DNA of 64,000 nt from Carbonactinospora thermoautotrophica (GTDB taxonomy: Bacteria; Actinomycetota; Actinomycetes; Streptomycetales; Carbonactinosporaceae), in the NCBI RefSeq assembly GCF_001543895.1, contig NZ_JYIJ01000017.1:62001-126000 (forward strand). Direction: 5' to 3'. This document shows, piece after piece, positions 1 through 64,000 of the stretch. Position 1 is the first letter of the stretch. Every line of letters begins with the position of its first letter. The position numbers were made by a program, and so were the translations under genes. The notes beneath the pieces are model-generated. The model ran no database searches. It saw only the letters and a program-made list of their open reading frames with translations, and was not told the origin of the DNA.

Positions 1-2
1 GG

Positions 3-509
3 GCGGAGACCACGCAGGACTGGCGGCTGCCGCCGAACCCGCGCCCCGAAAGCGTGCTCACCGGCGTCTTCTACGAGTGCAACCCGGTGCACGCCGACTA
101 CGTGGTGGCCGACCCGGACGCCTGGATGTTCCGGGGAACCGGCGTGCGCCGGGGGACCCGCCTCAAGGGCCTGGTCGCGATCGAGTACGACCGGGTCAAC
201 CTGGACGTGCCCACCCCCCGGCCGATCCAGATCGTCGCGCACTCCCCGGTCACCTGCCAGGGCCGGCGCAGCCACGCGGACTCGGCGTACTACACGGTCC
301 GGTCCGGGGCGGGGGTGTTCGCGGTCGGGACCATGGACTGGGTGTGCGCGCTCGGGTCCGGCTGCGGGAGGTACGTGGACCAGCGCTCCCGCGAGTTCGC
401 CCGCCAGGTGACGCGCAACGTCCTGGAGGTCTTCGCCGCGGGCCCGGCCGGCCGCGTCCACCCGGCGCGCGACAACGTCGCCCGCATCCTCTCCGCGGGC
501 TCCCGGTGA
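3..509 (+). CDS. N,N-dimethylformamidase beta-subunit-like protein, C-terminal fragment
   Basis: The reading frame is open from base 3 and ends at a TGA at 507-509, so the gene begins upstream of the window and only its last 168 or so residues are seen. The pattern DAWMFRGTGVRRGTRLKGLV, followed by a YYTVRSGAGVFAVGT segment and a conserved TRNVLE close to the end, matches the C-terminal domain shared by the large subunit of N,N-dimethylformamidase and many actinobacterial proteins of unknown substrate. The family hydrolyses small amides in the characterised member. Substrate here is unknown. Internal ATG and GTG codons exist but are not the real start, because similarity continues upstream of them. 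Confidence 0.6.
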   Translation, partial: AETTQDWRLPPNPRPESVLTGVFYECNPVHADYVVADPDAWMFRGTGVRRGTRLKGLVAIEYDRVNLDVPTPRPIQIVAHSPVTCQGRRSHADSAYYTVRSGAGVFAVGTMDWVCALGSGCGRYVDQRSREFARQVTRNVLEVFAAGPAGRVHPARDNVARILSAGSR

Positions 510-598
510 ACGCCCGCGGCTCGCCTCGCGGCGCCGCGCCGAGTAGATCCGGGCTTCTTCGGGCATGCCTTCCTGTGCGGACCAGGGAAGGAACCGCC

Positions 599-841
599 AT
601 GAAGGACGCCGACATCATCCAGCAGGTCAGCCAACTGGCCGACGAGGAACGCGAGCTGCGGGAACGCCACGTGGGCGAGGGCCTGTCACCGGAGGAACGC
701 GAGCGCCTGGTCTTCCTGGAAGAGCAGCTCGACCAGTGCTGGGACCTGCTCCGCCAGCGCCGCGCCCGCGCCGCCGCCGGCCAGAACCCCGACGAGGCCA
801 TCCCCCGCCCCGTGGCGGAGGTCGAGTCGTACGAGCAGTAG
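599..841 (+). CDS. DUF2630 family protein
   Basis: This 80-residue protein starts at the ATG at 599, preceded by an AGGGAAGGA Shine-Dalgarno. It is short, highly charged and almost entirely helical, with a DEERELRERH segment near the N-terminus and the ending RPVAEVESYEQ, which is typical of DUF2630. The family is common in actinomycetes and has no assigned function; the helical heptad-like pattern suggests a coiled-coil dimer (inference). It lies 90 nt after the dimethylformamidase-like gene and may be independently expressed. Confidence 0.85.
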   Translation: MKDADIIQQVSQLADEERELRERHVGEGLSPEERERLVFLEEQLDQCWDLLRQRRARAAAGQNPDEAIPRPVAEVESYEQ

Positions 842-885
842 CGCCGCTCGCCGGCGGTGTCCGGCCACGCGGTGACCGGAGCCGG

Positions 886-2259
886 TCAGTACCTCCACCG
901 CGTGGCGGCGGTGATCTCGTCGGGGGCAGCGCCGTCGAACAGGGCGATCTCCCCGCGGCGGACCGCGGTGAACGCCTGGAACAGCGGATCGCCCATGGCG
1001 TCCCGCAGGAACGCGCAGCGCTCCAGGTGTTCGAGCGCCTCGGGCAGGGAAGCGGGCAGCCGGCGGATGCCGCGGGCCAGCAGATCGGGCTCGGACAGCA
1101 GGGCCGGGTCGCCCGTCAGCTCGGGCGGGAGCCGCAGGCCGGCGTCGAGGCCGGCCAGGCCGGCGGCGATCACGGCGCCGACGACCAGGTACGGGTTGGC
1201 GCTGGCGTCGAAGCACTTGATCTCTGCGCTGGCCGTGCCGACGGAACTGGTCGCGCTGGTGACGAAGCGGAGGGCGGCCTCCCGGTTCTCCCGGCCCCAG
1301 CACTGGAAGGCGCCGGCCCAGTGGGAGGGGATGAGCCGTAGATAGGAGGCGACGCCGGGGGCGCCGACCGCGCAGAGGGCCGGCAGCGCGTCCAGGACGC
1401 CGGCGAGGAACGCCTCGCCCTCGCCCCGCATCCCGTATGGTCCGTCACCGCCGCCGCACAGGTTCTCCCCGTTGCGCCACAGCGACAGGTGCAGGTGGCC
1501 GCCGTTGCCCGCCTGGCCGGGGACCACGACCGGGGCGAACGACACGCGCAGGCCGAAGTGGCCGGCGACGGCGCGGATCGTCTGGCGGACCAGCACGACC
1601 GTGTCGGCGGCGGTGACCGGGTCGTCGTAGCCGGTGGAGATCGCCAGTTGACCGGGCGCGTACTCGGGGTGGATCTGCAGGACCTCCACCCCCTGGTCGG
1701 CGAACGCCTCGTACAGCTCGTCCAGGTAGTCGGACAGCTCCAGGACGCGGGTCATCCCGTACGCCGGGCCGGTGCAGGCCGGGACGGGCTCGCCGCCTGC
1801 GGTGTCCTCCCCGCAGAACTACTCGGTCTCGAACCCCACCTTGAGGGTGAGGCCGCGCTCGGCGGCCCGCTTCACCATGCGCCGGGCGAAGCCGCGCTGG
1901 CACGCCGCGTACGGCTCGCGCTCTTGCGTGTACCGGTCGACGGGCGCCCATGCCCAGCCGGGTTGGGCGGCCAGCTCGGTCAGCCGGTCGAGGTCCGGGA
2001 ACATCCGCAGGTCGCCGTCGGGGCCGGCGATGTGCCGGCTGGTGGTGACCGAGTCGTCGATCAGGAACACGTCGAACACCGGGGACATGTCGATGCCCCA
2101 GGTCACCGCGTACTCCAGCCGGTCGATCGGGATGGTCTTCACCCGGGTGACGCCGGCGTTGTCCACCCAGGTGAGGGCGATGCCGCGGATACCCGCGGCG
2201 CTCAGCCGGTCCGTGAGACGCAGCGCCCGCTGCACGGCCAGCGGATCAGGAAGGGTCAT
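886..2259 (-). pseudogene. Glutamine synthetase family protein interrupted by an in-frame amber codon
   Basis: Two reading frames of 146 codons (1819-2259) and 289 codons (886-1755) lie in the same frame and together make one glutamine synthetase-type protein of about 457 codons. They are separated by a TAG at 1819-1821. The residues before it (KVGFETE) and after it (FCGEDTAGG) run on smoothly, and homologues normally have Trp there, so a single TGG to TAG change explains the break. The catalytic domain is otherwise intact: NGGHLHLS about 90 residues into the downstream part, and the ATP/metal region WGRENREAALRF. The N-terminal part has the beta-grasp domain. The family ligates ammonia or amines to the gamma-carboxyl of glutamate. 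It is either a recent pseudogene, a read-through gene or a sequencing error. Confidence 0.8.
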
Positions 2260-2331
2260 GCCCGGCTCCGTTCCGATGCGCTGGGCGTGGATGTATCCAG
2301 AATGGTTCCAGCGGCTCGCGCGCCGTCGTCG

Positions 2332-2937
2332 TCAGCGAGTGGCCGCGAAAACAACGCTGTGGATGCGCTCGTGCCGGGTCACCTCCCGGAACAGCGCTTG
2401 GAGTTCGTCCCGGACGCGGTCCAGTTCCGCCTCGGGCAGGCCCAGGGTCCGCTCGTACCGCTTCGGCGAGTCCCCGCTGTGCACGGAGATCACCAACCGG
2501 CCGCCCGGGCGCAGCACCCGGTGGACCTCCTTGAGCCCGGCCGCCAGGTCGGGCCAGAGCTGGACGTTGTTGACCGACACCACGCGGTCGAAGGTCGCGT
2601 CCGGGAACGGCAGCCGCTCCGCCGTGCCGGTGCGCAGGTCCACGCGCTCGGCGCGGACGGCGTCCCGGTTCGCCCGGCTGGCCTGGGCGAGCATCACCGG
2701 GGACGGGTCGACGCCCGCGATCAGGGCGGCTTCGGTGCGCTCGGCGAGCAGCCGGACGAGACGGCCCGGTCCGTACCCGATCTCCAGCACCCGGTCGCCG
2801 GGCAGGACGCCGAGCGGGCCGGCCGTCTCCTCCTGGTTCGCCGTGTTGGCGCGTGCCATGATCCAGCCGGCGACGCGGCCGAGCAGCCCGCGCGGCAGCC
2901 CGAACTGGTTGATCTGGTCTCGCTTGCCCGCGAACAT
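2332..2937 (-). CDS. Class I SAM-dependent methyltransferase
   Basis: The 201-residue protein has a Methyltransf_11 type Rossmann fold: motif I VLEIGYGPGRL at about residues 49-59, an acidic loop GVDPSP for the SAM ribose, AERLPFPDATFDRVVSVN for motifs II and III, and VHRVLRPGGRLV for the post-motif strand. The substrate cannot be read from the sequence; related proteins annotated as small-molecule methyltransferases are common. It is on the same strand as the broken glutamine synthetase, 72 nt upstream of it, so the two could be co-transcribed. The ATG at 2937 is preceded by GGAGG (CACGGAGGGAGGCGCCG). Confidence 0.85.
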   Translation of the reverse strand: MFAGKRDQINQFGLPRGLLGRVAGWIMARANTANQEETAGPLGVLPGDRVLEIGYGPGRLVRLLAERTEAALIAGVDPSPVMLAQASRANRDAVRAERVDLRTGTAERLPFPDATFDRVVSVNNVQLWPDLAAGLKEVHRVLRPGGRLVISVHSGDSPKRYERTLGLPEAELDRVRDELQALFREVTRHERIHSVVFAATR

Positions 2938-3077
2938 CGGCGCCTCCCTCCGTGCCGGTTCTCACCCGGAGGGTTCCCCGCCGAGGGGAATCCAGCCCCG
3001 GACGCCGGGCCGGGTGCCTGCCGCGGATGTGCCGGGCGCCCCGGCCGCACCGTCGGGCCACGCCGCCGCCGAACCCG

Positions 3078-3290
3078 CTACTCCGCGATCTCCGTCCGGT
3101 CACTCCACCGGAACACCGCGAGCCGACGGCCTTCGATCTCCCGGTGCTCGCCGGTCGGTCGGAAGTGCTCGTATCCGCCACGGTGCGGCAGCTTCAGCTC
3201 CTGGCCCAAGTCGACAACGCGGACCCGGCGCGCTTGCTCGGGCAGATCGGCCGGACCGCCCTCGAGGAGAGCGTTCGCTGATTCCGACAT
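3078..3290 (-). CDS. DUF5988 family small protein
   Basis: The ATG at 3288-3290 opens a 70-residue protein with the pattern of DUF5988: an N-terminal NALLEGGPADLPE segment, LKLPHRGGYEHFRPT in the middle and AVFRWSDRTEIAE at the C-terminus. Family members are 65-75 residues, actinomycete-specific and often found near biosynthetic or regulatory genes; no biochemical role is established. A longer frame extends upstream to 3410 but would overlap the anti-sigma gene and has no family support. Function unknown. Confidence 0.8.
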   Translation of the reverse strand: MSESANALLEGGPADLPEQARRVRVVDLGQELKLPHRGGYEHFRPTGEHREIEGRRLAVFRWSDRTEIAE

Positions 3291-3375
3291 GTCACGACAT
3301 TGGCGCGGCCGAACGCTCCTGGCAAGCCCCCTTTCGGGGCAAACCCTGATCACTTGTAACGGCGCGCCGACCCGC

Positions 3376-4137
3376 CTACGCCACCTGACGCCGGGCCGCA
3401 GTGGAGTCACCGCCCGGGTGACCGACCTGGCCGCGGGCGGCGACCCGGACGTCCGGACCCGCGGGCGGCGACCCGGCAGCGGACGAGGCGTGCGGCCCGG
3501 CGGCGCGTTGCGGGTCCCCTGAGCGGGGAAGCGGGGCGTCGGGGGCCAGCCGGGCGATCCAGGCGACCAGTAGCAGGCCGGCGACCAGCAGCACGTACGA
3601 GCCGATCCGATGGATGTCGAGCTTGCCGGTGAGGAGGTCGACGCCGGTCATCAGGGCGAGCAGGCCGACGAACGCGGCGAGCACCGGCAGCAGGCCGGCC
3701 GCGCGCCGCACCTGCCCGGCCACCCAGAGCATCCCGATGGCCAGCGCCAGGCTCCAAGACGCGCTCTCGTGCGCCAGGTACTGCACGGCGCTGCCCGCGA
3801 GATGCGTGTGCTCCAGGTAATGGTGCGCCACCTGGAAGCCCGCGAGCCCGAACTGGGCCAGGCCGACGCCGGCCAGGGCCAGCCGCGCCCATCGCAACCG
3901 GGCCCACCGCCGGTCACGGACCGGCAGGGGCGCGACCGCCAGCACAGCCCCGACCAGGTCGGGCACGGGCCGCGCCGGTGCGAGCCGGGCGAGTCGGGTG
4001 ACCCGGGCGGCGTCCTCGTACCAGGCCGCGCACGCCGCGCATTCGGCCAGGTGCGCGTCGACCGCCTCGGCGCCGAGCCCCGGATCCTCTCCGTCGAGCC
4101 GCGCGGACAGCGCCTCCCGGAACTGTGAACACGTCAT
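3376..4137 (-). CDS. Membrane anti-sigma factor with zf-HC2 domain
   Basis: The 253-residue protein begins with a zinc-finger anti-sigma domain (zf-HC2): His and two Cys in HLAECAACAAWY at about residues 29-40. After a linker there are four or so hydrophobic segments between residues 85 and 195 (for example [16 protein letters not shown] and LLPVLAAFVGLLALMTGV), then a low-complexity hydrophilic tail. This layout, cytoplasmic sensor domain plus membrane part, is that of ECF anti-sigma proteins. It is divergent from the ECF sigma factor gene that starts at 4278, its likely partner. The C-terminal tail of about 50 residues is Pro/Gly/Ala-rich and probably disordered. Confidence 0.8.
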   Translation of the reverse strand: MTCSQFREALSARLDGEDPGLGAEAVDAHLAECAACAAWYEDAARVTRLARLAPARPVPDLVGAVLAVAPLPVRDRRWARLRWARLALAGVGLAQFGLAGFQVAHHYLEHTHLAGSAVQYLAHESASWSLALAIGMLWVAGQVRRAAGLLPVLAAFVGLLALMTGVDLLTGKLDIHRIGSYVLLVAGLLLVAWIARLAPDAPLPRSGDPQRAAGPHASSAAGSPPAGPDVRVAARGQVGHPGGDSTAARRQVA

Positions 4138-4178
4138 GTCCTGGTTGTCGTCCGCCCGGCCCGCCTGGTTCCCGGGCG

Positions 4179-4203
4179 GGCGCGCGGGTCACGCCCGCGC
4201 GCC
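4179..4203. repeat. Perfect 10-bp GC inverted repeat between anti-sigma and sigma genes
   Basis: The arms GGCGCGCGGG (4179-4188) and CCCGCGCGCC (4194-4203) are separated by 5 nt. The repeat lies in the 140-bp space between the divergent anti-sigma and sigma genes. It could be an operator or a hairpin in either transcript; no direct evidence. Confidence 0.5.
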
Positions 4204-4277
4204 TGGCCCGTCCGGACCGCGAAAAGGCCCTGGGAGGCCTATCGGACGCGCCGGACACCGTCTACGCTCACGAACTC

Positions 4278-4862
4278 GTGAGCCTCATACGACCGCACGA
4301 CTCCCAGGTCACCGGCTGGGCGCTCGCTGCGCGTGCCGGAGACCAGGCCGCCGCAGCGGCCTTCGTGCGCGCCACGCAGGCCCAGGTGTGGCGGATGCTC
4401 GCGCACCTCACCGACCCCGGCAACGCGGACGACCTGGCGCAGGAGACGTACCTGCGGGCGTTCCGCAGCCTGGACACCTTCACCGGGCAGGCCTCCGCCC
4501 GCACCTGGCTGCTCGCCATCGCCCGCCGCGTGGCGGCCGACCACCTGCGCGCCGCCGCGCGGCGACCGAAGCCGGCCGGCAGCTCGGACTGGCAGCAGGC
4601 CGCCGAACTCCACCAGGCGCTGCACAGCCGCGGCGTCCCCGGCTTCGACGACGGCTTCGCGCTGCGCGAACTGCTCGCCGAACTGGAACCCGACCGGCGC
4701 GAGGCGTTCGTCCTCACCCAGGTGGTGGGCCTCAGCTACGCGGAGGCCGCACAGGTGTGCGGTTGCCCGATCGGCACCATCCGGTCCCGCGTCGCCCGCG
4801 CCCGCGACGACCTGATCACCCGGCTGCGGGCCGCGGAATCCGCCGAGAGCACCGGCAACTGA
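4278..4862 (+). CDS. ECF sigma factor (SigC-like)
   Basis: From the GTG at 4278 the protein is 194 residues, the normal size for an ECF sigma factor. Region 2 is seen as DDLAQETYLRAFRSLDTF with the -10 binding helix ARTWLLAIARRVAADHLR, and region 4 as VLTQVVGLSYAEAAQVCGCPIGTIRSRVARARDDL. The frame is open back to 4125, but that would overlap the start of the divergent anti-sigma gene and adds residues with no sigma similarity, so GTG 4278 is preferred. TACGCT at 4263-4268 has the right position to be a -10 box for a leaderless transcript. The divergent membrane zf-HC2 protein is the likely anti-sigma partner. Target promoters are unknown. Confidence 0.88.
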   Translation: MSLIRPHDSQVTGWALAARAGDQAAAAAFVRATQAQVWRMLAHLTDPGNADDLAQETYLRAFRSLDTFTGQASARTWLLAIARRVAADHLRAAARRPKPAGSSDWQQAAELHQALHSRGVPGFDDGFALRELLAELEPDRREAFVLTQVVGLSYAEAAQVCGCPIGTIRSRVARARDDLITRLRAAESAESTGN

Positions 4863-4939
4863 CCGCCGGCTCCCACCGCGCGCCGGCCATGCCTGCCCGG
4901 CGGGTTCCCGCTCGGCCCGGTCGCACCCGGCCGGCGCCC

Positions 4940-5395
4940 TCAGCGGGAGAGCGCGTCGAAGACCACGGCCGCCGCCAGGCCGTACGCCGCATGCGGCACG
5001 ATGTCGGCCAGCCACCCGGAGACGCCCCACTCCGCGGGCTTGGTGAGGCCCAGGGCGACGAGCGGGATGTCGCTGGCCGCCATCGCGGCGGCGCCCAGGC
5101 CGAGGCCGGCCAGCCAGGCGGGCATGCCGGCCGCCCGGGGGCGGAGCAGGCCGTACGCGGCACCGACACCCAGCCCGGTGACGTACCCCAGCAGCGACCC
5201 CAGCGCGTCCTGGCGGTGCTGGGCGACCTGCCCGTCCCCCAAGTCGAGGCCGGCCGACTCGGCGAGCCTGCGGGCGGCGCGGGTCGGCACCTGACTGGGC
5301 GCCCGGCCGCGCAGCACCATGTCGGTGTACGTCACCGTGTTGAGCGCGGTCGTGCCGGCGGCGCCGGCGGCGAGGCCGCGCAGCAGGTTCCGCAT
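4940..5395 (-). CDS. Small multi-pass membrane protein, unknown function
   Basis: Translation from the ATG at 5393-5395, with GGGAGGAG just upstream, gives 151 residues. There are about four hydrophobic stretches: LLRGLAAGAAGTTALNTV near the N-terminus, LGSLLGYVTGLGVGAAYGLL, AWLAGLGLGAAAMAASDIPLVALGL and a C-terminal HAAYGLAAAVVFDAL. Between the first and second is a hydrophilic region. Proteins of this pattern resemble the DUF1440/YagU-like group of inner-membrane proteins, but I am not sure of that assignment. The frame extends further upstream to 5470 without coding character. Confidence 0.65.
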   Translation of the reverse strand: MRNLLRGLAAGAAGTTALNTVTYTDMVLRGRAPSQVPTRAARRLAESAGLDLGDGQVAQHRQDALGSLLGYVTGLGVGAAYGLLRPRAAGMPAWLAGLGLGAAAMAASDIPLVALGLTKPAEWGVSGWLADIVPHAAYGLAAAVVFDALSR

Positions 5396-5432
5396 AACCG
5401 CTCCTCCCTTTCCGTGTCCCTTCGTGCGCCGG

Positions 5433-5639
5433 TCACGGCGCGGGCGGCAGCGCGAAGCAGACCGGCACACGCCGGGTACCGGCCCTCCCGCCGGCTGACC
5501 CAGCGCGGCCCTCCTGCGTGTCCGGCGACACCTGGCAGGTCATGGCGGCGTGCCGGTACGGGCCGGCGGCCAGCGGCTTCCCGGGCGGTCGCGCGGCGGC
5601 GTGGAGCACGGCCTCCAGGCGATCGCCGAGAACGCTCAT
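5433..5639 (-). CDS. Possible small hypothetical protein
   Basis: A 68-codon frame from an ATG at 5637-5639 has mostly G or C in the third codon position, as in real genes of this DNA. It starts MSVLGDRLEAVLHAAARPPG and becomes Gly/Pro/Arg-rich with no recognisable domain. It lies between the membrane protein gene and the divergent ABC-class ATPase gene and might instead be non-coding leader sequence. Weakly supported. Confidence 0.3.
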   Translation of the reverse strand: MSVLGDRLEAVLHAAARPPGKPLAAGPYRHAAMTCQVSPDTQEGRAGSAGGRAGTRRVPVCFALPPAP

Positions 5640-5738
5640 GCGGCCGGTCTACCCGCTGGCGGGCCGCCTACCCAGGCGGGCCGGCCGGGGCGGGCGCGGA
5701 CCGCTCGATCACGCGACGCCCGGTAACGTGGATGGATC

Positions 5739-7445
5739 GTGGAGAGGAAGCGCGGCCACCGCACCCTGTCGGCTGGCGAGCTGGCCCGCCTGCTGGCGGG
5801 CTTGCACGGCCAGGGATACGGCCGGTACCGGGAGATCCGGGGTTCCTACGCCTACCCCGCCTTCACGCTCGAGGTGGAGAAGGTCCAGGTCGACCCGTAC
5901 GCGCCGCCCACCCGGCTGGCCGTCCACCTGCCCGCGGCCCAGGCCGGGCTGCCCGCCGAGCTGTACCGCACCCCGGTCCGGCGCCGGGCGATCGCCGACC
6001 ACCTGGCCCGGCGGCTGGCCGACGCGCTCGCCCGCACCGCCTTCGCCGTGGATGCCGGCGGGCAGGAGGTGCTGGACCGCAGCGCCTGCCAGGTGACGGC
6101 AGGCGGCGACGTCGTGCTGCGCCTCGGCGTCGACCTGCCCGGGCCGGGCCGGCGGATCGACGGCCGGCAGGCCGAGCGGCTGCTGTGCCGGGCGCTCCCG
6201 GAGGCGGTGGCCACGCTGCGCTGGAGCGCGCTCGACGCCGAGGAGGCCCGCCGGTTCGTGGCCACGGTCGAGGACGCCGACGCGCTGCGGCGGATGCTGC
6301 CCGAGCTGGGCCTGGTGGCGTTCGTCGCCGACGGGGCCGTGCTGCCCCGGCGCAGCGGGGTGGATCCCCGCCCGCTCACCGGGCCGCACGTGGTCCGGTT
6401 CTCCTCCCCGCCCTCGCTGCGCGTGGAGGTCGAGCTGCCCAACGCCGGCCGGGTGACCGGGATGGGCCTGCCCGAGGGTGTCACGCTGATCGTGGGCGGG
6501 GGGTTCCACGGCAAGTCCACGCTGCTGCGGGCGCTGGAGTACGGGGTGTACGACCATGTGCCCGGCGACGGCCGCGAGCTGGTGGTCACCCGGTACGAGA
6601 CGGTGAAGATCCGCGCCGAGGACGGCCGCCAGGTCACCCGGACGGATGTGAGCCCGTTCGTGGCCGGCCTGCCCACCGGCGAGGACACCGCCGATTTCTC
6701 CACGCCGAACGCCTCCGGCTCCACCTCCCAGGCGGCGAACATCGTCGAGGCTCTGGAGGCCGGCGCCCGCGTCCTGCTGGTCGACGAGGACACCGCGGCG
6801 ACCAACCTGATGATCCGCGACGCGCGCATGCAGGAGCTGGTGGCCAAGGAGCGCGAGCCGCTGACGCCGTTCGTGGACCTGGTCCAGCCGCTGTACGCCG
6901 AGCACGGGGTGTCCACGGTGCTCGTCATGGGCGGGTCCGGCGACTACTTCGACGTCGCCGACAAGGTTGTGATCATGGACGCGTTCCAGCCCCGTGACGT
7001 CACCGCGGACGCGCGCGCCATCGCCGAACGCCACCGCACCGGGCGGGTGAGCGAGGCCAAGCGGTTCCCGGCGATCCGGCACCGCGTCCCCGACCCGGAC
7101 AGTCTCGACCCGGTCGTCCGCGGCAAGAGCAAGATCAAGGCCCGCGGGACCGACGCCCTGCAGTACGGCGACGCCCACATCGACCTGGGCGCGGTCGAGC
7201 AGCTCGTCGACCCAAGCCAGGTCACCGGCGTCGGCCTGGCGCTCGCCCGGCTGCGCGACCGGTTCCTGGACGGCCGGCGCACCCTCGCCGAGGCGCTCGA
7301 CCGGCTGGAGGCCGAGCTGGCCTCCTCCGGGATCGACGCGCTGCGCGCCGGGTACGCGGGCGACCTGGCCGCCCCCCGCCGCTTCGAGGTCGCGGCCGCG
7401 CTGAACCGCCTGCGCGGCCTGCGGATCGCGGGGTTCCGCGAGTAA
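5739..7445 (+). CDS. ABC-class ATPase (pfam09818-type)
   Basis: The 568-residue protein, starting at GTG 5739, belongs to the conserved predicted ATPases of the ABC class. It has an unusual P-loop GGGFHGKST at about residues 250-258, a Walker B-like VLLVDEDTAATNLMIRD at about 345-361, and VLVMGGSGDYFDVADKVIMM-like C-terminal switch sequence (GGSGDYFDVAD). The N-terminal 200 residues carry the family-specific SYAYPAFTLEVEKVQVDPYA segment. There is no membrane segment. The family is widespread but its role is not known; RNA or nucleic acid handling has been proposed from sequence alone. TAACGT at 5724-5729 could be a -10 box for a short-leader transcript. Confidence 0.85.
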   Translation: MERKRGHRTLSAGELARLLAGLHGQGYGRYREIRGSYAYPAFTLEVEKVQVDPYAPPTRLAVHLPAAQAGLPAELYRTPVRRRAIADHLARRLADALARTAFAVDAGGQEVLDRSACQVTAGGDVVLRLGVDLPGPGRRIDGRQAERLLCRALPEAVATLRWSALDAEEARRFVATVEDADALRRMLPELGLVAFVADGAVLPRRSGVDPRPLTGPHVVRFSSPPSLRVEVELPNAGRVTGMGLPEGVTLIVGGGFHGKSTLLRALEYGVYDHVPGDGRELVVTRYETVKIRAEDGRQVTRTDVSPFVAGLPTGEDTADFSTPNASGSTSQAANIVEALEAGARVLLVDEDTAATNLMIRDARMQELVAKEREPLTPFVDLVQPLYAEHGVSTVLVMGGSGDYFDVADKVVIMDAFQPRDVTADARAIAERHRTGRVSEAKRFPAIRHRVPDPDSLDPVVRGKSKIKARGTDALQYGDAHIDLGAVEQLVDPSQVTGVGLALARLRDRFLDGRRTLAEALDRLEAELASSGIDALRAGYAGDLAAPRRFEVAAALNRLRGLRIAGFRE

Positions 7446-7465
7446 CCGGCCAGTGTGGACGTGAC

Positions 7466-7498
7466 GCCCGGCAAAGCCCCTCGGGGCCTTTCGCCGGC
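7466..7498 (+). terminator. Hairpin terminator after the ABC-class ATPase gene
   Basis: Sequence AAAGCCCC-TC-GGGGCCTTT, flanked by a second GCCGGC/GCCGGC pairing, forms a hairpin 20 nt after the stop codon. The A/T-flanked stem is a plausible intrinsic terminator. Confidence 0.6.
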
Positions 7499-7733
7499 AT
7501 GTCCCCCTCCCAGGAAAATCACTGATCTTTCCGGTCCGGCACGGATTCCGATCTCACCGCGTAATCCGCTTTTCCCGGTGACGGGTGGTTGACCCGGCTG
7601 GTCGGCAAGCCCGAAGGATCGACGGGCCGTTCGGGCACCCGCTTTGGGACCTTCGACCCTGACCGCGAATCGCGCCGAAACCGCAGGGTGGTGAGCGTGC
7701 GGGGCAACCGGTCCCCCGACCAGGAGGAGAACC

Positions 7734-7805
7734 GTGACGAGGAAAGCCCAGGAGCTGCCGCCCATCCGCCGACGGTTGAGCGCGCTCGTCTCGCGCCCCT
7801 CGTAA
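7734..7805 (+). CDS. Short upstream reading frame before cydA
   Basis: GTG at 7734-7736 follows AGGAGGAGAACC, as good a Shine-Dalgarno as any in the window, and opens 23 codons (MTRKAQELPPIRRRLSALVS, then RPS) closed by TAA at 7803-7805, 46 nt before the cydA start. The peptide is basic and not hydrophobic, so it is not a CydX-type subunit. It may be a translated leader of the cydABDC mRNA or a tiny protein. The strong ribosome site is seen; the role is inference. Confidence 0.45.
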   Translation: MTRKAQELPPIRRRLSALVSRPS

Positions 7806-7851
7806 CCCGCCCGCCGGTGACCGCACTCACACACGATCACGGAGGCGATCG

Positions 7852-9261
7852 GTGGATCTGGATCCGTTGCTGCTGGCTCGATGGCAGTACGCCATCACGA
7901 CCGTTTACCACTTCCTGTTCGTGCCGATCACGATCGGCATGTCCACGCTCGTCGCCGTCCTGCAGACCGCTTGGCTGCGCACCGGCAAGGAGCACTACCT
8001 ACGCGCCACGAAGTTCTGGGGCAAGCTCTTCCTGATCAACTTCGCGATGGGGGTGGTCACCGGGATCGTGCAGGAGTTCCAGTTCGGGATGAACTGGAGC
8101 GACTACTCCCGGTTCGTCGGCGACATCTTCGGCGCGCCGCTGGCGATCGAGGGCCTGCTCGCCTTCTTCCTCGAGTCCACCTTCCTGGGCCTGTGGATCT
8201 TCGGGTGGGACCGGCTCCCGAAGAAGGTCCACCTGGCGTGCATCTGGCTGGCGGCGATCGGCACCCTGCTGTCGGCGTACTTCATCCTCTCGGCCAACTC
8301 GTGGATGCAGCACCCGGTCGGGTACCGCATCAACCCGGAGGCCGGCCGGGCGGAGCTGACCGACATCGCCGCGGTGCTCACCCAGAACACCGCAGTGGCC
8401 GCGTTCACCCACACGATCACCGCAGCGTTCCTCACCGCGGCGGCGTTCATGATCGGCGTGTGCGCCTGGCACCTGGCACGCCGCAACCAGGTCGAGGTGT
8501 TCCGCCCGTCGCTGAAGCTCGCGCTCGTGGTCGCGGTCCTCGCGGGCATCGGGGTCGGGATCAGCGGCGACTGGCAGGCGAAGATCATGACCCAGCAGCA
8601 GCCGATGAAGATGGCCGCTGCCGAGGCGCTGTGGGAGTCCACCGAGCACGCGCCGTTCTCCGTGTTCGCGTACGGCGACGTGAACGAGGGGCGGAACAAG
8701 GTCGCGATCGAGATCCCGAGCCTGCTGTCCTGGCTCGCCACCGCCGACCCCGGCGCCCGCGTGGAGGGCATCAACGACCTGCAGCAGAAGTACCAGGCCC
8801 AGTACGGGCCCGGCGACTACCGGCCGAACATCCCGGTCGCGTACTGGTCGTTCCGGTTGATGATCGGCACCGGCATGGCGGTGGCCCTGTTCGCCCTGGT
8901 CGGCCTGTGGCTGACCCGACGCGGCCGACTGCCGGCCAACCGTTGGGTGTGGCGGATCGGCATCGCCTCGATCGCGTTGCCGCTCATCGCCAACTCGCTC
9001 GGCTGGATCTTCACCGAGATGGGCCGCCAGCCGTGGACCGTGTTCGGCGTCCTGCAGACCTCGGCCAGCGTCTCCCCCGGCGTGTCCGGCACGGAGGTGC
9101 TCACGTCGCTGGTCGTGTTCACCGTGCTGTACGGCGTGCTCGCCGTGATCGAGGCGGCGCTCATGGTCCGGTACGCCAAGGCCGGCGCGCCCGAGATCGA
9201 GCCCGCCCAGCCGGAGGCCGAGGGCACCGCCGGCGAGCGCCCGCTGACCTTCGCCTACTAG
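7852..9261 (+). CDS. cydA: Cytochrome bd ubiquinol/menaquinol oxidase subunit I
   Basis: The 469-residue integral membrane protein is subunit I of the cytochrome bd oxidase, which oxidises quinol and reduces O2 to water with high affinity and resists many respiratory inhibitors. The N-terminal WQYAITTVYHFLFVPITIG carries the first heme-ligand His (H20), HTITAAFLTAA the second (H187), and GWIFTEMGRQPW at about residue 384 is the invariant GRQPW motif. The length is that of the short Q-loop class usual in actinobacteria. GTG 7852 is preceded by GGAGGCGATCG. It is first in the cydABDC operon; a 12-nt gap leads to cydB. Confidence 0.97.
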   Translation: MDLDPLLLARWQYAITTVYHFLFVPITIGMSTLVAVLQTAWLRTGKEHYLRATKFWGKLFLINFAMGVVTGIVQEFQFGMNWSDYSRFVGDIFGAPLAIEGLLAFFLESTFLGLWIFGWDRLPKKVHLACIWLAAIGTLLSAYFILSANSWMQHPVGYRINPEAGRAELTDIAAVLTQNTAVAAFTHTITAAFLTAAAFMIGVCAWHLARRNQVEVFRPSLKLALVVAVLAGIGVGISGDWQAKIMTQQQPMKMAAAEALWESTEHAPFSVFAYGDVNEGRNKVAIEIPSLLSWLATADPGARVEGINDLQQKYQAQYGPGDYRPNIPVAYWSFRLMIGTGMAVALFALVGLWLTRRGRLPANRWVWRIGIASIALPLIANSLGWIFTEMGRQPWTVFGVLQTSASVSPGVSGTEVLTSLVVFTVLYGVLAVIEAALMVRYAKAGAPEIEPAQPEAEGTAGERPLTFAY

Positions 9262-9273
9262 GAGGAGCCGACC

Positions 9274-10332
9274 GTGCACCTCACCGACATCTGGTTCCTG
9301 CTGATCGCGGTCCTGTGGACCGGGTACTTCTTCCTGGAGGGTTTCGACTTCGGCGTCGGCATCCTCGGCCGCTTCCTCGCCGCGAACGACGCGGAGCGCC
9401 GCGTGGCGATCAACACCATCGGGCCGGTCTGGGACGGCAACGAGGTGTGGCTGCTGGTGGCCGGCGGCGCCACGTTCGCCGCGTTCCCCCACTGGTACGC
9501 CACCCTGTTCAGCGGGTTCTACCTCCCGCTGCTGATCATCCTCATCGCGCTGATCGTGCGGGGGCTGGCGTTCGAGTACCGCGGCAAGATCGACTCGCCC
9601 ACCTGGCAGCGCCGGTGGGACGCCGCCCTGTTCTGGGGCAGCCTCGTGCCGGCCGTGCTGTGGGGTGTGGCGTTCGCCAACATCGTGCGGGGCGTGCCGA
9701 TCGACGCCCGCCGCGAGTACGTGGGCGGCCTGCTGGACCTGCTGAACCCCTACGCGCTGCTCGGCGGGCTGGCCACGCTGGCGCTGTTCACGTTCCACGG
9801 CGCGCTGTTCCTCGCGCTCAAGACCAAGGGCGAGCTGCGCCACCGGGCGAACCGGGCCGCCCGCAGCACCGGCATCGCCACCATCGTTCTGGGCGGGGTG
9901 TTCCTCGGCTGGACCGTCCTCGCGTACGGGACGATGCCGGCCGGGGTGGCGGCCATCGTCGCGGCCGCCGGTCTCGCCGCGGCGCTGATCGCGTCCGGCC
10001 GGGGCCGCGAGGGGTGGGCGTTCGCGCTCTCCGGGACGGCCGTCGTCGCCGTGACCGCGACGCTGTTCATGTCGCTGTACCCGGACGTGATGCCCTCCAG
10101 CATCGATCCCGCGTACAGCCTGACGGTCACCAACGCCGCCTCCACCCCCTACACCCTGAAGGTCATGACCTGGGTGGCCGTGATCTTCACCCCATTCGTG
10201 CTGGCCTACCAGAGCTGGACCTACTGGGTGTTCCGCCGCCGGATCAGCGTGGCCGACATCCCGGCCCCGGCGTCCCCGCCCGCCGAGCGCGCTCCAGCGG
10301 TCACGGGGAAGCTGGCGGCCACGGAGAAGTAG
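9274..10332 (+). CDS. cydB: Cytochrome bd oxidase subunit II
   Basis: The 352-residue protein has about nine hydrophobic segments and the subunit II hallmarks: WFLLIAVLWTGYFFLEGFDF at the N-terminus, then GPVWDGNEVWLLVAGGATFAAFP. It forms the heterodimeric oxidase with CydA. The GTG start at 9274 has an AGGAGGAG ribosome site directly after the cydA stop. The stop codon at 10330-10332 abuts the ATG of cydD, so translation is probably coupled. Confidence 0.97.
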   Translation: MHLTDIWFLLIAVLWTGYFFLEGFDFGVGILGRFLAANDAERRVAINTIGPVWDGNEVWLLVAGGATFAAFPHWYATLFSGFYLPLLIILIALIVRGLAFEYRGKIDSPTWQRRWDAALFWGSLVPAVLWGVAFANIVRGVPIDARREYVGGLLDLLNPYALLGGLATLALFTFHGALFLALKTKGELRHRANRAARSTGIATIVLGGVFLGWTVLAYGTMPAGVAAIVAAAGLAAALIASGRGREGWAFALSGTAVVAVTATLFMSLYPDVMPSSIDPAYSLTVTNAASTPYTLKVMTWVAVIFTPFVLAYQSWTYWVFRRRISVADIPAPASPPAERAPAVTGKLAATEK

Positions 10333-11991
10333 ATGCGTCCCCTGGACCCCCGGCTGCTGAGGGAGGCGCGCCCGGTGCGCGCCTTCCTCAGCGCGTCCGT
10401 GGCCTTCGGCGTCGCCGGCGCCGTCCTGCTCGTCGCGCAGGCCACGCTGCTGGCCGATCTCGTGGCGCGGACGTTCCTGGCGGGGGCCGGGCTGGCGGAG
10501 CTGTCCGGCGGGCTGGCGACGCTCGCGGCAGTCGTCGTGGCGCGGGCGGCGCTGGCGGGGCTCGCCGAAACGGTCGCCCACCGCACGTCCGGGGCGGTCA
10601 AGGCCCGGCTGCGGCAACGACTGCTGGCCCACGCCGTCGCGCTCGGCCCGGGCGCGTTGCCGGGCGAGCGCACCGGCTCGCTGGCCACGCTCGCCACGCG
10701 GGGCCTGGACGCGCTCGACGGGTACTTCGCCCGGTACCTGCCCCAGCTCGTGCTGGCCTGCGTCGTCCCCCTCGTGGTGGGGGCGCGGATCCTCGCCGCC
10801 GACTGGATCGCGGCCGTCACGATCGGGGTGACGCTGCCGCTCATCCCCGTATTCATGGCCCTGGTCGGGCTCACCACCCAGCAACGCACCGCCCGGCAGT
10901 GGCGGCGACTGGAACTGCTGGCCGGGCACTTCCTCGACATGGTCGCCGGCCTGCCCACCTTGAAGGTCTTCGGCCGCGCCAAGGCGCAGGCCCGGGCGAT
11001 CCAGCAGGTCACCGACGAGTACCGGCAGGCCACTCTCGCGACCCTGCGGCTGGCGTTCCTGTCCTCCCTCGTCCTGGAGCTGCTCGCCACCCTGTCGGTC
11101 GCCCTGGTCGCGGTCGGCATCGGGTTGCGCCTGCTGCACGGAGCGCTCGACCTGCGCACCGCCTTGCTCGTGCTCATCCTCGCCCCCGAGGCGTACCTGC
11201 CGCTGCGGCTGGTCGGCGCCCACTACCACGCCAGTGCCGAAGGCATGACCGCGGCGGCCAAGGTGTTCGACGTGCTCCAAACACCCCTGCCACCGGCCGG
11301 GGACGTCACGGCCGTGCCCGACCCCAGCCGGGAACGCATCCAGGTGCAGCGGGTCACGGTCACCTACCCGGACCGGCCCGTGCCGGCGCTGGACGAGGTC
11401 AGCCTCGACGTGCTGCCCGGCGAGATCCTCGCGATCACCGGGCCCAGCGGGTCGGGCAAGTCGACCTTGCTCGCGACGCTGCTCGGCTTCGTCCGTCCCG
11501 TCAGCGGTCGGATCATGGTCGACGGCGTGCCCCTCGCCGACCTCGACCTGGACGCGTGGCGGTCGCGCATCGCGTGGGTGCCGCAACGCCCCCACCTGTT
11601 CGCCGGCACCGCGGCCGACAACATCCGGCTCGCCCGACCGGAGGCATCCGACGCGGAGGTCGCCGAGGCGGCCCGGCAAGCCGGGGCGCTGGAGTTCCTG
11701 GCCGCGCTGCCCGACGGGTTGTCCACCCGGCTCGGGGAAGGCGGGGCCGGCCTGTCCGCCGGCCAGCGGCAGCGGCTCGCGCTGGCGCGCGCCTTCCTGG
11801 CCGACCGGCCGCTGGTGCTGCTGGACGAGCCGACCTCGCACCTTGACGCCGACGCCGAGGCCGGCGTCGTCGCGGCGATCGAACGCCTGGCCGCCGGCCG
11901 CACCGTCGTGATCGTCACCCACCGGCCGGCGCTGCTCGCCCTGGCCGACCGGGTGGTCCGGCTGTCCGCCCGACAGGAGGTGCTCCCATGA
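10333..11991 (+). CDS. cydD: Thiol reductant ABC exporter subunit CydD
   Basis: The 552-residue protein has an N-terminal six-helix ABC exporter domain (about residues 15-310) and a C-terminal ATPase domain with Walker [11 protein letters not shown]-loop WVPQRPHLFAG, signature LSAGQRQRLALARAFL and Walker B LVLLDEPTSHLD. CydDC exports cysteine and glutathione in Escherichia coli and is needed to assemble the cytochrome bd oxidase. It starts immediately after cydB and overlaps cydC by 4 nt (ATGA), so cydA-B-D-C is one transcription unit. In actinomycetes lacking glutathione the thiol exported would probably be cysteine or another thiol (inference). Confidence 0.95.
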   Translation: MRPLDPRLLREARPVRAFLSASVAFGVAGAVLLVAQATLLADLVARTFLAGAGLAELSGGLATLAAVVVARAALAGLAETVAHRTSGAVKARLRQRLLAHAVALGPGALPGERTGSLATLATRGLDALDGYFARYLPQLVLACVVPLVVGARILAADWIAAVTIGVTLPLIPVFMALVGLTTQQRTARQWRRLELLAGHFLDMVAGLPTLKVFGRAKAQARAIQQVTDEYRQATLATLRLAFLSSLVLELLATLSVALVAVGIGLRLLHGALDLRTALLVLILAPEAYLPLRLVGAHYHASAEGMTAAAKVFDVLQTPLPPAGDVTAVPDPSRERIQVQRVTVTYPDRPVPALDEVSLDVLPGEILAITGPSGSGKSTLLATLLGFVRPVSGRIMVDGVPLADLDLDAWRSRIAWVPQRPHLFAGTAADNIRLARPEASDAEVAEAARQAGALEFLAALPDGLSTRLGEGGAGLSAGQRQRLALARAFLADRPLVLLDEPTSHLDADAEAGVVAAIERLAAGRTVVIVTHRPALLALADRVVRLSARQEVLP

Positions 11992-13742
11992 TCCTCGCCC
12001 GGCTGCTCCGCCTGGCCCGGCCCACCGCCGGGCGCCTGGCGGTCGCGTGGCTGGCCGGGACCCTCGCCCTGGGCAGCGCGGTCGCGCTCACGGCCGTGTC
12101 CGCGTGGCTCATCTCGCGGGCCGCCCAGCACCCGCCGGTGCTCAGCCTCATGGTCGCGATCGTGGCGGTGCGGGCCTTCGGCATCGCCCGGGGCGTGTTC
12201 CGGTACGCCGAGCGTCTCACCGCCCACGACGCGGCCTTCCGGGTGCTGGCCGGGCTGCGGGTGCGCGTGTACCGGCGGCTGGAGCGACTCGCCCCGGTGC
12301 GGCTGCCCGGGTATCGGCGCGGCGACCTGCTGGGCCGGTTCACCGCCGACGTGGACACCCTCCAGGACCTGTACCTGCGGGCGCTGCTGCCGGCCGGGGT
12401 GTCTCTCGCCGTCGCCGGCGGGGCCGTCGCCGCGGCCGGCTGGCTGCTGCCCGCCGCGGGGCTCACGCTGGCCGTGGCGCTGGTCGCGGCCGGGATCCTC
12501 GTTCCCGCGGCGACCGGCGCCCTGGCCCGGCGCGCCGAACGGGGGCTGGTACGTGACCGCGCGGACGTGACCGCGGCGGTGGTCGACCTCCTCGACGGCG
12601 GTCCGGACCTCGTCGCCTACCAGGCGGTGCCCGCCCGGCTGGCCGCGCTCGCCCAGGCGGAGCAGCGGCTGCGTGTCCGGGAGGCGCGGTCCGCGCTGGT
12701 CGCCGGGGCCGGCACGGCACTGTCGACCCTCGCCCTGGGGGCGGCGGTGTGGGTGACGCTCGTTCTCGGCATCCCGGCTGTGCGGACCGGCGCCCTGCCC
12801 GGCGTGCGGCTGGCCGTCCTCGTCCTGCTGCCGCTGGCGTGTGCGGAGCTGGTGGCCGGGCTGCCGCTCGCCGCGCAGTATCTGCACCGGGTCCGGCAAG
12901 CGGCCCGGCGCGTGTACGACGTGCTCGACGCTCCCGACCCGGTGCGCGTCCCCGACCGGCCCGCGCCGCTGCCGCCCCCGCCCTACACGCTGCGGCTGGC
13001 AGGCGTGCGCGCCCGCTGGGCGGCGGACCGGCCGCCTGCCCTGAACGGGATCGACCTGGAGCTGCCGCCCGGCCGCCGGATCGCCGTCGTCGGCGCGAGC
13101 GGCGCGGGCAAGACGACCCTCGCCGCCGTGCTGCTGCGCTTCCTCGACCCCGAGGCGGGCACCGTCACGCTGAACGGCGTCGACCTCACCGACCTGGACG
13201 ACGACGCCGTACGGCGGGTGGTCGGGCTGTGCGCGCAGGACGCCCACGTGTTCGACACCACCATCGCCGAGAACCTGCGGCTCGCCCGGCCTGATGCGAC
13301 CGAGTCGGAGCTGCGCGACGCCCTGCGCGCGGCCCGGCTCCTCACCTGGGTTGAGACACTGCCGGCCGGCCTGGACACCCCCGTCGGCGAGCACGGCGCC
13401 CGCCTGTCCGGCGGCCAGCGCCAGCGGCTCGCCCTCGCCCGCGCTCTGCTCGCGGGCTTCCCCGTGGTGGTGTTCGACGAGCCGACCGCCCACCTGGACG
13501 AGGCCACCGCCGAAGCCGTCACCCGTGACCTGCTCGCCGCCACGACCGGACGCACCACGGTCCTGATCACCCACCGGCTGGCCGGCCTGGAACAGGTGGA
13601 CGAGATCGTCGTGCTCGACGCGGGCCGTGTGGTGCAGCGCGGCACCCACGCCGACCTGGTCGCCACGCCCGGTCCCTACCGCGCGCTGTGGGAACGGCAA
13701 CACGCCGAGGCGCTGGCGGGCGGCGAGGTGACGAGCGCCTGA
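11988..13742 (+). CDS. cydC: Thiol reductant ABC exporter subunit CydC
   Basis: This 584-residue half-transporter partners CydD. The membrane domain covers about residues 1-320 (RLARPTAGRLAVAWLAGTLA, EVERLTAHDAAFRVL-type coupling region seen as ERLTAHDAAFRVLAGLRVRV). The ATPase domain has Walker A GASGAGKTT, signature LSGGQRQRLALARALL and Walker B PVVVFDEPTAHLDEATA. The ATG overlaps the cydD stop. It ends only 12 nt from the convergent substrate-binding protein gene, leaving no room for a separate terminator hairpin between them. Confidence 0.95.
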   Translation: MILARLLRLARPTAGRLAVAWLAGTLALGSAVALTAVSAWLISRAAQHPPVLSLMVAIVAVRAFGIARGVFRYAERLTAHDAAFRVLAGLRVRVYRRLERLAPVRLPGYRRGDLLGRFTADVDTLQDLYLRALLPAGVSLAVAGGAVAAAGWLLPAAGLTLAVALVAAGILVPAATGALARRAERGLVRDRADVTAAVVDLLDGGPDLVAYQAVPARLAALAQAEQRLRVREARSALVAGAGTALSTLALGAAVWVTLVLGIPAVRTGALPGVRLAVLVLLPLACAELVAGLPLAAQYLHRVRQAARRVYDVLDAPDPVRVPDRPAPLPPPPYTLRLAGVRARWAADRPPALNGIDLELPPGRRIAVVGASGAGKTTLAAVLLRFLDPEAGTVTLNGVDLTDLDDDAVRRVVGLCAQDAHVFDTTIAENLRLARPDATESELRDALRAARLLTWVETLPAGLDTPVGEHGARLSGGQRQRLALARALLAGFPVVVFDEPTAHLDEATAEAVTRDLLAATTGRTTVLITHRLAGLEQVDEIVVLDAGRVVQRGTHADLVATPGPYRALWERQHAEALAGGEVTSA

Positions 13743-13754
13743 AGACCGCGGCGG

Positions 13755-14840
13755 TCACCCTGCTTCGCCCGCAGCCGGATCGCGGGTCGGCTCGACCCGG
13801 TACCCCAGCGCCACCCGCGGGCCACGTTCGACCCGACGCGCGGCGCCCAGGGCCGGTCCAGAAGTCGCCGCGCCGGTACGACCGGTGCCGGGGGAACCTC
13901 CGGGCCCAGGCGCCTTCAGCTCCGGCGGGTTGATCCGGGACTCGGGGATGGCCGAGCCCTGGGTCCCCCACTTCCTGAGGATGCGCGCGTACGTGCCGTC
14001 CTCGATCAGCTTGTTGATCGCGGCCTGAAGGGGCTTGGCGAGAGGGGAACCCTTCTTGACGGCCAGCCCCACGTCGAGCCGGCGGTACTCGTTCAGGAAC
14101 TTCAGACCCGGCTGCCGGGACGCGGCGTGCCGGAGGCCGTTGATCGTGCTCATGATGACGTCGATGCGCCCTTGCCGCAGCGCCAGGTAGGTCGCGCTGT
14201 TCTCGGAGAAACTGCGGATCTCGTACGGCTTCTTCCCAGCGTCCGCGCACACGTGGCGGTTCTCCTCGAGCGTGGCCTCGAACGTGGTGCCGGCGCCGGT
14301 GCCGATCACCAGACCGCACAACTGCACCAGGTCGGTGACCGGGCCGAGCTTACTGTCCTGGCGAACCGCGAACGCCTGGCCGTCGTCGATGTAGGTCACG
14401 AAGTCGATCGTCTTCTTGCGTTCCTCCGTCACGCCGAAGTTTCCCGTGCCCACGTCGTACTTCCCGGCGGCGAGAGCCGGCAGGATGCTCTCGAAGCTGG
14501 CCACTTCCCGATCGATCCGAAGGCCGAGGACCCTGGCGACGGCCTCGGAGATGTCGATGTCCTGTCCGACGAGCGTCTTGTTGTCCTCGGTGTAGAACGA
14601 GGACGGCGGGCCGCCCGCGGTGCTGGCCACGCGGAGGACCCCTGCCTGCCGGATCCGGGCGGGCAGGAGGGCGGCGATCCGCTCGTCCTTGACCACGTGG
14701 GAGACGACGTTCTCGGCGGGCGCCGCGCCGGGCGAACCCGACGCGGCCGTGTTCCCCGGTGCGCATCCGGCCAACGCCAACGCCGCGACGGCGACGCAGG
14801 CCGAGGATCTGCGGCCGGCGCGTCGTCTAAGACCAAGCAC
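13755..14840 (-). CDS. Family 3 ABC transporter substrate-binding lipoprotein
   Basis: GTG 14840, with AAAGGAAG upstream, begins a 361-residue exported protein: basic n-region, hydrophobic core and lipobox LALAGC. The mature part is a polar amino acid type (SBP_bac_3) binding protein: IRQAGVLRVAS, SFYTEDNKTLVGQDIDISEAVA, FGVTEERKKTIDFVTY. It ends with about 50 Gly/Ala/Arg-rich residues after NPPELKAPG that the family does not normally have. It is 167 nt downstream of the SsuD-like gene and behind the Cys-rich leader at 16348-16425. The permease and ATPase that would complete the importer are divergent at 16847-18618. Ligand is probably a sulfur-containing amino acid derivative (inference). 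Confidence 0.85.
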   Translation of the reverse strand: MLGLRRRAGRRSSACVAVAALALAGCAPGNTAASGSPGAAPAENVVSHVVKDERIAALLPARIRQAGVLRVASTAGGPPSSFYTEDNKTLVGQDIDISEAVARVLGLRIDREVASFESILPALAAGKYDVGTGNFGVTEERKKTIDFVTYIDDGQAFAVRQDSKLGPVTDLVQLCGLVIGTGAGTTFEATLEENRHVCADAGKKPYEIRSFSENSATYLALRQGRIDVIMSTINGLRHAASRQPGLKFLNEYRRLDVGLAVKKGSPLAKPLQAAINKLIEDGTYARILRKWGTQGSAIPESRINPPELKAPGPGGSPGTGRTGAATSGPALGAARRVERGPRVALGYRVEPTRDPAAGEAG

Positions 14841-15007
14841 TGGTTTCTTCCTTTCTTCTGGTGCGGTGAGCCCGAGGAGCGGATCGGCAGTACGGAGCCG
14901 GCGACAGTCCTGCGGTCAGGCGGGGAACCGTCCCGTCGCCGCCGTAGCGGTGCTCGTGCTCCCCGCGGCATCGGCTGACCAGCCGTGTCCGCGGGAGCTA
15001 GCCCGGA

Positions 15008-16150
15008 TCAGGCGGAGGCGGCCGCCTGGTCCTGCGCCGTCGCGGTTCGCCTCGCCTGCCGCTCCCGGTCACGCTTGGCGACCTCCTCCCGCACGATCGG
15101 GATGACATGGCGGCCGAAGTCGATCGCGTCGTTGAGCAGGTCGTATCCGCGCGCGGACAGGATCTCCACCCCGAGGTCGTAGTAGTCCAGCAGCGCCTGC
15201 GCCACCGTCTCCGGGGTACCGACCAGCGCGGTCGAGTTCCCGGCGCCGCCGGTCGCGGCGGCGGTGGGTGTCCACAAGGCGCGGTCGAACCGCTCGCCCT
15301 GCGCGGCCACCGCCAAGAGGCGCTGCGAGCCGGTGTTCTCCGGGGCGTCGGTGTGGTGGCGGCGTCCGATCAGCTGACCCGCCTGCTTGCGCGCCCGGAT
15401 GGCGCCGAGGATCCGATGGGCCTTCTCCCAGGCCAGTTCCTCGGTGGGCGCGATGATCGGCCGGAACGCGACCTGGATCTTCGGCAGGTCGCTGCGACCG
15501 GCGGCCCTGGCCGCGGCCCGCACCGACTCGATCTGCTCGGCGGTCTGCGCGAGCGGTTCCCCCCACAGGCAGTAGATGTCGGCCTCCGCGCCGCCGGCCC
15601 GGTACGCGGCCGGCGACGATCCGCCGAAGGAGACCCGGGGACGCGGCTGCTGCACCGGGAAGACGTCGCTGACGAAGTCGGCGAACCGGTAGTACTTGCC
15701 GTCGTGGTCGAACGGCTCGCGCGCGGTCCACGCCTTCTTCACGATCTGGATGTACTCCCGGGTGCGTTCGTACCGCTCGTCCTTGGTGAGGTAGTCGCCC
15801 TCACGCTGCTGCTCGTGGTCGTTGCCGCCGGTGATGAAGTGCACCGTGAGCCGGCCGTCGCTGATCTGGTCGAGGGTGGCGAACGTCTTGGCGGCGAACG
15901 TCGGGTAGGAGACGTTCGGGCGGTGGGCCAGCAGGATCTGGATCTTGTCGAGCTTCGACGCCACGTAGGCGGCGGCCTGGGCGGGATCCGGGGTGCCCGA
16001 GCCGTAGGCGAACAGGATGCGGTCCCACCCGTACTCCTCGTGCGCGCGGGCGAGCTTGAGGGTGTACTCCTTGTCGAAGGCGCCGCCGGTGCGGGCGGTG
16101 GTCTCCGACCCGTTGTTCGTGGCGCCGATGCCCAGGAACTCCACAGGCAC
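15008..16150 (-). CDS. LLM-class FMN-dependent monooxygenase, SsuD-like
   Basis: The 380-residue protein is an FMNH2-dependent monooxygenase of the alkanesulfonate monooxygenase branch: FLGIGATNNGSE near the N-terminus, ARAHEEYGWDRILFAYGSG, VHFITGGNDHEQQREGDYL and VSFGGSSPAAY, the flavin phosphate-binding region. Such enzymes cleave C-S bonds of sulfonates or related compounds with reduced FMN and O2. It lies behind the Cys-rich leader peptide at 16348-16425, 197 nt upstream, and before a binding protein gene, which places it in sulfur acquisition. The pairing with an amino-acid-type importer recalls the cystine-transporter/monooxygenase operons that degrade S-modified cysteines in Bacillus (established for ytm genes; extension to here is inference). 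Confidence 0.88.
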   Translation of the reverse strand: MPVEFLGIGATNNGSETTARTGGAFDKEYTLKLARAHEEYGWDRILFAYGSGTPDPAQAAAYVASKLDKIQILLAHRPNVSYPTFAAKTFATLDQISDGRLTVHFITGGNDHEQQREGDYLTKDERYERTREYIQIVKKAWTAREPFDHDGKYYRFADFVSDVFPVQQPRPRVSFGGSSPAAYRAGGAEADIYCLWGEPLAQTAEQIESVRAAARAAGRSDLPKIQVAFRPIIAPTEELAWEKAHRILGAIRARKQAGQLIGRRHHTDAPENTGSQRLLAVAAQGERFDRALWTPTAAATGGAGNSTALVGTPETVAQALLDYYDLGVEILSARGYDLLNDAIDFGRHVIPIVREEVAKRDRERQARRTATAQDQAAASA

Positions 16151-16347
16151 GTCATGACTCCTCTCGACGCAGCGGGCCGCGGCCGGGCAGGCGAAACAGG
16201 CCCGGCCTTGCGAAGTACGCGTGATGAGGGGCGGATACGGCGGTAGCTCACGCCCACGGCTTCCGGCGGCCGTCAGCGACGGCCGGAACCACGGCCCACG
16301 TCAGGAACGTCGAGGGGAACGGGCCTGCGGCTGGTGGGGCTGCCGGA

Positions 16348-16425
16348 TCAACGGCAACACGAGCAGGACCACACTCGACCCAGGTCGATGTGGCCCCGGC
16401 TCACCAGGCACAGGCTGATCGGCAT
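16348..16425 (-). CDS. Cys-rich leader peptide (LVSRGHIDLGR type)
   Basis: A 25-codon frame starts at ATG 16425 and ends TGA at 16348-16350. It contains LCLVSRGHIDLGR followed by WSCSCCR: five Cys in all, four of them in or next to the last 7 codons. This is the signature of the putative leader peptides found before sulfur-assimilation genes in actinobacteria, thought to couple translation of Cys codons to expression downstream. TTGACG lies 36 nt upstream of the ATG (16456-16461). The SsuD-like gene begins 197 nt downstream. Confidence 0.8.
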   Translation of the reverse strand: MPISLCLVSRGHIDLGRVWSCSCCR

Positions 16426-16432
16426 GGATCCA

Positions 16433-16485
16433 GTGCAACAGGATCACCGCGGGTTCGTCAACGGGTTCGTCAACAGCTTGTCGCG
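16433..16485 (-). promoter_or_regulatory. Promoter for leader/SsuD-like operon with tandem 12-bp repeat
   Basis: On the minus strand TTGACG (16456-16461) is followed by a 17-nt spacer and TTGCAC (16433-16438), which is 7 nt from the leader ATG. A second TTGACG copy lies 12 nt further upstream, because the 12-bp unit GGGTTCGTCAAC is tandemly repeated on the plus strand (16451-16474). The -35 is clear and the -10 is weak. Confidence 0.5.
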
Positions 16486-16496
16486 CCGGTCGGGTC

Positions 16497-16527
16497 TTGA
16501 CAGCGCTGATCAACCCGCGCTTAGCAT
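16497..16527 (+). promoter_or_regulatory. Divergent promoter toward the permease operon
   Basis: TTGACA (16497-16502) and TAGCAT (16522-16527) with a 19-nt spacer form a good consensus-like promoter pointing to the permease/ATPase genes. It is back-to-back with the leader promoter of the SsuD-like operon, so a regulator bound between 16456 and 16497 could control both. Confidence 0.5.
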
Positions 16528-16543
16528 CTAGCCGAGATCAGCC

Positions 16544-16699
16544 GTGCGTCCCGCCGTCCCTGGCGAAGGAGCGGGCGGGACCCGAGCACGGCCGGCCACG
16601 TTGAGGGGCGTGGCCAGCGTGATGAGGCTGGTGATCGCCGGGCTGTCGTGCCCGCTGTGCCCAGCGCAGGGCCGGTGCGCGCCGTCCGCGACACGGTAA
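16544..16699 (+). CDS. Possible Cys-containing leader reading frame before the permease
   Basis: A GTG at 16544, about 17 nt after the -10 box, opens a 51-codon frame whose end reads [18 protein letters not shown]; an internal GTG-ATG at 16619-16624 would give a 25-codon version. It has three Cys codons but not the HVD signature. It sits in the 5' leader of the permease operon, 147 nt before the permease ATG. Whether it is translated is uncertain. Confidence 0.25.
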
Positions 16700-16846
16700 G
16701 GCGCCCCCGTCGAGTCCCGGTTCGACGACCGTGGGCCTGCGGTCCGTACCGACACCCGGACCAGGTCACCCAGGTGCTCGGCCCGCGCGGATCCACCGTG
16801 ACCTCACCCGGGCATTCGTCCCCTCCGTCCGACGAAGAGTCTCCCC

Positions 16847-17851
16847 ATGAGCGCATCCCAGGAAGCTTCGGTCCTGAACTCCCCGCACGCGTCCCCACCC
16901 GCCGTCCGTACCCGCGCCATCCGGCGGCCGCAGCCGCCGGAGCCGAGGATCGTCCCCCTCCGCAGGCCCGCCCGCTGGCTGGCGGCGGGCGTCGTCCTGC
17001 TGGCCTTCCTCGCCGTGGTCAACTCCCTCGCCAGGAACCCGGCGTTCCAGTGGGACGTCGTGTGGCGGTACTTCACCGCTCCCGCGGTGCTGAACGGCCT
17101 GTACCTCACCCTGTGGCTGACCGCGGTCACGATGGTGCTGGGGTTCGGACTGGGCACCGTCCTGGCCGTGATGCGGGTGTCCCAGAACCCCGTCCTGCAA
17201 GGCCTGAGCTGGGGTTACGTCTGGATCTTCCGGTCTACGCCGTTGCTCGTCCAGCTGCTGTTCTGGTTCAACATCGGCGCGCTGTACCCGAGGCTGTCGC
17301 TGGGCGTCCCGTTCGGCCCGGAGCTCGTCTCGGTCAACACGGTGAACCTCATCGGGGCGACCGCGGCGGCGGTGATCGGCCTGACCCTGCACGAGGCCGC
17401 GTACGCCGCCGAGATCGTCCGCGGCGGTCTGCTCTCCGTGGACAGCGGCCAGATCGAGGCCGCTCACGCCCTGGGGCTGTCCAAGGGACGCATCCTGCGC
17501 CGGATCATCCTGCCGCAGGCCATGCGGGCGATCATCCCGCCAGCCGGGAACCTGCTCATAGGCACGCTCAAGGGGACCTCGATCGTCAGCGTGATCGCGG
17601 TTCAGGACCTGCTCTACTCGGTCCAACTCATCTACAACCGCAACTATCTCGTCATCCCGCTGCTGCTGGTCGCGACGATCTGGTACGTCCTGGTGACCAG
17701 CGTGCTGACCGTCGGGCAGTACTACGTGGAGCGCTACTACGCCCGGGGTTCCGCGCGGCAGCTCCCGCCCACCCCGCCGCAGCGCTTCCGGGCCTGGGCG
17801 AGGACCTGGTACCTGCGGCTGCGCCGCCACACCGTGGAAGGGCGGGCGTGA
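16847..17851 (+). CDS. Polar amino acid type ABC transporter permease
   Basis: The 334-residue inner membrane protein has a cytoplasmic N-terminal extension of about 45 residues and then 5 membrane segments. The His/Glu/Gln/Arg/opine permease features are present: [35 protein letters not shown] and the ATPase-docking EAA loop [20 protein letters not shown]. It overlaps the ATPase gene by 1 nt. With the ATPase at 17851 and the binding protein encoded divergently at 13755-14840 it makes a full importer for an amino-acid-like sulfur compound (substrate inferred from the neighbours). Confidence 0.9.
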
Positions 17852-18618
17852 TGGCGGCCGACCCGATGGTGCGGATCCGGAACCTGCACAAGAGCTACGG
17901 CGCGACCCCCGTGCTGCGGGGCATCGACCTGGACGTGGCCGCCGGCGAGGTCACCTGCGTGATCGGCCCGTCCGGCTCCGGGAAGAGCACCCTCCTGCGC
18001 TGCATCAACCACCTGGAAAAGATCGACTCCGGCTACGTCGAGGTGAACGGCGAGCTCATCGGCTACCGCCGACGGGGGGACAAGTTGTACGAGCTGAAGG
18101 ACAAGGTCATCGCCCGCCAGCGGGCCGGGATCGGGATGGTCTTCCAGAACTTCAACCTGTTCGCGCACATGACGGTCCTGGAGAACATCATCGAGGCACC
18201 CATGGCGGTCCGGGGGAAACCCCGGGACGAGGCCGTGGAAATGGCCCGCGAGCTGGTGCGCAGGGTGGGCCTGGCCGGCCGCGAGGACGCCTACCCGCGG
18301 CAGTTGTCCGGCGGCCAGCAGCAGCGGATCGCGATCGCCCGGGCGCTGGCCATGGAACCTGAGGTGATGCTCTTCGACGAACCCACCAGCGCGCTGGACC
18401 CCGAACTCGTCGGCGAGGTCCTCGAGGTGATGAAGGACCTCGCCCGGCGCGGCATGACGATGATCGTGGTCACCCACGAGATGAGCTTCGCCCGCGAGGC
18501 CGCGGACAAGATGGTGTTCATGGACGGGGGCCTGATCGTCGAATCCGGCCCGCCGGAGGAGATCCTGCGCGCTCCGCGGCAGGAGAGGACGAAGGCGTTC
18601 CTCAGCCGGGTGCTGTGA
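17851..18618 (+). CDS. Amino acid type ABC transporter ATP-binding protein
   Basis: The 255-residue ATPase has Walker [10 protein letters not shown], the insertion typical of this group around [13 protein letters not shown]-loop [18 protein letters not shown], signature [16 protein letters not shown], Walker [16 protein letters not shown] and switch THEMSF. It energises the permease encoded just upstream; the ATG at 17851 overlaps the permease stop (GTGATG). It is followed after 1 nt by the FAD/NAD(P) protein gene, so all three are translationally coupled. Confidence 0.93.
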
Positions 18619-18619
18619 G

Positions 18620-20545
18620 ATGGACGTCACCCGACCCGCCGTCATCGCCATCATCGGCGCCGGCCCGCGCGGCACCGGCCTGCTGGAGCGGATCGGCGCC
18701 AACGTTCCCGAGCTGTTCGGCGGCCGCGCCCTGGAGATCCACGTGATCGACCCGTTCCCCCCGGGCGCGGGCCGGGTCTGGCGCTACCACCAGTCACCCC
18801 TGCTGAAGATGAACTCGATGGCGGAAGACGTCACGATGTTCACCGACCACAGCGTCCAGTGCGAGGGACCCATCCGGCCCGGACCGTCCCTCAGCGAGTG
18901 GGCCGACCAGGTCCGCGGCCTGGACCACGGCGAGCTCACCGAGCAACTGCGCCGGCTCGAGGGCACGACCTTCCCGACCCGGCAGCTCCAGAGCCAGTAC
19001 CTGTCGTGGGTCTTCCGCCGGGTGCTGGCGGACCTGCCGCCTGAGGTCTCCGTCCACGTGCACGCGACCAGGGCCACCGGCGTGACGGGCGGGCCGTCGG
19101 ACCGGCAGCGGGTGTGGCTGGAGGGCCGGCCGGCGCCGTTGCTCGCGGACGTCGTGATCCTCGCCCTGGGCCATCTGGACGCGGAACCGACCGGCGAGCA
19201 CGAGGAGCTACGGCGTTTCGCCCAGACCCACGGGTTGTGCTACCTCCCGCCCGCGTACACCGCGGACGCGGACCTGACCGGGATCAAGCCCGGGGAGAAC
19301 GTCATCGTACGCGGCTTCGGGCTGGCCTTCATCGACCTCATGGTGCTGCTGACCGAGGGGCGTGGGGGCGGCTACCGGAGGGGAGCCGACAACAGGCTGG
19401 TCTACGTCCCCTCCGGCACGGAACCACGCCTGTACGTCGGCTCGCGCCGGGGGGTGCCCTACCACGCCAAGCCCGCCTACCGGTTACGCGGAAGCCCCCC
19501 GCAGCTCCCGCGGTTCTTCGACACCGCCGCCGTGGACCTGGCCTCGGGCGAGCCGCTCGATTTCCGGCGCGACGTCTGGCCCCTGGTGGCCAAGGAGATC
19601 GCCTGGGGCTACTACCAGGAGCTGTTCACCGGCCATCCTGAGCGGGTCGCGTCGAGCTGGCCGGAGTTCGCCAGCCGGTACAGCCGCCTCGACTGGGACG
19701 ACGAGCGGATGAGCGCGCTGATCGAGCGGTCCGTCCCCGACCCGGAGGACCGGATCGACTTCGAGAGGCTCGACCGGCCCCTGCGCGGCCTGAGGTTCGC
19801 CACCTTCGAGGACCTGCAACACCACCTTCGCCGCTACATCGAGGCTGACGTCGCCCGGCGCTCCGACCCCGCCCACAGCGCTGACCTCGGCGCCTTCATG
19901 GCGTTGCTGTCGGTGTTCGGGCAGCTGCACCGCCTGATGACCCTGGGCAAGATGGCCCCCCGATCCCAGGTGGAGGACGTCGACGGCTGGTGGTTCGGCT
20001 TCTTCAACTACTTCGCCAGCGGCCCGCCCGGCCCCCGCCTGGAGCAACTGCTGGCCCTGTCCCGTGCGGGAGTCGTCCAGTTCCTCGGCGCCGACATGTG
20101 GGTGGAGCCCAGCCGTGAGCACGGCGTCTTCCGCGCCGGGAGCGCGAGCACCGACACGATCGTCGAGGCCACCGCACTGGTGGAGGCACGCCTGCCGGCG
20201 CCCAGCGTGCGCCGTAGCAGGGACGCGCTGCTGCGCGGCCTGTACCTCACCGGGGAAGGCTCAGAAGAGATCCTCGTCGACGGCGGCTTCGTCCACAACA
20301 CCGGGCTGCTCCGGGTCGGCGCGGACGGCAGGATCCTGGACCGCCACGACAGGCCCCATCCCCGCCGTTTCGCGGTCGGCCCGTACACCACTAACCGTTC
20401 CGGCGCCGGGTTCGCCCGCCCGGGCACGAACGCTCCCGCCTTCCGGCAGAACGACGCCATCGCCCGGGCCGTCCTGCGGTTCCTCCGCGAGACGGCCGGC
20501 GCGGCCGGCCCTCCCACCGCCGCGTGGACCGCGCGCGGTGGCTGA
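18620..20545 (+). CDS. FAD/NAD(P)-binding protein (pfam13454 type)
   Basis: The 641-residue protein starts with a dinucleotide-binding motif AIIGAGPRGTGLLERIGAN, followed by DPFPPGAGRVWRYHQSP, the signature of the FAD/NAD(P)-binding family that includes HI0933-like and amino-acid N-hydroxylase-like oxidoreductases. A second GXGXXG-like region NVIVRGFGLAFIDL occurs at about residue 228. The C-terminal part ends with TTNRSGAGFARPGTNAPAFRQNDA, conserved in the family. It is coupled to the importer genes, so it probably acts on the imported compound together with the SsuD-like monooxygenase. The reaction is unknown. Confidence 0.82.
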   Translation: MDVTRPAVIAIIGAGPRGTGLLERIGANVPELFGGRALEIHVIDPFPPGAGRVWRYHQSPLLKMNSMAEDVTMFTDHSVQCEGPIRPGPSLSEWADQVRGLDHGELTEQLRRLEGTTFPTRQLQSQYLSWVFRRVLADLPPEVSVHVHATRATGVTGGPSDRQRVWLEGRPAPLLADVVILALGHLDAEPTGEHEELRRFAQTHGLCYLPPAYTADADLTGIKPGENVIVRGFGLAFIDLMVLLTEGRGGGYRRGADNRLVYVPSGTEPRLYVGSRRGVPYHAKPAYRLRGSPPQLPRFFDTAAVDLASGEPLDFRRDVWPLVAKEIAWGYYQELFTGHPERVASSWPEFASRYSRLDWDDERMSALIERSVPDPEDRIDFERLDRPLRGLRFATFEDLQHHLRRYIEADVARRSDPAHSADLGAFMALLSVFGQLHRLMTLGKMAPRSQVEDVDGWWFGFFNYFASGPPGPRLEQLLALSRAGVVQFLGADMWVEPSREHGVFRAGSASTDTIVEATALVEARLPAPSVRRSRDALLRGLYLTGEGSEEILVDGGFVHNTGLLRVGADGRILDRHDRPHPRRFAVGPYTTNRSGAGFARPGTNAPAFRQNDAIARAVLRFLRETAGAAGPPTAAWTARGG

Positions 20546-20733
20546 GGTCGCGTCGTGCCCGCCCGTGGGCGGCGTTGGCGACCGGCGAGCGCGACCGCTG
20601 GGCCCAAAACGGCTTGTCGGCCCAGGCGTGGGTGCTTCCAGCCGGAGCTGACCCGGCGGTGGGCTGCGCCGGGTACCGCCTGGGTACCGCGCTGCCGCGG
20701 CCAAGACGCCGGGCCGCTGGGGCGCGAGCGCGG

Positions 20734-21618
20734 TCACTGGGCCTGGGTGAGGCCGCGGGCGCGCAGGACGTGCCGCTCGAGCGGGGCGAAGAAAAGCAGC
20801 TCGATGCCCACGCCGACGAGCAGGATGAGGAAGATCGAGGCCATCACCAGGCTCATGTCGGACAACTCCCGCCCCTGCTCCAGCAGTTGGCCGAGCCCGA
20901 GGCCGAGGTCGGCCGAGCGCACGATGAGCTCAGCGGCCATGAGCGAACGCCAGGAGAACGCCCAGCCCTGCTTCAGGCCGGCCAGGTAGCCGGGCAACGC
21001 CGCGGGCAACAGCACGTGCCGGACGGCGGTGAGCCCGCGGGCGCCGAGCACGCGGCCGGCCCGCAGGTACAGCGGCGGCACCTGGTCGATGCCGGCGACC
21101 AACCCGTTGGCGATCGAGGGAACCGCGCCGAGCAGCACGACCGTGTAGATCGCCGCGTCGGTGAGGCCGAACCAGATGATCGCCGCCGGCACCCACGCCA
21201 CCGAGGGCAGGCTCTGCAGGCCGGAGAGCACCGGGCCGACGGCGGTGCGCACGAAACGAACCCGCGCCACGAGCACCCCGAGCGGGGTGGCGACCGCCAC
21301 CGAGAACAGGAAACCGAGCCCCCCGCGGTGCACGCTGGTCCACACCGCTTCGGTAACCCTGCCCTGGGCCCACGCCTCGGTGAAGCTGTGCCAGACGTCG
21401 AGCGGAGCGGGCAGCTCGTACGGCTCCTTGATCTTGGCCCAGTACAGCAGCTGCCAGACGGCCACAACCAGGACGGCCGCGGCCAGCGGCGGCAGGGCAC
21501 CGCGCCGGAACCGGACCCACGGCGACGGACCGCGTTCGGCCGTGGTCTCCAGCGCGTCGAGCCCGGCTTCCAGGCGGGACAGCTCCACCCCGTCCCGGTC
21601 GGCGGTGGTCTCGGGCAT
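20734..21618 (-). CDS. Sulfonate/nitrate type ABC transporter permease (SsuC-like)
   Basis: From ATG 21618, with GTGAGGAGA upstream, the protein is 294 residues with about six membrane segments. FLFSVAVATPLGVLVARV, LQSLPSVAWVPAAIIWFGL and the docking loop GARGLTAVRHVLLPAALPGYLAGLK place it in the SsuC/TauC/NrtB group. A longer frame upstream to 21774 has no similarity and is unlikely. It lies 228 nt downstream of the binding protein gene, and no ATPase gene is found in that space or after it, so it may use the ATPase encoded at 26015-26806. Confidence 0.88.
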   Translation of the reverse strand: MPETTADRDGVELSRLEAGLDALETTAERGPSPWVRFRRGALPPLAAAVLVVAVWQLLYWAKIKEPYELPAPLDVWHSFTEAWAQGRVTEAVWTSVHRGGLGFLFSVAVATPLGVLVARVRFVRTAVGPVLSGLQSLPSVAWVPAAIIWFGLTDAAIYTVVLLGAVPSIANGLVAGIDQVPPLYLRAGRVLGARGLTAVRHVLLPAALPGYLAGLKQGWAFSWRSLMAAELIVRSADLGLGLGQLLEQGRELSDMSLVMASIFLILLVGVGIELLFFAPLERHVLRARGLTQAQ

Positions 21619-21846
21619 GACGACGGATCTCCTCACGTAGACGATCGCTGATCTCCAGCCCCGCGATCGGTTGCGCGGGGCGGCTTGCCGCGCCGGGCGC
21701 TCGGCGACGTCCGGCGTCAGCCAGCACGGCGGGCCCGGCGGCGCGCGGAAACGACTTCGACCCTTCCCGCGCACCGCCGGCGTCCCGCTCGGGCGGACGG
21801 CACCGGGTCCCGGATCCTCGGCTGGAGCCGGGGCGTGCGGCCGGCC

Positions 21847-22938
21847 CTACTCGGTGCCGAGGCCCGCGTCGCTGACGGCCGGGTGGCCGGTCTTGGTGAG
21901 GATCGCGTTGAGCGGCGCCAGGTCGTAGATGCCCTTCAGGTCGGTGTGCTCGAGCAGGCCCGCCTGTTCGGCGTGCCGCGCGGAGGTGGCCAGGGTCGAG
22001 GCGAGCGGGTCGTTGGTGACCTCGATGTTGGACCACGCCCGGTCCAGCACCTCGGGCTTGAGCGGCTTGCCGGCCAGCTTCTGCAGCTGCGCGTTCACCG
22101 CGGCCTTCGCCTCCGCGGGGTGCTTCGCGATCCAGTCGTTGGCGGCTACCTGCCCACGCAGCAACGCCGCCACCGTCTCCGGGTGCGCGGTGAGGAACTT
22201 CGTCGACACGATCAGGTGCGTGGTCACGAACCTGCCCTGCGGCCACAGGGTGCGCTCGTCCACCAGCACCTTCGCCCCCGCCTCCAGCACCAGCCGCGAC
22301 GCCCACGGCTCCGGCAGCCAGCCGCCGTCGATCCGCCCGGCCTGGAACAGCTGCAGCGTCTGCGCGTTCTGGGTGTTCGCGAGGATCTCCACGTCACCCT
22401 TGCCGCTCGGGTCGGTCTTGAGCCCCTGCGAGGCCAGCCAGGAACGCAACGCCACGTCCTGCGTGCCGCCCAGCTGCGGGGTAGCGATCTTCTTGCCGCG
22501 CAACTGCGCCGCGCTCGTGATACCGGGCCTGACCACGAGCGAGGCGCCGCCGGAGGTGGCACCGGCGATGATCCGGATCGCCTTGCCCTTGCTCCTCGCG
22601 AACGCGTTGATCGCCGGGTTCGGCCCCAGGTAGGCCGCGTCGATCGCCCCGGCGAAGATCGCCTCCACCGCGGCGGGCCCGGCGTTGAACACCTGGGTCT
22701 TGAGCCGGGTCGATCCCAGCTCCTTGGCGAAGAACCCCTTCTCCACCCCGACCAGCGGGGTCGCGTGCGTGACGTTGGCGAAGAACCCGAGCCGCAGTTC
22801 GGCCCCGCCCTTGCCACCGCCGGAGCCCGTGGTGGCCGAGGTGGTCGAGCAGGCGGCGAGCGAACCCGCCAGTGCCAGCGCGGCGACGAGCCCGAGCGCC
22901 GATCTCAGCCGTATCCGGAAACGGACAGCGAAAGACAT
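21847..22938 (-). CDS. Aliphatic sulfonate type substrate-binding lipoprotein (SsuA-like)
   Basis: The 363-residue exported protein has a signal peptide with lipobox LAGSLAAC. The mature domain is NMT1/SsuA-like: LRLGFFANVTHATPLVGVEKGFF, AGPAAVEAIFAGAIDAAYLGPNPAINAF and the hinge GRIDGGWLPEPWASRLV. The group binds sulfonates, taurine or similar organosulfur ligands. The start at 22938 lies 179 nt downstream of the leader peptide at 23118-23198, supporting a cysteine-regulated sulfur role. Confidence 0.9.
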   Translation of the reverse strand: MSFAVRFRIRLRSALGLVAALALAGSLAACSTTSATTGSGGGKGGAELRLGFFANVTHATPLVGVEKGFFAKELGSTRLKTQVFNAGPAAVEAIFAGAIDAAYLGPNPAINAFARSKGKAIRIIAGATSGGASLVVRPGITSAAQLRGKKIATPQLGGTQDVALRSWLASQGLKTDPSGKGDVEILANTQNAQTLQLFQAGRIDGGWLPEPWASRLVLEAGAKVLVDERTLWPQGRFVTTHLIVSTKFLTAHPETVAALLRGQVAANDWIAKHPAEAKAAVNAQLQKLAGKPLKPEVLDRAWSNIEVTNDPLASTLATSARHAEQAGLLEHTDLKGIYDLAPLNAILTKTGHPAVSDAGLGTE

Positions 22939-23117
22939 GGGATTCCTTTCGGAGAGGCGTGTTGACGAAGCCGAGACCGGCCCGATCCGTAGGCGAGGAT
23001 CTCGACGACCGATCAGTGGGAGAACCGTGCCGATGGCTCTGGCGCGCCACGTTCAGCGGCCGCGCCGGCAGCGAAGTCATGGAGAACCGGCCCGATCACA
23101 TCGGGAAGCCGCGGCGG

Positions 23118-23198
23118 TCAGCGGGAACAGAGAGCGCTGGACATACGCCCGAAGTCGACGTGCGGTCGACTGACGAGAAGCGCCCCAACGCCTGACAT
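23118..23198 (-). CDS. Leader peptide (LVSRPHVDFGR type)
   Basis: A 26-codon frame from ATG 23198 contains ALLVSRPHVDFGR followed by SSALCSR, closed by TGA at 23118-23120. It carries the HVD signature and one terminal Cys. The SsuA-like gene starts 179 nt downstream. TGGACG, a weak -35 match, lies 38 nt upstream of the ATG. The short distance to the stop of the HEAT-repeat gene (23377) means it has its own promoter in 23199-23376. Confidence 0.75.
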   Translation of the reverse strand: MSGVGALLVSRPHVDFGRMSSALCSR

Positions 23199-23376
23199 GG
23201 CGCGTGACGACGCCGCAGCGTCCCGCTGACCGTCCAGGTGATCCCACATGCTGGTCAGGCACCGTCGCATGCCCGCATGTCGATCAGCGGTCCCCAGCGG
23301 GTTCCAGGCTCGACGCGCGGCGGGATCGCCGGCGACCGGGCGCGCCGTGCGCCGGCCGGCGCGTCCCGGGTGACGG

Positions 23377-24279
23377 CTAGCGGATGCCACGGCTGATCGC
23401 GAGCCGGGCGTAGGCGCGCACGTCGGCGTCGGAGTCGTTGAGCGCGTGGGTGAGGCCGTACCGCACCTCGGGGTGGTCGTCCACCCACCGGGCCAGGGAG
23501 CGGACCGCGGCCTTGCGCACGTCGATGTGGAAATCGGCGAGCGCGGCCAGCAGGGGCGTGATCGCGAGGCGTGGGGCGGCGGCGCCCAGGGCTGTGGCCG
23601 CGCCCTTGCGTACCTCCCAATTCGGGTCGGAGAGGGCGTCCACGGCCAGTCGGTCCAGGGGCGTGGGAGTGCCCAGGGGTGCGGCGGACTCCAGCGCCGC
23701 CGCGCGGACGAGCGGATCCGCGTCGAGGGCGAGGTCCGCCAAGGTGTCCGCGGCGGAGGCGGCGCCGATGGCCGCGAGGCCCTTCGCCACGGCGATCCGG
23801 ATCTCGCGGGACTCGTCCGTGGCGGCCCACTCGAGGGCGTCGGGGGCGTCGAGCGCGACCAGACCGCGGACGGCCTCGACCCGGACCGCGACGTCCGGAT
23901 CGGCCAGCGCGCGGGCGAAGACGTTCCGATCGCCGAGGCGCAGGGCGCGTAGCAGGTCGAGGGCGGCGACGCGGACCACCGGGTCCGGGCTGTAGCTGGC
24001 ATCCATGAGCAGCTCACCCAAGTCGGCGTCGGGTTCCAGCACCTCACGCAGCTCCCGCAGCCCGGCGGCCGCGGCCCGGCGGACCTCCGCCGACTCGTCG
24101 CCCATCGCCCGGGCCAGCGCCGCTCCGGCGCCCACCGGGACCGTCTCGGTGAGCAGGTCCACCGCTGCCTTGCGTACCTGGGGGGCGGGATCGGTCAGGT
24201 ACCCGGCAAGGTCGGACAAGTCGGGTTCCTCCTCGGCGAGGCGCAGCAGTTCGAGGATGCGCGCGTCGGGGGTGGTCAC
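23377..24279 (-). CDS. HEAT-repeat protein
   Basis: GTG 24279 has GAGGAGG upstream and overlaps the stop of the flavoprotein gene (GTGA), giving 300 residues. The protein is made of about eight or nine HEAT-like helical repeats, with recurring units such as DPAPQVRKAAVDLL, DESAEVRRAAAAGL, DPDVAVRVEAVRGL, DPNWEVRKGAATAL and DSDADVRAYARLAI. No signal peptide or catalytic motif is seen. It is the last gene of the ferredoxin-transporter-flavoprotein operon. Repeat proteins of this kind act as scaffolds or maturation factors (family knowledge); here it may bind the flavoprotein or ferredoxin (inference). Confidence 0.88.
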   Translation of the reverse strand: MTTPDARILELLRLAEEEPDLSDLAGYLTDPAPQVRKAAVDLLTETVPVGAGAALARAMGDESAEVRRAAAAGLRELREVLEPDADLGELLMDASYSPDPVVRVAALDLLRALRLGDRNVFARALADPDVAVRVEAVRGLVALDAPDALEWAATDESREIRIAVAKGLAAIGAASAADTLADLALDADPLVRAAALESAAPLGTPTPLDRLAVDALSDPNWEVRKGAATALGAAAPRLAITPLLAALADFHIDVRKAAVRSLARWVDDHPEVRYGLTHALNDSDADVRAYARLAISRGIR

Positions 24280-26018
24280 GGCAGGACCTCCTCGACGACC
24301 GCGTGGTGCCCGAAACCCTCGACCGGCACGAGGTACGGCTCCACCGGCCGCTTCAGGAACCGCATGTCGCCGTCGGGTCCCTTGACCAGGTTGAGGTGGC
24401 AGAACCACTCGGTGTCGTCGCGGTCCGGCAGGTCAGCCCGATCGTGGTACAGCCCCCAGCGGCTCTCGGTGCGTTCGAGGGAGGCACGGGCGGCCATCTC
24501 CGCGCAGTCGCGGATGAAGGTGACCTCCGCACAACGCATCAGCTCGTGCGGGGTGCGCGCCCCCATGCCGGCGATCTCGGTCTTCATCCGTTCGAACGCC
24601 TCCAGCGCGATGGTGAGCTTCGCCGCGGTCTTGGGTGGGGCCACGTAGTCGTTGACGAAGCGACGCAGCTTGTACTCGACCTGGTGCTGCGGTGGTCCGT
24701 CGGGGTTGCGCAGCGGGCGGTAGATCAGCTCGTGGGCGTCGAGGATCTGGTCCTCCGGCAGCGGGCCCGGCGCCTGGCCGGCGCGGGCGAACGCGGCGGC
24801 CTCAGCACCGGCGATGTCCCCGAAGACGAACGCGCCGAGCATGTAGTTGTGCGGCACGCAGGCGAGGTCGCCCGCGGCGTACAGGCCGGGGACCGTGGTG
24901 GCGGCGCGCTCGTCGACCCACACCCCCGACGCCGAGTGCCCGCTGCACAGGCCGATCTCGGAGATGTGCATCTCCACGTCGTGCGTGCGGTAGTCGTGGC
25001 CGCGGCCGGCGTGGAAGGTCCCGCGGGAGGGCCGCTCGGTGGTGTGCAGGATCTGCTCCAGCCGACGGATCGACTCCTCGGGCAGGTGGGTCAGTTTCAG
25101 GTAGATCGGGCCGCGGGCGGAGTCGATCTCCCGTTTCACCTCGGCCATCATCTGCCCGGACCAGTAGTCGCAGTCGACGAACCGCTCGCCCCGGTTGTTC
25201 ACCTGGTAGCCGCCGAACGGGTTCGCCACGTACGCGCAGGCCGGCCCGTTGTAGTCCTTGATCAACGGGTTGATCTGGAAGCACTCGATGCCGCTGAGCT
25301 CGGCACCGGCGTGGTACGCCATCGCATACCCGTCGCCGGCGTTGGTCGGGTTCTCGTACGTGCCGTACAGGTACCCGCTGGCCGGCAGGCCGAGCCGGCC
25401 GCACGCGCCGGTGGCGAGGATCACCGCGCCGGCCGCCACCGTCACGAACTCGCCGGTGCGCGTGTGGAAGCCGACCGCGCCGACCGCCCGGCCGCCGCGG
25501 GTCAGCACCCGCACGGGCATGACCCGGTTCTCGATGCGGATACGTTCGCGCATGGCGCGCTGGCGCAGCACCCGGTAGAGGACCTTCTTGACGTCCTTGC
25601 CCTCCGGCATGGGCAGCACGTAGCTGCCCGAGCGGTGGACCTGCCGGACGTGGTACTCGCCGTGCTCGTCCTTCTCGAACTTCACCCCGTACCGTTCCAG
25701 CCGCTGCACCATGGCGTAGCCGCGCGTGGCGGTCTGGTAGACGGTGCGCTGGTTCACGATGCCGTCGTTGGCGATCGTGATCTCCGCCACGTACTGCTCC
25801 GGTGTGGCCTTCCCCGGGATCACCGCGTTGTTGACCCCGTCCATGCCCATGGCGAGCGCGCCGGAGTGGCGTACGTGGGCCTTCTCCAACAGCAGCACGG
25901 ACGCGCCGGACTCCGCGGCGGTGAGCGCCGCCATCGTGCCGGCCGTGCCGCCGCCGATGACCAGAACGTCACACGCCAGTTCGCGGCGCCGTTCCGGCGG
26001 CGGAGCCTGAAAACTCAT
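24276..26018 (-). CDS. AprA/fumarate reductase-like FAD flavoprotein
   Basis: The 580-residue flavoprotein has the N-terminal FAD motif DVLVIGGGTAGTMAALTAAESG with LLLEKAHVRHSGALAMGMDG, and a C-terminal helical domain like succinate dehydrogenase, fumarate reductase and APS reductase alpha subunits. The central part includes INPLIKDYNGPACAYVANPFGG, DYWSGQMMAEV and TTVPGLYAAGDLACVPHNYMLGAF, where the FAD is completed. The neighbouring short ferredoxin would correspond to an AprB-like electron partner. APS reductases interconvert sulfite and APS, but I cannot confirm the substrate-binding residues, and fumarate reductase-type activity is also possible. It overlaps both neighbours by 4 nt. Confidence 0.88.
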   Translation of the reverse strand: MSFQAPPPERRRELACDVLVIGGGTAGTMAALTAAESGASVLLLEKAHVRHSGALAMGMDGVNNAVIPGKATPEQYVAEITIANDGIVNQRTVYQTATRGYAMVQRLERYGVKFEKDEHGEYHVRQVHRSGSYVLPMPEGKDVKKVLYRVLRQRAMRERIRIENRVMPVRVLTRGGRAVGAVGFHTRTGEFVTVAAGAVILATGACGRLGLPASGYLYGTYENPTNAGDGYAMAYHAGAELSGIECFQINPLIKDYNGPACAYVANPFGGYQVNNRGERFVDCDYWSGQMMAEVKREIDSARGPIYLKLTHLPEESIRRLEQILHTTERPSRGTFHAGRGHDYRTHDVEMHISEIGLCSGHSASGVWVDERAATTVPGLYAAGDLACVPHNYMLGAFVFGDIAGAEAAAFARAGQAPGPLPEDQILDAHELIYRPLRNPDGPPQHQVEYKLRRFVNDYVAPPKTAAKLTIALEAFERMKTEIAGMGARTPHELMRCAEVTFIRDCAEMAARASLERTESRWGLYHDRADLPDRDDTEWFCHLNLVKGPDGDMRFLKRPVEPYLVPVEGFGHHAVVEEVLP

Positions 26019-26806
26019 GGGACAACCTCCGATTCCTGCGCCGCTTCCTGCGCTGCGGGCGCGGGGCCGCCGAGCAGCGTGAGCAGCCGCTCGCGGTCAC
26101 GGCTGCGGTCCTGCCGCGGGTCGCGGGGCCCGGGCACGTCGATGACCGCGCGCAGGCGCCCCGGCCCGGGGGTGAGCACGGCGACCCGGTCACCGAGCAG
26201 CAGGGCTTCGTCCACGTCGTGGGTGACGAACACGACGGTCGTCGGCCGGTGCCGCCACACCTGGAGCAGCAGGCGCTGCATCGCGGCCCGGTTCTGGGCG
26301 TCCAGCGCCCCGAACGGCTCGTCCATCAGGATCGCCCGGGGTGCTTGGACCAGCGCGCGGGCGAGCTGGACCCGCTGGCGCATTCCCCCGGACAGTTGGG
26401 CCGGGCGGTGACGCTCGTACCCGGACAGCCCGACCAGCCCGAGCAGGTGTGCGGCCTGCTCGCGCCGCCGTGCTCGGGGAACGCCCTGGATGGCGAGTGG
26501 CAGCTCGACGTTGCGCAGCGCGGTGCGCCACGGCAGTAGCGCATCGTCCTGGAAGACCAGGGCCCGCTGCGCGGACGGTCCGGCCACCGGCTCGCCGCCG
26601 AACAGGATCCGTCCGGAAGCCACCGGCTGCAGCCCGGCCAGCGCGCGCAGCAGTGTGGACTTGCCGCAGCCAGACGGTCCGACGACGGTCAGGATCTCCC
26701 CGGGCCGCACGTCCAGGTCCAGGTCCTCGATCACCGGCGTGCTGCCGAAGCCGATCGTGACCCTCTCCAGCCGGAACCCGGCGACGCCCGGCACCGCGCT
26801 CACCAT
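26015..26806 (-). CDS. Sulfonate/nitrate type ABC transporter ATP-binding protein (SsuB-like)
   Basis: The 263-residue ATPase has Walker A GPSGCGKST, Q-loop LVFQDDALLPWRTALRNV, signature LSGGMRQRVQLARALV, Walker B AILMDEPFGALDAQNR and switch THDVDEA. The PW after the Q-loop is typical of SsuB/TauB/NrtC proteins. It overlaps the permease and flavoprotein genes by a few bases on either side. It is the only ATPase of this class nearby, so it could also serve the SsuA/SsuC-like pair at 20734-22938. Confidence 0.92.
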   Translation of the reverse strand: MVSAVPGVAGFRLERVTIGFGSTPVIEDLDLDVRPGEILTVVGPSGCGKSTLLRALAGLQPVASGRILFGGEPVAGPSAQRALVFQDDALLPWRTALRNVELPLAIQGVPRARRREQAAHLLGLVGLSGYERHRPAQLSGGMRQRVQLARALVQAPRAILMDEPFGALDAQNRAAMQRLLLQVWRHRPTTVVFVTHDVDEALLLGDRVAVLTPGPGRLRAVIDVPGPRDPRQDRSRDRERLLTLLGGPAPAAQEAAQESEVVP

Positions 26807-27675
26807 GGCTGCCGCCTCAGCTCACGGGGCAGCCAGCCGGTGGCGCGCCGGCCGACCCATTCGACCGCCGCCGCGGTCGCCCACCCGAGCAACCCGATCG
26901 ACAGCATCCCGACGACCACGCCGGTGTAGTCCACCACCGTGTACGCCTGCCAGGCGCGGTAGCCGACGCCGTACTGGCCGGAGATCATCTCCGCGGAGAT
27001 CACACAGATCCAGGAGACGCCGACCCCGACCGACAGCCCGCCGAACACGCCGGGCAGCGCGCCGGGCAGCACCACGGTGCGCAGCACCCGCCACCGGCTC
27101 CCGCCCATCGTGCGGACCGCGTCCTCCCAGATCGGGGGCAGGGCCCGGACCGCGTGCCGGGTGCTGACCAGGACCGGGAAGAACGCCGCCACGAACGTGA
27201 TGAACACGATGCCCTGCTCGCTGGTCGGGAACAGCAGGATCGCAATCGGCACCAGGGCGATCGCCGGGATCGGCCGCACCGCCTCGAACAGCGGGCCCAG
27301 CAGGCCGGCCACCACGCCGGACCGGGCGACCGCGACGCCGAGCGCGATCCCGAGGACCGCCGCCAGCCCGAAGCCGGTGGCGACGCGCAGCAGGCTGGTG
27401 ACCAGGTCGCTGTAGTACTCCGGGGAGCGCAGCCGCTCGGCGAAGCCGGCGGCCACCTCGGTCGCCGACGGCAGCTTGTCGAACCGCAGCCACAGCCGCG
27501 CGTCGGTCGCGGTCAGCAGCTGCCACAGCGCCAGCGCTCCCAGCAGGGATACCGCGCGCAACCCGCGCTGCCCCCACGCGCCCACCGGAGCGGTCCTGGA
27601 CCGGGACAGATCGCGGGGCGGGTCGTCGGCCGCCGGCGGGGGAGCCAGTGCCGGCGCCGTCGTGTCGGTTGCCAT
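26800..27675 (-). CDS. Sulfonate/nitrate type ABC transporter permease
   Basis: ATG 27675 with GAGAGGAG upstream gives 291 residues; further upstream the frame is open but without similarity. Membrane segments include LGALALWQLLTATDA, LAAVLGIALGVAVARSGVV and IVFITFVAAFFPVLVSTRHA, and the docking loop is MGGSRWRVLRTVVLPGALPG. It belongs to the SsuC/TauC permease group. Twelve nt separate it from the binding protein gene, and it overlaps the ATPase gene. Confidence 0.92.
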   Translation of the reverse strand: MATDTTAPALAPPPAADDPPRDLSRSRTAPVGAWGQRGLRAVSLLGALALWQLLTATDARLWLRFDKLPSATEVAAGFAERLRSPEYYSDLVTSLLRVATGFGLAAVLGIALGVAVARSGVVAGLLGPLFEAVRPIPAIALVPIAILLFPTSEQGIVFITFVAAFFPVLVSTRHAVRALPPIWEDAVRTMGGSRWRVLRTVVLPGALPGVFGGLSVGVGVSWICVISAEMISGQYGVGYRAWQAYTVVDYTGVVVGMLSIGLLGWATAAAVEWVGRRATGWLPRELRRQPW

Positions 27676-27686
27676 GCGTACTCCTC

Positions 27687-29111
27687 TCAGGCGGCCTTCA
27701 GCGCGGTGGCGTAGTCGACGACGCGCGCTCCGGGGTGGGCGTCGATGTACCGCTGCGCGCCGGCCAGGGTCGTGAAGGGCAGCAGGTGCGCGTCCGGCCC
27801 GGCGGCCGGGTCGTCGACCCACACCGCCTTGTCGGCGAACCAGCGGGTTCCGGTGGCCGCGTCGGGCACGTACGCCGCACGCAGCTTCTTGCCGCCCGAC
27901 GCCTTCAGCAGCCGCAGCAGCCAGGTCGGGTTGGCCGCGGGCACGGTGGCCCCCTCCCCGTCGAACCATGCCTCGCTCGCCGTCGCCGGGTCGTCGACCG
28001 GCCGGTGGCTGAGCGGGTCGGTGCCGGTGATCCGGGCGGGGTTGACCGTGCTGCGCACCTCGGTGTCGTACGCGGCGCCGTACGCCTTGCGCAGGTAGCT
28101 GTCGTTGACGAACTGGTCCAGGTCCAGGTCCTGCAACGCCCCGAGGGACTTCAAGAATGGGATGTCCCGCTCCAGGGCCTCGCGCAGCACCGGCTTGATC
28201 GTGGGGTCGAAGGTGACGAGGCCGTTCGGGCCGTTGTACAGGTACACCACCTCGGGCGGCAGCCCGGTGGCCTGGGCGACCGTCTGCGCGGCCTGCAGCG
28301 GATGCTCGTGCAGGTAACGGGTGGCGTCGATCACGGCGGCGAGGAACGCCTCGGTGACCTCAGGGTGCTCCTGGGTGTACGCCTTGCGGACCACGATGCC
28401 GAGCAAGCTCGGCTGGTTGACGTCGGCGCCGTCGTAGAGCACGCGAGCCTGCCCCCGGTGGATGAGCAGGCCAGGCCAGGCGGCGAACTGGGACAGCGCG
28501 TCGACCCCGCCGGACTGCAGCGCGGACGCGCCCACCGACGGCGGGTGGTGCACCAGCTGGACCGAGCCGGGCGCCAGCCCCGCCTGCGCCAGGGCGCGGA
28601 CCAGCATGCCGTGCGCGGTCGAGCTGAAGCTGGTGGAGATCTTCTTGCCGGCCAGGTCGCCCAGCCGGCGGGCCGGCGAGGACGGCGGCACGAGGACCAT
28701 GTTGAGCGCCCCGCGCAGGTTGTACCCGGTGATGGCGACCAGCTCGGTGCGCGCGTCGGCGAACTCCCGCGTCTTGGAGCCGTTGACCAGCAACGGGTAG
28801 TCCCCCATCGACCCGATGTCGACCTTGCCGGCGAGCATCTGGGTGGTGATCGGGGCGCCGGCCTCGTAGTCCTGCCAGGTCACCTGGTACCGGGTGCCGG
28901 TGCGCCGGCCGATCTCGGCCAGCCGCTGCTCGAACAGCCCGAGGGCGCGCAGCAGCGTCCCCGCGTTGACGGTGCTGATGGTCTTGGACTGGTAGCCGAC
29001 CGTGACCCGGACGGTCTTCCCGCCGGAAGCGGCGGTGCCCGTCCCGCAACCGACGGCGGCCAACCCGGCGAGACCGATCAGGGCGAACAAGCGGAGCAGG
29101 ATGGTTCTCAT
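27687..29111 (-). CDS. Sulfonate-type binding lipoprotein with NosL-like C-terminal domain
   Basis: This 474-residue lipoprotein (lipobox LAAVGC) is about 110 residues longer than usual for the SsuA/NMT1 group. Residues 30-360 form the binding domain: TVGYQSKTISTVNAGTLLRAL, DYEAGAPITTQMLAGKVDIGSMGDYP and FLAAVIDATRYLHEHP. The last 100 residues, AAYVPDAATGTRWFADKAVWV through LLPFTTLAGAQRYIDAHPG to RVVDYA, resemble the NosL copper-chaperone domain. That fusion is unusual. The domain lacks an obvious Met/Cys copper motif. It precedes the permease gene and follows the ferredoxin gene by 10 nt. Confidence 0.85.
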   Translation of the reverse strand: MRTILLRLFALIGLAGLAAVGCGTGTAASGGKTVRVTVGYQSKTISTVNAGTLLRALGLFEQRLAEIGRRTGTRYQVTWQDYEAGAPITTQMLAGKVDIGSMGDYPLLVNGSKTREFADARTELVAITGYNLRGALNMVLVPPSSPARRLGDLAGKKISTSFSSTAHGMLVRALAQAGLAPGSVQLVHHPPSVGASALQSGGVDALSQFAAWPGLLIHRGQARVLYDGADVNQPSLLGIVVRKAYTQEHPEVTEAFLAAVIDATRYLHEHPLQAAQTVAQATGLPPEVVYLYNGPNGLVTFDPTIKPVLREALERDIPFLKSLGALQDLDLDQFVNDSYLRKAYGAAYDTEVRSTVNPARITGTDPLSHRPVDDPATASEAWFDGEGATVPAANPTWLLRLLKASGGKKLRAAYVPDAATGTRWFADKAVWVDDPAAGPDAHLLPFTTLAGAQRYIDAHPGARVVDYATALKAA

Positions 29112-29121
29112 CGACGTCCGT

Positions 29122-29349
29122 TCACCTGAGCAGGTAGGGAATGTTGACGGTCACCGCGCCGGTCGGGCAGCGCTCCGCGCAGGGACCGCAGTACCAGCAC
29201 TCGTCCACGTACATGTAGGCCTTGCCGGTGTCCGGGTGGATGGCCAGCGAGTCAAGCGGGCAGATGTCCACGCACAGCGTGCAGCCCTCGATGCACAGCG
29301 ACTCGTCGACCGTCACCGGGACGTCGACACGTTGGTTCACCAGCGCCAT
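29122..29349 (-). CDS. 4Fe-4S dicluster ferredoxin (AprB-like electron partner)
   Basis: From ATG 29349 the protein is 75 residues. It has two four-Cys clusters: CIEGCTLCVDICP and CWYCGPCAERCPTGAV, both CxxxCxxCxxxCP or CxxCxxCxxxCP type. It is the first gene after the leader peptide at 29511-29606 and heads an operon of six genes. The AprA-like flavoprotein is encoded 3 kb downstream in the same operon, so the two probably form an oxidoreductase. GGGGAGAAACC precedes the ATG; a longer frame to 29418 is not supported. Confidence 0.9.
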   Translation of the reverse strand: MALVNQRVDVPVTVDESLCIEGCTLCVDICPLDSLAIHPDTGKAYMYVDECWYCGPCAERCPTGAVTVNIPYLLR

Positions 29350-29510
29350 GGAGTGGTTTCTCCCCAGCAGGAACGGCGTTTCCGGGAACGCTGAAACACA
29401 CCCGCAGCAAATGATCACGCGCGACGGGTGGAATTACGCGACAGCGGTGAATTCCGGCGAATCAGACCGGAGACAATGAATGGAAGAACGGCCTTGTCGG
29501 ATATGGCGGG

Positions 29511-29606
29511 TCAGGCCGTGGACAGCCGGGCACGACAGAGCGAGCTGGCCTGCCGCCGCAAGTCGACATGCAGGCGCGCGACAAGGAGCTCGTCGTGCTG
29601 CGTCAT
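29511..29606 (-). CDS. Leader peptide (LVARLHVDLRR type)
   Basis: ATG 29606 opens 31 codons containing ELLVARLHVDLRRQASSLCR and ends TGA at 29511-29513. It has the HVD signature and one Cys. An upstream in-frame ATG at 29615 falls inside the -10 box, so 29606 is the better start. The ferredoxin gene begins 161 nt downstream. This puts the whole ferredoxin-to-HEAT operon under presumptive cysteine-responsive control. Confidence 0.82.
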   Translation of the reverse strand: MTQHDELLVARLHVDLRRQASSLCRARLSTA

Positions 29607-29614
29607 GCGACGCA

Positions 29615-29643
29615 TGTTTACAGGCCGATCGGAACAGCGTCAA
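29615..29643 (-). promoter_or_regulatory. Promoter of the ferredoxin operon leader
   Basis: On the minus strand TTGACG (29638-29643), 17-nt spacer, TAAACA (29615-29620), then 8 nt to the leader ATG. Both boxes are close to consensus, and the spacing predicts a leaderless leader-peptide mRNA. Confidence 0.65.
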
Positions 29644-29756
29644 GGCCGCTCTTGCCTGTTGAGATATGTCCTTCACCGCACGCCCGGGAATTCAGGCGGC
29701 GTCGGGCGCTCCGCTCCCCGAGCCGGTCCCATCGGTTCGTGCGGTCCTGGCCGCGA

Positions 29757-30290
29757 TCACGCGGTGCGGCGTTTCCACGCCTCCCTGTTCGCGTACAGGA
29801 AATCCCCTTGACGTGGCTGGAACTTGTATCCGACCCGACGTACGGTCACGATGCAGCTCCGGTACACCGGGCCCAACTTTCGCCGCAGCCTGTTTATGTG
29901 GACGTCGACGGTTCTGGTCTCGCCGAGGTACTGCCGCCCCCACACGGCGGACAGGAGCTGGGCTCGGGTGAAGACGCGGAACGGGTGGGCGAGTAGGAAC
30001 GCGAGGAGCTCGAATTCCAGGAACGCCAGCGCCAGCGGCTCGCCTTCCACCAACACGACACGCAGGTCCAAGTCGAGCCAGAGGCTCTCGTACACGATAC
30101 GCCGTGAACGGCGGCCGGTGGAATTGGAATTCGTCGGCGCCCGTAGGAGGTTTTTTCTTTTCCTGGCGGAAGACGGAATCGTCACGCTGTGCAGCGGGAT
30201 GGCGGCGAGTCGCAAGCCCCGCTCTCCGCACTGCCAGGGCCGTACGAAAGGGACACGGGAGGCGTCACAGCGGAATTCACTTACGGGCAT
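29757..30290 (-). CDS. Receiver-less winged-helix (OmpR/PhoB-type) regulator
   Basis: Translation from ATG 30290, with GGAGAAGGGG upstream, gives 177 residues. Residues 85-170 form a Trans_reg_C winged helix: [48 protein letters not shown] and VRRVGYKF. The N-terminal 80 residues are short, Arg/Ser-rich and do not contain a response regulator receiver domain, so it is probably not phosphorylated by a histidine kinase. It lies between the leader/ferredoxin operon and tRNA-Cys. It is a good candidate regulator of the sulfur genes around it (inference). Confidence 0.8.
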
Positions 30291-30325
30291 GGCCCCTTCT
30301 CCGGTAAAACTGTAGTTGCCTTGGC

Positions 30326-30397
30326 TGGAGGCGGAGACGGGAATCGAACCCGTGGAAGGGGTTTTTGCAGACCCTCTGATCACTCAGCCACTCCGCC
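30326..30397 (-). tRNA. tRNA-Cys(GCA)
   Basis: The acceptor arms GGCGGAG (30391-30397) and CTCCGCC (30330-30336) pair perfectly, the T arm is ACGGGTTCGATTCCCGT, the anticodon loop reads CTGCAAA (anticodon GCA), the discriminator base is U as required for tRNA-Cys, and CCA is encoded (30326-30328). The anticodon stem is slightly irregular: GGGT/ACCC gives only four good pairs and an 8-nt loop, and the tRNA is short (69 nt before CCA). The D arm is also small. It lies 35 nt upstream of the winged-helix gene and 0.4 kb from a leader peptide. Confidence 0.85.
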
Positions 30398-30801
30398 GAA
30401 ACACGGGGACGGAGAGCACCCGTTCAGACCACATTCTCTCAGGTCAGGCCGCACAGGCCAGGCCACGCGGCACAGGGACGGGCCCTGCGGTCCAGCCGTC
30501 CGGCGGACCACCCGCTCGGTCACGTCTCCACGGTCGCCGCGGAGGAAACGAGCAGGCGGTGCGGGTATGCTCGCCCGGCCACGACGTAACGGCGACGACA
30601 CCCGCGCAGGTTCACGGCTATCACCCCTCCAAAACGACGCAAAGCACACCGAATGCCCGGCAGTGACGGGCGTATGCCACAAGCCCGCGGACCCCAGATC
30701 CACGAAAGCTACGCTGCCGGCGCTCGGAATACCGCCAGGGATTATCCGGCAGACAGCATACGGCTCAGTTCAGGCCATCGGGCCGAAAACATGTGGCCCG
30801 A
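30398..30801. other. Gap without a supported gene
   Basis: Between tRNA-Cys and the leader peptide at 30802 there are open frames on both strands, but none has codon bias, a ribosome site or recognisable domains. The space may hold decayed coding sequence, or the untranslated region that follows the leader peptide. Confidence 0.4.
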
Positions 30802-30900
30802 TTAGCCGCGGGAGGGGAGGACGTGAACCCGACAAGCGGCGCTCGCCTGGCGACAGAAGTCGACGTGGAGGCGAGCGACCAGAAGCTCACGGGTGTGCAT
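30802..30900 (-). CDS. Leader peptide (LVARLHVDFCR type) without an adjacent operon
   Basis: ATG 30900 opens 32 codons with ELLVARLHVDFCRQASAACR, a close relative of the leader at 29511-29606, with two Cys. Downstream on the same strand there is about 400 bp without a supported gene, then tRNA-Cys and the winged-helix regulator. The gene it once controlled may be lost, or it may control the tRNA/regulator transcript. TTGACG lies 36 nt upstream of the ATG. Confidence 0.72.
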   Translation of the reverse strand: MHTRELLVARLHVDFCRQASAACRVHVLPSRG

Positions 30901-30907
30901 GTCACAC

Positions 30908-30936
30908 ACTTTCTCAAGCCCGAGCCGGCTCGTCAA
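30908..30936 (-). promoter_or_regulatory. Promoter-like sequence for the 30802-30900 leader
   Basis: TTGACG at 30931-30936, 17-nt spacer, GAAAGT at 30908-30913, then 7 nt to ATG. The -35 is good; the -10 is poor. The geometry is the same as at the other leaders. Confidence 0.45.
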
Positions 30937-31318
30937 CTCCCACGATAGGGCGACTGTCGCGGCCTTCGGCGCCTGGGCGGTCAACACGCGATCGCGGGTT
31001 TCGATTTCAACCGGGAACTCCACCGTCACCCGTTCCGCAAGGGACGGCCCGGAAAGGCCACGCGAGCGCCGGCCTGGCCTCGCCGCGAACAGCTATAGGC
31101 GCCCCGGGACAGAGCGCCGGTCACCTGGAGGAATCCGGCGGCTTGCACCGGGCTCCGTCGCTCACGTCGCGCCGCGACCACGACGCCCGCCGAGCGCTCC
31201 GGCACCAGCGCTCCAGCCCGCCTGCGACGGATCGGCGTGAGCTCCCGCCCGCCGGCTCCTCGCCCGATGCGTGAGACGGCTCTTCCGCCGCCCGCGGACG
31301 CCGGTTAACCTCAGGATC
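30937..31318. other. Gap between divergent leader peptides
   Basis: This 380-bp stretch separates the minus-strand leader (30802-30900) and the plus-strand leader (31319-31405). No gene is supported. It contains the promoter elements for both: TTGACG at 30931-30936 (minus) and TAACCT at 31306-31311 (plus). Confidence 0.4.
31306..31311 (+). promoter_or_regulatory. -10 box for the EgtA-like leader
   Basis: TAACCT matches the actinobacterial TANNNT -10 consensus and ends 7 nt before the GTG of the leader at 31319, the spacing of a leaderless transcript. No good -35 is seen at the expected place. Confidence 0.5.
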
Positions 31319-31405
31319 GTGATCAGCACGCTGCTCGTCTCCCGCAGGCACATCGACCTGCGACGAGTGTGCAGTGCGAGCTGTCCGGGTCCTGCGGACC
31401 GCTGA
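31319..31405 (+). CDS. Leader peptide (LVSRRHIDLRR type)
   Basis: GTG 31319 opens 28 codons containing STLLVSRRHIDLRR and then VCSASCPG, closed by TGA at 31403-31405. It has the HID signature and two Cys near the end. The EgtA-like gene starts 240 nt downstream on the same strand. It is leaderless if the TAACCT box is used. Confidence 0.75.
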   Translation: MISTLLVSRRHIDLRRVCSASCPGPADR

Positions 31406-31645
31406 ACCGCGACCGTCCCACGCCGCGGCACCGCCCCGCCTCAGCGCCGCTCTGAAGCGGCCATGGTCCTGCGGAGCCCGGCCCGCCCGTTCCCCTTCGC
31501 CGCGTAAGGCGGCATCCAGTCGGCACACCGCTGGCCGTGACCGGTAGGCAGCGGTAGGAGTGCCCGAACAGGACCGACCGGATCCGGCCGTCGCGCCGAT
31601 CGGTGCGCTGCGTCCACCTCAACTGATGTACGGAGAGCGAAGAAG

Positions 31646-32833
31646 ATGAGCATCCCCTTACGAGAGCCGGACGCGGAAGCCCATGTCGCCCGGGTGTGTT
31701 TCGAGACCCGTCCACCGCGCTTCGTCGCCGTCAAGTTGGGGTGGCGGGTGCACGACCCGCGCCGCGCCGGCCGGGCGCCGGAGCCGCACCAGGTGTCCGC
31801 CGCGCTGGCGCCGTCGGATCACTGGCCGGTCCACGGTCACCTGGCGAACCAACCGGACGGCATCCTGACCATCAGTTCGCAGCCGTTCTTCCGTCTGGAC
31901 GACTGTATCCGCCACACGGCGGCCGACCTCGCCCTGCTGCGCCGAAAGTTCGCCGCGGCAGGGCTTTCTCTCATCGACGGAACGCACCCGCCTTCCGTCC
32001 AGCCGACGGCCAGCCGCCGAGGCGCGGTGCCGCGCCAGGCGGCCGGCGAACACCGGGCGAGCCCGCACAGCGAGGCCGCGGTGCAGGTGTTCCTGGACGC
32101 CGGCACCGGCGACGACGGTCCGGCCAGCCTGCGTCACCGCTGGCAGGTGGCGCACGCGATCGGCCCGGTGCTGGTCGCGGCCTTCGCCAACTCGCCGATG
32201 AACCGCGGCCGACCCAGCGGCTGGCGCTCCACCCGGTTCGCCCTGCTGCACCGGCTCGACCGCCAGCCCATCCCGGTGTCCGACGCGGAGGAGGACCCGC
32301 GGGCCGCCTGGGCGCGCCGAGTGCTCGACGCCACGGTCCGCCTGCCCGGGATGCCCGGCCTCACCTTCCGGGACTGGATCCGGCACCGGACACCGCGCCC
32401 GCCCACCCTCGCCGACCTGGACCGGCACCTGGCGACGGTGACCGCGCCGATAAGGCCGCGCGGGCACCTGGAGATCGGCCTGGCGGATGCGCAGCCAGAC
32501 GACTGTTGGGTGGTCCCGCTCGCGGTGACCACCGCCCTGCTGGAGGACGCCGCAGCGTCCGACGCCGCGCTGGCCGCGACCGAGCGGCTGAGCCGTGATC
32601 GCCCCTGGACGCGCGCCGCCCGGTTCGGTCTCACCGACCCGGAACTCGCCGCCGCAGCCCTGGAATGCTTCGCCGCGGCCGAAGCCGCCCTGTCCCGGAT
32701 GGGTGTGACCGCCTCGGTCCACGAGGCGGTCACGGACTTCATCGAGCACTACGTGGCCCGGCGCCGCTGCCCGGCCGACGAACTGCTCACCCCTGCGCCG
32801 GTCGCCGCTTGTTCCGGCTGCCGGGGGTCATGA
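31646..32833 (+). CDS. EgtA-like glutamate-cysteine ligase homologue lacking expected catalytic residues
   Basis: The 395-residue protein is clearly related to EgtA, the glutamate-cysteine ligase of ergothioneine synthesis: VARVCFETRPPR, the block AVQVFLDAGTGDDGP, LAHAIGPVL-like VAHAIGPVLVAAFANSP, GWRSTRFALLHRLD and DAQPDDCWVVPLAVTTALLEDAA. However, the N-terminal Glu pair expected in V-E-L-E-W is replaced by VKLGW (residues 29-33), the Glu expected in the VELSS strand is replaced by Thr (ILTISS), and the Arg after LEI is Gly. These positions bind metal-ATP or substrate in the glutamate-cysteine ligase superfamily. It may be a pseudoenzyme or have a new activity. GGAGAG precedes the ATG, and a Cys leader lies upstream. 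Confidence 0.75.
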   Translation: MSIPLREPDAEAHVARVCFETRPPRFVAVKLGWRVHDPRRAGRAPEPHQVSAALAPSDHWPVHGHLANQPDGILTISSQPFFRLDDCIRHTAADLALLRRKFAAAGLSLIDGTHPPSVQPTASRRGAVPRQAAGEHRASPHSEAAVQVFLDAGTGDDGPASLRHRWQVAHAIGPVLVAAFANSPMNRGRPSGWRSTRFALLHRLDRQPIPVSDAEEDPRAAWARRVLDATVRLPGMPGLTFRDWIRHRTPRPPTLADLDRHLATVTAPIRPRGHLEIGLADAQPDDCWVVPLAVTTALLEDAAASDAALAATERLSRDRPWTRAARFGLTDPELAAAALECFAAAEAALSRMGVTASVHEAVTDFIEHYVARRRCPADELLTPAPVAACSGCRGS

Positions 32834-33005
32834 CCCGCCGCGGGAGCGGAAGCCGCGGACGGCTGTGGCCGAAACGCCGTCGCCATCCCGCGACCCGCCG
32901 CCCAGGAAGTACCGCACGAGGACGCACCGCACCGGCTGGCTCAGCGCGGTCGTCGACAGCGCTGGAATCGACGGCTGGACCCCGCCGTCGCATGGAGCGG
33001 CTGAG

Positions 33006-33033
33006 TTCGACGCGCAGGGTTCGACGCGCAGGG
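33006..33033. repeat. Tandem 14-bp repeat
   Basis: TTCGACGCGCAGGG occurs twice in immediate succession between the convergent EgtA-like and SsuD-like genes. No function is evident. Confidence 0.5.
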
Positions 33034-33048
33034 CGGGGCGCCGGCCGG

Positions 33049-34206
33049 TCAGGTCGCGGTGGCGAAGCTGGCGAAGGGCACCGCCAGCGGCTCCTCCGGG
33101 GGGTCGCCGCCGGGGTGCCGCCACAGGCCGCGCTCGCGCAGAATCGGCAGGACGCCCTCGCCGAACCAGTACGCCTCCTCCAGGTGTGGATAGCCGGACA
33201 GGATGAACTCGCTGATGCCGAGGTTCGCGTACTCGATGATCCGCTCGGCGACCTCGGTGTGGCTGCCGACCAGCGCGGTCCCGGCCCCGCCGCGGACCAG
33301 GCCCACGCCGGCCCACAGGTTCGGGTACACCTCCAGGTTCGCGGGGGAGCCGTTGTGCAGGGCGAGCATGCGGCGTTGGCCTTCCGACTCGCTGCGACGC
33401 AGCGCGGCCTGGATGCGCTCGACGACGGCCGGGTCCAGCGCGTCGAGCAGGCGTCGCGCTTCCGCCCAGGCCTGCTCGACGGTGTCCCGGGTGATGACGT
33501 GCAGCCGGATGCCGAACCGCAGGGTGCGGCCCTGGGCCGCGGCGAGGCCGCGGATCCAGGCGAGCTTCTCGGCCACCTGAGGAGGCGGCTCCCCCCAGGT
33601 GAGGTACACGTCGGCGTACCGGGCGGCGACGTCGCCGGCCGCCGCCGAGGAGCCGCCGAAGTACACCACGGGCACCGGGTCGGGCACGCGGGCCAGGCGG
33701 GCGCCCTCCACGCGCACGTGCCGTCCGCTGAAGTCGACCTGCTCCCCCCGCCACAGTGCGCGCACGACGTGCAGGAACTCCCCTGTCTGCGCGTATCGGG
33801 CGGCCTTGTCCAGGAAGTCGCCGTACATGCGCTGCTCGTGCGCCTCCCCACCGGTGACGACGTTGAGCAGCAGCCGCCCCGGGGCGTGGCGCTGGAACGT
33901 CGCGGCCATCTGGGCGGCGAGCGTCGGCGACACCAGCCCCGGGCGGAACGCGACCAGGAACCGCAGCCGCTCGGTCACCTGCGCCAGCATCGCCGTAGTC
34001 AGCCAGGCGTCCTCGCACCAGGCGCCGGTGGGCGTGAGCACCGCGTCGAACCCGAGCTGCTCGGCGCTGCGGGCGATCTGCCCGAGATAGGCCAGCGTGG
34101 CCGGGCGGATGCCGCCCGCGGTGCCGGTGGGCGCTCCGTGACCGCCGCCGACGATGTGCCGGCTGTCTCCGTAGGTGGGCAGGAACCAGTGGAACGTGAG
34201 GGTCAT
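33049..34206 (-). CDS. ssuD: Alkanesulfonate monooxygenase (SsuD-like)
   Basis: The 385-residue LLM flavoprotein has HWFLPTYGDSRHIVGG at the N-terminus, RFLVAFRPGLVSPTLAAQMAATFQ, LLLNVVTGGEAHEQRMYGDF and VYFGGSSAAAGDVAARYADV, as in FMNH2-dependent alkanesulfonate monooxygenase. It oxidises an alkanesulfonate to aldehyde and sulfite with reduced FMN from SsuE. It is the last gene of the SfnG-led operon. With SfnG making methanesulfinate from dimethyl sulfone, SsuD would release sulfite from the resulting methanesulfonate. Confidence 0.93.
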   Translation of the reverse strand: MTLTFHWFLPTYGDSRHIVGGGHGAPTGTAGGIRPATLAYLGQIARSAEQLGFDAVLTPTGAWCEDAWLTTAMLAQVTERLRFLVAFRPGLVSPTLAAQMAATFQRHAPGRLLLNVVTGGEAHEQRMYGDFLDKAARYAQTGEFLHVVRALWRGEQVDFSGRHVRVEGARLARVPDPVPVVYFGGSSAAAGDVAARYADVYLTWGEPPPQVAEKLAWIRGLAAAQGRTLRFGIRLHVITRDTVEQAWAEARRLLDALDPAVVERIQAALRRSESEGQRRMLALHNGSPANLEVYPNLWAGVGLVRGGAGTALVGSHTEVAERIIEYANLGISEFILSGYPHLEEAYWFGEGVLPILRERGLWRHPGGDPPEEPLAVPFASFATAT

Positions 34207-34233
34207 GCACAGGCCTTTCAGCGGATCGTCGGG

Positions 34234-34803
34234 TCAGGAGACCCGGGCGAGCGGGGTGTCCGGGACGGCGTTGCGCAGCGCGGCGAGGAACCCGTCGACG
34301 ACCTCGGACAGGGCGGCCTCGGCCTGGGGGTCGATCACGACGCGCTCGCGGCCCGTCTCGTCCACCGCGACGGTGATCAGCTGGTCGAGCAGGAAGTAAC
34401 CCTGCACCACGTGCCGGGCGCCGAGCGAGGTCAGCACCGGGCGCAGGGCGTAGTCGATGGCGAGCACGTGCGCGGTGGTGCCGCCGGTGGCGAGCGGCAG
34501 CACGACCTTGCCGGCGAGCGCGTACTGCGGCAGCAGGTCCAGGGCCGCCTTGAGCAGGCCGGTGTACGCCGCCTTGTACACCGGCGAAGCGACGACCAGA
34601 CCGTCGGCGTCGTCCACCGCCGCGACCAGTTCGGCGATGGCGGGGTGTGCGGTGTCGGCGGCCAGCAGCGGGCCGGGCGGCAGGTCGCGCGCCGAGATCG
34701 TGCGGACGGTGTGCCCGGCAAGACGCGCCGCGACGTGATCGAGGACCCGCCGGGTGCGGGACGAGGCGGACGGGCTACCGGAGAGCAGGAGGATACGTGC
34801 CAT
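34234..34803 (-). CDS. ssuE: NADPH-dependent FMN reductase (SsuE/MsuE-like)
   Basis: The 189-residue flavodoxin-like protein begins ILLLSGSPSASSRTRRVLDH, has ADGLVVASPVYKAAYTGLLKAALD in the middle and PLATGGTTAHVLAIDYALRPVL after it. It supplies reduced FMN to the two-component monooxygenases of this operon (SsuD, SfnG and the acyl-CoA dehydrogenase-like enzymes). It is 27 nt before ssuD and 24 nt after sfnB. Confidence 0.92.
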   Translation of the reverse strand: MARILLLSGSPSASSRTRRVLDHVAARLAGHTVRTISARDLPPGPLLAADTAHPAIAELVAAVDDADGLVVASPVYKAAYTGLLKAALDLLPQYALAGKVVLPLATGGTTAHVLAIDYALRPVLTSLGARHVVQGYFLLDQLITVAVDETGRERVVIDPQAEAALSEVVDGFLAALRNAVPDTPLARVS

Positions 34804-34827
34804 CGATGTTCCCCTAAGTAGACAGCG

Positions 34828-36054
34828 TCACAGCAGGCCGTGACGGGGCGGACGGGTGCCGTTGAGCACGTAGCGGCCGATGTGCTGCACCTTCCAGCGG
34901 ACCGGGTCGTGCAGGGTGTGGGTGCGCGCGTTGCGCCAGTGCCGGTGCAGGTTCAGCCCGTCGAGGCTGGAGCGGGTGCCGGACACCTCGAACACGGCGC
35001 TGCCCAGCTCGACGGCGACCGGATCGACGAACGCCTTGGCCGTCGCCACCGCGATCGAGGCGGCCGCGGCGGAGTCGTCGGTGAGGTGCTCCCGGGCGGC
35101 GTCCACGGCGCGGGCCGCCTCCGCGAGCAGGGCTTCTGCCGCGCGCACCCGGATCGCCAGTTCGCCGAACCGCTGGATGACCAGGGGATCCTCGGCGGCC
35201 GTCTGGCACCCGCTCTCGAACCAGGGCCGGCTGCGCGTGCGGACGAACTCCGCCGCGTCCTGCAGCGCCGCGCGCGCGATGCCGGTGTCGATGGCGGCGT
35301 GCAGGATCTGGGCGAGCGCGCCGTGCAGTTGCGGGCGGGTGAACGTCAGGTGGTGCGGTACCACGTGCGCGGCCGGCACGCGGACCTCGTCCAGGCGTAC
35401 CGTGCCGCTGGCGGTCGTCCGCTGGCCCATCCCCTCCCAGTCGTCGAGCACGCTGACGCCGGGCGCGTCCGCCGGGACGTACGCGACGTACAGGTTCTCG
35501 TCCTCCCCACGGGCGAGCACCGGGATCCAGTCGGCGAACAGAGCGCCCGTGCAGTAGTGCTTGAGGCCCGACAGGACGTACCCGCCCGCGCCGTCGGCGA
35601 CCAGCCGGGTGCGGATGTCCTGCACGTGCCGGGTGCCGGCCTCCGACTGGGCGTTGCCGAACCGCCGGCCGGCGAGCACCTCGGCGAAGAAGAACGCCTG
35701 CTGTTCCGGCGTGCCCTGCTCGCGCAGCACGTTGACGTAGACGAAGTGGCTCTGCGGGATCTGCGCGATGTTCGGATCGGCCACCGCGAGCAGGCGGAAC
35801 ACCTCGGTCACCGTGGCGGTGGACACGTCGGCGCCGCCGTGCTCGCGGGGGACGGTGATGCCGAGCAGGCCGCTGGCCGAGAGCCGGTCCAGTTCGGCGC
35901 GTGGCAACCGCCGCTCGGCGTCGCGGGCGCCCGCGTCCGGGGCGAACTCGGCGGCGAGCGCCCGGGCGACGTCGAGGGCTTCGGCGTCGCTGGTGATGAC
36001 GTAGGCGAGGCGACGTCCGGCGCCCGGTGCGGATAGGACGGTCACGATCGGCAT
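34828..36054 (-). CDS. sfnB: SfnB family sulfur acquisition oxidoreductase
   Basis: The 408-residue acyl-CoA dehydrogenase-fold flavoprotein has the SfnB pattern: ERRLPRAELDRLSASGLLGI, PNIAQIPQSHFVYVNVLREQ, RRFGNAQSEAGTRHV and the C-terminal SGTRSSLDGLNLHRHWRNAR. SfnB family members take part in use of dimethyl sulfone or other organosulfur compounds, using reduced flavin rather than acyl-CoA. Fifty-seven nt separate it from the DszC-like gene. Confidence 0.9.
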   Translation of the reverse strand: MPIVTVLSAPGAGRRLAYVITSDAEALDVARALAAEFAPDAGARDAERRLPRAELDRLSASGLLGITVPREHGGADVSTATVTEVFRLLAVADPNIAQIPQSHFVYVNVLREQGTPEQQAFFFAEVLAGRRFGNAQSEAGTRHVQDIRTRLVADGAGGYVLSGLKHYCTGALFADWIPVLARGEDENLYVAYVPADAPGVSVLDDWEGMGQRTTASGTVRLDEVRVPAAHVVPHHLTFTRPQLHGALAQILHAAIDTGIARAALQDAAEFVRTRSRPWFESGCQTAAEDPLVIQRFGELAIRVRAAEALLAEAARAVDAAREHLTDDSAAAASIAVATAKAFVDPVAVELGSAVFEVSGTRSSLDGLNLHRHWRNARTHTLHDPVRWKVQHIGRYVLNGTRPPRHGLL

Positions 36055-36111
36055 CCTCCCGGAAGCTGCGGGAAGCCCGGGTGGGCCCGCCCGGGCCCAC
36101 CCGGGGATCGG

Positions 36112-37329
36112 TCAGGAGTACCAGGTCGGTTGCGGGATCTCGTCGCGCAGCACGTACACCCCGAGCTCGCGCAGCTTGTACGCGACCGGGTCGTGCAGGG
36201 TGTGGGTGCGCACGTTGCGCCAGAACCGGTCCAGTCCCAGGGCCGAGGCGGTGGACCGCGCACCGGTCACCTCGAAGATGCGGCTGGTCACGTCGAGGGC
36301 GACCCGGGTGGAGCGGATCTTCGCGGCGGCGATCAGGACGGCGACCTCGCCGCGGCGCCGCTCGGTGAGCGCGTCGGGATCGTCGTGGACGCGCTGGATC
36401 TCCTCCCCCGCCTTGTCGACCAGCGCCTCCAGCGCGTACAGCTCCGAGGCCAGGTCGCCGTAGGTGGCGAGGATGTACGGGTCGTCCAGCGGGTCGTCGG
36501 TCACCCCGTGCAGCCAGGCGCGCGTCTTGGTGCGGGTGTAGGCGACCGCGGTCTGCAGGGCGCCCTGGGCGATGCCGAGGTAGAGGTTGACGAAGACGAG
36601 CTGGATGGCCGGCGTGGTGAGGGTGTTGTAGACGCGCGGCTGGAACTTCTTGTCGACGTAGCCGAGCGCGTTCTTCCACTCCGCGCGCACGTCGTGCAGC
36701 TCGACGCTGCCGCTCTCGCTCAGCCGCTGACCGATGTTGTCCCAGTCGCTGTTGCGCACCACGCCCGGGGAGTCTGACGGCACGATCGCGAACACGTGGT
36801 CCTCGGTGCCCTCCAGCACGCCTTCGAGCACTATGACGTCGGTGACCCGCCCGCCGGTGGAGAAGGACTTGCGCCCGTTGAACACCAGGTGGTCGCCGGC
36901 GTCGCGGACGACGAGGTCGTCGTCGCGCGGGTTCACCGCACCGCCGAACAGCCACTGCTCGCGCGCTGCCTCGGCCTCCAGCCGCTCCCACTGCTCGCGC
37001 GTGCCCCAGAACCTGGGCAGCCAGTTCCACAGGTAGTGGTAGCCCAGGAGCTGGCCGATCGAGCCGTCGGCCTTGGCGATCTCACGGGTGACCCGGTAGG
37101 CCGTCACCCAGTCCGCTCCCCCGCCGCCGTGCTCCGGCGGGCCGAGCAGGGTGACCAGGCCGGACCGCTTGAGCAGGGCGACCTCGGCGAACGGCGCCTC
37201 GTTCGCCTGATCCCGCTGGACCGCGTCGCTGGCCAGCACGGCCGCCACCTCCTCGGCGCGGCGCACCCAGCCCTCGGGCGTGTCAGGCCTCGACGCGGTC
37301 TCCCAGGACCGGTCAGTGGTGATGGTCAC
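36112..37329 (-). CDS. DszC-like flavin-dependent monooxygenase (acyl-CoA dehydrogenase fold)
   Basis: The 405-residue protein resembles dibenzothiophene monooxygenase DszC and related sulfur-compound monooxygenases: RSGLVTLLGPPEHGGGGADW, DGSIGQLLGYHYLWNWLPRF, NGRKSFSTGGRVTDVIVLEG and TGARSTASALGLDRFWRNVR. Such enzymes oxidise thiophene or sulfide sulfur with FMNH2. The GTG at 37329 has AGGAGAGG upstream. It is 39 nt after sfnG. It shares the HTLHDP ending region with the SfnB protein next to it, so the two are diverged paralogues. Confidence 0.9.
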   Translation of the reverse strand: MTITTDRSWETASRPDTPEGWVRRAEEVAAVLASDAVQRDQANEAPFAEVALLKRSGLVTLLGPPEHGGGGADWVTAYRVTREIAKADGSIGQLLGYHYLWNWLPRFWGTREQWERLEAEAAREQWLFGGAVNPRDDDLVVRDAGDHLVFNGRKSFSTGGRVTDVIVLEGVLEGTEDHVFAIVPSDSPGVVRNSDWDNIGQRLSESGSVELHDVRAEWKNALGYVDKKFQPRVYNTLTTPAIQLVFVNLYLGIAQGALQTAVAYTRTKTRAWLHGVTDDPLDDPYILATYGDLASELYALEALVDKAGEEIQRVHDDPDALTERRRGEVAVLIAAAKIRSTRVALDVTSRIFEVTGARSTASALGLDRFWRNVRTHTLHDPVAYKLRELGVYVLRDEIPQPTWYS

Positions 37330-37368
37330 GACCTCTCCTTCCGTGACGTGTAAGGGTCAGGAGGACAC

Positions 37369-38481
37369 TCAGGAGGACACGGAAGCCACCGCGGGCCGGT
37401 TGGCGGCCTCGAGTTCGCGCACGATCGGCAGGACCCGCTTGCCGAAGTACTCGACGTCCTCCAGGTAGTGCAGGAAGCCGAGCAGCATCAGGTTCACGCC
37501 GAGCTTCTTGTACTCGACGATCCGCGTGGCCACCTGCTCCGGCGTGCCGATCAGCCCGGTGCGGAACCCGTCGTTGTACTGGACGAGGTCGGCGAACTCG
37601 GAGTCCTGCCACATGCCCTTGCCGTCCGACGTGGACCGGCCGGCCTGCCGCACCGCCTCGCCGAAGTCGTTCACCGCCTGGACGTCAGCCTTGGCGATGA
37701 TCTCGCGCAGCGTCTCACGGGCCTCGGCCTCGGTGTCCCGGGCGATGACGAACCCGTTGAGCCCGAAGCGCACGCGCCGCCCGTGCGCGGCCGCGACGGT
37801 CGAGACCTGCTCGACCTGCTCACGGACGCCCTCGAAGCTGTTGCCGTTCATGAAGTACCAGTCGGACACCCGGCCGGCCATCCGCCGCGCGGCGGTGGAG
37901 TTACCGCCCTGGAAGATCTCCGGGTGCGGCCGCTGCACCGGCTTGGGCTTCAGGCTGAAGCCGCGGATGCGGTAGAAGTCGCCGGCCAGCTCGGCGCTGT
38001 CCTCGGTCCAGATCGCGCGCAGCGCGCGGATGAACTCCTCCGCCCGGCGGTACCGCTCGTCGTGCTCCAGCCACGGCTCGCCCAGCGCGGTGAACTCGCC
38101 TTTGAACCAGCCGCTCACCACGTTGACCGCGAACCGGCCGCCGGACAGGTGGTCGACGGTGGCGCCTAGCTTGGCCAGCACCCCCGGGTGCCACAGGCCG
38201 GGGTGCACCGCGGCGATCACCTTCAGCCGCTTCGTCGCGAGCAGCAAGGCCAGGCTGAAGCTGGTCGACTCGTGCTGGTACTCCGCGCCGTAGCTGGCGG
38301 TGTAGCGGACCTGGGCCAACGCGTACTCGAAGCCGCTGTTCTCGGCGAGCACGGCCAGGCGCTTGTTGTAGTCGTAACTCCAGTCGGTGCGCTGCTCGAT
38401 CTTGCTGACCACGAGCCCGCCACTGACGTTCGGGACCCAGTACGCGAATTTCAACGGTTCCGGATCGGCGAATCGAGACAC
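37369..38481 (-). CDS. sfnG: Dimethyl sulfone monooxygenase SfnG
   Basis: The protein is 370 residues from GTG 38481, which has GGGGAG upstream; an earlier ATG at 38556 adds 25 residues not seen in SfnG. The N-terminal FAYWVPNVSGGLVVSKIEQR is diagnostic of SfnG, followed by AVNVVSGWFKGEFTALGEPW, HDERYRRAEEFIRALRAIW and EIFQGGNSTAARRMAGRVSD. SfnG converts dimethyl sulfone to methanesulfinate with FMNH2 and O2. It is first in an operon of five genes behind the leader peptide at 38780-38857. Confidence 0.94.
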   Translation of the reverse strand: MSRFADPEPLKFAYWVPNVSGGLVVSKIEQRTDWSYDYNKRLAVLAENSGFEYALAQVRYTASYGAEYQHESTSFSLALLLATKRLKVIAAVHPGLWHPGVLAKLGATVDHLSGGRFAVNVVSGWFKGEFTALGEPWLEHDERYRRAEEFIRALRAIWTEDSAELAGDFYRIRGFSLKPKPVQRPHPEIFQGGNSTAARRMAGRVSDWYFMNGNSFEGVREQVEQVSTVAAAHGRRVRFGLNGFVIARDTEAEARETLREIIAKADVQAVNDFGEAVRQAGRSTSDGKGMWQDSEFADLVQYNDGFRTGLIGTPEQVATRIVEYKKLGVNLMLLGFLHYLEDVEYFGKRVLPIVRELEAANRPAVASVSS

Positions 38482-38779
38482 ACTGATCTCCCCGAGCAAG
38501 ACCGGCACCCAGATGTGCCGCGGATAACAGGACACGCGCGAAAACCGGAGAAACAACCGCCCCGAAATCCGGAAAAGAGACGGATCTCAGCGTGCGGAAC
38601 TACCGGAAAATCGACACGCGAGACGACAGGAACCAGAACTCGAGAAAGCCTTCCGGCTCTCGACCGAGTCGGCAGTGAACGCTGGTCACACCGTCGATGG
38701 CAAAGCTACGCTCACGGACGGCGTCCCGATACGGAACGGGGAAAAGGTGACCAGCGGAACACGCGAGCGGGGCGGATGC
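38482..38779 (-). other. Untranslated region between leader and sfnG
   Basis: About 300 nt separate the leader stop codon from the sfnG start. No gene is supported. This is where an attenuator or anti-attenuator structure would be expected if the leader works by ribosome stalling; I see no clear U-tract terminator. Confidence 0.4.
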
Positions 38780-38857
38780 TCACAGACAACAGGCCTGCGC
38801 CACGACGCGCACGAAGTCCACGTAGCGCCGGGAGGTAAGAAGGGGCGAGATCGCCAT
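38780..38857 (-). CDS. Cys leader peptide (LTSRRYVDFVR type)
   Basis: ATG 38857 opens 25 codons: PLLTSRRYVDFVR, then AQACCL and TGA at 38780-38782. The usual H of HVD is Y here, and the two Cys codons are adjacent just before the end. It lies before the sfnG operon. The -10 box ends only 6 nt upstream of the ATG, so the mRNA is probably leaderless. Confidence 0.78.
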   Translation of the reverse strand: MAISPLLTSRRYVDFVRVVAQACCL

Positions 38858-38863
38858 GGCTCG

Positions 38864-38893
38864 ATAAAACCACGGAATAGAAACCGCTGTCAA
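38864..38893 (-). promoter_or_regulatory. Promoter of the sfnG operon
   Basis: On the minus strand TTGACA (38888-38893), an 18-nt spacer, TTTTAT (38864-38869), then 6 nt to the leader ATG. This is the best promoter seen among the leaders. Confidence 0.65.
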
Positions 38894-39193
38894 CGGGAGA
38901 ACCGGATCTTTTCCGGCCAGCATCCCCTACGGCGACCTGGGTCCGATTCGCCGGGCGGGGCCGCCGCGGGAGACCCGTGGAATGCCTGGAAAGCCGGCCG
39001 GCTTGCATTTCGCCGAATGAGGCGGGCGTGGCATCACCTCGGCGGCGTCATCTCGACGGCATCGCTCAAGCGATCAGGCGGCTGCGGGGCCGGGGCGACC
39101 CCGGCGCCGGCGTGCCGGGGCTCGCGGCAGGGGTGCTACCGGGCTTCTGGTGTAATTGGCTACCTGTACCGAACCCGCCGCGAACAGGACATC

Positions 39194-39391
39194 ATGAGCA
39201 TTCGTAAGTGCACGATCTGCCGTAGCTACTACGACGACGGGCGGGGGCATCCCTGCCCCGGCCTGCGCACAGTCGACTGGGTCCGGTTCCTGCGTTCGCT
39301 GCGGGACTGGATGGCGAACGACAACAACGCCCGCTTCGAGGCCTACTACGCGCGCTGGCGCGAGGGGCGCCGAGGGGAACAGGCCGCGTGA
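39194..39391 (+). CDS. Small CxxC protein, unknown function
   Basis: ATG 39194 opens a 65-residue protein starting MSIRKCTICRSYYDDGRG, with Cys 6 and 9 and a third Cys in HPCPG, suggesting a zinc site. The rest is aromatic and charged: WVRFLRSLRDWMANDN, FEAYYARWREG. The frame has strong third-position G/C bias. I do not recognise a family. It is convergent with the alpha/beta hydrolase gene and divergent from the sfnG leader. Confidence 0.6.
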   Translation: MSIRKCTICRSYYDDGRGHPCPGLRTVDWVRFLRSLRDWMANDNNARFEAYYARWREGRRGEQAA

Positions 39392-39433
39392 CGGTGCGGC
39401 GGCCGCTCGGGCCGCCGCACGTCGGGACACCGT

Positions 39434-40297
39434 TCAGGACACACGCGCCCGCATCCGGTTCTCGATGCGCTCCAGCGCATCCTGCAGGTACCGCTTGAAG
39501 ACCGGATAGTTCTCGCTCATCGGGAAGTGGCCGATGCCCTCCATCTCGATGAACTCCGCGCCCTTGATCTGCGACGCCGTGCGCCGGCCGTCCTCGGGCG
39601 TGGTCAGGTAGTCGTACTCACCAGTGAGCATGACCACCGGGCACCGCTCGCCGTCGATCTCCCCGAGCCGGTCCCGCAGGTCGTGGTCGACGGAGTAGAA
39701 GTACAGGTCGCCGCGGAAGGCCTCCGACCCCTGCGTGTAGTAGAACCAGGTCAGCCAGCGGTCCCGCTCCGGCGACTGCGGGGCCATCAGATCCCAGACC
39801 CCGCTCGCGCACACCTGGGCCGCGTTGACCTGCGGGTGCTGCCACCAGTCAAGGAAGAACCCCGGGGAGTAGCCGGAGGCCTCGACCGGGATCACGGCGG
39901 CGAAGCGGTCCGGGTAGCGCAGGGCGAGCTGCAACGCGACGTTCCCGCCGAACGACGAGCCCATGAAGACCGGCTGATCCAGTTCGAGAGCGTCGCAGAA
40001 GGCGACGATGAAGTCGGTGTAGAAGTCGGCGGTGAGCAGGTACTCCTCCTTCCACCACTCCTTGTTGAGCGGCGGGTCCGACTTGCCGTGCCGGGCGAGG
40101 TCGTAGGCGATGACGCGATAGCGGCTGGTGATGTCCTCGTCCTCGAGCAGGTCACGCCACTGGTGGTTGTGGCACCCGGCGGTGTGCTGGCAGACGAGCG
40201 GCCGGCCGGTCCCGTTCTCCAGGAAGAAGACCTTGTACTCGCCCCCCTGGACGTCGATCGTCACGTAGTGCCCGGTGACCGGGGAAATCCGTGCCAT
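39434..40297 (-). CDS. Alpha/beta hydrolase
   Basis: The 287-residue protein has an alpha/beta hydrolase fold: oxyanion region CQHTAGCHNHQW, YDLARHGKS, nucleophile elbow MGSSFGGNVALQLALRYP, acid LTGEYDYLTTPEDG and catalytic His in IEMEGIGHFPMSEN. There is no signal peptide. It is 28 nt downstream of the SCP2-like gene, and the two are likely co-transcribed. The C-C bond hydrolase and esterase branches look alike here, so the substrate is not known. Confidence 0.85.
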   Translation of the reverse strand: MARISPVTGHYVTIDVQGGEYKVFFLENGTGRPLVCQHTAGCHNHQWRDLLEDEDITSRYRVIAYDLARHGKSDPPLNKEWWKEEYLLTADFYTDFIVAFCDALELDQPVFMGSSFGGNVALQLALRYPDRFAAVIPVEASGYSPGFFLDWWQHPQVNAAQVCASGVWDLMAPQSPERDRWLTWFYYTQGSEAFRGDLYFYSVDHDLRDRLGEIDGERCPVVMLTGEYDYLTTPEDGRRTASQIKGAEFIEMEGIGHFPMSENYPVFKRYLQDALERIENRMRARVS

Positions 40298-40325
40298 CTC
40301 TGGCTCCTATCCCTGTCGACGCCCG

Positions 40326-40730
40326 CTACGCCGGGGCTCCGGTCTTGCGCAGGAGTTCCAGGTGGCGGACGACGCAGCGCAGATTCTGCATGAGCACCAG
40401 CAGGTCACCCTCGAGCCGCATGTCCTTCTGGAACGACGCGGCGAAGATGCCGTGGTACATCGGCTCCGGGGTCTCCTGGCTGAACTTGCGCCAGGTGTCC
40501 GCGCTCGCCCGGATCGCGAACTGGTAGCGCTCGTCCAGCGGGCCGGGGTCGACCACGATGTCCTCGACCTTGCCCCGGTGGACGCGGACGAGATACCGGT
40601 GTTCCCCGGTGTCGATCATGAAGGAACACGTGTAGTACTTGCCGTGTGCCCGGAGCTCGGGATCCTCGTCGGAGACCCTGCGGAACTTCTCGGCCCAGCG
40701 GTTCGCGGTCTTCTCCGCGGCAACGGTCAT
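40326..40730 (-). CDS. SCP2 sterol-binding-like domain protein
   Basis: ATG 40730, preceded by GAGGAGG, gives 134 residues. The sequence pattern CSFMIDTGEHRYLVRVHRGKVEDIVVDPGP, FAIRASADTWRKFSQ and MRLEGDLLVLMQNLRCVVRH matches small single-domain SCP2-type lipid-binding proteins. These bind acyl or polyketide-like ligands. The next gene encodes an alpha/beta hydrolase, so the pair may handle a hydrophobic ester or amide. Confidence 0.7.
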   Translation of the reverse strand: MTVAAEKTANRWAEKFRRVSDEDPELRAHGKYYTCSFMIDTGEHRYLVRVHRGKVEDIVVDPGPLDERYQFAIRASADTWRKFSQETPEPMYHGIFAASFQKDMRLEGDLLVLMQNLRCVVRHLELLRKTGAPA

Positions 40731-40859
40731 GACGCCTCCTCGTGGCGCACTCATGGCGGACTCGGCGACAGGCGCGTGGGCGAAGGGTGAGCTCCGGAAT
40801 ACGCCGACCCGCTCCGTCCCGCCTGCGCGGCGGCCGGCTGATGCGCGTGGGAATCATCC

Positions 40860-40920
40860 GGATAGGTACTAATACCCAACGTTATTACTGAATTTTGATC
40901 ATTTGAAGGGTTATTGGGCG
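40860..40920. promoter_or_regulatory. AT-rich island upstream of the SCP2/hydrolase operon
   Basis: The stretch from about 40865 to 40914 is over two-thirds A+T in otherwise very GC-rich DNA and includes the palindrome TGATCA. It lies between the end of the sigma factor gene and the SCP2-like gene. It is most likely promoter and operator DNA for the SCP2/hydrolase operon. Confidence 0.45.
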
Positions 40921-40952
40921 GACTAGAGCGGTTGGCGTCGCACGGACCGGGG

Positions 40953-41915
40953 TCAGCCCGCCCAGGCGAGGATGGGCCGGTACCGCTCAGGGTTCCGCAG
41001 CTTCGCCAGCGCCTCCTTCTCCAGTTGCCGCACCCGCTCCCGGGTCAGCCCCAGCCGGTCTGCGATCTCCTGCAGCGTGTACGGCCGCCCGTTGTGCAGG
41101 CCGTACCGCAGAGTGATGATCATCGCCTCCCGGGGCGGCAGGGTGTCGATCAACGCCCGCAGCTCCTCGGCGAGCTCGCGGAACTCCACGACATCCGTGG
41201 CCTGCAACACCTCGGTGTCCTCGATCAGATCACCGACCACGGTGTCGCCCTCCTCCCCGACGGGGGTGTCGAGGCTGACCGCGTCCCGGGCCACCTGGCG
41301 CAACTCCATGACCTTCTCGACCGGCATCTTGGCGTCCGCGGCCACCTCCTCCACCGTCGGCTCGCGGCCCAGGCGCAGCTGGAGCTCACGCTCGACCCGG
41401 CCCAGCTTGAGCAGTTCCTCCACGACGTGCGTGGGCAGCCGAACCGTGCGGGCCTGCTGGGCCAGCCCACGTTCGATCGCCTGCCGGATCCACCACATCG
41501 CGTAGGTGGAGAACTTGTAGCCCTTGGTGTAGTCGAACTTCTCCACCGCCCGGATCAACCCCAGGTTCCCCTCCTGGATGACGTCCAGGAACGGCAGGCC
41601 ACGATGGACGTACCTGCGGGCCGCCGCCACCACGAGCCGAAGGTTGGCCCGGATCATGTGATCCTTGGCGAGTTCCCCGTCGCGGGCCACTATCTCCAGC
41701 TCCCGCCGCTGTTCCGCGGAGAGATGGCGCTCGCCGGCGTCGGCCTCGCGCAGCAGCTCAGCCGCGTACACGCCGGCCTCGATGCGCTTGGCCAGCTCGA
41801 TCTCCTCCTCCGCGCTGAGCAACGGGGTGGACCCGATCTGCGTCAGGTACTGGTGCACCAGGTCGGGCTCGTCATAGGGCTCGTGCGGCTCGGCGCGGTG
41901 CCGGGTCCTCGCCAT
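40953..41915 (-). CDS. Group 2 RNA polymerase sigma factor (SigB/HrdD-like)
   Basis: The 320-residue sigma-70 protein has region 1.2 ([28 protein letters not shown] without the long region 1.1), region 2 ([40 protein letters not shown]), region 3 ([16 protein letters not shown]) and region 4 ([20 protein letters not shown]). This short N-terminus marks a non-essential group 2 factor rather than the main vegetative one. GGAGGTGACC precedes the ATG. Its target genes are not evident. Confidence 0.93.
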
Positions 41916-42302
41916 GCTTGGTCACCTCCCTTCGCTGACGCGGTCAAGCGTGCTCTCAGCGGCCGAAGCGCAAGACCCCACGTTGGTTCCGTTCCCTGCA
42001 CACCCCGACCACGCACCCGGGAAGCGGCCACGCCGGTTCACCGCGGCGTGCTCGGGGTCTTGGGGTCCTGCCGGGTCAGGAGCGAAGCCGCCCACCGCGG
42101 ACGCTGGAGCGGGTCGCGGCCGAGCCGCGCGGATTGCACCGCGCTTGCCGGAGATCGCCAGCTCGCCGGGCCTCACCCGTGCCCGGGCTGGGGACGCCGA
42201 GGGCGAAGGTGACGAGGCTCGTGTTCACGCGGTGCGGCAGGGCGTCCAGCAGCTGCCGAAGGCCCGCGGCCCGTCGGCGCGGAAACGCTGTCCACGCAGC
42301 AC
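41916..42302. other. Gap upstream of the sigma gene without a supported gene
   Basis: About 390 bp separate the sigma factor start from the hairpin after the zinc ribbon gene. Open frames exist on both strands but show no domain or ribosome site. It must contain the sigma gene promoter. Confidence 0.4.
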
Positions 42303-42348
42303 CGAGCCGGTCCCGGCCGGGGTAGGCATACCGGCCGGGACCGGCTCG
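42303..42348 (-). terminator. Perfect 18-bp hairpin terminator
   Basis: The arms CGAGCCGGTCCCGGCCGG (42303-42320) and its exact complement (42331-42348) are separated by 10 nt. The hairpin begins 10 nt after the stop of the zinc ribbon gene. There is no T tract, as is usual in this group. Confidence 0.75.
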
Positions 42349-42358
42349 AAGAAGAGCT

Positions 42359-42622
42359 TCAGGAGGAGAAGAACAACCTGCTGAGACCCCTGTAGTGGCC
42401 GTGGTGGCCGTAGTGGCCGTGGTGCGGCGCGCCCCACGCCGGGGGGACGGGACCGCTGTGTGGCGGCGGCGGCGCCTGCTGCGCCCACTGCGCCTCGAGC
42501 TGGGTCAGGGTTTCCAGCTCGCCGTAGTCAAGGAAGATCCCGCGACACGAGTCGCACTGCTCGATGTGGACCCCGCTGCGGTTGTAGGTCCGCATCACGC
42601 CGTGGCACTTCGGGCACTGCAT
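42359..42622 (-). CDS. zf-TFIIB domain protein
   Basis: The 87-residue protein has an N-terminal zinc ribbon, CPKCHG and CDSCRGIFLDYGELETL, typical of the zf-TFIIB family, followed by a Pro/His/Gly-rich tail containing HYGHHGHYRG. Members are widespread and without known function. A strong hairpin terminates the transcript directly afterwards. Confidence 0.88.
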   Translation of the reverse strand: MQCPKCHGVMRTYNRSGVHIEQCDSCRGIFLDYGELETLTQLEAQWAQQAPPPPHSGPVPPAWGAPHHGHYGHHGHYRGLSRLFFSS

Positions 42623-42665
42623 ATGTTCTGTCTCCTCACTCCCGCCGAGTCATGGTCACGATACG

Positions 42666-43685
42666 TCAGCACGCCGCGCTGGTACGGGTGATTCTGCGGC
42701 ATGCCTCGACGAGAGCCTCCTCGACGTCGTCGAGAGGACGGCCCTCGCGGGCGGCAGCAGCCACCCCCAACGCCGCCGCCTGGATGACCAGGGCCCTGGC
42801 CGGCACGTCCAGCACCGGCCAGGGGTCACCGTGCGGCGGCACGGCGCGGCCGCCCGAAGCACGATAGGCCGACAGGAACCGCTGCCACACCTCGGGCGGC
42901 AGCAACCCGGCGGCGTACCACCCGGCCGGCCGCGCGAGGTCCCAAGCCGGGTCGCCCACCCCCAGGTCGTCGACGTCGATCAGGCGCCAGCCGCCGGCGC
43001 CTCCCGGCCCGGCCGGCCAGCGGACGAGCTGCCCGAGGTGCCAGTCGCCGTGCACCAGGGCCCCGGCGGCGGGCGGCGCCGCGCCCCGCGCCCAGGGCGG
43101 CAGCCGGGCGAACGCCCGGCAGACCTCGGCCGCCGCGGGCGTACCGTCGGCGATCCGGAGCCGGGCCATCGCGCGCGCCACCCGGCCGGGCCCGCCCGTC
43201 GGGGGCAGCGCGCCCGGCCCGGCGACCGCGGACACCGGGACGGAGTGCAAGCGCGCGAGCAACCGCGCGGCTTCCTCCCACGGGGCGGCGTGTGGTTCCT
43301 CCGGGTTCACCGGCTCCCCGGCCGGCCAGACCGTGACCAGCCGGTCCCGCACCCGTACGAACAACGCGCAGCCGCCCCCCGCGTCACCGGGGCGCGGGCC
43401 GCGTGGAAACGGCACGGTCGTCGACGGGACCGCCAACGGGGGAAGCAGGATGTCGCCGAGCCGCGGGGCGACCGCGACACGCAGCCGTGCGGCCAGCGCC
43501 GCCGCGTCGGTGCCTGGCGGGTGCGCCTTGACCACTACGTCCCCGACCCGTACGACCAGCACGTCCGGACGGTCCGACAGGACCACCGGCCCGCCGTCAG
43601 CGCCCGCCACCAGCTTCCCGACCCCGGCCAGGACGGTCACCAGCCCGCCCTCGTCATCCTGCAAGCTCATCGACCCAGTGAACAT
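42666..43685 (-). CDS. Aminoglycoside phosphotransferase family protein
   Basis: From ATG 43685 (a GTG lies directly before it; an ATG at 43670 is another option) the protein has about 339 residues. The kinase-like fold is shown by ALVHGDWHLGQLVRWP, with the catalytic HGDWH, and by LIDVDDLGVGDPAWDLARP, the metal-binding DxD. The N-lobe DVLVVRVGDVVVKAHPPG holds the likely ATP Lys. The family phosphorylates small molecules such as aminoglycosides, homoserine or choline; the substrate is unknown. Confidence 0.82.
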   Translation of the reverse strand: MFTGSMSLQDDEGGLVTVLAGVGKLVAGADGGPVVLSDRPDVLVVRVGDVVVKAHPPGTDAAALAARLRVAVAPRLGDILLPPLAVPSTTVPFPRGPRPGDAGGGCALFVRVRDRLVTVWPAGEPVNPEEPHAAPWEEAARLLARLHSVPVSAVAGPGALPPTGGPGRVARAMARLRIADGTPAAAEVCRAFARLPPWARGAAPPAAGALVHGDWHLGQLVRWPAGPGGAGGWRLIDVDDLGVGDPAWDLARPAGWYAAGLLPPEVWQRFLSAYRASGGRAVPPHGDPWPVLDVPARALVIQAAALGVAAAAREGRPLDDVEEALVEACRRITRTSAAC

Positions 43686-43903
43686 CACCCGACCGGGAAG
43701 CCGCGAACGCGGCGGTACCCGGGCCCACCGCGCGCGTCGGTGACGCAGCGGCGGTTCGCCCGGTCACCCGCCCCGCGCCGCCTGTCACGGGTTCCCGCTG
43801 GGCGCGCCGGTGTGAGCGATCTTTTACCGGGGCGTCACCAGCCGTTACGAGGCGGTGACGACCGGGCCACGGCCGTGCAACACCGGGCGGGGAAGCTGCT
43901 CGC

Positions 43904-45319
43904 ATGACCGCACTTTTTCGAAATCCTTTTCGGACCAGAGTTCCCTACCGCAAGTCCGACATCCCGTGGACTGCCCGACGCTCCTCGCCGTGGCTACGGG
44001 AGATCATCGAGGTGGCCGTGCTGTTCCTCGCCGCCGGAACCACACACCTGTTCGCGAGCTTTCTGGGACACCATACCTACGGCCCGGTCGTGTTGATCGG
44101 GCTGGGGGCGGCAGTGATCGCGGGCTCGGTTGTCCGCGCCTGGTGGGTGGGCCGACACGGTCACGCGGCGCACCACGCCCCCCACCTGGAGGCGCGCCGG
44201 GGCGCGGGCAGCGCGCGGCAGGTCGAGGTACGCCCAGCCCAGCCGCCGGCCACGGAATCCCGCGAGGAGGACGAACAGGTTCTGTGGCGCATCCGTACCA
44301 CGGTCCAGGACACGCCCGGCAGCCTGGCGGCGTTGTGCTCCAGCCTGGCTGACCGCGCCGTCAACATCCTGGCCCTGCAGGTGCACCCGCTCGCCGACGC
44401 CGTCGTGGACGAGTTCCTCGTCGGCGCGCCGCCGCGGGTCACCGCCGGGGAGCTGGCCGCCGCGATCGGCTCCGCCGGCGGGACCGGCACGTGGATCAGC
44501 CGGGCCGACGCGCACGACCTCGTCGACATCCCCACGCGGATGCTCACCTTGGCCGTTCGGGCCGCCGAGGCCAGCGAACTCCCCGCCGTCCTGCGTGGCC
44601 TGCTCGGCGAATGCGAGATCCGCTGGATGCCCGCACCGGCCGACCTGCCGCAGGAAGGCGAGCCGGACGGCACGACGATGCGCCTGCCTGACGCGGAGGG
44701 CGGGGTGCTCGTCGTCTCCCGCCCCGGCCTGCCGTTCACGCCCGCGGAGTTCGCCCGCGCCCACGCGCTGGCCGAAGTGGCCATCCGCCTGGGGCCGCGC
44801 GAACCGCGATGGACGCTCATGCTGCCGAATGGCGCGGAGGTGACCATCCGCCGCGCCGGTCGGCAGGACCTGGCCGCCGTCACCGCCATGCACCGGCGGT
44901 GCTCCCCGGAGACCCTGTACCGCCGGTACCTCGCCCACAAGCGGGAGGTGTCCCAGCTCGACTCCCTGCTCAGCGCGCGCTTCGGGTACACACTGGTCGC
45001 CAACACGCCGGACGGCGACGTCGTCGCCATGGCGAACCTGATGTGGGACGGCAGCACCGCCGAGCTCGGCGTGCTCGTGGAAGACGCCTGGCAGCGCCAG
45101 GGCCTGGGCACCGCGCTGGTCCGGCGCCTCATCGCGTTCGCCGCGGACGCCGACATCGACACCGTGTACGCCATCGCCCAGCCGGGCAACACTGCCACGA
45201 TCCGCATGATGCAGCGGCTGGGTATGCCCCTGGACCGCAGGATCGACAACGGCACGCTCATCATCACCGTCCACGTGGCCCACGCCGCCGCGTCCTCGGC
45301 TGTTCCGCGCCAGCCCTGA
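43904..45319 (+). CDS. Membrane-anchored ACT-GNAT fusion protein
   Basis: The 471-residue protein joins three parts. Residues 33-80 hold two membrane segments (EVAVLFLAAGTTHLFASFLG, VVLIGLGAAVIAGSVVRAWW). Residues 125-195 look like an ACT domain: IRTTVQDTPGSLAALCSSLADRAVNILALQ. Residues 305-465 form a GNAT acetyltransferase domain, TIRRAGRQDLAAVTAMHRRC, and VLVEDAWQRQGLGTALVRRL, with the acetyl-CoA-binding Q/R-x-x-G-x-G/A. An amino acid ligand at the ACT domain may control acetylation at the membrane (inference). A hairpin terminator follows the stop at 45317-45319. Confidence 0.85.
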   Translation: MTALFRNPFRTRVPYRKSDIPWTARRSSPWLREIIEVAVLFLAAGTTHLFASFLGHHTYGPVVLIGLGAAVIAGSVVRAWWVGRHGHAAHHAPHLEARRGAGSARQVEVRPAQPPATESREEDEQVLWRIRTTVQDTPGSLAALCSSLADRAVNILALQVHPLADAVVDEFLVGAPPRVTAGELAAAIGSAGGTGTWISRADAHDLVDIPTRMLTLAVRAAEASELPAVLRGLLGECEIRWMPAPADLPQEGEPDGTTMRLPDAEGGVLVVSRPGLPFTPAEFARAHALAEVAIRLGPREPRWTLMLPNGAEVTIRRAGRQDLAAVTAMHRRCSPETLYRRYLAHKREVSQLDSLLSARFGYTLVANTPDGDVVAMANLMWDGSTAELGVLVEDAWQRQGLGTALVRRLIAFAADADIDTVYAIAQPGNTATIRMMQRLGMPLDRRIDNGTLIITVHVAHAAASSAVPRQP

Positions 45320-45324
45320 CCGGG

Positions 45325-45360
45325 GAGGCCCCGCCCGGACGCCGTGCCGGGCGGGGCCTC
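45325..45360 (+). terminator. Perfect 14-bp hairpin terminator
   Basis: GAGGCCCCGCCCGG (45325-45338) pairs with its exact complement at 45347-45360 over an 8-nt loop. It starts 5 nt after the ACT-GNAT stop codon. Confidence 0.78.
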
Positions 45361-45478
45361 TGGCCGCTCCCCAGGGCCACCAGCGCGCCGGGAGCCTGCT
45401 GGCATGGCTCGGCCGCGGACGACCGCCGCCCGAGCCAACGTGCCCAGGCGGCGGTGGCGGGCCACGCGCCGGGGTGCG

Positions 45479-46339
45479 CTACCGCTTGCCCCGGTATTCC
45501 GCCACCGTGACCGACGCGGTCACCTCGAAGGGTTCCGGAAGCTCCGCGAGGCGCGCCCACGTCGCCTGCGGGTCCGTGTGCCACGCGCTCGGCCCCATCG
45601 CGACGAGCGCCCGCACGTCCCCATGGGTCAACCGCATCCCGTACTCGAGCCGGTGCCGGTCGACCAGGTCGAAGTACGGGCTGAGCTTCTCCGCGACCCG
45701 CTCCTCCTTGCGCTCGTCCACGTTCAGCAGGCCGAGCCGCGGGACCAGTTCGGCGAGGTGGCGGGCGGTCGGCGTCACCACGACGAGCCGGCCCTGATCA
45801 CGCAGCACACGACGCAGCTCAGCGCCGTTCCTGGGCGCGAAGACGTTCAGCACCAGGTACGCGCAGCCGGACCGCACGGGCAGGCCCGTCCACGCGTCGC
45901 ACGCCACCGCGCCGATCCGGGGATGCGCGCGGGCCGCCCGCCGCAGCGCGTACTTCGAGATGTCCAGGGCCACTCCCGCCGGGGCCCGCCCGTCCCGCGC
46001 CGGCAGGCGGGCCAGCACCTCGGCCAGGTGGTAGCCGGTTCCGGCTCCCACGTCGACCACGCAGCCGTCGTCCGCGATCTCCCCGGCGGACGCGTGCTGC
46101 GCGACGCACCGGGCCAGCGGCGCGTAGTGGCCCTTGGCGAGAAAGGCTTCCCGGGCCGCGACCATGGCCGCCGTGTCACCCGACCCGGCTGGCCGGGAAC
46201 CGCCCGGCAGCAGGTTCACGTACCCCTGCCGGGCGACGTCGAACGTGTGGCCGGCCCGGCACCGCAGCGTGCGCTCGGCCAGGGCCAGACCCGCTGCGCA
46301 GTACGGGCAGATCAGGAACCGTACGACGTCTTCGAGCAT
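45479..46339 (-). CDS. RlmA-like 23S rRNA guanine N1-methyltransferase
   Basis: From ATG 46339 the protein is 286 residues. The N-terminal zinc ribbon CPYC ... CRAGHTFDVARQGYVNLLPGG is diagnostic of RlmA(I)/RlmA(II)/TlrB methyltransferases. The Rossmann part has VVDVGAGTGYHLAEVLARL, GVALDISKYALRRAARAHP and LNVFAPRNGAELRRVL. RlmA modifies G745 and TlrB/RlmA(II) modifies G748 in 23S rRNA; the latter gives tylosin resistance. Which branch applies cannot be decided here. The frame extends upstream to 46744 but only as a shadow. Confidence 0.87.
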   Translation of the reverse strand: MLEDVVRFLICPYCAAGLALAERTLRCRAGHTFDVARQGYVNLLPGGSRPAGSGDTAAMVAAREAFLAKGHYAPLARCVAQHASAGEIADDGCVVDVGAGTGYHLAEVLARLPARDGRAPAGVALDISKYALRRAARAHPRIGAVACDAWTGLPVRSGCAYLVLNVFAPRNGAELRRVLRDQGRLVVVTPTARHLAELVPRLGLLNVDERKEERVAEKLSPYFDLVDRHRLEYGMRLTHGDVRALVAMGPSAWHTDPQATWARLAELPEPFEVTASVTVAEYRGKR

Positions 46340-46602
46340 GTCGTTCCTCGCCGGGCCGCTCGACCAGGCCCCACGGTACCTGTGGCGTCGGTCCTGGCCG
46401 CCCGCGTTCCCGGCGAAGGCCCTGCCGGTCGCCGACGGCGGGGTGGCCCGCGGGAACAGGATGACGCGGCATGAGCCGGGCCGGTCCGGGGCGAGGATCG
46501 ACTGTCGCCGGCCGAGCGCGGGGCATGCGGGCTCGCCGCTGACGGTTCTCCGGACTATATCCCTGTGGATCAGCACACCTGCTGGACAGGAGAAGTACGG
46601 CG

Positions 46603-48450
46603 ATGCCACCCACCCTGGGTTTCCTGGTGAGCCAGCCCCGGCTCGCGCTACGGTTCGCCGACGAGGAGAACCAGAGGGAACACGCCGCCCGCCCGGTCGA
46701 GCGGGCGTGGTACACCGAGGACGAGTGCACGATCCCTCCGGCACGGCCGGGCATCCTGGTGATCACCACGTCCCAGCGCGGATGGGCCGGCGATCCCGAC
46801 GCGGCGGACGCGTACCTGCGGCGCATGGCCGCGCTCCAGGTGGCGGGGGTGGCGCTCGCGGTCGGGGCGCGGGCCCCGTACCAGGAGGTGCCGCGCCCCC
46901 TGGTCGAGGCGGCCAAACGGCACGGCGTGCCGCTGTTACGCCTGGAGTACGACGCCCCGTGGGTGCTGATCGACGACGTCCTGCGCGAGGCGCGCGCGCA
47001 GGAGCAACGCGCCGAGCTGCAGGAGCAGCTCGACCACCTGGTGCAGATGCGGCGGCTGGTGACCAGGCGGGACGGCGCTGGCCGGCTCATCGCCTGGCTG
47101 GCGCGCGTGCTGGACGCGTCCGTCGTGCTGGCCGACCCGGTCGGGTCGCCGCTGTACGCCTCCTCGGCCGAGGCCAGGCAGCGGGTCGGCGCGCTGGCCG
47201 AGGAGATCGAACGGTTGTCCGCGAAGGGCGGGGTGCGCGCGGCCGCCTCGCTCGACCTCGGCGGGTGCGCGGCGCTCCTGCACCCGGTGGGTGAGGAGGT
47301 CGTGCGGGCGGTCCTGGTCATCGTCCGCGAGGCCGGCTTCAGCGACCGGCGTACGGACCTGGTGCGCGAGGCGGTGGACCTGCTCTCGCTGCGGCTGGAG
47401 CTGGAGCACGCGGGCCGGTTGCAGGACGTCGACGGCAGGCTCCGCGAGGTGGTGCTGCAGCTGCTGATGAACGGCGCCGTCGGCCCCGCCCAGCGGGTGG
47501 CCAAGAACCTGCCTCCCGGCCTGCCGGAGGGGGCGATCCGGGTGTACGTGGTGCAGTGCCCGCCCGGCGGGCGGGAGCGGGCCGCCACCCTCTGCGAGCG
47601 AGTGATACTGCGTGCCCGGGAGCACGCCTGGCTGGTCCGGTGCCCCGCGTACCCGAACCACCTGATCGTGTTCACCGCCGCCGGCGGCACCCTTGACGCG
47701 ACCCTGCCGGAGGCGATCACGCACGTGCCCGGCTGCTACGTGGGCGGCAGCGACGTGACGGAGCTGAACCGGACCGCCGACGCGTACCGGCAGGCGTTCG
47801 ACGCGTTGCAGACCGCCCGGCGGGTACCCGAGCGGTGGGCGCTGAACCAGAACCCGGTACGCCTGGCGGCCCTGCTGGAGGCCGGTCCCGCGCGCGCCTG
47901 GGCGGCGGCGGTGCTGCAGCCCCTGCTCGCGCGCGCCGACCACAGCCACCTGGTGGAGACCCTGCGGCTGTGGCTCGACTTCCGCAGCCGGGCGGCCCGC
48001 ATCCTGGGGGTCCACCACGGCACGGTCAGGGACCGTGTCCAACGGGTGGAGCGGATCCTCGGGCGCGACCTGCAGACCACCGCCGCGCGTGCCGAGCTGT
48101 GGCTCGCCCTGCAGGTGCTGGCGCACTCGCCCGCGGTCCTGGCGACGCCCGGGGAGCCGGCCGGCCGAACCCGCCCGCCGTCCCTGGAAGCGCTGCTGGG
48201 CAACGAGATCACGCGCCGCTGGGCGGCCAGGCTGTTGGAACCGCTGCTGGGGGACCGGAGCAAGCTCGAGACGCTGCGCGTCTGGCTGGACCACAACGGC
48301 CAGGACCGGCGCGCCGCGGAGACGCTCGGCGTGCACTCCAACACCGTGCGCTGGCGCCTGCGCCGCGTCGAAGAGGCGCTGGACCGGGCGTTGGAGGGGC
48401 CCAGCCGGTACGAGGTGTACTTCGCCCTGCGGATCCACGGGGTCCGCTGA
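46603..48450 (+). CDS. PucR-like regulator with two C-terminal HTH domains
   Basis: The 615-residue protein begins with a purine catabolism regulator-like N-terminal domain (PPARPGILVITTSQRGWAG, AGVALAVGARAPYQEVPRPLVEAA). A central GGDEF-like or CdaR-type region follows. The C-terminal PucR HTH occurs twice: HLVETLRLWLDFRSRAARIL with GVHHGTVRDRVQRVERILGR at 448-490, and KLETLRVWLDHNGQDRRAAE with TLGVHSNTVRWRLRRVEEAL at 553-595. One HTH is usual. The ligand is unknown. Confidence 0.85.
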   Translation: MPPTLGFLVSQPRLALRFADEENQREHAARPVERAWYTEDECTIPPARPGILVITTSQRGWAGDPDAADAYLRRMAALQVAGVALAVGARAPYQEVPRPLVEAAKRHGVPLLRLEYDAPWVLIDDVLREARAQEQRAELQEQLDHLVQMRRLVTRRDGAGRLIAWLARVLDASVVLADPVGSPLYASSAEARQRVGALAEEIERLSAKGGVRAAASLDLGGCAALLHPVGEEVVRAVLVIVREAGFSDRRTDLVREAVDLLSLRLELEHAGRLQDVDGRLREVVLQLLMNGAVGPAQRVAKNLPPGLPEGAIRVYVVQCPPGGRERAATLCERVILRAREHAWLVRCPAYPNHLIVFTAAGGTLDATLPEAITHVPGCYVGGSDVTELNRTADAYRQAFDALQTARRVPERWALNQNPVRLAALLEAGPARAWAAAVLQPLLARADHSHLVETLRLWLDFRSRAARILGVHHGTVRDRVQRVERILGRDLQTTAARAELWLALQVLAHSPAVLATPGEPAGRTRPPSLEALLGNEITRRWAARLLEPLLGDRSKLETLRVWLDHNGQDRRAAETLGVHSNTVRWRLRRVEEALDRALEGPSRYEVYFALRIHGVR

Positions 48451-48879
48451 CTCGCTCAAGGGGAGAAACCGCGAACTTCACAACGAATTCCGGGTGAGGC
48501 CTCGAAATACACAATCCCCCGTTTGGCGGTACCTCCCCTAGCGTTTGGAGTGGCCAGGCAACCTGCCGTGATCAGCCCGCGCAGGCGCCCCAGCTCGGGG
48601 AAGTGCGGAAACGGGGCGCCGCGCGGGTGCGCGTGGAGGGCACGGCAGGTCGCCGGAGGTGGGCGGGCCGTGGGGCGGGGGCCCGGCGTTGTGTGGCTTC
48701 CGGGGGTGAGTGACACAACGCCGGCCCCACGGCTCGCGGGATGGTGACCTGTTCGGCCAGCGCGCTTCCCCCTCCGTGGAACGTCGGGTGCGAGACGCAA
48801 CCTTCACCGGGTTTCGAGAGTCACCGATACAGCGGCGTGCCTCCCGCGCCGTGGCGTTTCCTGACGCGAGGGGGACCCT
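48451..48879. other. Gap with promoter region of the L,D-transpeptidase gene
   Basis: About 430 bp separate the PucR-like gene and the L,D-transpeptidase gene. Frames seen here on the minus strand have no domain or ribosome site. It holds the inverted repeat at 48678-48728. Confidence 0.4.
48678..48728. repeat. Long inverted repeat, 16 pairs with one bulge
   Basis: GGGGCCCGGCGTTGTGT (48678-48694) is matched by ACACAACGCCGGCCCC (48713-48728) over an 18-nt loop; one extra C bulges on the left. It lies 150 nt before the L,D-transpeptidase start. It is either a terminator of the PucR-like gene or an operator. Confidence 0.6.
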
Positions 48880-49704
48880 GTGCCATCCACGACACGCGCG
48901 TTGCTCGCCCTGGCGACGGCGGCGGTCATGGGGGTGGGTCTGACCGGCTGCGACGGTTCCGCAGCGGCCAACCCGACCACTGCGGCCACGCCCACGGCGA
49001 CCCATACGCCCACGTTCAGTCCCGCGGTGACGCCCACGCTCACCCCGACCTCTGCTCGGACCCCGACCCCCGCGCCGCTCGTGCTGGCACGCGGCGACCG
49101 GGGCGTGAAGGTACGCGAGCTCCAGGCCCGGCTGCGCCGCGCCAAGGTGTACGCCCTGCGAGTGAGCGGTGTCTACGGCGCCGCGACCGAGCGGGCGGTC
49201 GCGGCGTTCCAGCGCGCGCACGACCTGCCGGCCACAGGTTCGGTGGACGTCCGGACCTGGGCGCTGCTGCGCCGGCTCACGCCCCAGCCGACCCGGGCGG
49301 AGCTGTACCCGCCGGCCGCCACGGGCTCGGCGCGGCTCGACCCGCGTTGCCGCACCGGACGGGTGATCTGCATCAGCAAGAGCGCCAGGCGGCTGTACTG
49401 GGTCGTCGACGGCGAGATCCGCATGTCCATGTCGGTGCGGTTCGGCTCGGCTTACCAGCCCACCCGCAACGGCGAGTTCCGGGTGTACCGCAAGAGCCGC
49501 GACCACGTGTCGAGCCTGTACCACACGCCGATGCCGTACGCGATGTTCTTCAGTGGCGGCCAGGCGATCCACTACTCGGCGGGCTTCGCCCGGCAGGGGT
49601 ACGCCGGCACGTCCCACGGGTGCGTCAACACCCGCGACCGGGGCAAGACCGCGGCGCTGTTCGACACCGTGCGCATCGGCGACAAGGTGGTCATCTACCG
49701 CTGA
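48880..49704 (+). CDS. L,D-transpeptidase lipoprotein with peptidoglycan-binding domain
   Basis: GTG 48880 with GGGGGA upstream begins a 274-residue lipoprotein: lipobox GVGLTGC, then a Thr/Pro-rich linker of about 45 residues, a PG_binding_1 domain (LARGDRGVKVRELQARLRRA, FQRAHDLPATGSVDVRTW) and a YkuD catalytic domain. The active site is seen as HYSAGFARQGYAGTSHGCVN, with the catalytic Cys in SHGCVN at about residue 249. The enzyme makes 3-3 cross-links in peptidoglycan or attaches proteins to it. A shared hairpin terminator follows, convergent with the M23 peptidase gene. Confidence 0.93.
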   Translation: MPSTTRALLALATAAVMGVGLTGCDGSAAANPTTAATPTATHTPTFSPAVTPTLTPTSARTPTPAPLVLARGDRGVKVRELQARLRRAKVYALRVSGVYGAATERAVAAFQRAHDLPATGSVDVRTWALLRRLTPQPTRAELYPPAATGSARLDPRCRTGRVICISKSARRLYWVVDGEIRMSMSVRFGSAYQPTRNGEFRVYRKSRDHVSSLYHTPMPYAMFFSGGQAIHYSAGFARQGYAGTSHGCVNTRDRGKTAALFDTVRIGDKVVIYR

Positions 49705-49861
49705 CCGGAGTGCCGGCCGGCCGCCGTCTGGCCCCAGCCGGGAAAGGCCGTGCCGGTCGTCGGGTTCCCACCGCAGGCCCGTCCGGCGCGACCGCCTGCT
49801 GGCGCTGGACGGCCCGGCCGAGCTTTCGGGGAGGAGTCCGCGGCGGGCGCGAGTCACAAAA

Positions 49862-49899
49862 CACCGGAGCGGCGACCCCCTGGCGTCGCCGCTCCGGTG
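49862..49899. terminator. Perfect 15-bp bidirectional hairpin terminator
   Basis: CACCGGAGCGGCGAC (49862-49876) pairs exactly with GTCGCCGCTCCGGTG (49885-49899) over an 8-nt loop. It stands between the convergent L,D-transpeptidase and M23 peptidase genes and can end both transcripts. Confidence 0.82.
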
Positions 49900-49914
49900 C
49901 CGAGTGGGCTGAGA

Positions 49915-50805
49915 TTACGGGTTCAGCCCATGCGCGCGCAGCCAGGTCAGCGGGTTGACCGGAGCCCCGCCGCCGGGACGCACCTCCAGGTGCAGGTGCG
50001 GGCCCGTGGAGTTGCCCGTGCTGCCGACCCGGCCGATGACCTGGCCGGCCGCCACCCGGCCGCTGCGGCGGACGTAGGCGGACAGGTGGCAGTACCAGGT
50101 CTGGGTCCCGTCCGCGTGGCGGATCTTGATCCGGTTGCCGTACGGGCCACCCCAGCCGGCCGAGATGATCGTGCCAGCGCTGACGGCGCGCACCGGCGTG
50201 CCGAGGGGAGCGGCCATGTCCAGACCGGTGTGCCTGCGGCTCCACCTGTTGCCGACCTGGCCGAACCCGGCCGTGATGCGGTAGCTCTTGAGCGGCAGCA
50301 CCACGGCGCGTCGCGAGACCGCCCGGCGCTTCACCCCCTTGACGTGCTTGCGTACCCGCAGATGCTGCCGCTTCTGCGCCCGCTTGGCCCGCTTCACCGC
50401 GGCGGTCCGCTCCGCTACCACGGACCGCACTTGCGTGCCCGCCGCGGCTGACGGGGAACTCGTCGCCGACGGGGAGCTCGTCACCGAGGAGGAACCGGTG
50501 ACCGACGGGGAACGGGTGACCGACGGGGAACGGGTGACCGACGGGGAACGGGTGACCGACGGGGAAGCAGTGACCGACGGGGAAGCAGTGACCGACGGGG
50601 AGCTCGTCACCGAGGGGGAGCCGGAGGTCATCGCCTCGGTGTGCGCGACCGACCGCCCGTCGCCCGACACGATGCCGTACACGCCACCCGTCGCCACCAG
50701 ACCGGCGACGCCGACCGACAGGATCACGCGACCTGTCTTGCTCAAGGAGTTCTCGCTCAGGGGGTTACGTCCGCTGTTGAGACGCGTCTTCCGTCGTTCA
50801 GACAT
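49915..50805 (-). CDS. M23 family peptidase with SPSVT pentapeptide repeats
   Basis: The 296-residue exported protein has one N-terminal hydrophobic segment (VILSVGVAGLVATGGVYGIV). About residues 60-120 are a Ser/Pro/Val/Thr stretch of imperfect repeats of five, SPSVT, followed by a very basic Lys/Arg linker. The C-terminal LytM domain has RRHTGLDMAAPLGTPVRAVS and GPHLHLEV, supplying the zinc ligands. It probably cleaves peptidoglycan cross-bridges outside the membrane. The 15-bp DNA repeat coding for the SPSVT units can change length by slippage. It is divergent from the 51747 gene. Confidence 0.92.
   Translation of the reverse strand: MSERRKTRLNSGRNPLSENSLSKTGRVILSVGVAGLVATGGVYGIVSGDGRSVAHTEAMTSGSPSVTSSPSVTASPSVTASPSVTRSPSVTRSPSVTRSPSVTGSSSVTSSPSATSSPSAAAGTQVRSVVAERTAAVKRAKRAQKRQHLRVRKHVKGVKRRAVSRRAVVLPLKSYRITAGFGQVGNRWSRRHTGLDMAAPLGTPVRAVSAGTIISAGWGGPYGNRIKIRHADGTQTWYCHLSAYVRRSGRVAAGQVIGRVGSTGNSTGPHLHLEVRPGGGAPVNPLTWLRAHGLNP
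50456..50625. repeat. 15-bp tandem repeats coding for SPSVT units
   Basis: A 15-bp unit of the form GTGACCGACGGGGAA is repeated about ten times with small changes; the four copies at 50500-50560 are nearly identical. The repeat is in frame in the M23 peptidase gene, so copy number changes alter linker length without a frameshift. Confidence 0.8.
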
Positions 50806-51737
50806 TCACAAGACCTCGGAATCTCGTCAGCACCCGGGAAACCTCGGCCCCCCGCCGAGTGCGGCTCCTACGATTGGCGCCCGACATGCGGCGATTGCAC
50901 GACGCAGCGCCGAGCTGACGCGACCCATGCCTAACAAGCCGATTAGCGAGATCGCAATGGTTTGAACTCTTCACAAAAGGTCGCCGGATTTTCTCGTCAT
51001 CACGAAGAGTGAAGAAGCGGTTTCACCTTCCGCGAGGCATTCGAAACCTATTTCGATCTTGCGCAGAATCGCCTTCTACCTGCGGTTTCGCGGCTTCGGA
51101 GGGCGGTCGGGGCGCTGTTTGCGATCTCCGCCGAGCCTTCGGACCGAAGCTCACCAGGGCCGGAAGCGACTGATCGACATCGGCCGGGCGATGAGACCCA
51201 TTTCACACGGATAACAGGTTTAACCCCGGACCGAGGCGGCCGGAAAAGTGAGCCTCCTCACTGTGGCCGCGGTCACAGATTCAGCCCCGCAACAAGGGTG
51301 AAAACGTACGGTCAACCCTTTGAGTGACATACCGGGGAGACCGTACGAATTTTCTCTTCAGCGGCTACCGCTCGCCGTCTCCCCACCCGCACGGATAGCG
51401 CTGGCCTCGTTCCAGGAATACCGCTGTCATTGATGACGATATGTCCCTTTCATTCCGCCAAGGACAGTGCAGCGGATAAAGGCGATTTGTCGCGATCGCG
51501 GGTCGCGCTGCCGCGCGATCGGCGTCGCGTGCCACGGTCCCGGGCTGCCCGGTGGCGGGTGAGGCGTCCGCTCCATCCCGGGACCGAGCGGGTCCAGCGG
51601 GGCTTCTCCCGCTCGCGCCCTGTTCGTTACGAGGTCGTTACAAGATCGGTGACGAGGCCGCGGCCGGCCCGCCGTTAGGAGGCACCAGTACCGGGTACAC
51701 ACCCCACGACAACACCCACCGAGACTGCCTCTGGGGG
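50806..51737. other. Long AT-richer intergenic region
   Basis: About 930 bp between the divergent M23 peptidase and small membrane protein genes hold no supported gene. It is more A/T-rich than its surroundings. It contains a 9-bp inverted repeat at 51305-51347 and a 7-bp one, ACTCTTC/GAAGAGT, at about 50966-51019. A long 5' untranslated region for the peptidase is likely. Confidence 0.45.
51305..51347. repeat. 9-bp inverted repeat CGTACGGTC/GACCGTACG
   Basis: The arms at 51305-51313 and 51339-51347 are exact complements over a 25-nt loop. The sequence CGTACG is itself a palindrome. It may be a pair of binding sites for one regulator in the long intergenic region. Confidence 0.5.
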
Positions 51738-51746
51738 ATGCAGATC

Positions 51747-51959
51747 ATGTGGGCCTGCCTACTCGCCCCCGCGGTGATGCTCTGTCTGCTGCTGGTGCTG
51801 AGCACCGTCGAAGACTGGCTCGCCGGTTCCCCGGTGACGGCTGGCCCTCGCGATCCGAAGCCGCGGGTGATTCGCCTCACGCTGACCCGCAAGAAACCGC
51901 GGGGCCAGCCGGTGCCTCTCGTGGCACACCAGCCCGCGACGGACCGCGAGGCGGCCTGA
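51747..51959 (+). CDS. Small single-pass membrane protein
   Basis: ATG 51747 has GGGGGA at the right distance and opens 70 residues; an ATG at 51738 lies inside that ribosome site. The N-terminal ACLLAPAVMLCLLLVLSTVE is one membrane segment, followed by a basic cytoplasmic tail with VIRLTLTRKKPRGQPVPLVA. Similar small membrane proteins are common in actinomycetes with no known role. A perfect 14-bp hairpin terminator follows. Confidence 0.6.
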   Translation: MWACLLAPAVMLCLLLVLSTVEDWLAGSPVTAGPRDPKPRVIRLTLTRKKPRGQPVPLVAHQPATDREAA

Positions 51960-51978
51960 GCGCATCCCCCGGAAGCAC

Positions 51979-52012
51979 GAGGAACCGGTCGGTTCGCGCC
52001 GACCGGTTCCTC
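51979..52012. terminator. Perfect 14-bp hairpin terminator
   Basis: GAGGAACCGGTCGG (51979-51992) pairs exactly with CCGACCGGTTCCTC (51999-52012) over the 6-nt loop TTCGCG. It lies 20 nt after the small membrane protein stop and may also serve the EamA gene on the other strand. Confidence 0.8.
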
Positions 52013-52089
52013 ACCTCCGGGCACACGCGCACCGCTCGGACCACGTCAAGCCCGACGCGCCGGCCGCCGGTGACCAAGACCGGCCCGCC

Positions 52090-53079
52090 CTATCCGGAGA
52101 CCCGGCCCATGGCCAGCAGGCCGAGCACGACCAGGCAGACCCCGGCGGCGGCGACGACCGTGAGGGATTCGCCGAGCAGCAGGACACCGAGCAGGGTGGC
52201 GGTCACCGGCTCGGCGAGCGCCATCGTGCCGGCGACCGAGACCGGGACCCTGGACAGGCCCTTGATCCACAGCCAGTACGGGAAGGCGGTGGCGGCCAGC
52301 CCGAGCCACGCCGCGACGGCCAGGCCGCTCGGGTGGGCGAGCCAGCCGAAGTCGGCGCCGGACGCGGCGATGCCGAGCGGCACGACCGCCCCGCCGAACA
52401 GGACGCCGATGATGGCGTCGCCCGACAGCCCGCGCATGAGCAGGGCGCGGCTCACGACCGTGTACACCGCGTAGGAGGCGGCCGCGCCGAGGGCCGTCAG
52501 CACACCATCCCAACGCACCTGCGCGGTGGCCGGCAGCAACAACAAGGCCAGGCCGGTCACGATGATCGCCGTCGCCCCGCCCCAAGCGGCGGTCAGGCGT
52601 TCCCGCAGCGCGTAGCCGAGCAGTCCGACCAGGATGGGCGACGAGCCGAGGGTGACCAGGGTGCCGAGCGCCACGCCCGTGGTGCGCACCGCGGAGAAGA
52701 ACAGGAGTTGGTACCCGGTGACGCCGGCGATCCCGGCCAGGGCGAGCGGCCAGCGGCCGAACAGCGCCCGCAACGCCTTCGGTCCGCTGCGCCAGGCGGC
52801 GTACGCGAGCAGGGCCAGTCCACCGATCGCGATCCGGGCCGTGCCGACGGCGAGGCTGGAGGCGCCGGGCGGGGCCAGCGCCTGGGACGTGCCGGTGGTG
52901 CCCCACAGTATGGCGGCGGCGGCGACCAGCAGGGCGCCGGACGCGCTACCGCCGGCCGGCGGCCGCTCCTGGTCAGCGGCCCTGGCTGGAGCGGATTCGG
53001 ACCCTGTCGGTTCGGGCGCCGCGGAACTGTGTAGAGCCACACGACCAGTAGCTAGCCGCCCCGTACCCGACTTGTCCAA
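52090..53079 (-). CDS. EamA/DMT family transporter
   Basis: The 329-residue membrane protein has about ten hydrophobic segments in two EamA halves: LLVAAAAILWGTTGTSQALA to LLGYALRERLT, and VLTALGAAASYAVYTVVSRA to LAEPVTATLLGVLLLGESLT. Members export amino acids, nucleosides or other metabolites. The start is uncertain: TTG 53079 lies 6 nt after the proA stop, and GTG 53040 would remove 13 hydrophilic residues. It is downstream of proA on the same strand, so it might export proline-related compounds (inference). Confidence 0.88.
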   Translation of the reverse strand: MDKSGTGRLATGRVALHSSAAPEPTGSESAPARAADQERPPAGGSASGALLVAAAAILWGTTGTSQALAPPGASSLAVGTARIAIGGLALLAYAAWRSGPKALRALFGRWPLALAGIAGVTGYQLLFFSAVRTTGVALGTLVTLGSSPILVGLLGYALRERLTAAWGGATAIIVTGLALLLLPATAQVRWDGVLTALGAAASYAVYTVVSRALLMRGLSGDAIIGVLFGGAVVPLGIAASGADFGWLAHPSGLAVAAWLGLAATAFPYWLWIKGLSRVPVSVAGTMALAEPVTATLLGVLLLGESLTVVAAAGVCLVVLGLLAMGRVSG

Positions 53080-53085
53080 CCAATT

Positions 53086-54327
53086 TCAACCGGCGGACTC
53101 GGGCACGACCACGTACTGCCGCAGGCACAGGTCCTGGAACGTCACCGGGCCGCGCGGGCCGGGCACATGGTCGACGTTGATCCCGGTCTCCGGGATCTGG
53201 AGCAGCTTGAACCCGTCCAGCAGGCGCGTGGTCGCGTTCCAGAACGCGCCGGTGCCCGTGTACGCGTCGAGGAACTCCCGCGCGGCGGCGGCATCGGCCG
53301 TCACGATGCCGGCGGCCAGCCGGGAGGTCTCCTCGTTGGCGACCCGGGCGGCTTCCAGCGGACCGGACACCCGGTCGATCGTGACCGTGGCCTCGTGGCC
53401 GGTGTCCAGCGCCCACTCATGGCCGCGTGGGTGCGGGTGCGGCGGCAGGGACGCCTCGACGCCGAGCTGCTTGAGAGTGTCGAGCACCTTGGGCAGCAGC
53501 TCGTCCCACACATCGGCGCAGATCAGCAGCAGGTTGAGCCGGTTGCAGACGCCCAGCCGGTCCAGGCTGGCGGTGATCAGGCGCAGCGCCTCGGCCTCGT
53601 CCGCGGCGCGGTCCACATACAGCACGCCTCCGCCGTCGGCGTGGGCCAGCGTGCGGACGCCGTGCTGGGCGGCCTCCCGGCTGAGGAACCGCGTGGTCTC
53701 GCCGCTGCCCCGGATGATCACCAGCGGGATGAGGCTCGGCTGGCGGACCAGCGCGACCGCGGCCTCCCGCTCCGGGGTGCGGACCAGTTGAAGGGCGGCC
53801 GGGTCCAGCCCCGCGTCGGCCAGCGCGGGGGCGATGGCCGCGTCGAAGATGGCGATGGACGAGCGCAGCGCCGCCGAGCCGGTGCGCAGCACGCCGGCGT
53901 TGCGGGACTTGAGCAGTTGGGAGGCGATGTCGACGGTCACGTTGGGACGCGCCTCGAAGTTCGCGCCGATGACGCCGACCGGCTTGCGGCGCTCCTCCAG
54001 CCGCAGCCCGCCGGGCAACGTGCGCAGCACGACCGACGACGGCGGGAACGGCACGTCCGCCAGCGTGGTGATCTGGTGGGCGATGCCCTTGACCCGTTCC
54101 TCGTCCAGCCGGAGCCGGTCAAGCATCCCCTGGCCCAGGCCGCTGGCCTCGCCGGCGGCCACGTCCTCCCGGTTCGCCTCCAGCACCTGGGGCATGGCGG
54201 CGATCAGACGGTCGGCGATGCCGCGCAGGGCGCGGTCGATCGCGGCGTTGCCGGCCTGTGCCAGGCTCGGCGCGGCAGCCTTCGCGGCGGCTCCGCAGGA
54301 AGCCACCACCTGCTCGACGTCGGTCAT
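53086..54327 (-). CDS. proA: Glutamate-5-semialdehyde dehydrogenase
   Basis: The 413-residue enzyme reduces glutamyl-5-phosphate to glutamate 5-semialdehyde with NADPH, the second step of proline synthesis. Typical parts are RKPVGVIGANFEARPNVTVD, the NADP site IIRGSGETTRFLSREA and ASLDRLGVCNRLN with the catalytic Cys at about residue 262. The end GPVTFQDLCLRQYVVV is conserved. proB is not adjacent here. It appears to be the first gene of a unit with the EamA transporter. Confidence 0.96.
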   Translation of the reverse strand: MTDVEQVVASCGAAAKAAAPSLAQAGNAAIDRALRGIADRLIAAMPQVLEANREDVAAGEASGLGQGMLDRLRLDEERVKGIAHQITTLADVPFPPSSVVLRTLPGGLRLEERRKPVGVIGANFEARPNVTVDIASQLLKSRNAGVLRTGSAALRSSIAIFDAAIAPALADAGLDPAALQLVRTPEREAAVALVRQPSLIPLVIIRGSGETTRFLSREAAQHGVRTLAHADGGGVLYVDRAADEAEALRLITASLDRLGVCNRLNLLLICADVWDELLPKVLDTLKQLGVEASLPPHPHPRGHEWALDTGHEATVTIDRVSGPLEAARVANEETSRLAAGIVTADAAAAREFLDAYTGTGAFWNATTRLLDGFKLLQIPETGINVDHVPGPRGPVTFQDLCLRQYVVVPESAG

Positions 54328-54501
54328 GGGCAGCGAGTATAGGGCGTGCTACCTGCGGCGACGCAGCTGTTCACCCTGCGGCGCGCCCGCCGGGCGCTAC
54401 CTCACCTGGTCCCGTGGGGCTCGCCTGACAACGTGGTCGCCCGGGACCGCGATCCCGTCGCCCTGGTACAGGTCGCCGCCCCTCACCCCGGTGCGCGCGG
54501 G

Positions 54502-55890
54502 TCAGATCGGGTGGACCAGCACGGGGCGGGCGGCTTCGGCGAGGTCGCGCACGGCCGGCTCGGCGGTATACGGGCTCAGCTCCTTCAACACCTCGCGCAG
54601 CCGCTCCTGCGTGCGGCAGGAGGCGAGCCGTTCGACCATGCCGACGAGCTGGTGCCCGACGGCGCACGCCTGCTCGACCTCGCCGACCTGCACCAGCCCC
54701 ATCGCCAACACCCCGGTGCAGAAGGAGCGGGACCGCGCGTACTGGTCCTCACCCCGCGTTTTCAGCGACTCCGTCGCGGCCTCGACCGCCTCTGCGCCGA
54801 GGCCCAGCTCCCGGTAGCAGTGGGCCTCCTCGTCACGCAGGTACGCCCAACCGTACGAGCTGGTCCAGGTCGGCTCCGTGCGAGCACCGGCCTGCTCGTA
54901 GCTGTCCCGCACCTGGCCGAGGACGCGCTGGGTCTCGGCCTTGTCGCCGGTCAGCGCGAGCGCGCGGGCGTGCTTGCCGAGGATGAACGCCCGGGCGATC
55001 GGCGTGGCCCGGTACGACAGGCCGACCGCGCCCGAGGTGAACCCCAGCGCCTGCTCGGCGTCGCCGATCCAGACCTCCTGGAGGCCGCGCAGGGAGAGCA
55101 CCCAGGCGGCCAGCACGTGGTCACCGGTCTCCTGCGCCCAGCTGAACGCCTGGCCGAACAGCTGGCGCGCCTCGTGGTGACGGCCCACGTCCTGGTGCAT
55201 CCACGCCACGCAGGCGGCGAACTCCGTCGCCGCGCTGAACAGCTCACGACGGACCTCCTCATCGGCCCGCGCGTGGAGCCGGGGGATGATCACCTGGTTG
55301 AGGTAGTGCACCGCGGTCTCCCGGGCATACCCGCCGCCGAGCTGGTGGTCCGATCCTTTGATGGCGCGCAGCATGTCGCGGATCACGGCGACATCGGCGG
55401 TCGTCACGGTGCGGGGCGCGGTCGCAGCGGCCGGGTCCACGGTCACTCCGGTGAGGGCCAAGCCGGCAACGCCCGCGAGCAGGGTGCGTCGTTCCACAGG
55501 ATCCTCCTCGTCCTGCCCGCAGCTTTCCGTCACCGTAGGGGAATGTGCATGAAGTAGCGCAAGGGGCGTGAATGACCCTTTGGTGTCCCCTTGACCCCAT
55601 TCCGCTGCGGCTCTCGGCCAGGTTTCCCGCCCGGTGTCCTGCCCGGTTTCCCTCCAGGGAGGACGGAAACCCAGTTCCTCGCACGTCAGCCCGGTGACCG
55701 ACTCGAGGACGCGCCGATACTCGGCCGACGGCCAGGCGACCTCGCCGCGCTCCCATTTGCCGACCCGCTTGAAGTCGCAGCCCAGGTTCACCCCCAGCTC
55801 GGTCGCCCGCTCCCGGATCAGGGCAGCGAGCCGTTCCTGGGTCAGGTTGCGCTCCTCACGCCACCGTCGCAGCCCGGTCCACGCGGTCAC
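54502..55890 (-). CDS. XRE-type regulator with TPR-like C-terminal domain
   Basis: GTG 55890 with GAGGAGGAG upstream opens 462 residues. The N-terminal HTH is seen as GLRRWREERNLTQERLAALI and KRVGKWERGEVAWPSAEYRR. A linker with RRTLLAGVAGLALTGV follows, and residues 190-450 are helical repeats (ACVAWMHQDVGRHHEARQLF, ARALALTGDKAETQRVLGQV) as in Streptomyces regulators with TPR modules. It is divergent from a gene for an RsbW-like ATPase; this pairing recurs at 62083-63624. Confidence 0.85.
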   Translation of the reverse strand: MTAWTGLRRWREERNLTQERLAALIRERATELGVNLGCDFKRVGKWERGEVAWPSAEYRRVLESVTGLTCEELGFRPPWRETGQDTGRETWPRAAAEWGQGDTKGSFTPLALLHAHSPTVTESCGQDEEDPVERRTLLAGVAGLALTGVTVDPAAATAPRTVTTADVAVIRDMLRAIKGSDHQLGGGYARETAVHYLNQVIIPRLHARADEEVRRELFSAATEFAACVAWMHQDVGRHHEARQLFGQAFSWAQETGDHVLAAWVLSLRGLQEVWIGDAEQALGFTSGAVGLSYRATPIARAFILGKHARALALTGDKAETQRVLGQVRDSYEQAGARTEPTWTSSYGWAYLRDEEAHCYRELGLGAEAVEAATESLKTRGEDQYARSRSFCTGVLAMGLVQVGEVEQACAVGHQLVGMVERLASCRTQERLREVLKELSPYTAEPAVRDLAEAARPVLVHPI

Positions 55891-56142
55891 GACTCCTCCT
55901 CACCGCTCCTTGTCAGCGAGAGTAATCATTCCGTTACAAAATGTGACGATGAAAACCCCAACGAGTGACATAGAAGAGCCCTCAAAGGGGTGTATTTCGC
56001 TCCTTAGTGGCGCTTTGCTCTCGATACCACCGAAAGCTGACGCCAAGGGGGGTGCCTGTGTCGCCGACAGCGCCGATGACGGCGCCATTGCGAAACGCCC
56101 GCGCCAGCCATAGGCGAAGTCGATCATGAGGACGCAGTACGA
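55891..56142. promoter_or_regulatory. Divergent promoter region, AT-rich
   Basis: About 250 bp between the XRE-TPR and RsbW-like genes are unusually A/T-rich (55915-56045) and must hold both promoters. I do not see a single clear -35/-10 pair. Confidence 0.4.
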
Positions 56143-56541
56143 ATGATCCGCCGCGCCTTGTTCCATCCCCGCGCCACCGAGGCCGAGCGGGTCCGGTCGT
56201 TCGTGACCGACGCCCTGACCCGCTGGCGGCTGCTCCAGCGGGTCCCCGACGACGAGGCCCGGCTCGTCGCGACCGAACTGTTCTCCAACGCGATCCGGCA
56301 CGCCCGGCACGACGGCGAGCGGCTGCCCGTGGTGGTCTGCTGGGACGACGAGGTACTGCGCATCGAAGTGCACGACCCCGACCCCCGGCAGCCCGTCCCC
56401 TCCTGGCACGGCGCCGAGGAGGACTCAGGCCGGGGCCTGTTGCTGGTGGAGGCCCTCTCCTACCGCTGGGGCACGCTGCCGATACACGACGGGGGCAAGT
56501 GCGTGTACGCCGAGCTGGCCCCGCTCAAGCCGGACGAGTAG
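56143..56541 (+). CDS. RsbW-like ATP-binding protein (HATPase_c_2)
   Basis: The 132-residue protein has a histidine kinase-type ATPase fold as in anti-sigma factors of the RsbW/SpoIIAB kind: N-box ARLVATELFSNAIRHARHDG, then VHDPDPRQPVPS and GRGLLLVEALSYRWG for the lid. There is no phospho-acceptor or membrane part. In streptomycetes such genes often stand next to XRE regulators, as here. Partner sigma or anti-sigma antagonist is unknown. Confidence 0.88.
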   Translation: MIRRALFHPRATEAERVRSFVTDALTRWRLLQRVPDDEARLVATELFSNAIRHARHDGERLPVVVCWDDEVLRIEVHDPDPRQPVPSWHGAEEDSGRGLLLVEALSYRWGTLPIHDGGKCVYAELAPLKPDE

Positions 56542-56651
56542 GCGAACACCCGGCCCTGGTTCCCGTCACGCGGGCAGCGCCGTGACCGCCCTTCCCAGGC
56601 GTCCGGACCCGACCTGCGCGGGGAGCACGCCGCGGAGCAACTAGCATTCCC

Positions 56652-56750
56652 TGTGTCGCGACTGGCGCAGGCAAGGTGGAATCGACCACCGGGGAGCGAC
56701 ACCGAGACCGACCACGAGGACACGGACACCGCGCGCCTGGGTGCCTGGGT
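56652..56750 (+). ncRNA. ZTP riboswitch (pfl motif)
   Basis: The 5' part has GACTGGCG, then AAGGTGGAATCGACCACCGG and GGAGCGACA closing the first helix (TGTCG 56654-56658 with CGACA 56697-56701). The 3' part has GCGCGCCTGGGTGCCTGGG, which supplies the conserved pseudoknot and CCTGGG. This is the pfl consensus. It senses ZTP/ZMP, a signal of folate shortage, and lies 38 nt before the glyA start. TAGCAT at 56642-56647 is a plausible -10 box just upstream. Confidence 0.9.
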
Positions 56751-56787
56751 CTCCACACAGCGAACACCTGTGCGGCCAGGAGGTCTG

Positions 56788-58059
56788 ATGCACCAGCCAG
56801 CAATCCCCCACCTCGCGCAGACCGACCCGCAGCTCGCCGAGCTGGTGGAAGCCGAGGCGCGGCGGCAATTCGAGAAGATCCGGCTGATCCCGTCGGAGAA
56901 TTACGTGTCCAGCGCCGTGCTGGAGGCGACCGGCACCGTGCTCACCAACAAGTACTCCGAGGGGTACCCGGGCAAGCGCTACTACGAGGGCCAGCAGCTC
57001 ATCGACCCGATCGAGTCCCTGGCGGTCGAGCGCGCCAAGGCGCTGTTCGGCGTCGACCACGCCAACGTGCAGCCGTACTCGGGATCGCCCGCGAACCTCG
57101 CGATCTACCTCGCGTTCCTGCAGCCCGGTGACACGGTCATGGGCATGGCGCTGCCCATGGGCGGTCACCTCACCCACGGCTGGTCGGTGTCGGCGACCGG
57201 CAAGTGGTTCCGCTCGGTCCAGTACGGGGTGCGCAAGGAGGACGGCCGGGTGGACTTCGACGAGGTGCGCGACCTCGCCCGGCGCGAGCGACCGAAGCTG
57301 ATCTTCTGCGGGGGCACGGCGATTCCGCGCACCGTGGAGTTCGACAAGTTCGCCGAGATCGCCCGCGAGGTGGACGCGATCCTCGTCGCCGACATCGCGC
57401 ACATCGCGGGCCTGATCGCGGGCGGCGCCCACCCGTCACCGGTCGGATACGCGGACGTGATCTCCACGACCACGCACAAGACCCTGCGCGGCCCGCGCGG
57501 CGCCATGCTGATGTCCACCGCCGAGTACGCGTCCGCGCTGGACAAGGCGGTGTTCCCCGGCCTGCAGGGCGGCCCGCACAACCACACCACCGCGGCCATC
57601 GCGGTCGCGCTGCGGGAGGCGGCCACCGAGGAGTTCCGCGGGTACGCCCACCAGGTGGTCGCGAACGCCAAGGCGTTGGCTGAGGCGCTGCTCGAACGCG
57701 GGTACGACCTGGTGACCGGCGGCACGGACAACCACCTGATCCTGGTGGACCTCACCAGCAAGGGCATCGGCGGCAAGCCCGCCGCCAAGGCCCTGGACCG
57801 GGCCGGCATCGAACTGAACTACAACACGGTGCCGTTCGACCCGCGCAAGCCGTTCGACCCCTCCGGCATCCGGCTCGGCACCCCGGCGATCACCACCCGG
57901 GGCCTGCGCGAGGAGCAGATGCCGCAGGTCGCGGCGTGGATGGATGCCGCGATCGAGGCCGCGCAGCGGGGCGACGAGGCCGCCCTGGACCGGATCGCCG
58001 GCGAGGTGCGCGAGCTGCTGTCCGCCTACCCCATGCCCGGCTGGGCGCCCACCCCGTAA
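56788..58059 (+). CDS. glyA: Serine hydroxymethyltransferase
   Basis: ATG 56788 has CCAGGAGGTCTG upstream and gives 423 residues. The PLP enzyme transfers the serine hydroxymethyl group to tetrahydrofolate. Conserved parts are IRLIPSENYVSSAVLEATGT, NKYSEGYPGKRYYEGQQLID, and VISTTTHKTLRGPRGAMLMS with the PLP Lys at about residue 231. An ATG/GTG frame upstream to 56653 overlaps the riboswitch and is not translated. Control by the ZTP riboswitch links expression to one-carbon status. A terminator hairpin follows. Confidence 0.97.
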   Translation: MHQPAIPHLAQTDPQLAELVEAEARRQFEKIRLIPSENYVSSAVLEATGTVLTNKYSEGYPGKRYYEGQQLIDPIESLAVERAKALFGVDHANVQPYSGSPANLAIYLAFLQPGDTVMGMALPMGGHLTHGWSVSATGKWFRSVQYGVRKEDGRVDFDEVRDLARRERPKLIFCGGTAIPRTVEFDKFAEIAREVDAILVADIAHIAGLIAGGAHPSPVGYADVISTTTHKTLRGPRGAMLMSTAEYASALDKAVFPGLQGGPHNHTTAAIAVALREAATEEFRGYAHQVVANAKALAEALLERGYDLVTGGTDNHLILVDLTSKGIGGKPAAKALDRAGIELNYNTVPFDPRKPFDPSGIRLGTPAITTRGLREEQMPQVAAWMDAAIEAAQRGDEAALDRIAGEVRELLSAYPMPGWAPTP

Positions 58060-58079
58060 CCGGGGGGGGCGGGTCCCGG

Positions 58080-58117
58080 CGTCGAGTGTGCGTGTGTGAC
58101 GACACGCACACTCGACG
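58080..58117. terminator. Perfect 16-bp bidirectional hairpin terminator
   Basis: CGTCGAGTGTGCGTGT (58080-58095) pairs exactly with ACACGCACACTCGACG (58102-58117) over a 6-nt loop. It lies between the convergent glyA and beta-propeller genes. Confidence 0.82.
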
Positions 58118-58151
58118 CGAGAGGTCCAGGCGTCTCGCCCAGGGCCGGGTT

Positions 58152-59450
58152 TCAGCCGCCCGCGCGGCGGCCGAGGACGATGATCGCCCGACCGTGGCCG
58201 GTGTCCTGGTACGGGACGATCAGGAACCGACCGTCTTGCTCGTACAGCATCGCCTGGGCCGGTGCCCCGGCCACGTTGCGCGTGAACCGGTCCAGATCGG
58301 TGCGCGTCCCGTCGTCCAGAGAGAACCGGACCAGCCGGGCGCGTTCGCCGTGCCCGCCGACGATCACCGCGAGCACGCCCTGGTCGTCCCCGCTGACCAG
58401 CGCGAACACCTCCTCCGGGGCGCCCTCGCTCGCCCAGCGGCGCGAACCGGTCCTGAGGTCGTACGCGACCACCGCGTTGTTCGAGCCGCCCGACTCCACC
58501 GCCTCGGTGACGGCGAGCAGCGTGTCACCGTGGACGAGCACCTTGTGCCGCCGCTGGTCGGCCGGCTCCAGGTCCAGCTCGTTCCCCTCGTACTCCCGCG
58601 GGATGCGGGAGCGCACCCGCCCGGTGTCGTCCAGCACGACCAGCGCGTCGTCTCCCTGGACGATCACCGGGGCCGCCGCCAGCACCGCCTCCGGGTGCAC
58701 CGGCAGCGCGGCCCGCCAGGCCAGGCGGCCGGACCGCGGGTCGAACGCGAGCGCCGAACCGCTCCGGCCGCAGTCGATAAGCACCACCACGCGCGCCGGG
58801 TCGGCGGACGCGCCCCGGCCGGCGCAGCCCTTCGGGTACGCCGCCCGCCACCGCGGCGCACCGTCCAGAGCCAGGCCGCGCACCCCGGTGGTGTCCTGGG
58901 CGATCACCGTGCCGGCCACCACGAAGACCCGGGTGCTGGGCCCGTCTCCCGCCGTGTGCAGCCGCGTGCTCCACAGCTTGCGCCCGCCGGCCACGTCGAC
59001 CGCCATCACCTGGTCGCACCGCTCGCCGTACGCGACCGCGCCCACCCCCTGCTCGGCGGTCGGGCTCAGCGCGCAGACCTCGACTGCCGGGCCGGGCACC
59101 GGCACGCCCCACAGCCGCCGGCCGGTTTCCAGGTCGTAGGCGACGACGCCGTCCGGCTGGCCGCGCACCACGGCCTGGCCGGTAAGCCAGCTCCCGTACG
59201 AGACCCGGTCGTCAGGGCCCGTCCCATCCGGGTACGGCAGCGACCACAGCACCTGCCGGTCGGCCGCACCCCGCAGCGCGGCCCACACGCCCCAGACGAC
59301 ACCGCCGAGCACGGCGAGGTACGCCGCCAGCGCCGCGGCGACCCAAGCCAGGCGGGGCGGCTCCGGCCGGGCCGGGCCGCCCGGCGCGGCGGCGGGGGCC
59401 GGGCCGGCGGGTGGTGCCGGCGCAGCGGGCGGCGCGGACGAATCGGTCAT
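58152..59450 (-). CDS. Membrane-anchored PQQ-like beta-propeller protein
   Basis: The 432-residue protein has a Pro/Ala-rich cytoplasmic N-terminus of about 33 residues, one membrane segment (LAWVAAALAAYLAVLGGVVW) and an extracellular beta-propeller with WD/PQQ-like units such as GVVAYDLETGRRLWGVPVPG, VMAVDVAGGRKLWSTRL and VVAYDLRTGSRRWASEG. There are several Cys, possibly in disulfides. No PQQ ligand set is evident, so it is likely a binding or sensor module. It is 9 nt downstream of the gluzincin protease gene. Confidence 0.82.
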   Translation of the reverse strand: MTDSSAPPAAPAPPAGPAPAAAPGGPARPEPPRLAWVAAALAAYLAVLGGVVWGVWAALRGAADRQVLWSLPYPDGTGPDDRVSYGSWLTGQAVVRGQPDGVVAYDLETGRRLWGVPVPGPAVEVCALSPTAEQGVGAVAYGERCDQVMAVDVAGGRKLWSTRLHTAGDGPSTRVFVVAGTVIAQDTTGVRGLALDGAPRWRAAYPKGCAGRGASADPARVVVLIDCGRSGSALAFDPRSGRLAWRAALPVHPEAVLAAAPVIVQGDDALVVLDDTGRVRSRIPREYEGNELDLEPADQRRHKVLVHGDTLLAVTEAVESGGSNNAVVAYDLRTGSRRWASEGAPEEVFALVSGDDQGVLAVIVGGHGERARLVRFSLDDGTRTDLDRFTRNVAGAPAQAMLYEQDGRFLIVPYQDTGHGRAIIVLGRRAGG

Positions 59451-59459
59451 GCGGCATCC

Positions 59460-61013
59460 TCATCCGACCTGGGCCCGCACGTACCGGGCCCAGCGGGCCT
59501 CGAACTGGGCGCGGCTCAGCCCGGTCGTCTCCCGAATCGCGGCGTCCAGCGCCGCGGGGTCCTGGTAGTGCCGCGCCACGAACGCGAACGCCTTGTCCTC
59601 CCCGTGCTCCTCCGCGATGAACCGGATCGCCCAGTACCCGAGCTGGTAGCTGGCCGCCGCGATCAGCAGGTCCTCGTGGTACATGTCACGGTCGGTCGGC
59701 AGCCGCCCGGTGAACCGGCCGCGTCGCAGGTACTCGCGCAGCGCCGCGGAGTGCGCGCCCCTGGCGGGGTCCGTGCCGCGCAGCGCCAGGTACTCGGCGA
59801 ACCCCTCCACGACCCAGAACCGCGGCCTCGCGGGCGAGTCCGCGGCATCGAGCGGCTGGATCAGCGAGTGCGCCATCTCGTGCCGGAAGATCTCCAGCGC
59901 CCCGCGCGGCGCCTGGAAGAACCCGGAGGCCAGGTCGACCACGATCCGGGACCCGCCGAACCGGACCCGATCCTCGTGCCCGAACGTCGCCATCGGGATG
60001 CTCACGCCCGCCTCGTCGGAGTCGGTGTCCTGCGCGCTGCGGAACAGGCGGAAGAACAGCTCACGGTCGTTCTCCAGCACGACCAGGAAGCCGGGCAGCA
60101 CCTCGCCCTTCGGCCCGTGCCGCCGCCAGGCGGCGAGGTTGTCGAGGGCCGCGCGTTCGGCGACCGGCGCGAGCCGCTCGGTCTTCGCCAGCGTCCGGTC
60201 GCTGGCCAGCAGCAGCGCGTGCCCGGTCCGCACCACGTGCATCCGCGGGTACACGTCCCAGGGCGCGGGGTAGTACACGTACTTCGATCCGCCGAACCCC
60301 TTTGGCGACCCGTCCACCGCGGTCACCACGGGCTTGGCGTTCGGGGCGGCCTTGACGACCGTCCAGCGGTACCACTCCGTGACCGGCCGGATGTCCACGC
60401 CCTCGATCTGGTGCACGAACGCCACGTCGACCGTCACCCGCACGCCACGCCCGAACGTGTCCACGGACCGGCCGAGGCGCCGGATGATCTCGTACCGGGC
60501 CTCGCGGAACGGCACCTTGAGCAGGTTCCGGTACAGCCGGCGCTGGTCGTCGACCAGCTTGGTGTTCTTGGGGTCGTACAGGTCGAGGAACGCCTTCTCG
60601 TCCCGCTCCCGCAGCGCCCGCGAGTGCTTGCGCAGCAGCGCCCGGATCTCGTCCTCGGCGAGGACGACCGGGGCGCCGGCGTCCCGCACCACCGGGATGT
60701 CGCCGCCGTAGCGGTCCTGCTCGGGGCGGGTCGCGTACGCGGTGATCGCGGTGGCCCCGGCCGCCACCGGCAGCGACACCAACGCCAGCACCGCCGCCAG
60801 CAGCCACGCGACCGGCGGCCGCGACCAGCCGCCGCGGTAGCGCGACGACGGGTGACCGGGCGCGGTGACCGGCGCCCGGGGCGCGGAGACACCCGGCGGC
60901 GGCATCCGGTCCGGCCCCGGCGGCGCGGACGGGTCCGCCTCCGGGACCTCCCGCGGTCGCCGCGGTGCCGGGATCACGCGGGTCCACTCCTGTGCCGCGG
61001 GCGGGTCGGACAA
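59460..61013 (-). CDS. Membrane-anchored gluzincin metalloprotease (peptidase MA-like)
   Basis: TTG 61013 with GGGGGAA upstream gives 517 residues; the frame is open further up to 61130. A disordered cytoplasmic part of about 60 residues is followed by one membrane segment (VAWLLAAVLALVSLPVAAGA), an NTF2-like region around 105-190, and a protease domain with EIFRHEMAHSLIQPLD and WVVEGFAEYLALRG, the HExxH plus downstream Glu of peptidase MA-like gluzincins. It forms an operon with the beta-propeller protein, and both share the same membrane topology. The substrate is unknown. Confidence 0.84.
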   Translation of the reverse strand: MSDPPAAQEWTRVIPAPRRPREVPEADPSAPPGPDRMPPPGVSAPRAPVTAPGHPSSRYRGGWSRPPVAWLLAAVLALVSLPVAAGATAITAYATRPEQDRYGGDIPVVRDAGAPVVLAEDEIRALLRKHSRALRERDEKAFLDLYDPKNTKLVDDQRRLYRNLLKVPFREARYEIIRRLGRSVDTFGRGVRVTVDVAFVHQIEGVDIRPVTEWYRWTVVKAAPNAKPVVTAVDGSPKGFGGSKYVYYPAPWDVYPRMHVVRTGHALLLASDRTLAKTERLAPVAERAALDNLAAWRRHGPKGEVLPGFLVVLENDRELFFRLFRSAQDTDSDEAGVSIPMATFGHEDRVRFGGSRIVVDLASGFFQAPRGALEIFRHEMAHSLIQPLDAADSPARPRFWVVEGFAEYLALRGTDPARGAHSAALREYLRRGRFTGRLPTDRDMYHEDLLIAAASYQLGYWAIRFIAEEHGEDKAFAFVARHYQDPAALDAAIRETTGLSRAQFEARWARYVRAQVG

Positions 61014-61268
61014 CGTGTTCCCCCAGTGACGCGAATACGATCTCCGCGAGTGTATTGGGCCACGCCGCCCGGGCGGGCCCCTCGAGCCGGCCGGACCGGC
61101 GGGTGATCCCGGTCGCGGCGTGGAGTCCACCGTGCCCGCCGCAGGCGCCGGCGACCGTTCACGGCGCCGGGCAGGTCATGGCCGCGGGTACCCGTGTGCG
61201 AAGAGAACGGTGGGGTACAAAGGAGCCGACGGTAGTTCGGGCAGACAGTCCGCACGCTGCGTGTCGCC

Positions 61269-62012
61269 ATGAACCTTTTGGTCGTTGACTGGGACTACTT
61301 CTTCCCCTTCGAACAGGACGAAGCAGGCCCGGCGCTGTACGACTGGGGTCACTTCGAGACGCCGTACCACCTCGAGGAGGTGTGGCGCGACCGGGCGCTG
61401 GACTTCCTGCTCTGCGACCGCCCCCTGCCGGGCACCACCGGGCGGGAGCGGCGTTTCTGGTCCAGGTTCCGGCTCACGCCGGGCGCCGTCCTGTACTACG
61501 CCGACTCCAACGCGCTCGCGTGGGATCCTCGGGTGCGGGCCGGGGTGCGGGCGGTGTGGCTGTACGACGCGCACCACGACTGCGGGTACGGTCCGGCGGA
61601 CAGCGGCGCCGCTGGCCAGGTGCGGTGTGACGACTGGATGTGCGCCTACCACCGGGCCGGGGCCGAGCTGCGCGTACGGTACCCGCGGTGGCGGGCGCAC
61701 GCGATGTGGTCGGAGCCGGAGCCACGAGTGCCGGTGGACCGCCGGGTGGACGACGAGGCGCCGGTGAGGGTGGTGTTCGACCGGGTGTTCGTGTGCCGCA
61801 GCGGGGCGTGGACCCCGCCGTGGCTGGACGAGGCGTTCTTCGCGTTCCTGCGGGCCGCGCCGGTGGCGCGGCGGGTGAACCTCGACGGGGTGCGGGCCCG
61901 CCGGTTCGACCGCGAGGGGTTGGAACGGTCGGTGGCCGCCGAGCGGGCCGGCCTGGCGATCCTGCGCCTGGTGCAGGGCAGCCCGGTGGTCGGCGGGCGC
62001 CGGGCCTGCTGA
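61269..62012 (+). CDS. Uncharacterised protein with DWD and DAHHD motifs
   Basis: The 247-residue protein starts MNLLVVDWDYFFPFE and has VWLYDAHHDCGYG at residues 95-107. Paired DxD and DAHxD motifs near strand ends occur in the arginase/deacetylase and UPF0489 folds, where they bind metal; this is a resemblance, not a firm assignment. Other parts, CDDWMCAYHRAG and VFVCRSGAWTPPWLDEAFF, are aromatic- and Cys-rich. It is a soluble protein. No operon partner is seen; a protease gene is divergent. Confidence 0.6.
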   Translation: MNLLVVDWDYFFPFEQDEAGPALYDWGHFETPYHLEEVWRDRALDFLLCDRPLPGTTGRERRFWSRFRLTPGAVLYYADSNALAWDPRVRAGVRAVWLYDAHHDCGYGPADSGAAGQVRCDDWMCAYHRAGAELRVRYPRWRAHAMWSEPEPRVPVDRRVDDEAPVRVVFDRVFVCRSGAWTPPWLDEAFFAFLRAAPVARRVNLDGVRARRFDREGLERSVAAERAGLAILRLVQGSPVVGGRRAC

Positions 62013-62082
62013 CCGGGCCCGTCGGGACCCACCGACCTCTCCGATCCGCGGCCACGTCTGCGGGGACGCGCCCGCGGCTCGG

Positions 62083-62598
62083 TCAGTCGTGGAGTTCGAA
62101 CCAGACGCGCTTACCCGCGCCCTCCGACTCCCAGCCCCAGTCGCTGCTGACCTCGGCGACCAGGGTGAGCCCGCGCCCGGACACGTCCAGCTCCGCCACG
62201 TTCTGGGGCACCGGCGGGGAGGGGTTGGCGTCCCAGACGCCGACGCGCAGCACCCCGTCCCCCCGGGAGATCTCCAACCGGATCCCGGTCGCGTCCGGCG
62301 CGTACCGGATCGAGTTCGTCACCAGCTCGGAGACGAGCAGCAACGCCGACTCGACCACCTCCGGGGAAAACCGGCCTACCACGGCCACCGCGGTGAGCCG
62401 CCGTGCCTTGCGCGCGGAGTCCGGCTGGGCCGGCAGCCAGAATTCGCGGGCCTCCGTCTCGCCGGCGGTCGCGACCGCTGCCGAGGCGGTGCGTCCGACC
62501 GCGTTTCCAGCCACCTGTTCGAGTGAATTCGCACCGGGCGAATTCTCGGATTCGTGATCATGGTGAGCCGGTACTGAACCGGCGTCGTGCTGGAGCAT
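62083..62598 (-). CDS. RsbW-like ATP-binding protein
   Basis: The 171-residue protein has a histidine kinase-like ATPase fold: N-box ALLLVSELVTNSIRYAPDAT, VGVWDANPSPPVPQNV and GRGLTLVAEVSSDWGWE. The N-terminal 50 residues are disordered. It is divergent from the XRE-DUF5753 gene, repeating the arrangement found at 54502-56541. It may be an anti-sigma factor kinase or its degenerate relative. Confidence 0.87.
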   Translation of the reverse strand: MLQHDAGSVPAHHDHESENSPGANSLEQVAGNAVGRTASAAVATAGETEAREFWLPAQPDSARKARRLTAVAVVGRFSPEVVESALLLVSELVTNSIRYAPDATGIRLEISRGDGVLRVGVWDANPSPPVPQNVAELDVSGRGLTLVAEVSSDWGWESEGAGKRVWFELHD

Positions 62599-62769
62599 GC
62601 GCCGCCTTTCACGGAAATGGACGCGTGCGTAACCGACGCGTCACCGGTTGGCGTACGTCTCCCGAGATGATGAACATCGACATCAGTTCTTAGCAAGCTT
62701 TGCAGCTCGATTTGATTGCACACGATCGAGTGATTGTCGTACCTGATCTGTTCTTCTCACACTTGGCGC
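62599..62769. promoter_or_regulatory. AT-rich divergent promoter region
   Basis: The 170 bp between the RsbW-like gene and the XRE gene contains A/T-rich DNA (62670-62760) with TTGATT and TTGTCG elements. Likely promoters for both genes; exact boxes are not certain. Confidence 0.4.
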
Positions 62770-63624
62770 ATGGTTTCCACCCCGACCGTGCGCCGCCGAC
62801 GAGTGGGCGCCGAACTGCGCCGGATACGCGAGGCAGCCGGAATGACCCTCGAGGACGCGGCCAAGGTGCTCGAGTGCTCGATCTCGAAGATCAGCCGTAT
62901 GGAGACCGGGCACGTGAAGGCGCGAGTACGTGACATACGGGAGTTGCTGGACGCGTACGGGCTCGCTGACGAGCAGAGACGCAACGCTCTCCTCAACCTG
63001 GCCCGGAACGCCGACCAGCAGGACTGGTGGATCGACTTCAGCGACGTGCTGTCCAGCCTCGCGCAGCACTACCTGAGCTTGGAGAGCGACGCGGCGTGGT
63101 TTTGCTGCTTCCAGCCCCTGGTCGTGCCCGGGCTGCTGCAAACCGAGGACTACGCGCGCGCCGTCATCTCCGCCGGGCAGATCGAGGAAACACCGGAGAA
63201 GGTCGAAAAACGGGTCGGGATCCGCATGGCCCGGCAGGAAATTCTCTTCCGACCGAACCCGGTGCGGCTCTGGGTCGTGCTGGACGAAGCGGTACTGCGT
63301 CGCGAGGTCGGCGGCCGGGAAGTCATGCGCGGCCAGCTCAAACGTCTCGCCGACGCCGCCGTCATGCCCAACATCACCCTCCAGGTGCTCCCGTACGAGG
63401 TCGGAGCCCACGCCGGAATCGACGGCCCCTTTGTGCTGATCGGTTTTCCCGAGCGGGAGGACCCGGACGTGGTCTTCCTGGAGAACATGACCAGCAGTCT
63501 GTACCTGGAGAACAACGAGGCGGTATATCGCTACAAGCTGGCGTTCGACCACATCCGGGCGGAGGCGCTCTCGCCCCGCCGTTCAGAGGAATTGATCAGA
63601 AAATTGGCCAAGGAGTTCGTTTGA
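62770..63624 (+). CDS. XRE regulator with DUF5753 domain
   Basis: From ATG 62770 the protein has 284 residues. The HTH is seen as VGAELRRIREAAGMTLEDAA with KVLECSISKISRMETGHVKA. The C-terminal DUF5753 domain includes WFCCFQPLVVPGLLQTEDYA, RLWVVLDEAVLRREVGG and DAAVMPNITLQVLPYEVG. Such regulators are numerous in Streptomyces and its relatives and pair with DUF397 proteins, as here. They have been likened to antitoxin-toxin pairs (Scr1-type), and control differentiation in known cases. Confidence 0.92.
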   Translation: MVSTPTVRRRRVGAELRRIREAAGMTLEDAAKVLECSISKISRMETGHVKARVRDIRELLDAYGLADEQRRNALLNLARNADQQDWWIDFSDVLSSLAQHYLSLESDAAWFCCFQPLVVPGLLQTEDYARAVISAGQIEETPEKVEKRVGIRMARQEILFRPNPVRLWVVLDEAVLRREVGGREVMRGQLKRLADAAVMPNITLQVLPYEVGAHAGIDGPFVLIGFPEREDPDVVFLENMTSSLYLENNEAVYRYKLAFDHIRAEALSPRRSEELIRKLAKEFV

Positions 63625-63626
63625 CC

Positions 63627-63851
63627 ATGCAGAGGAATCCCGGTGCGGCGAAGCCGGACCTGAACCGGGCCGTGTGGCGGAAGAGCACCCACAGCGGCTC
63701 GGACATCGACTGCGTCGAGGTCGCGGACCTCGGCGAGGTGATCGCGGTCCGCGATTCGAAAAACCCGAGCGGCCCCCATCTCATGTTCACCTTCCGCGAG
63801 TGGACGGCGTTCCTCAGCGGTGTGCGGGGCGGCGAATTCGACCTCGCCTGA
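63627..63851 (+). CDS. DUF397 family protein
   Basis: ATG 63627, 2 nt after the XRE stop codon, gives 74 residues. The family pattern is clear: LNRAVWRKSTHSGSDIDCVE, VADLGEVIAVRDSKNPSGP and LMFTFREWTAFLSGVRGGEF. DUF397 proteins are the small partner of XRE-DUF5753 regulators. A strong hairpin terminator follows. Confidence 0.93.
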   Translation: MQRNPGAAKPDLNRAVWRKSTHSGSDIDCVEVADLGEVIAVRDSKNPSGPHLMFTFREWTAFLSGVRGGEFDLA

Positions 63852-63865
63852 TCCACATCCCCATC

Positions 63866-63914
63866 CCCGCCGTGCGGGAGACCCCGGCGCAGTGGGTGCC
63901 TCCCGCACGGCGGG
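63866..63914 (+). terminator. 15-bp hairpin terminator after DUF397
   Basis: CCCGCCGTGCGGGAG (63866-63880) pairs exactly with CTCCCGCACGGCGGG (63900-63914) over a 19-nt loop, 15 nt after the stop codon. Nothing further is recognised from 63915 to 64000. Confidence 0.72.
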
Positions 63915-64000
63915 CGGCTGCCGTTCCGCCTGACCCCGTTCGCCTGGCTTGGTTTCCTGGGCGTCGACGACCTCCTGCACGGAATTGACAAAACCCGAAA

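Follow-up and report, generated by a model that had tools for sequence, protein, structure and literature searches.

A putative EgtA pseudoenzyme behind a cysteine leader peptide in a sulfur-scavenging island of Carbonactinospora thermoautotrophica

In mycobacteria, short Cys-rich uORFs of the kind described below are translated and have been proposed to act as attenuators (PMC4633059). The locus studied here resembles the actinobacterial Ms4527A-type Cys leaders (NF042936) in having an LLVSRRHIDLxRVCSASC peptide 5’ of a gene in a sulfur island, but the gene behind this leader apparently encodes a dead ligase rather than a protein of sulfur uptake or oxidation. The encoded protein shares full-length homology and a predicted fold with EgtA (TIGR03444), but it falls under the family cut-off, is without the catalytic glutamates, the arginine and the substrate loop, lies outside the egt cluster and has a Cys leader. 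Similarly, a plant-type glutamate-cysteine ligase is the best fold match of its model, although the EPGGQxEL, RY and EMR residues common to the plant ligase and EgtA are missing. A further described system is found in trypanosomes, where dead paralogues, the AdoMetDC and deoxyhypusine synthase prozymes, control a live partner (PMC5201418, PMC3663545). Our locus likewise pairs an apparently dead paralogue with an intact copy, but fold and organism are unrelated, and a prozyme-like complex is here a proposal.

The window, which is the whole 64 kb stretch that was analyzed, carries on its plus strand a short ORF with a GTG start (31319..31405) encoding VISTLLVSRRHIDLRRVCSASCPGPADR. This peptide has the RRHIDL core and terminal Cys of the Ms4527A type and matched both NF042936 (E 7.6e-10) and NF042934 (E 3.1e-6). 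Its NF042936 score of 38.2 bits is under the curated cut-off of 45 and is the best of any Ms4527A-family match in the genome, and the Cys leader named in the initial annotation can be taken as a genuine member of this type. The leader ORF and the 46 bases upstream form a cassette (31273..31405, plus strand) that is 77% identical in DNA over 134 nt (E 3.5e-22) to the leader of L166 on contig C14, the similarity stopping at the leader’s stop codon; these leaders seem to have been copied within the genome. L166 itself is a methanethiol-oxidase-like (MtoX-like) gene, preceded by this nearly identical cassette. Between leader and gene lies an untranslated stretch (31406..31645, plus strand) in which no intrinsic terminator was found and which folded no better than shuffled sequence, and a terminator at this position was rejected. 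Cys leaders elsewhere in actinobacteria have likewise been described as having no intrinsic terminator (PMC1262725). When 80 canonical egtA genes were examined, a Cys leader was found within 1 kb of none of them. Taken from the leader’s sequence and position, cysteine control of the gene behind it is fairly well supported.

This leader is one of six Cys leaders in a sulfonate- and sulfone-scavenging island. The other five in the window are all on the minus strand, 5’ of an SsuD-like gene (~16348-16425), SsuA/permease (~23118-23200), ferredoxin/SsuA (~29511-29620), a winged-helix protein (~30802-30900) and an SfnG gene (~38780-38860). Genes of the island encode SsuA-type binding proteins, sulfonate permeases with their ATPase, and SsuD-, SsuE-, SfnB-, SfnG- and DszC-type oxidoreductases. 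Also in the island, a sulfonate ABC transporter is flanked by an AprA-like flavoprotein (24276-26018) and an AprB-like ferredoxin (29122-29418), both on the minus strand. Elsewhere in the genome such leaders stand 5’ of SsuA, SsuC, taurine dioxygenase and MtoX-like genes. The winged-helix protein (29757-30383, minus strand) consists of a lone Trans_reg_C domain with no receiver domain behind its Cys leader, and is possibly a regulator of the island. The genome’s only full-length tRNA-Cys match (30326-30397, minus strand) is also inside the island, flanked by two Cys leaders, and it is the charging of this tRNA that the island leaders would report. A ZMP/ZTP riboswitch (51.7 bits) was observed at 56648-56749 on the plus strand of the window.

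The gene behind the plus-strand leader (31646..32833, plus strand) is an ORF of 395 amino acids with an ATG start, and a GGAG (31632-31635) is located 10 bases 5’ of this ATG. Profile searches placed its product, hereafter the copy, in the GCS2 superfamily (Pfam GCS2, E 2.6e-30), and the EgtA model TIGR03444 covered its full length (E 8.8e-76), which bears out the earlier description of an EgtA-type fold over most of the protein. However, the copy reached 255 bits against a curated TIGR03444 cut-off of 370.8, and it is 53% identical to the genome’s own EgtA. An AlphaFold2 model, built on an alignment of canonical EgtA sequences that biases it toward the EgtA fold, predicted the ligase fold with a mean pLDDT of 77.5 and a pTM of 0.81; pLDDT was below 50 at residues 113-142 and in the C-terminal tail. 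The best Foldseek match of this model was the Brassica juncea glutamate-cysteine ligase 2gwc (TM 0.73, E 6e-14), compared to a TM of 0.82 for a canonical EgtA modelled likewise.

Across the GCS superfamily, glutamates hold Mg-ATP. In the copy the first of these motifs (31733..31741, plus strand), the E-x-E of strand 1, is replaced by K30 and G32 (E30K, E32G), so that V-E-L-E-W reads VKLGW. The second motif (31850..31870, plus strand) reads QPDGILT from Q69 to T75 in place of EPGGQLE, and the full change from EPGGQLELSS to QPDGILTISS includes E69Q, G71D, Q73I and E75T. The substrate loop, PRYxAME..DRxGPAGRxMM in EgtA (32000..32070, plus strand), is largely deleted or replaced, with about 9 residues of GPAGRxMM gone, and corresponds to the low-confidence residues 113-142 of the model. 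YHLTTLFPP is changed to RHLATVTAP, and the arginine that EgtA and the plant ligase carry after LE is now G278 (R278G; 32477..32479, plus strand). The VKLGW, the threonine of the LTISS strand and the LEIG in place of LEIR had been read correctly in the initial annotation; E69Q, G71D, Q73I, the substrate loop and the YHLTTLFPP motif are additional losses that it had missed. It had also named glutamates at shifted positions as what would overturn the claim of lost catalysis. When canonical egtA was compared with all frames of the locus, no shifted glutamates were found near the copy’s motifs, and the loss stands. The same comparison matched solely the ORF’s own frame and revealed no frameshifted remnant; compensating frameshifts were rejected.

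Replacement of E30, E32, E69, G71, Q73, E75, Y131, Y260, F266, P267 and R278 was unique to the copy in alignments of EgtA from the order and the class. Among about 180 EgtA-type loci, the glutamates and arginine were kept wherever the motifs were readable, with one locus (L081) unresolved by the motif search and another (L092) deviating from EPGGQ only at the Q. The EPGGQxEL and RY motifs occur in both EgtA and the plant ligase, as does the arginine that follows LE, and all three are therefore superfamily features. Three Streptomyces paralogues with equally low TIGR03444 scores (260-285 bits) retain all catalytic residues, and divergence as such therefore does not explain the copy’s loss. These paralogues had been considered as further dead copies and were rejected on the same grounds. 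A divergent second EgtA-like family (L209, L210 and L211) occurs in some Streptomyces with complete catalytic residues and a different substrate loop (ALLC, LVPPVRACG), and its substrate may differ. With metal-binding roles assigned from conservation and general superfamily knowledge, the motif losses give good support to the view that the copy is catalytically dead as a ligase. A ligase with a different chemistry, as suggested earlier, or such a transferase is consistent with the predicted retention of the GCS2 fold, but with the Mg-ATP glutamates, the arginine and the substrate loop all gone we consider it very improbable.

A canonical egtA was found on another contig (C18; TIGR03444, 414 bits), followed by egtB and egtD, which answers the initial annotation’s call to look for a second, canonical gene. 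The copy lies outside this cluster and is not co-located with egtB, egtC or egtD, and given the canonical set elsewhere it is not needed as the ligase of the ergothioneine pathway. The source genome belongs to the order of Streptomyces and is the sole representative of its family among the genomes compared. No orthologue of the copy was detected in about 690 genomes or in the genome-contig collection (order and class scans, close scan and alignment scan), where nothing was closer to it than canonical EgtA. In the tree the copy grouped with the genome’s own EgtA with support of only 48/18, on a branch of ~1.1 compared to ~0.4 for the canonical copy (about 2.5-3 times longer). dS is near saturation, too high for dN/dS to be informative.

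The copy might simply be an egtA duplicate that is decaying after loss of function, with a leader left over from the island; since GC-rich DNA acquires stop codons slowly, its frame would not yet have closed. Relaxed selection of this kind is a serious rival. The long branch and the failure to find orthologues agree with it, as do the several deleted or replaced loops. The copy agrees with the consensus at 68% of columns in the most invariant class and 64-66% in the moderately conserved class, a nearly flat profile, and loss was ~30-34% at conserved columns compared to 42% at moderately variable ones; such a small difference in loss between conserved and variable columns is what relaxed constraint would be expected to produce. 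GC3 is also slightly low (0.89, near the low end of the 0.86-0.99 seen for the window’s genes), and the normal codon bias first reported is only roughly right in this respect. The copy’s GC by codon position (0.76/0.58/0.89) is nevertheless retained, with values near those in other EgtA genes, and no frameshifted remnant accompanies it.

The frame is intact across all 395 codons, as first noted, and in neutral simulations started from the canonical gene it remained free of stops at a matching amount of amino-acid change in just ~1-6% of runs at plausible GC (0.65-0.70). These simulations were run without indels and so do not yet count the at least 3 indels in length-constant segments of the copy, all of which preserve the frame. 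An open frame by chance in such a GC-rich gene is rare, yet possible. Changed conserved codons that need at least two base changes made up 10 of 29 (34%), compared to 9-20% in the simulations, which indicates that catalytic loss is old rather than recent. Together with the near-normal GC3, the open frame, the in-frame indels and these multi-hit codons suggest that the frame persisted beyond the loss of catalysis. Of the class-wide invariant columns, 24/75 were lost, clustered near the active-site motifs (runs test p 0.004), and residues 144-198 and 324-377 kept every one. The argument that the intact frame speaks against simple decay was therefore upheld in part: simulations, in-frame indels and multi-hit codons disfavor decay, whereas the flat loss profile still fits it. 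On the basis of these patterns a retained protein with altered constraints is favored, though not decisively, and decay is rather unlikely without being a minor concern.

If the copy is retained, it might act alone, sensing or binding cysteine, another thiol or a metal through the old substrate pocket or through a new C-terminal tail. This tail extends past the canonical end (32789..32830, plus strand) with a CSGC motif (C389, C392), which together with C287 and control by a Cys leader would suit a sensor. The tail is modelled at low confidence and may be read-through past a lost stop, however, and the pocket has lost its arginine and had its substrate loop deleted, leaving a region of low confidence in the model. 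A Pfam profile search also found no DNA-binding or other output domain. We regard a stand-alone sensor as distinctly unlikely.

Our tentative preference, held at somewhat less than an even chance, is that the copy is a lineage-specific EgtA pseudoenzyme made under cysteine shortage and most likely binding another protein, with canonical EgtA the first candidate. An EgtA paralogue would have lost its ligase activity, stayed as a folded protein under selection, and been placed behind a Cys leader, to be made at cysteine shortage along with the neighboring sulfonate and sulfone scavenging genes. We infer the direction of this regulation: under shortage, ribosomes would slow on the leader, the copy would be expressed and the dead EgtA-like protein would accumulate. 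By analogy, a dead paralogue beside a live one most simply works through mixed complexes, in which the dead subunit would bind canonical EgtA and adjust, up or down, the flow of cysteine into gamma-glutamylcysteine and ergothioneine. Saving scarce cysteine would suggest a brake on EgtA. In Rhodococcus, however, EgtABCD levels increase with organic sulfur as the source (PMC8557817), and an activator fits this better than a brake. A regulator, one of the roles first proposed, is plausible and is still the best reading, although it is reached by inference.

A literature search found no dead-paralogue regulator in the EgtA/GCS2 ligase family. That the copy is the first pseudoenzyme of this family, binding canonical EgtA under cysteine attenuation and tuning the entry of scarce cysteine into ergothioneine, is in this complete form unlikely. 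A functional copy would reveal how actinobacteria adjust the synthesis of low-molecular-weight thiols to the cysteine available, and the EgtA/GCS2 ligase family would gain a dead-paralogue regulator.
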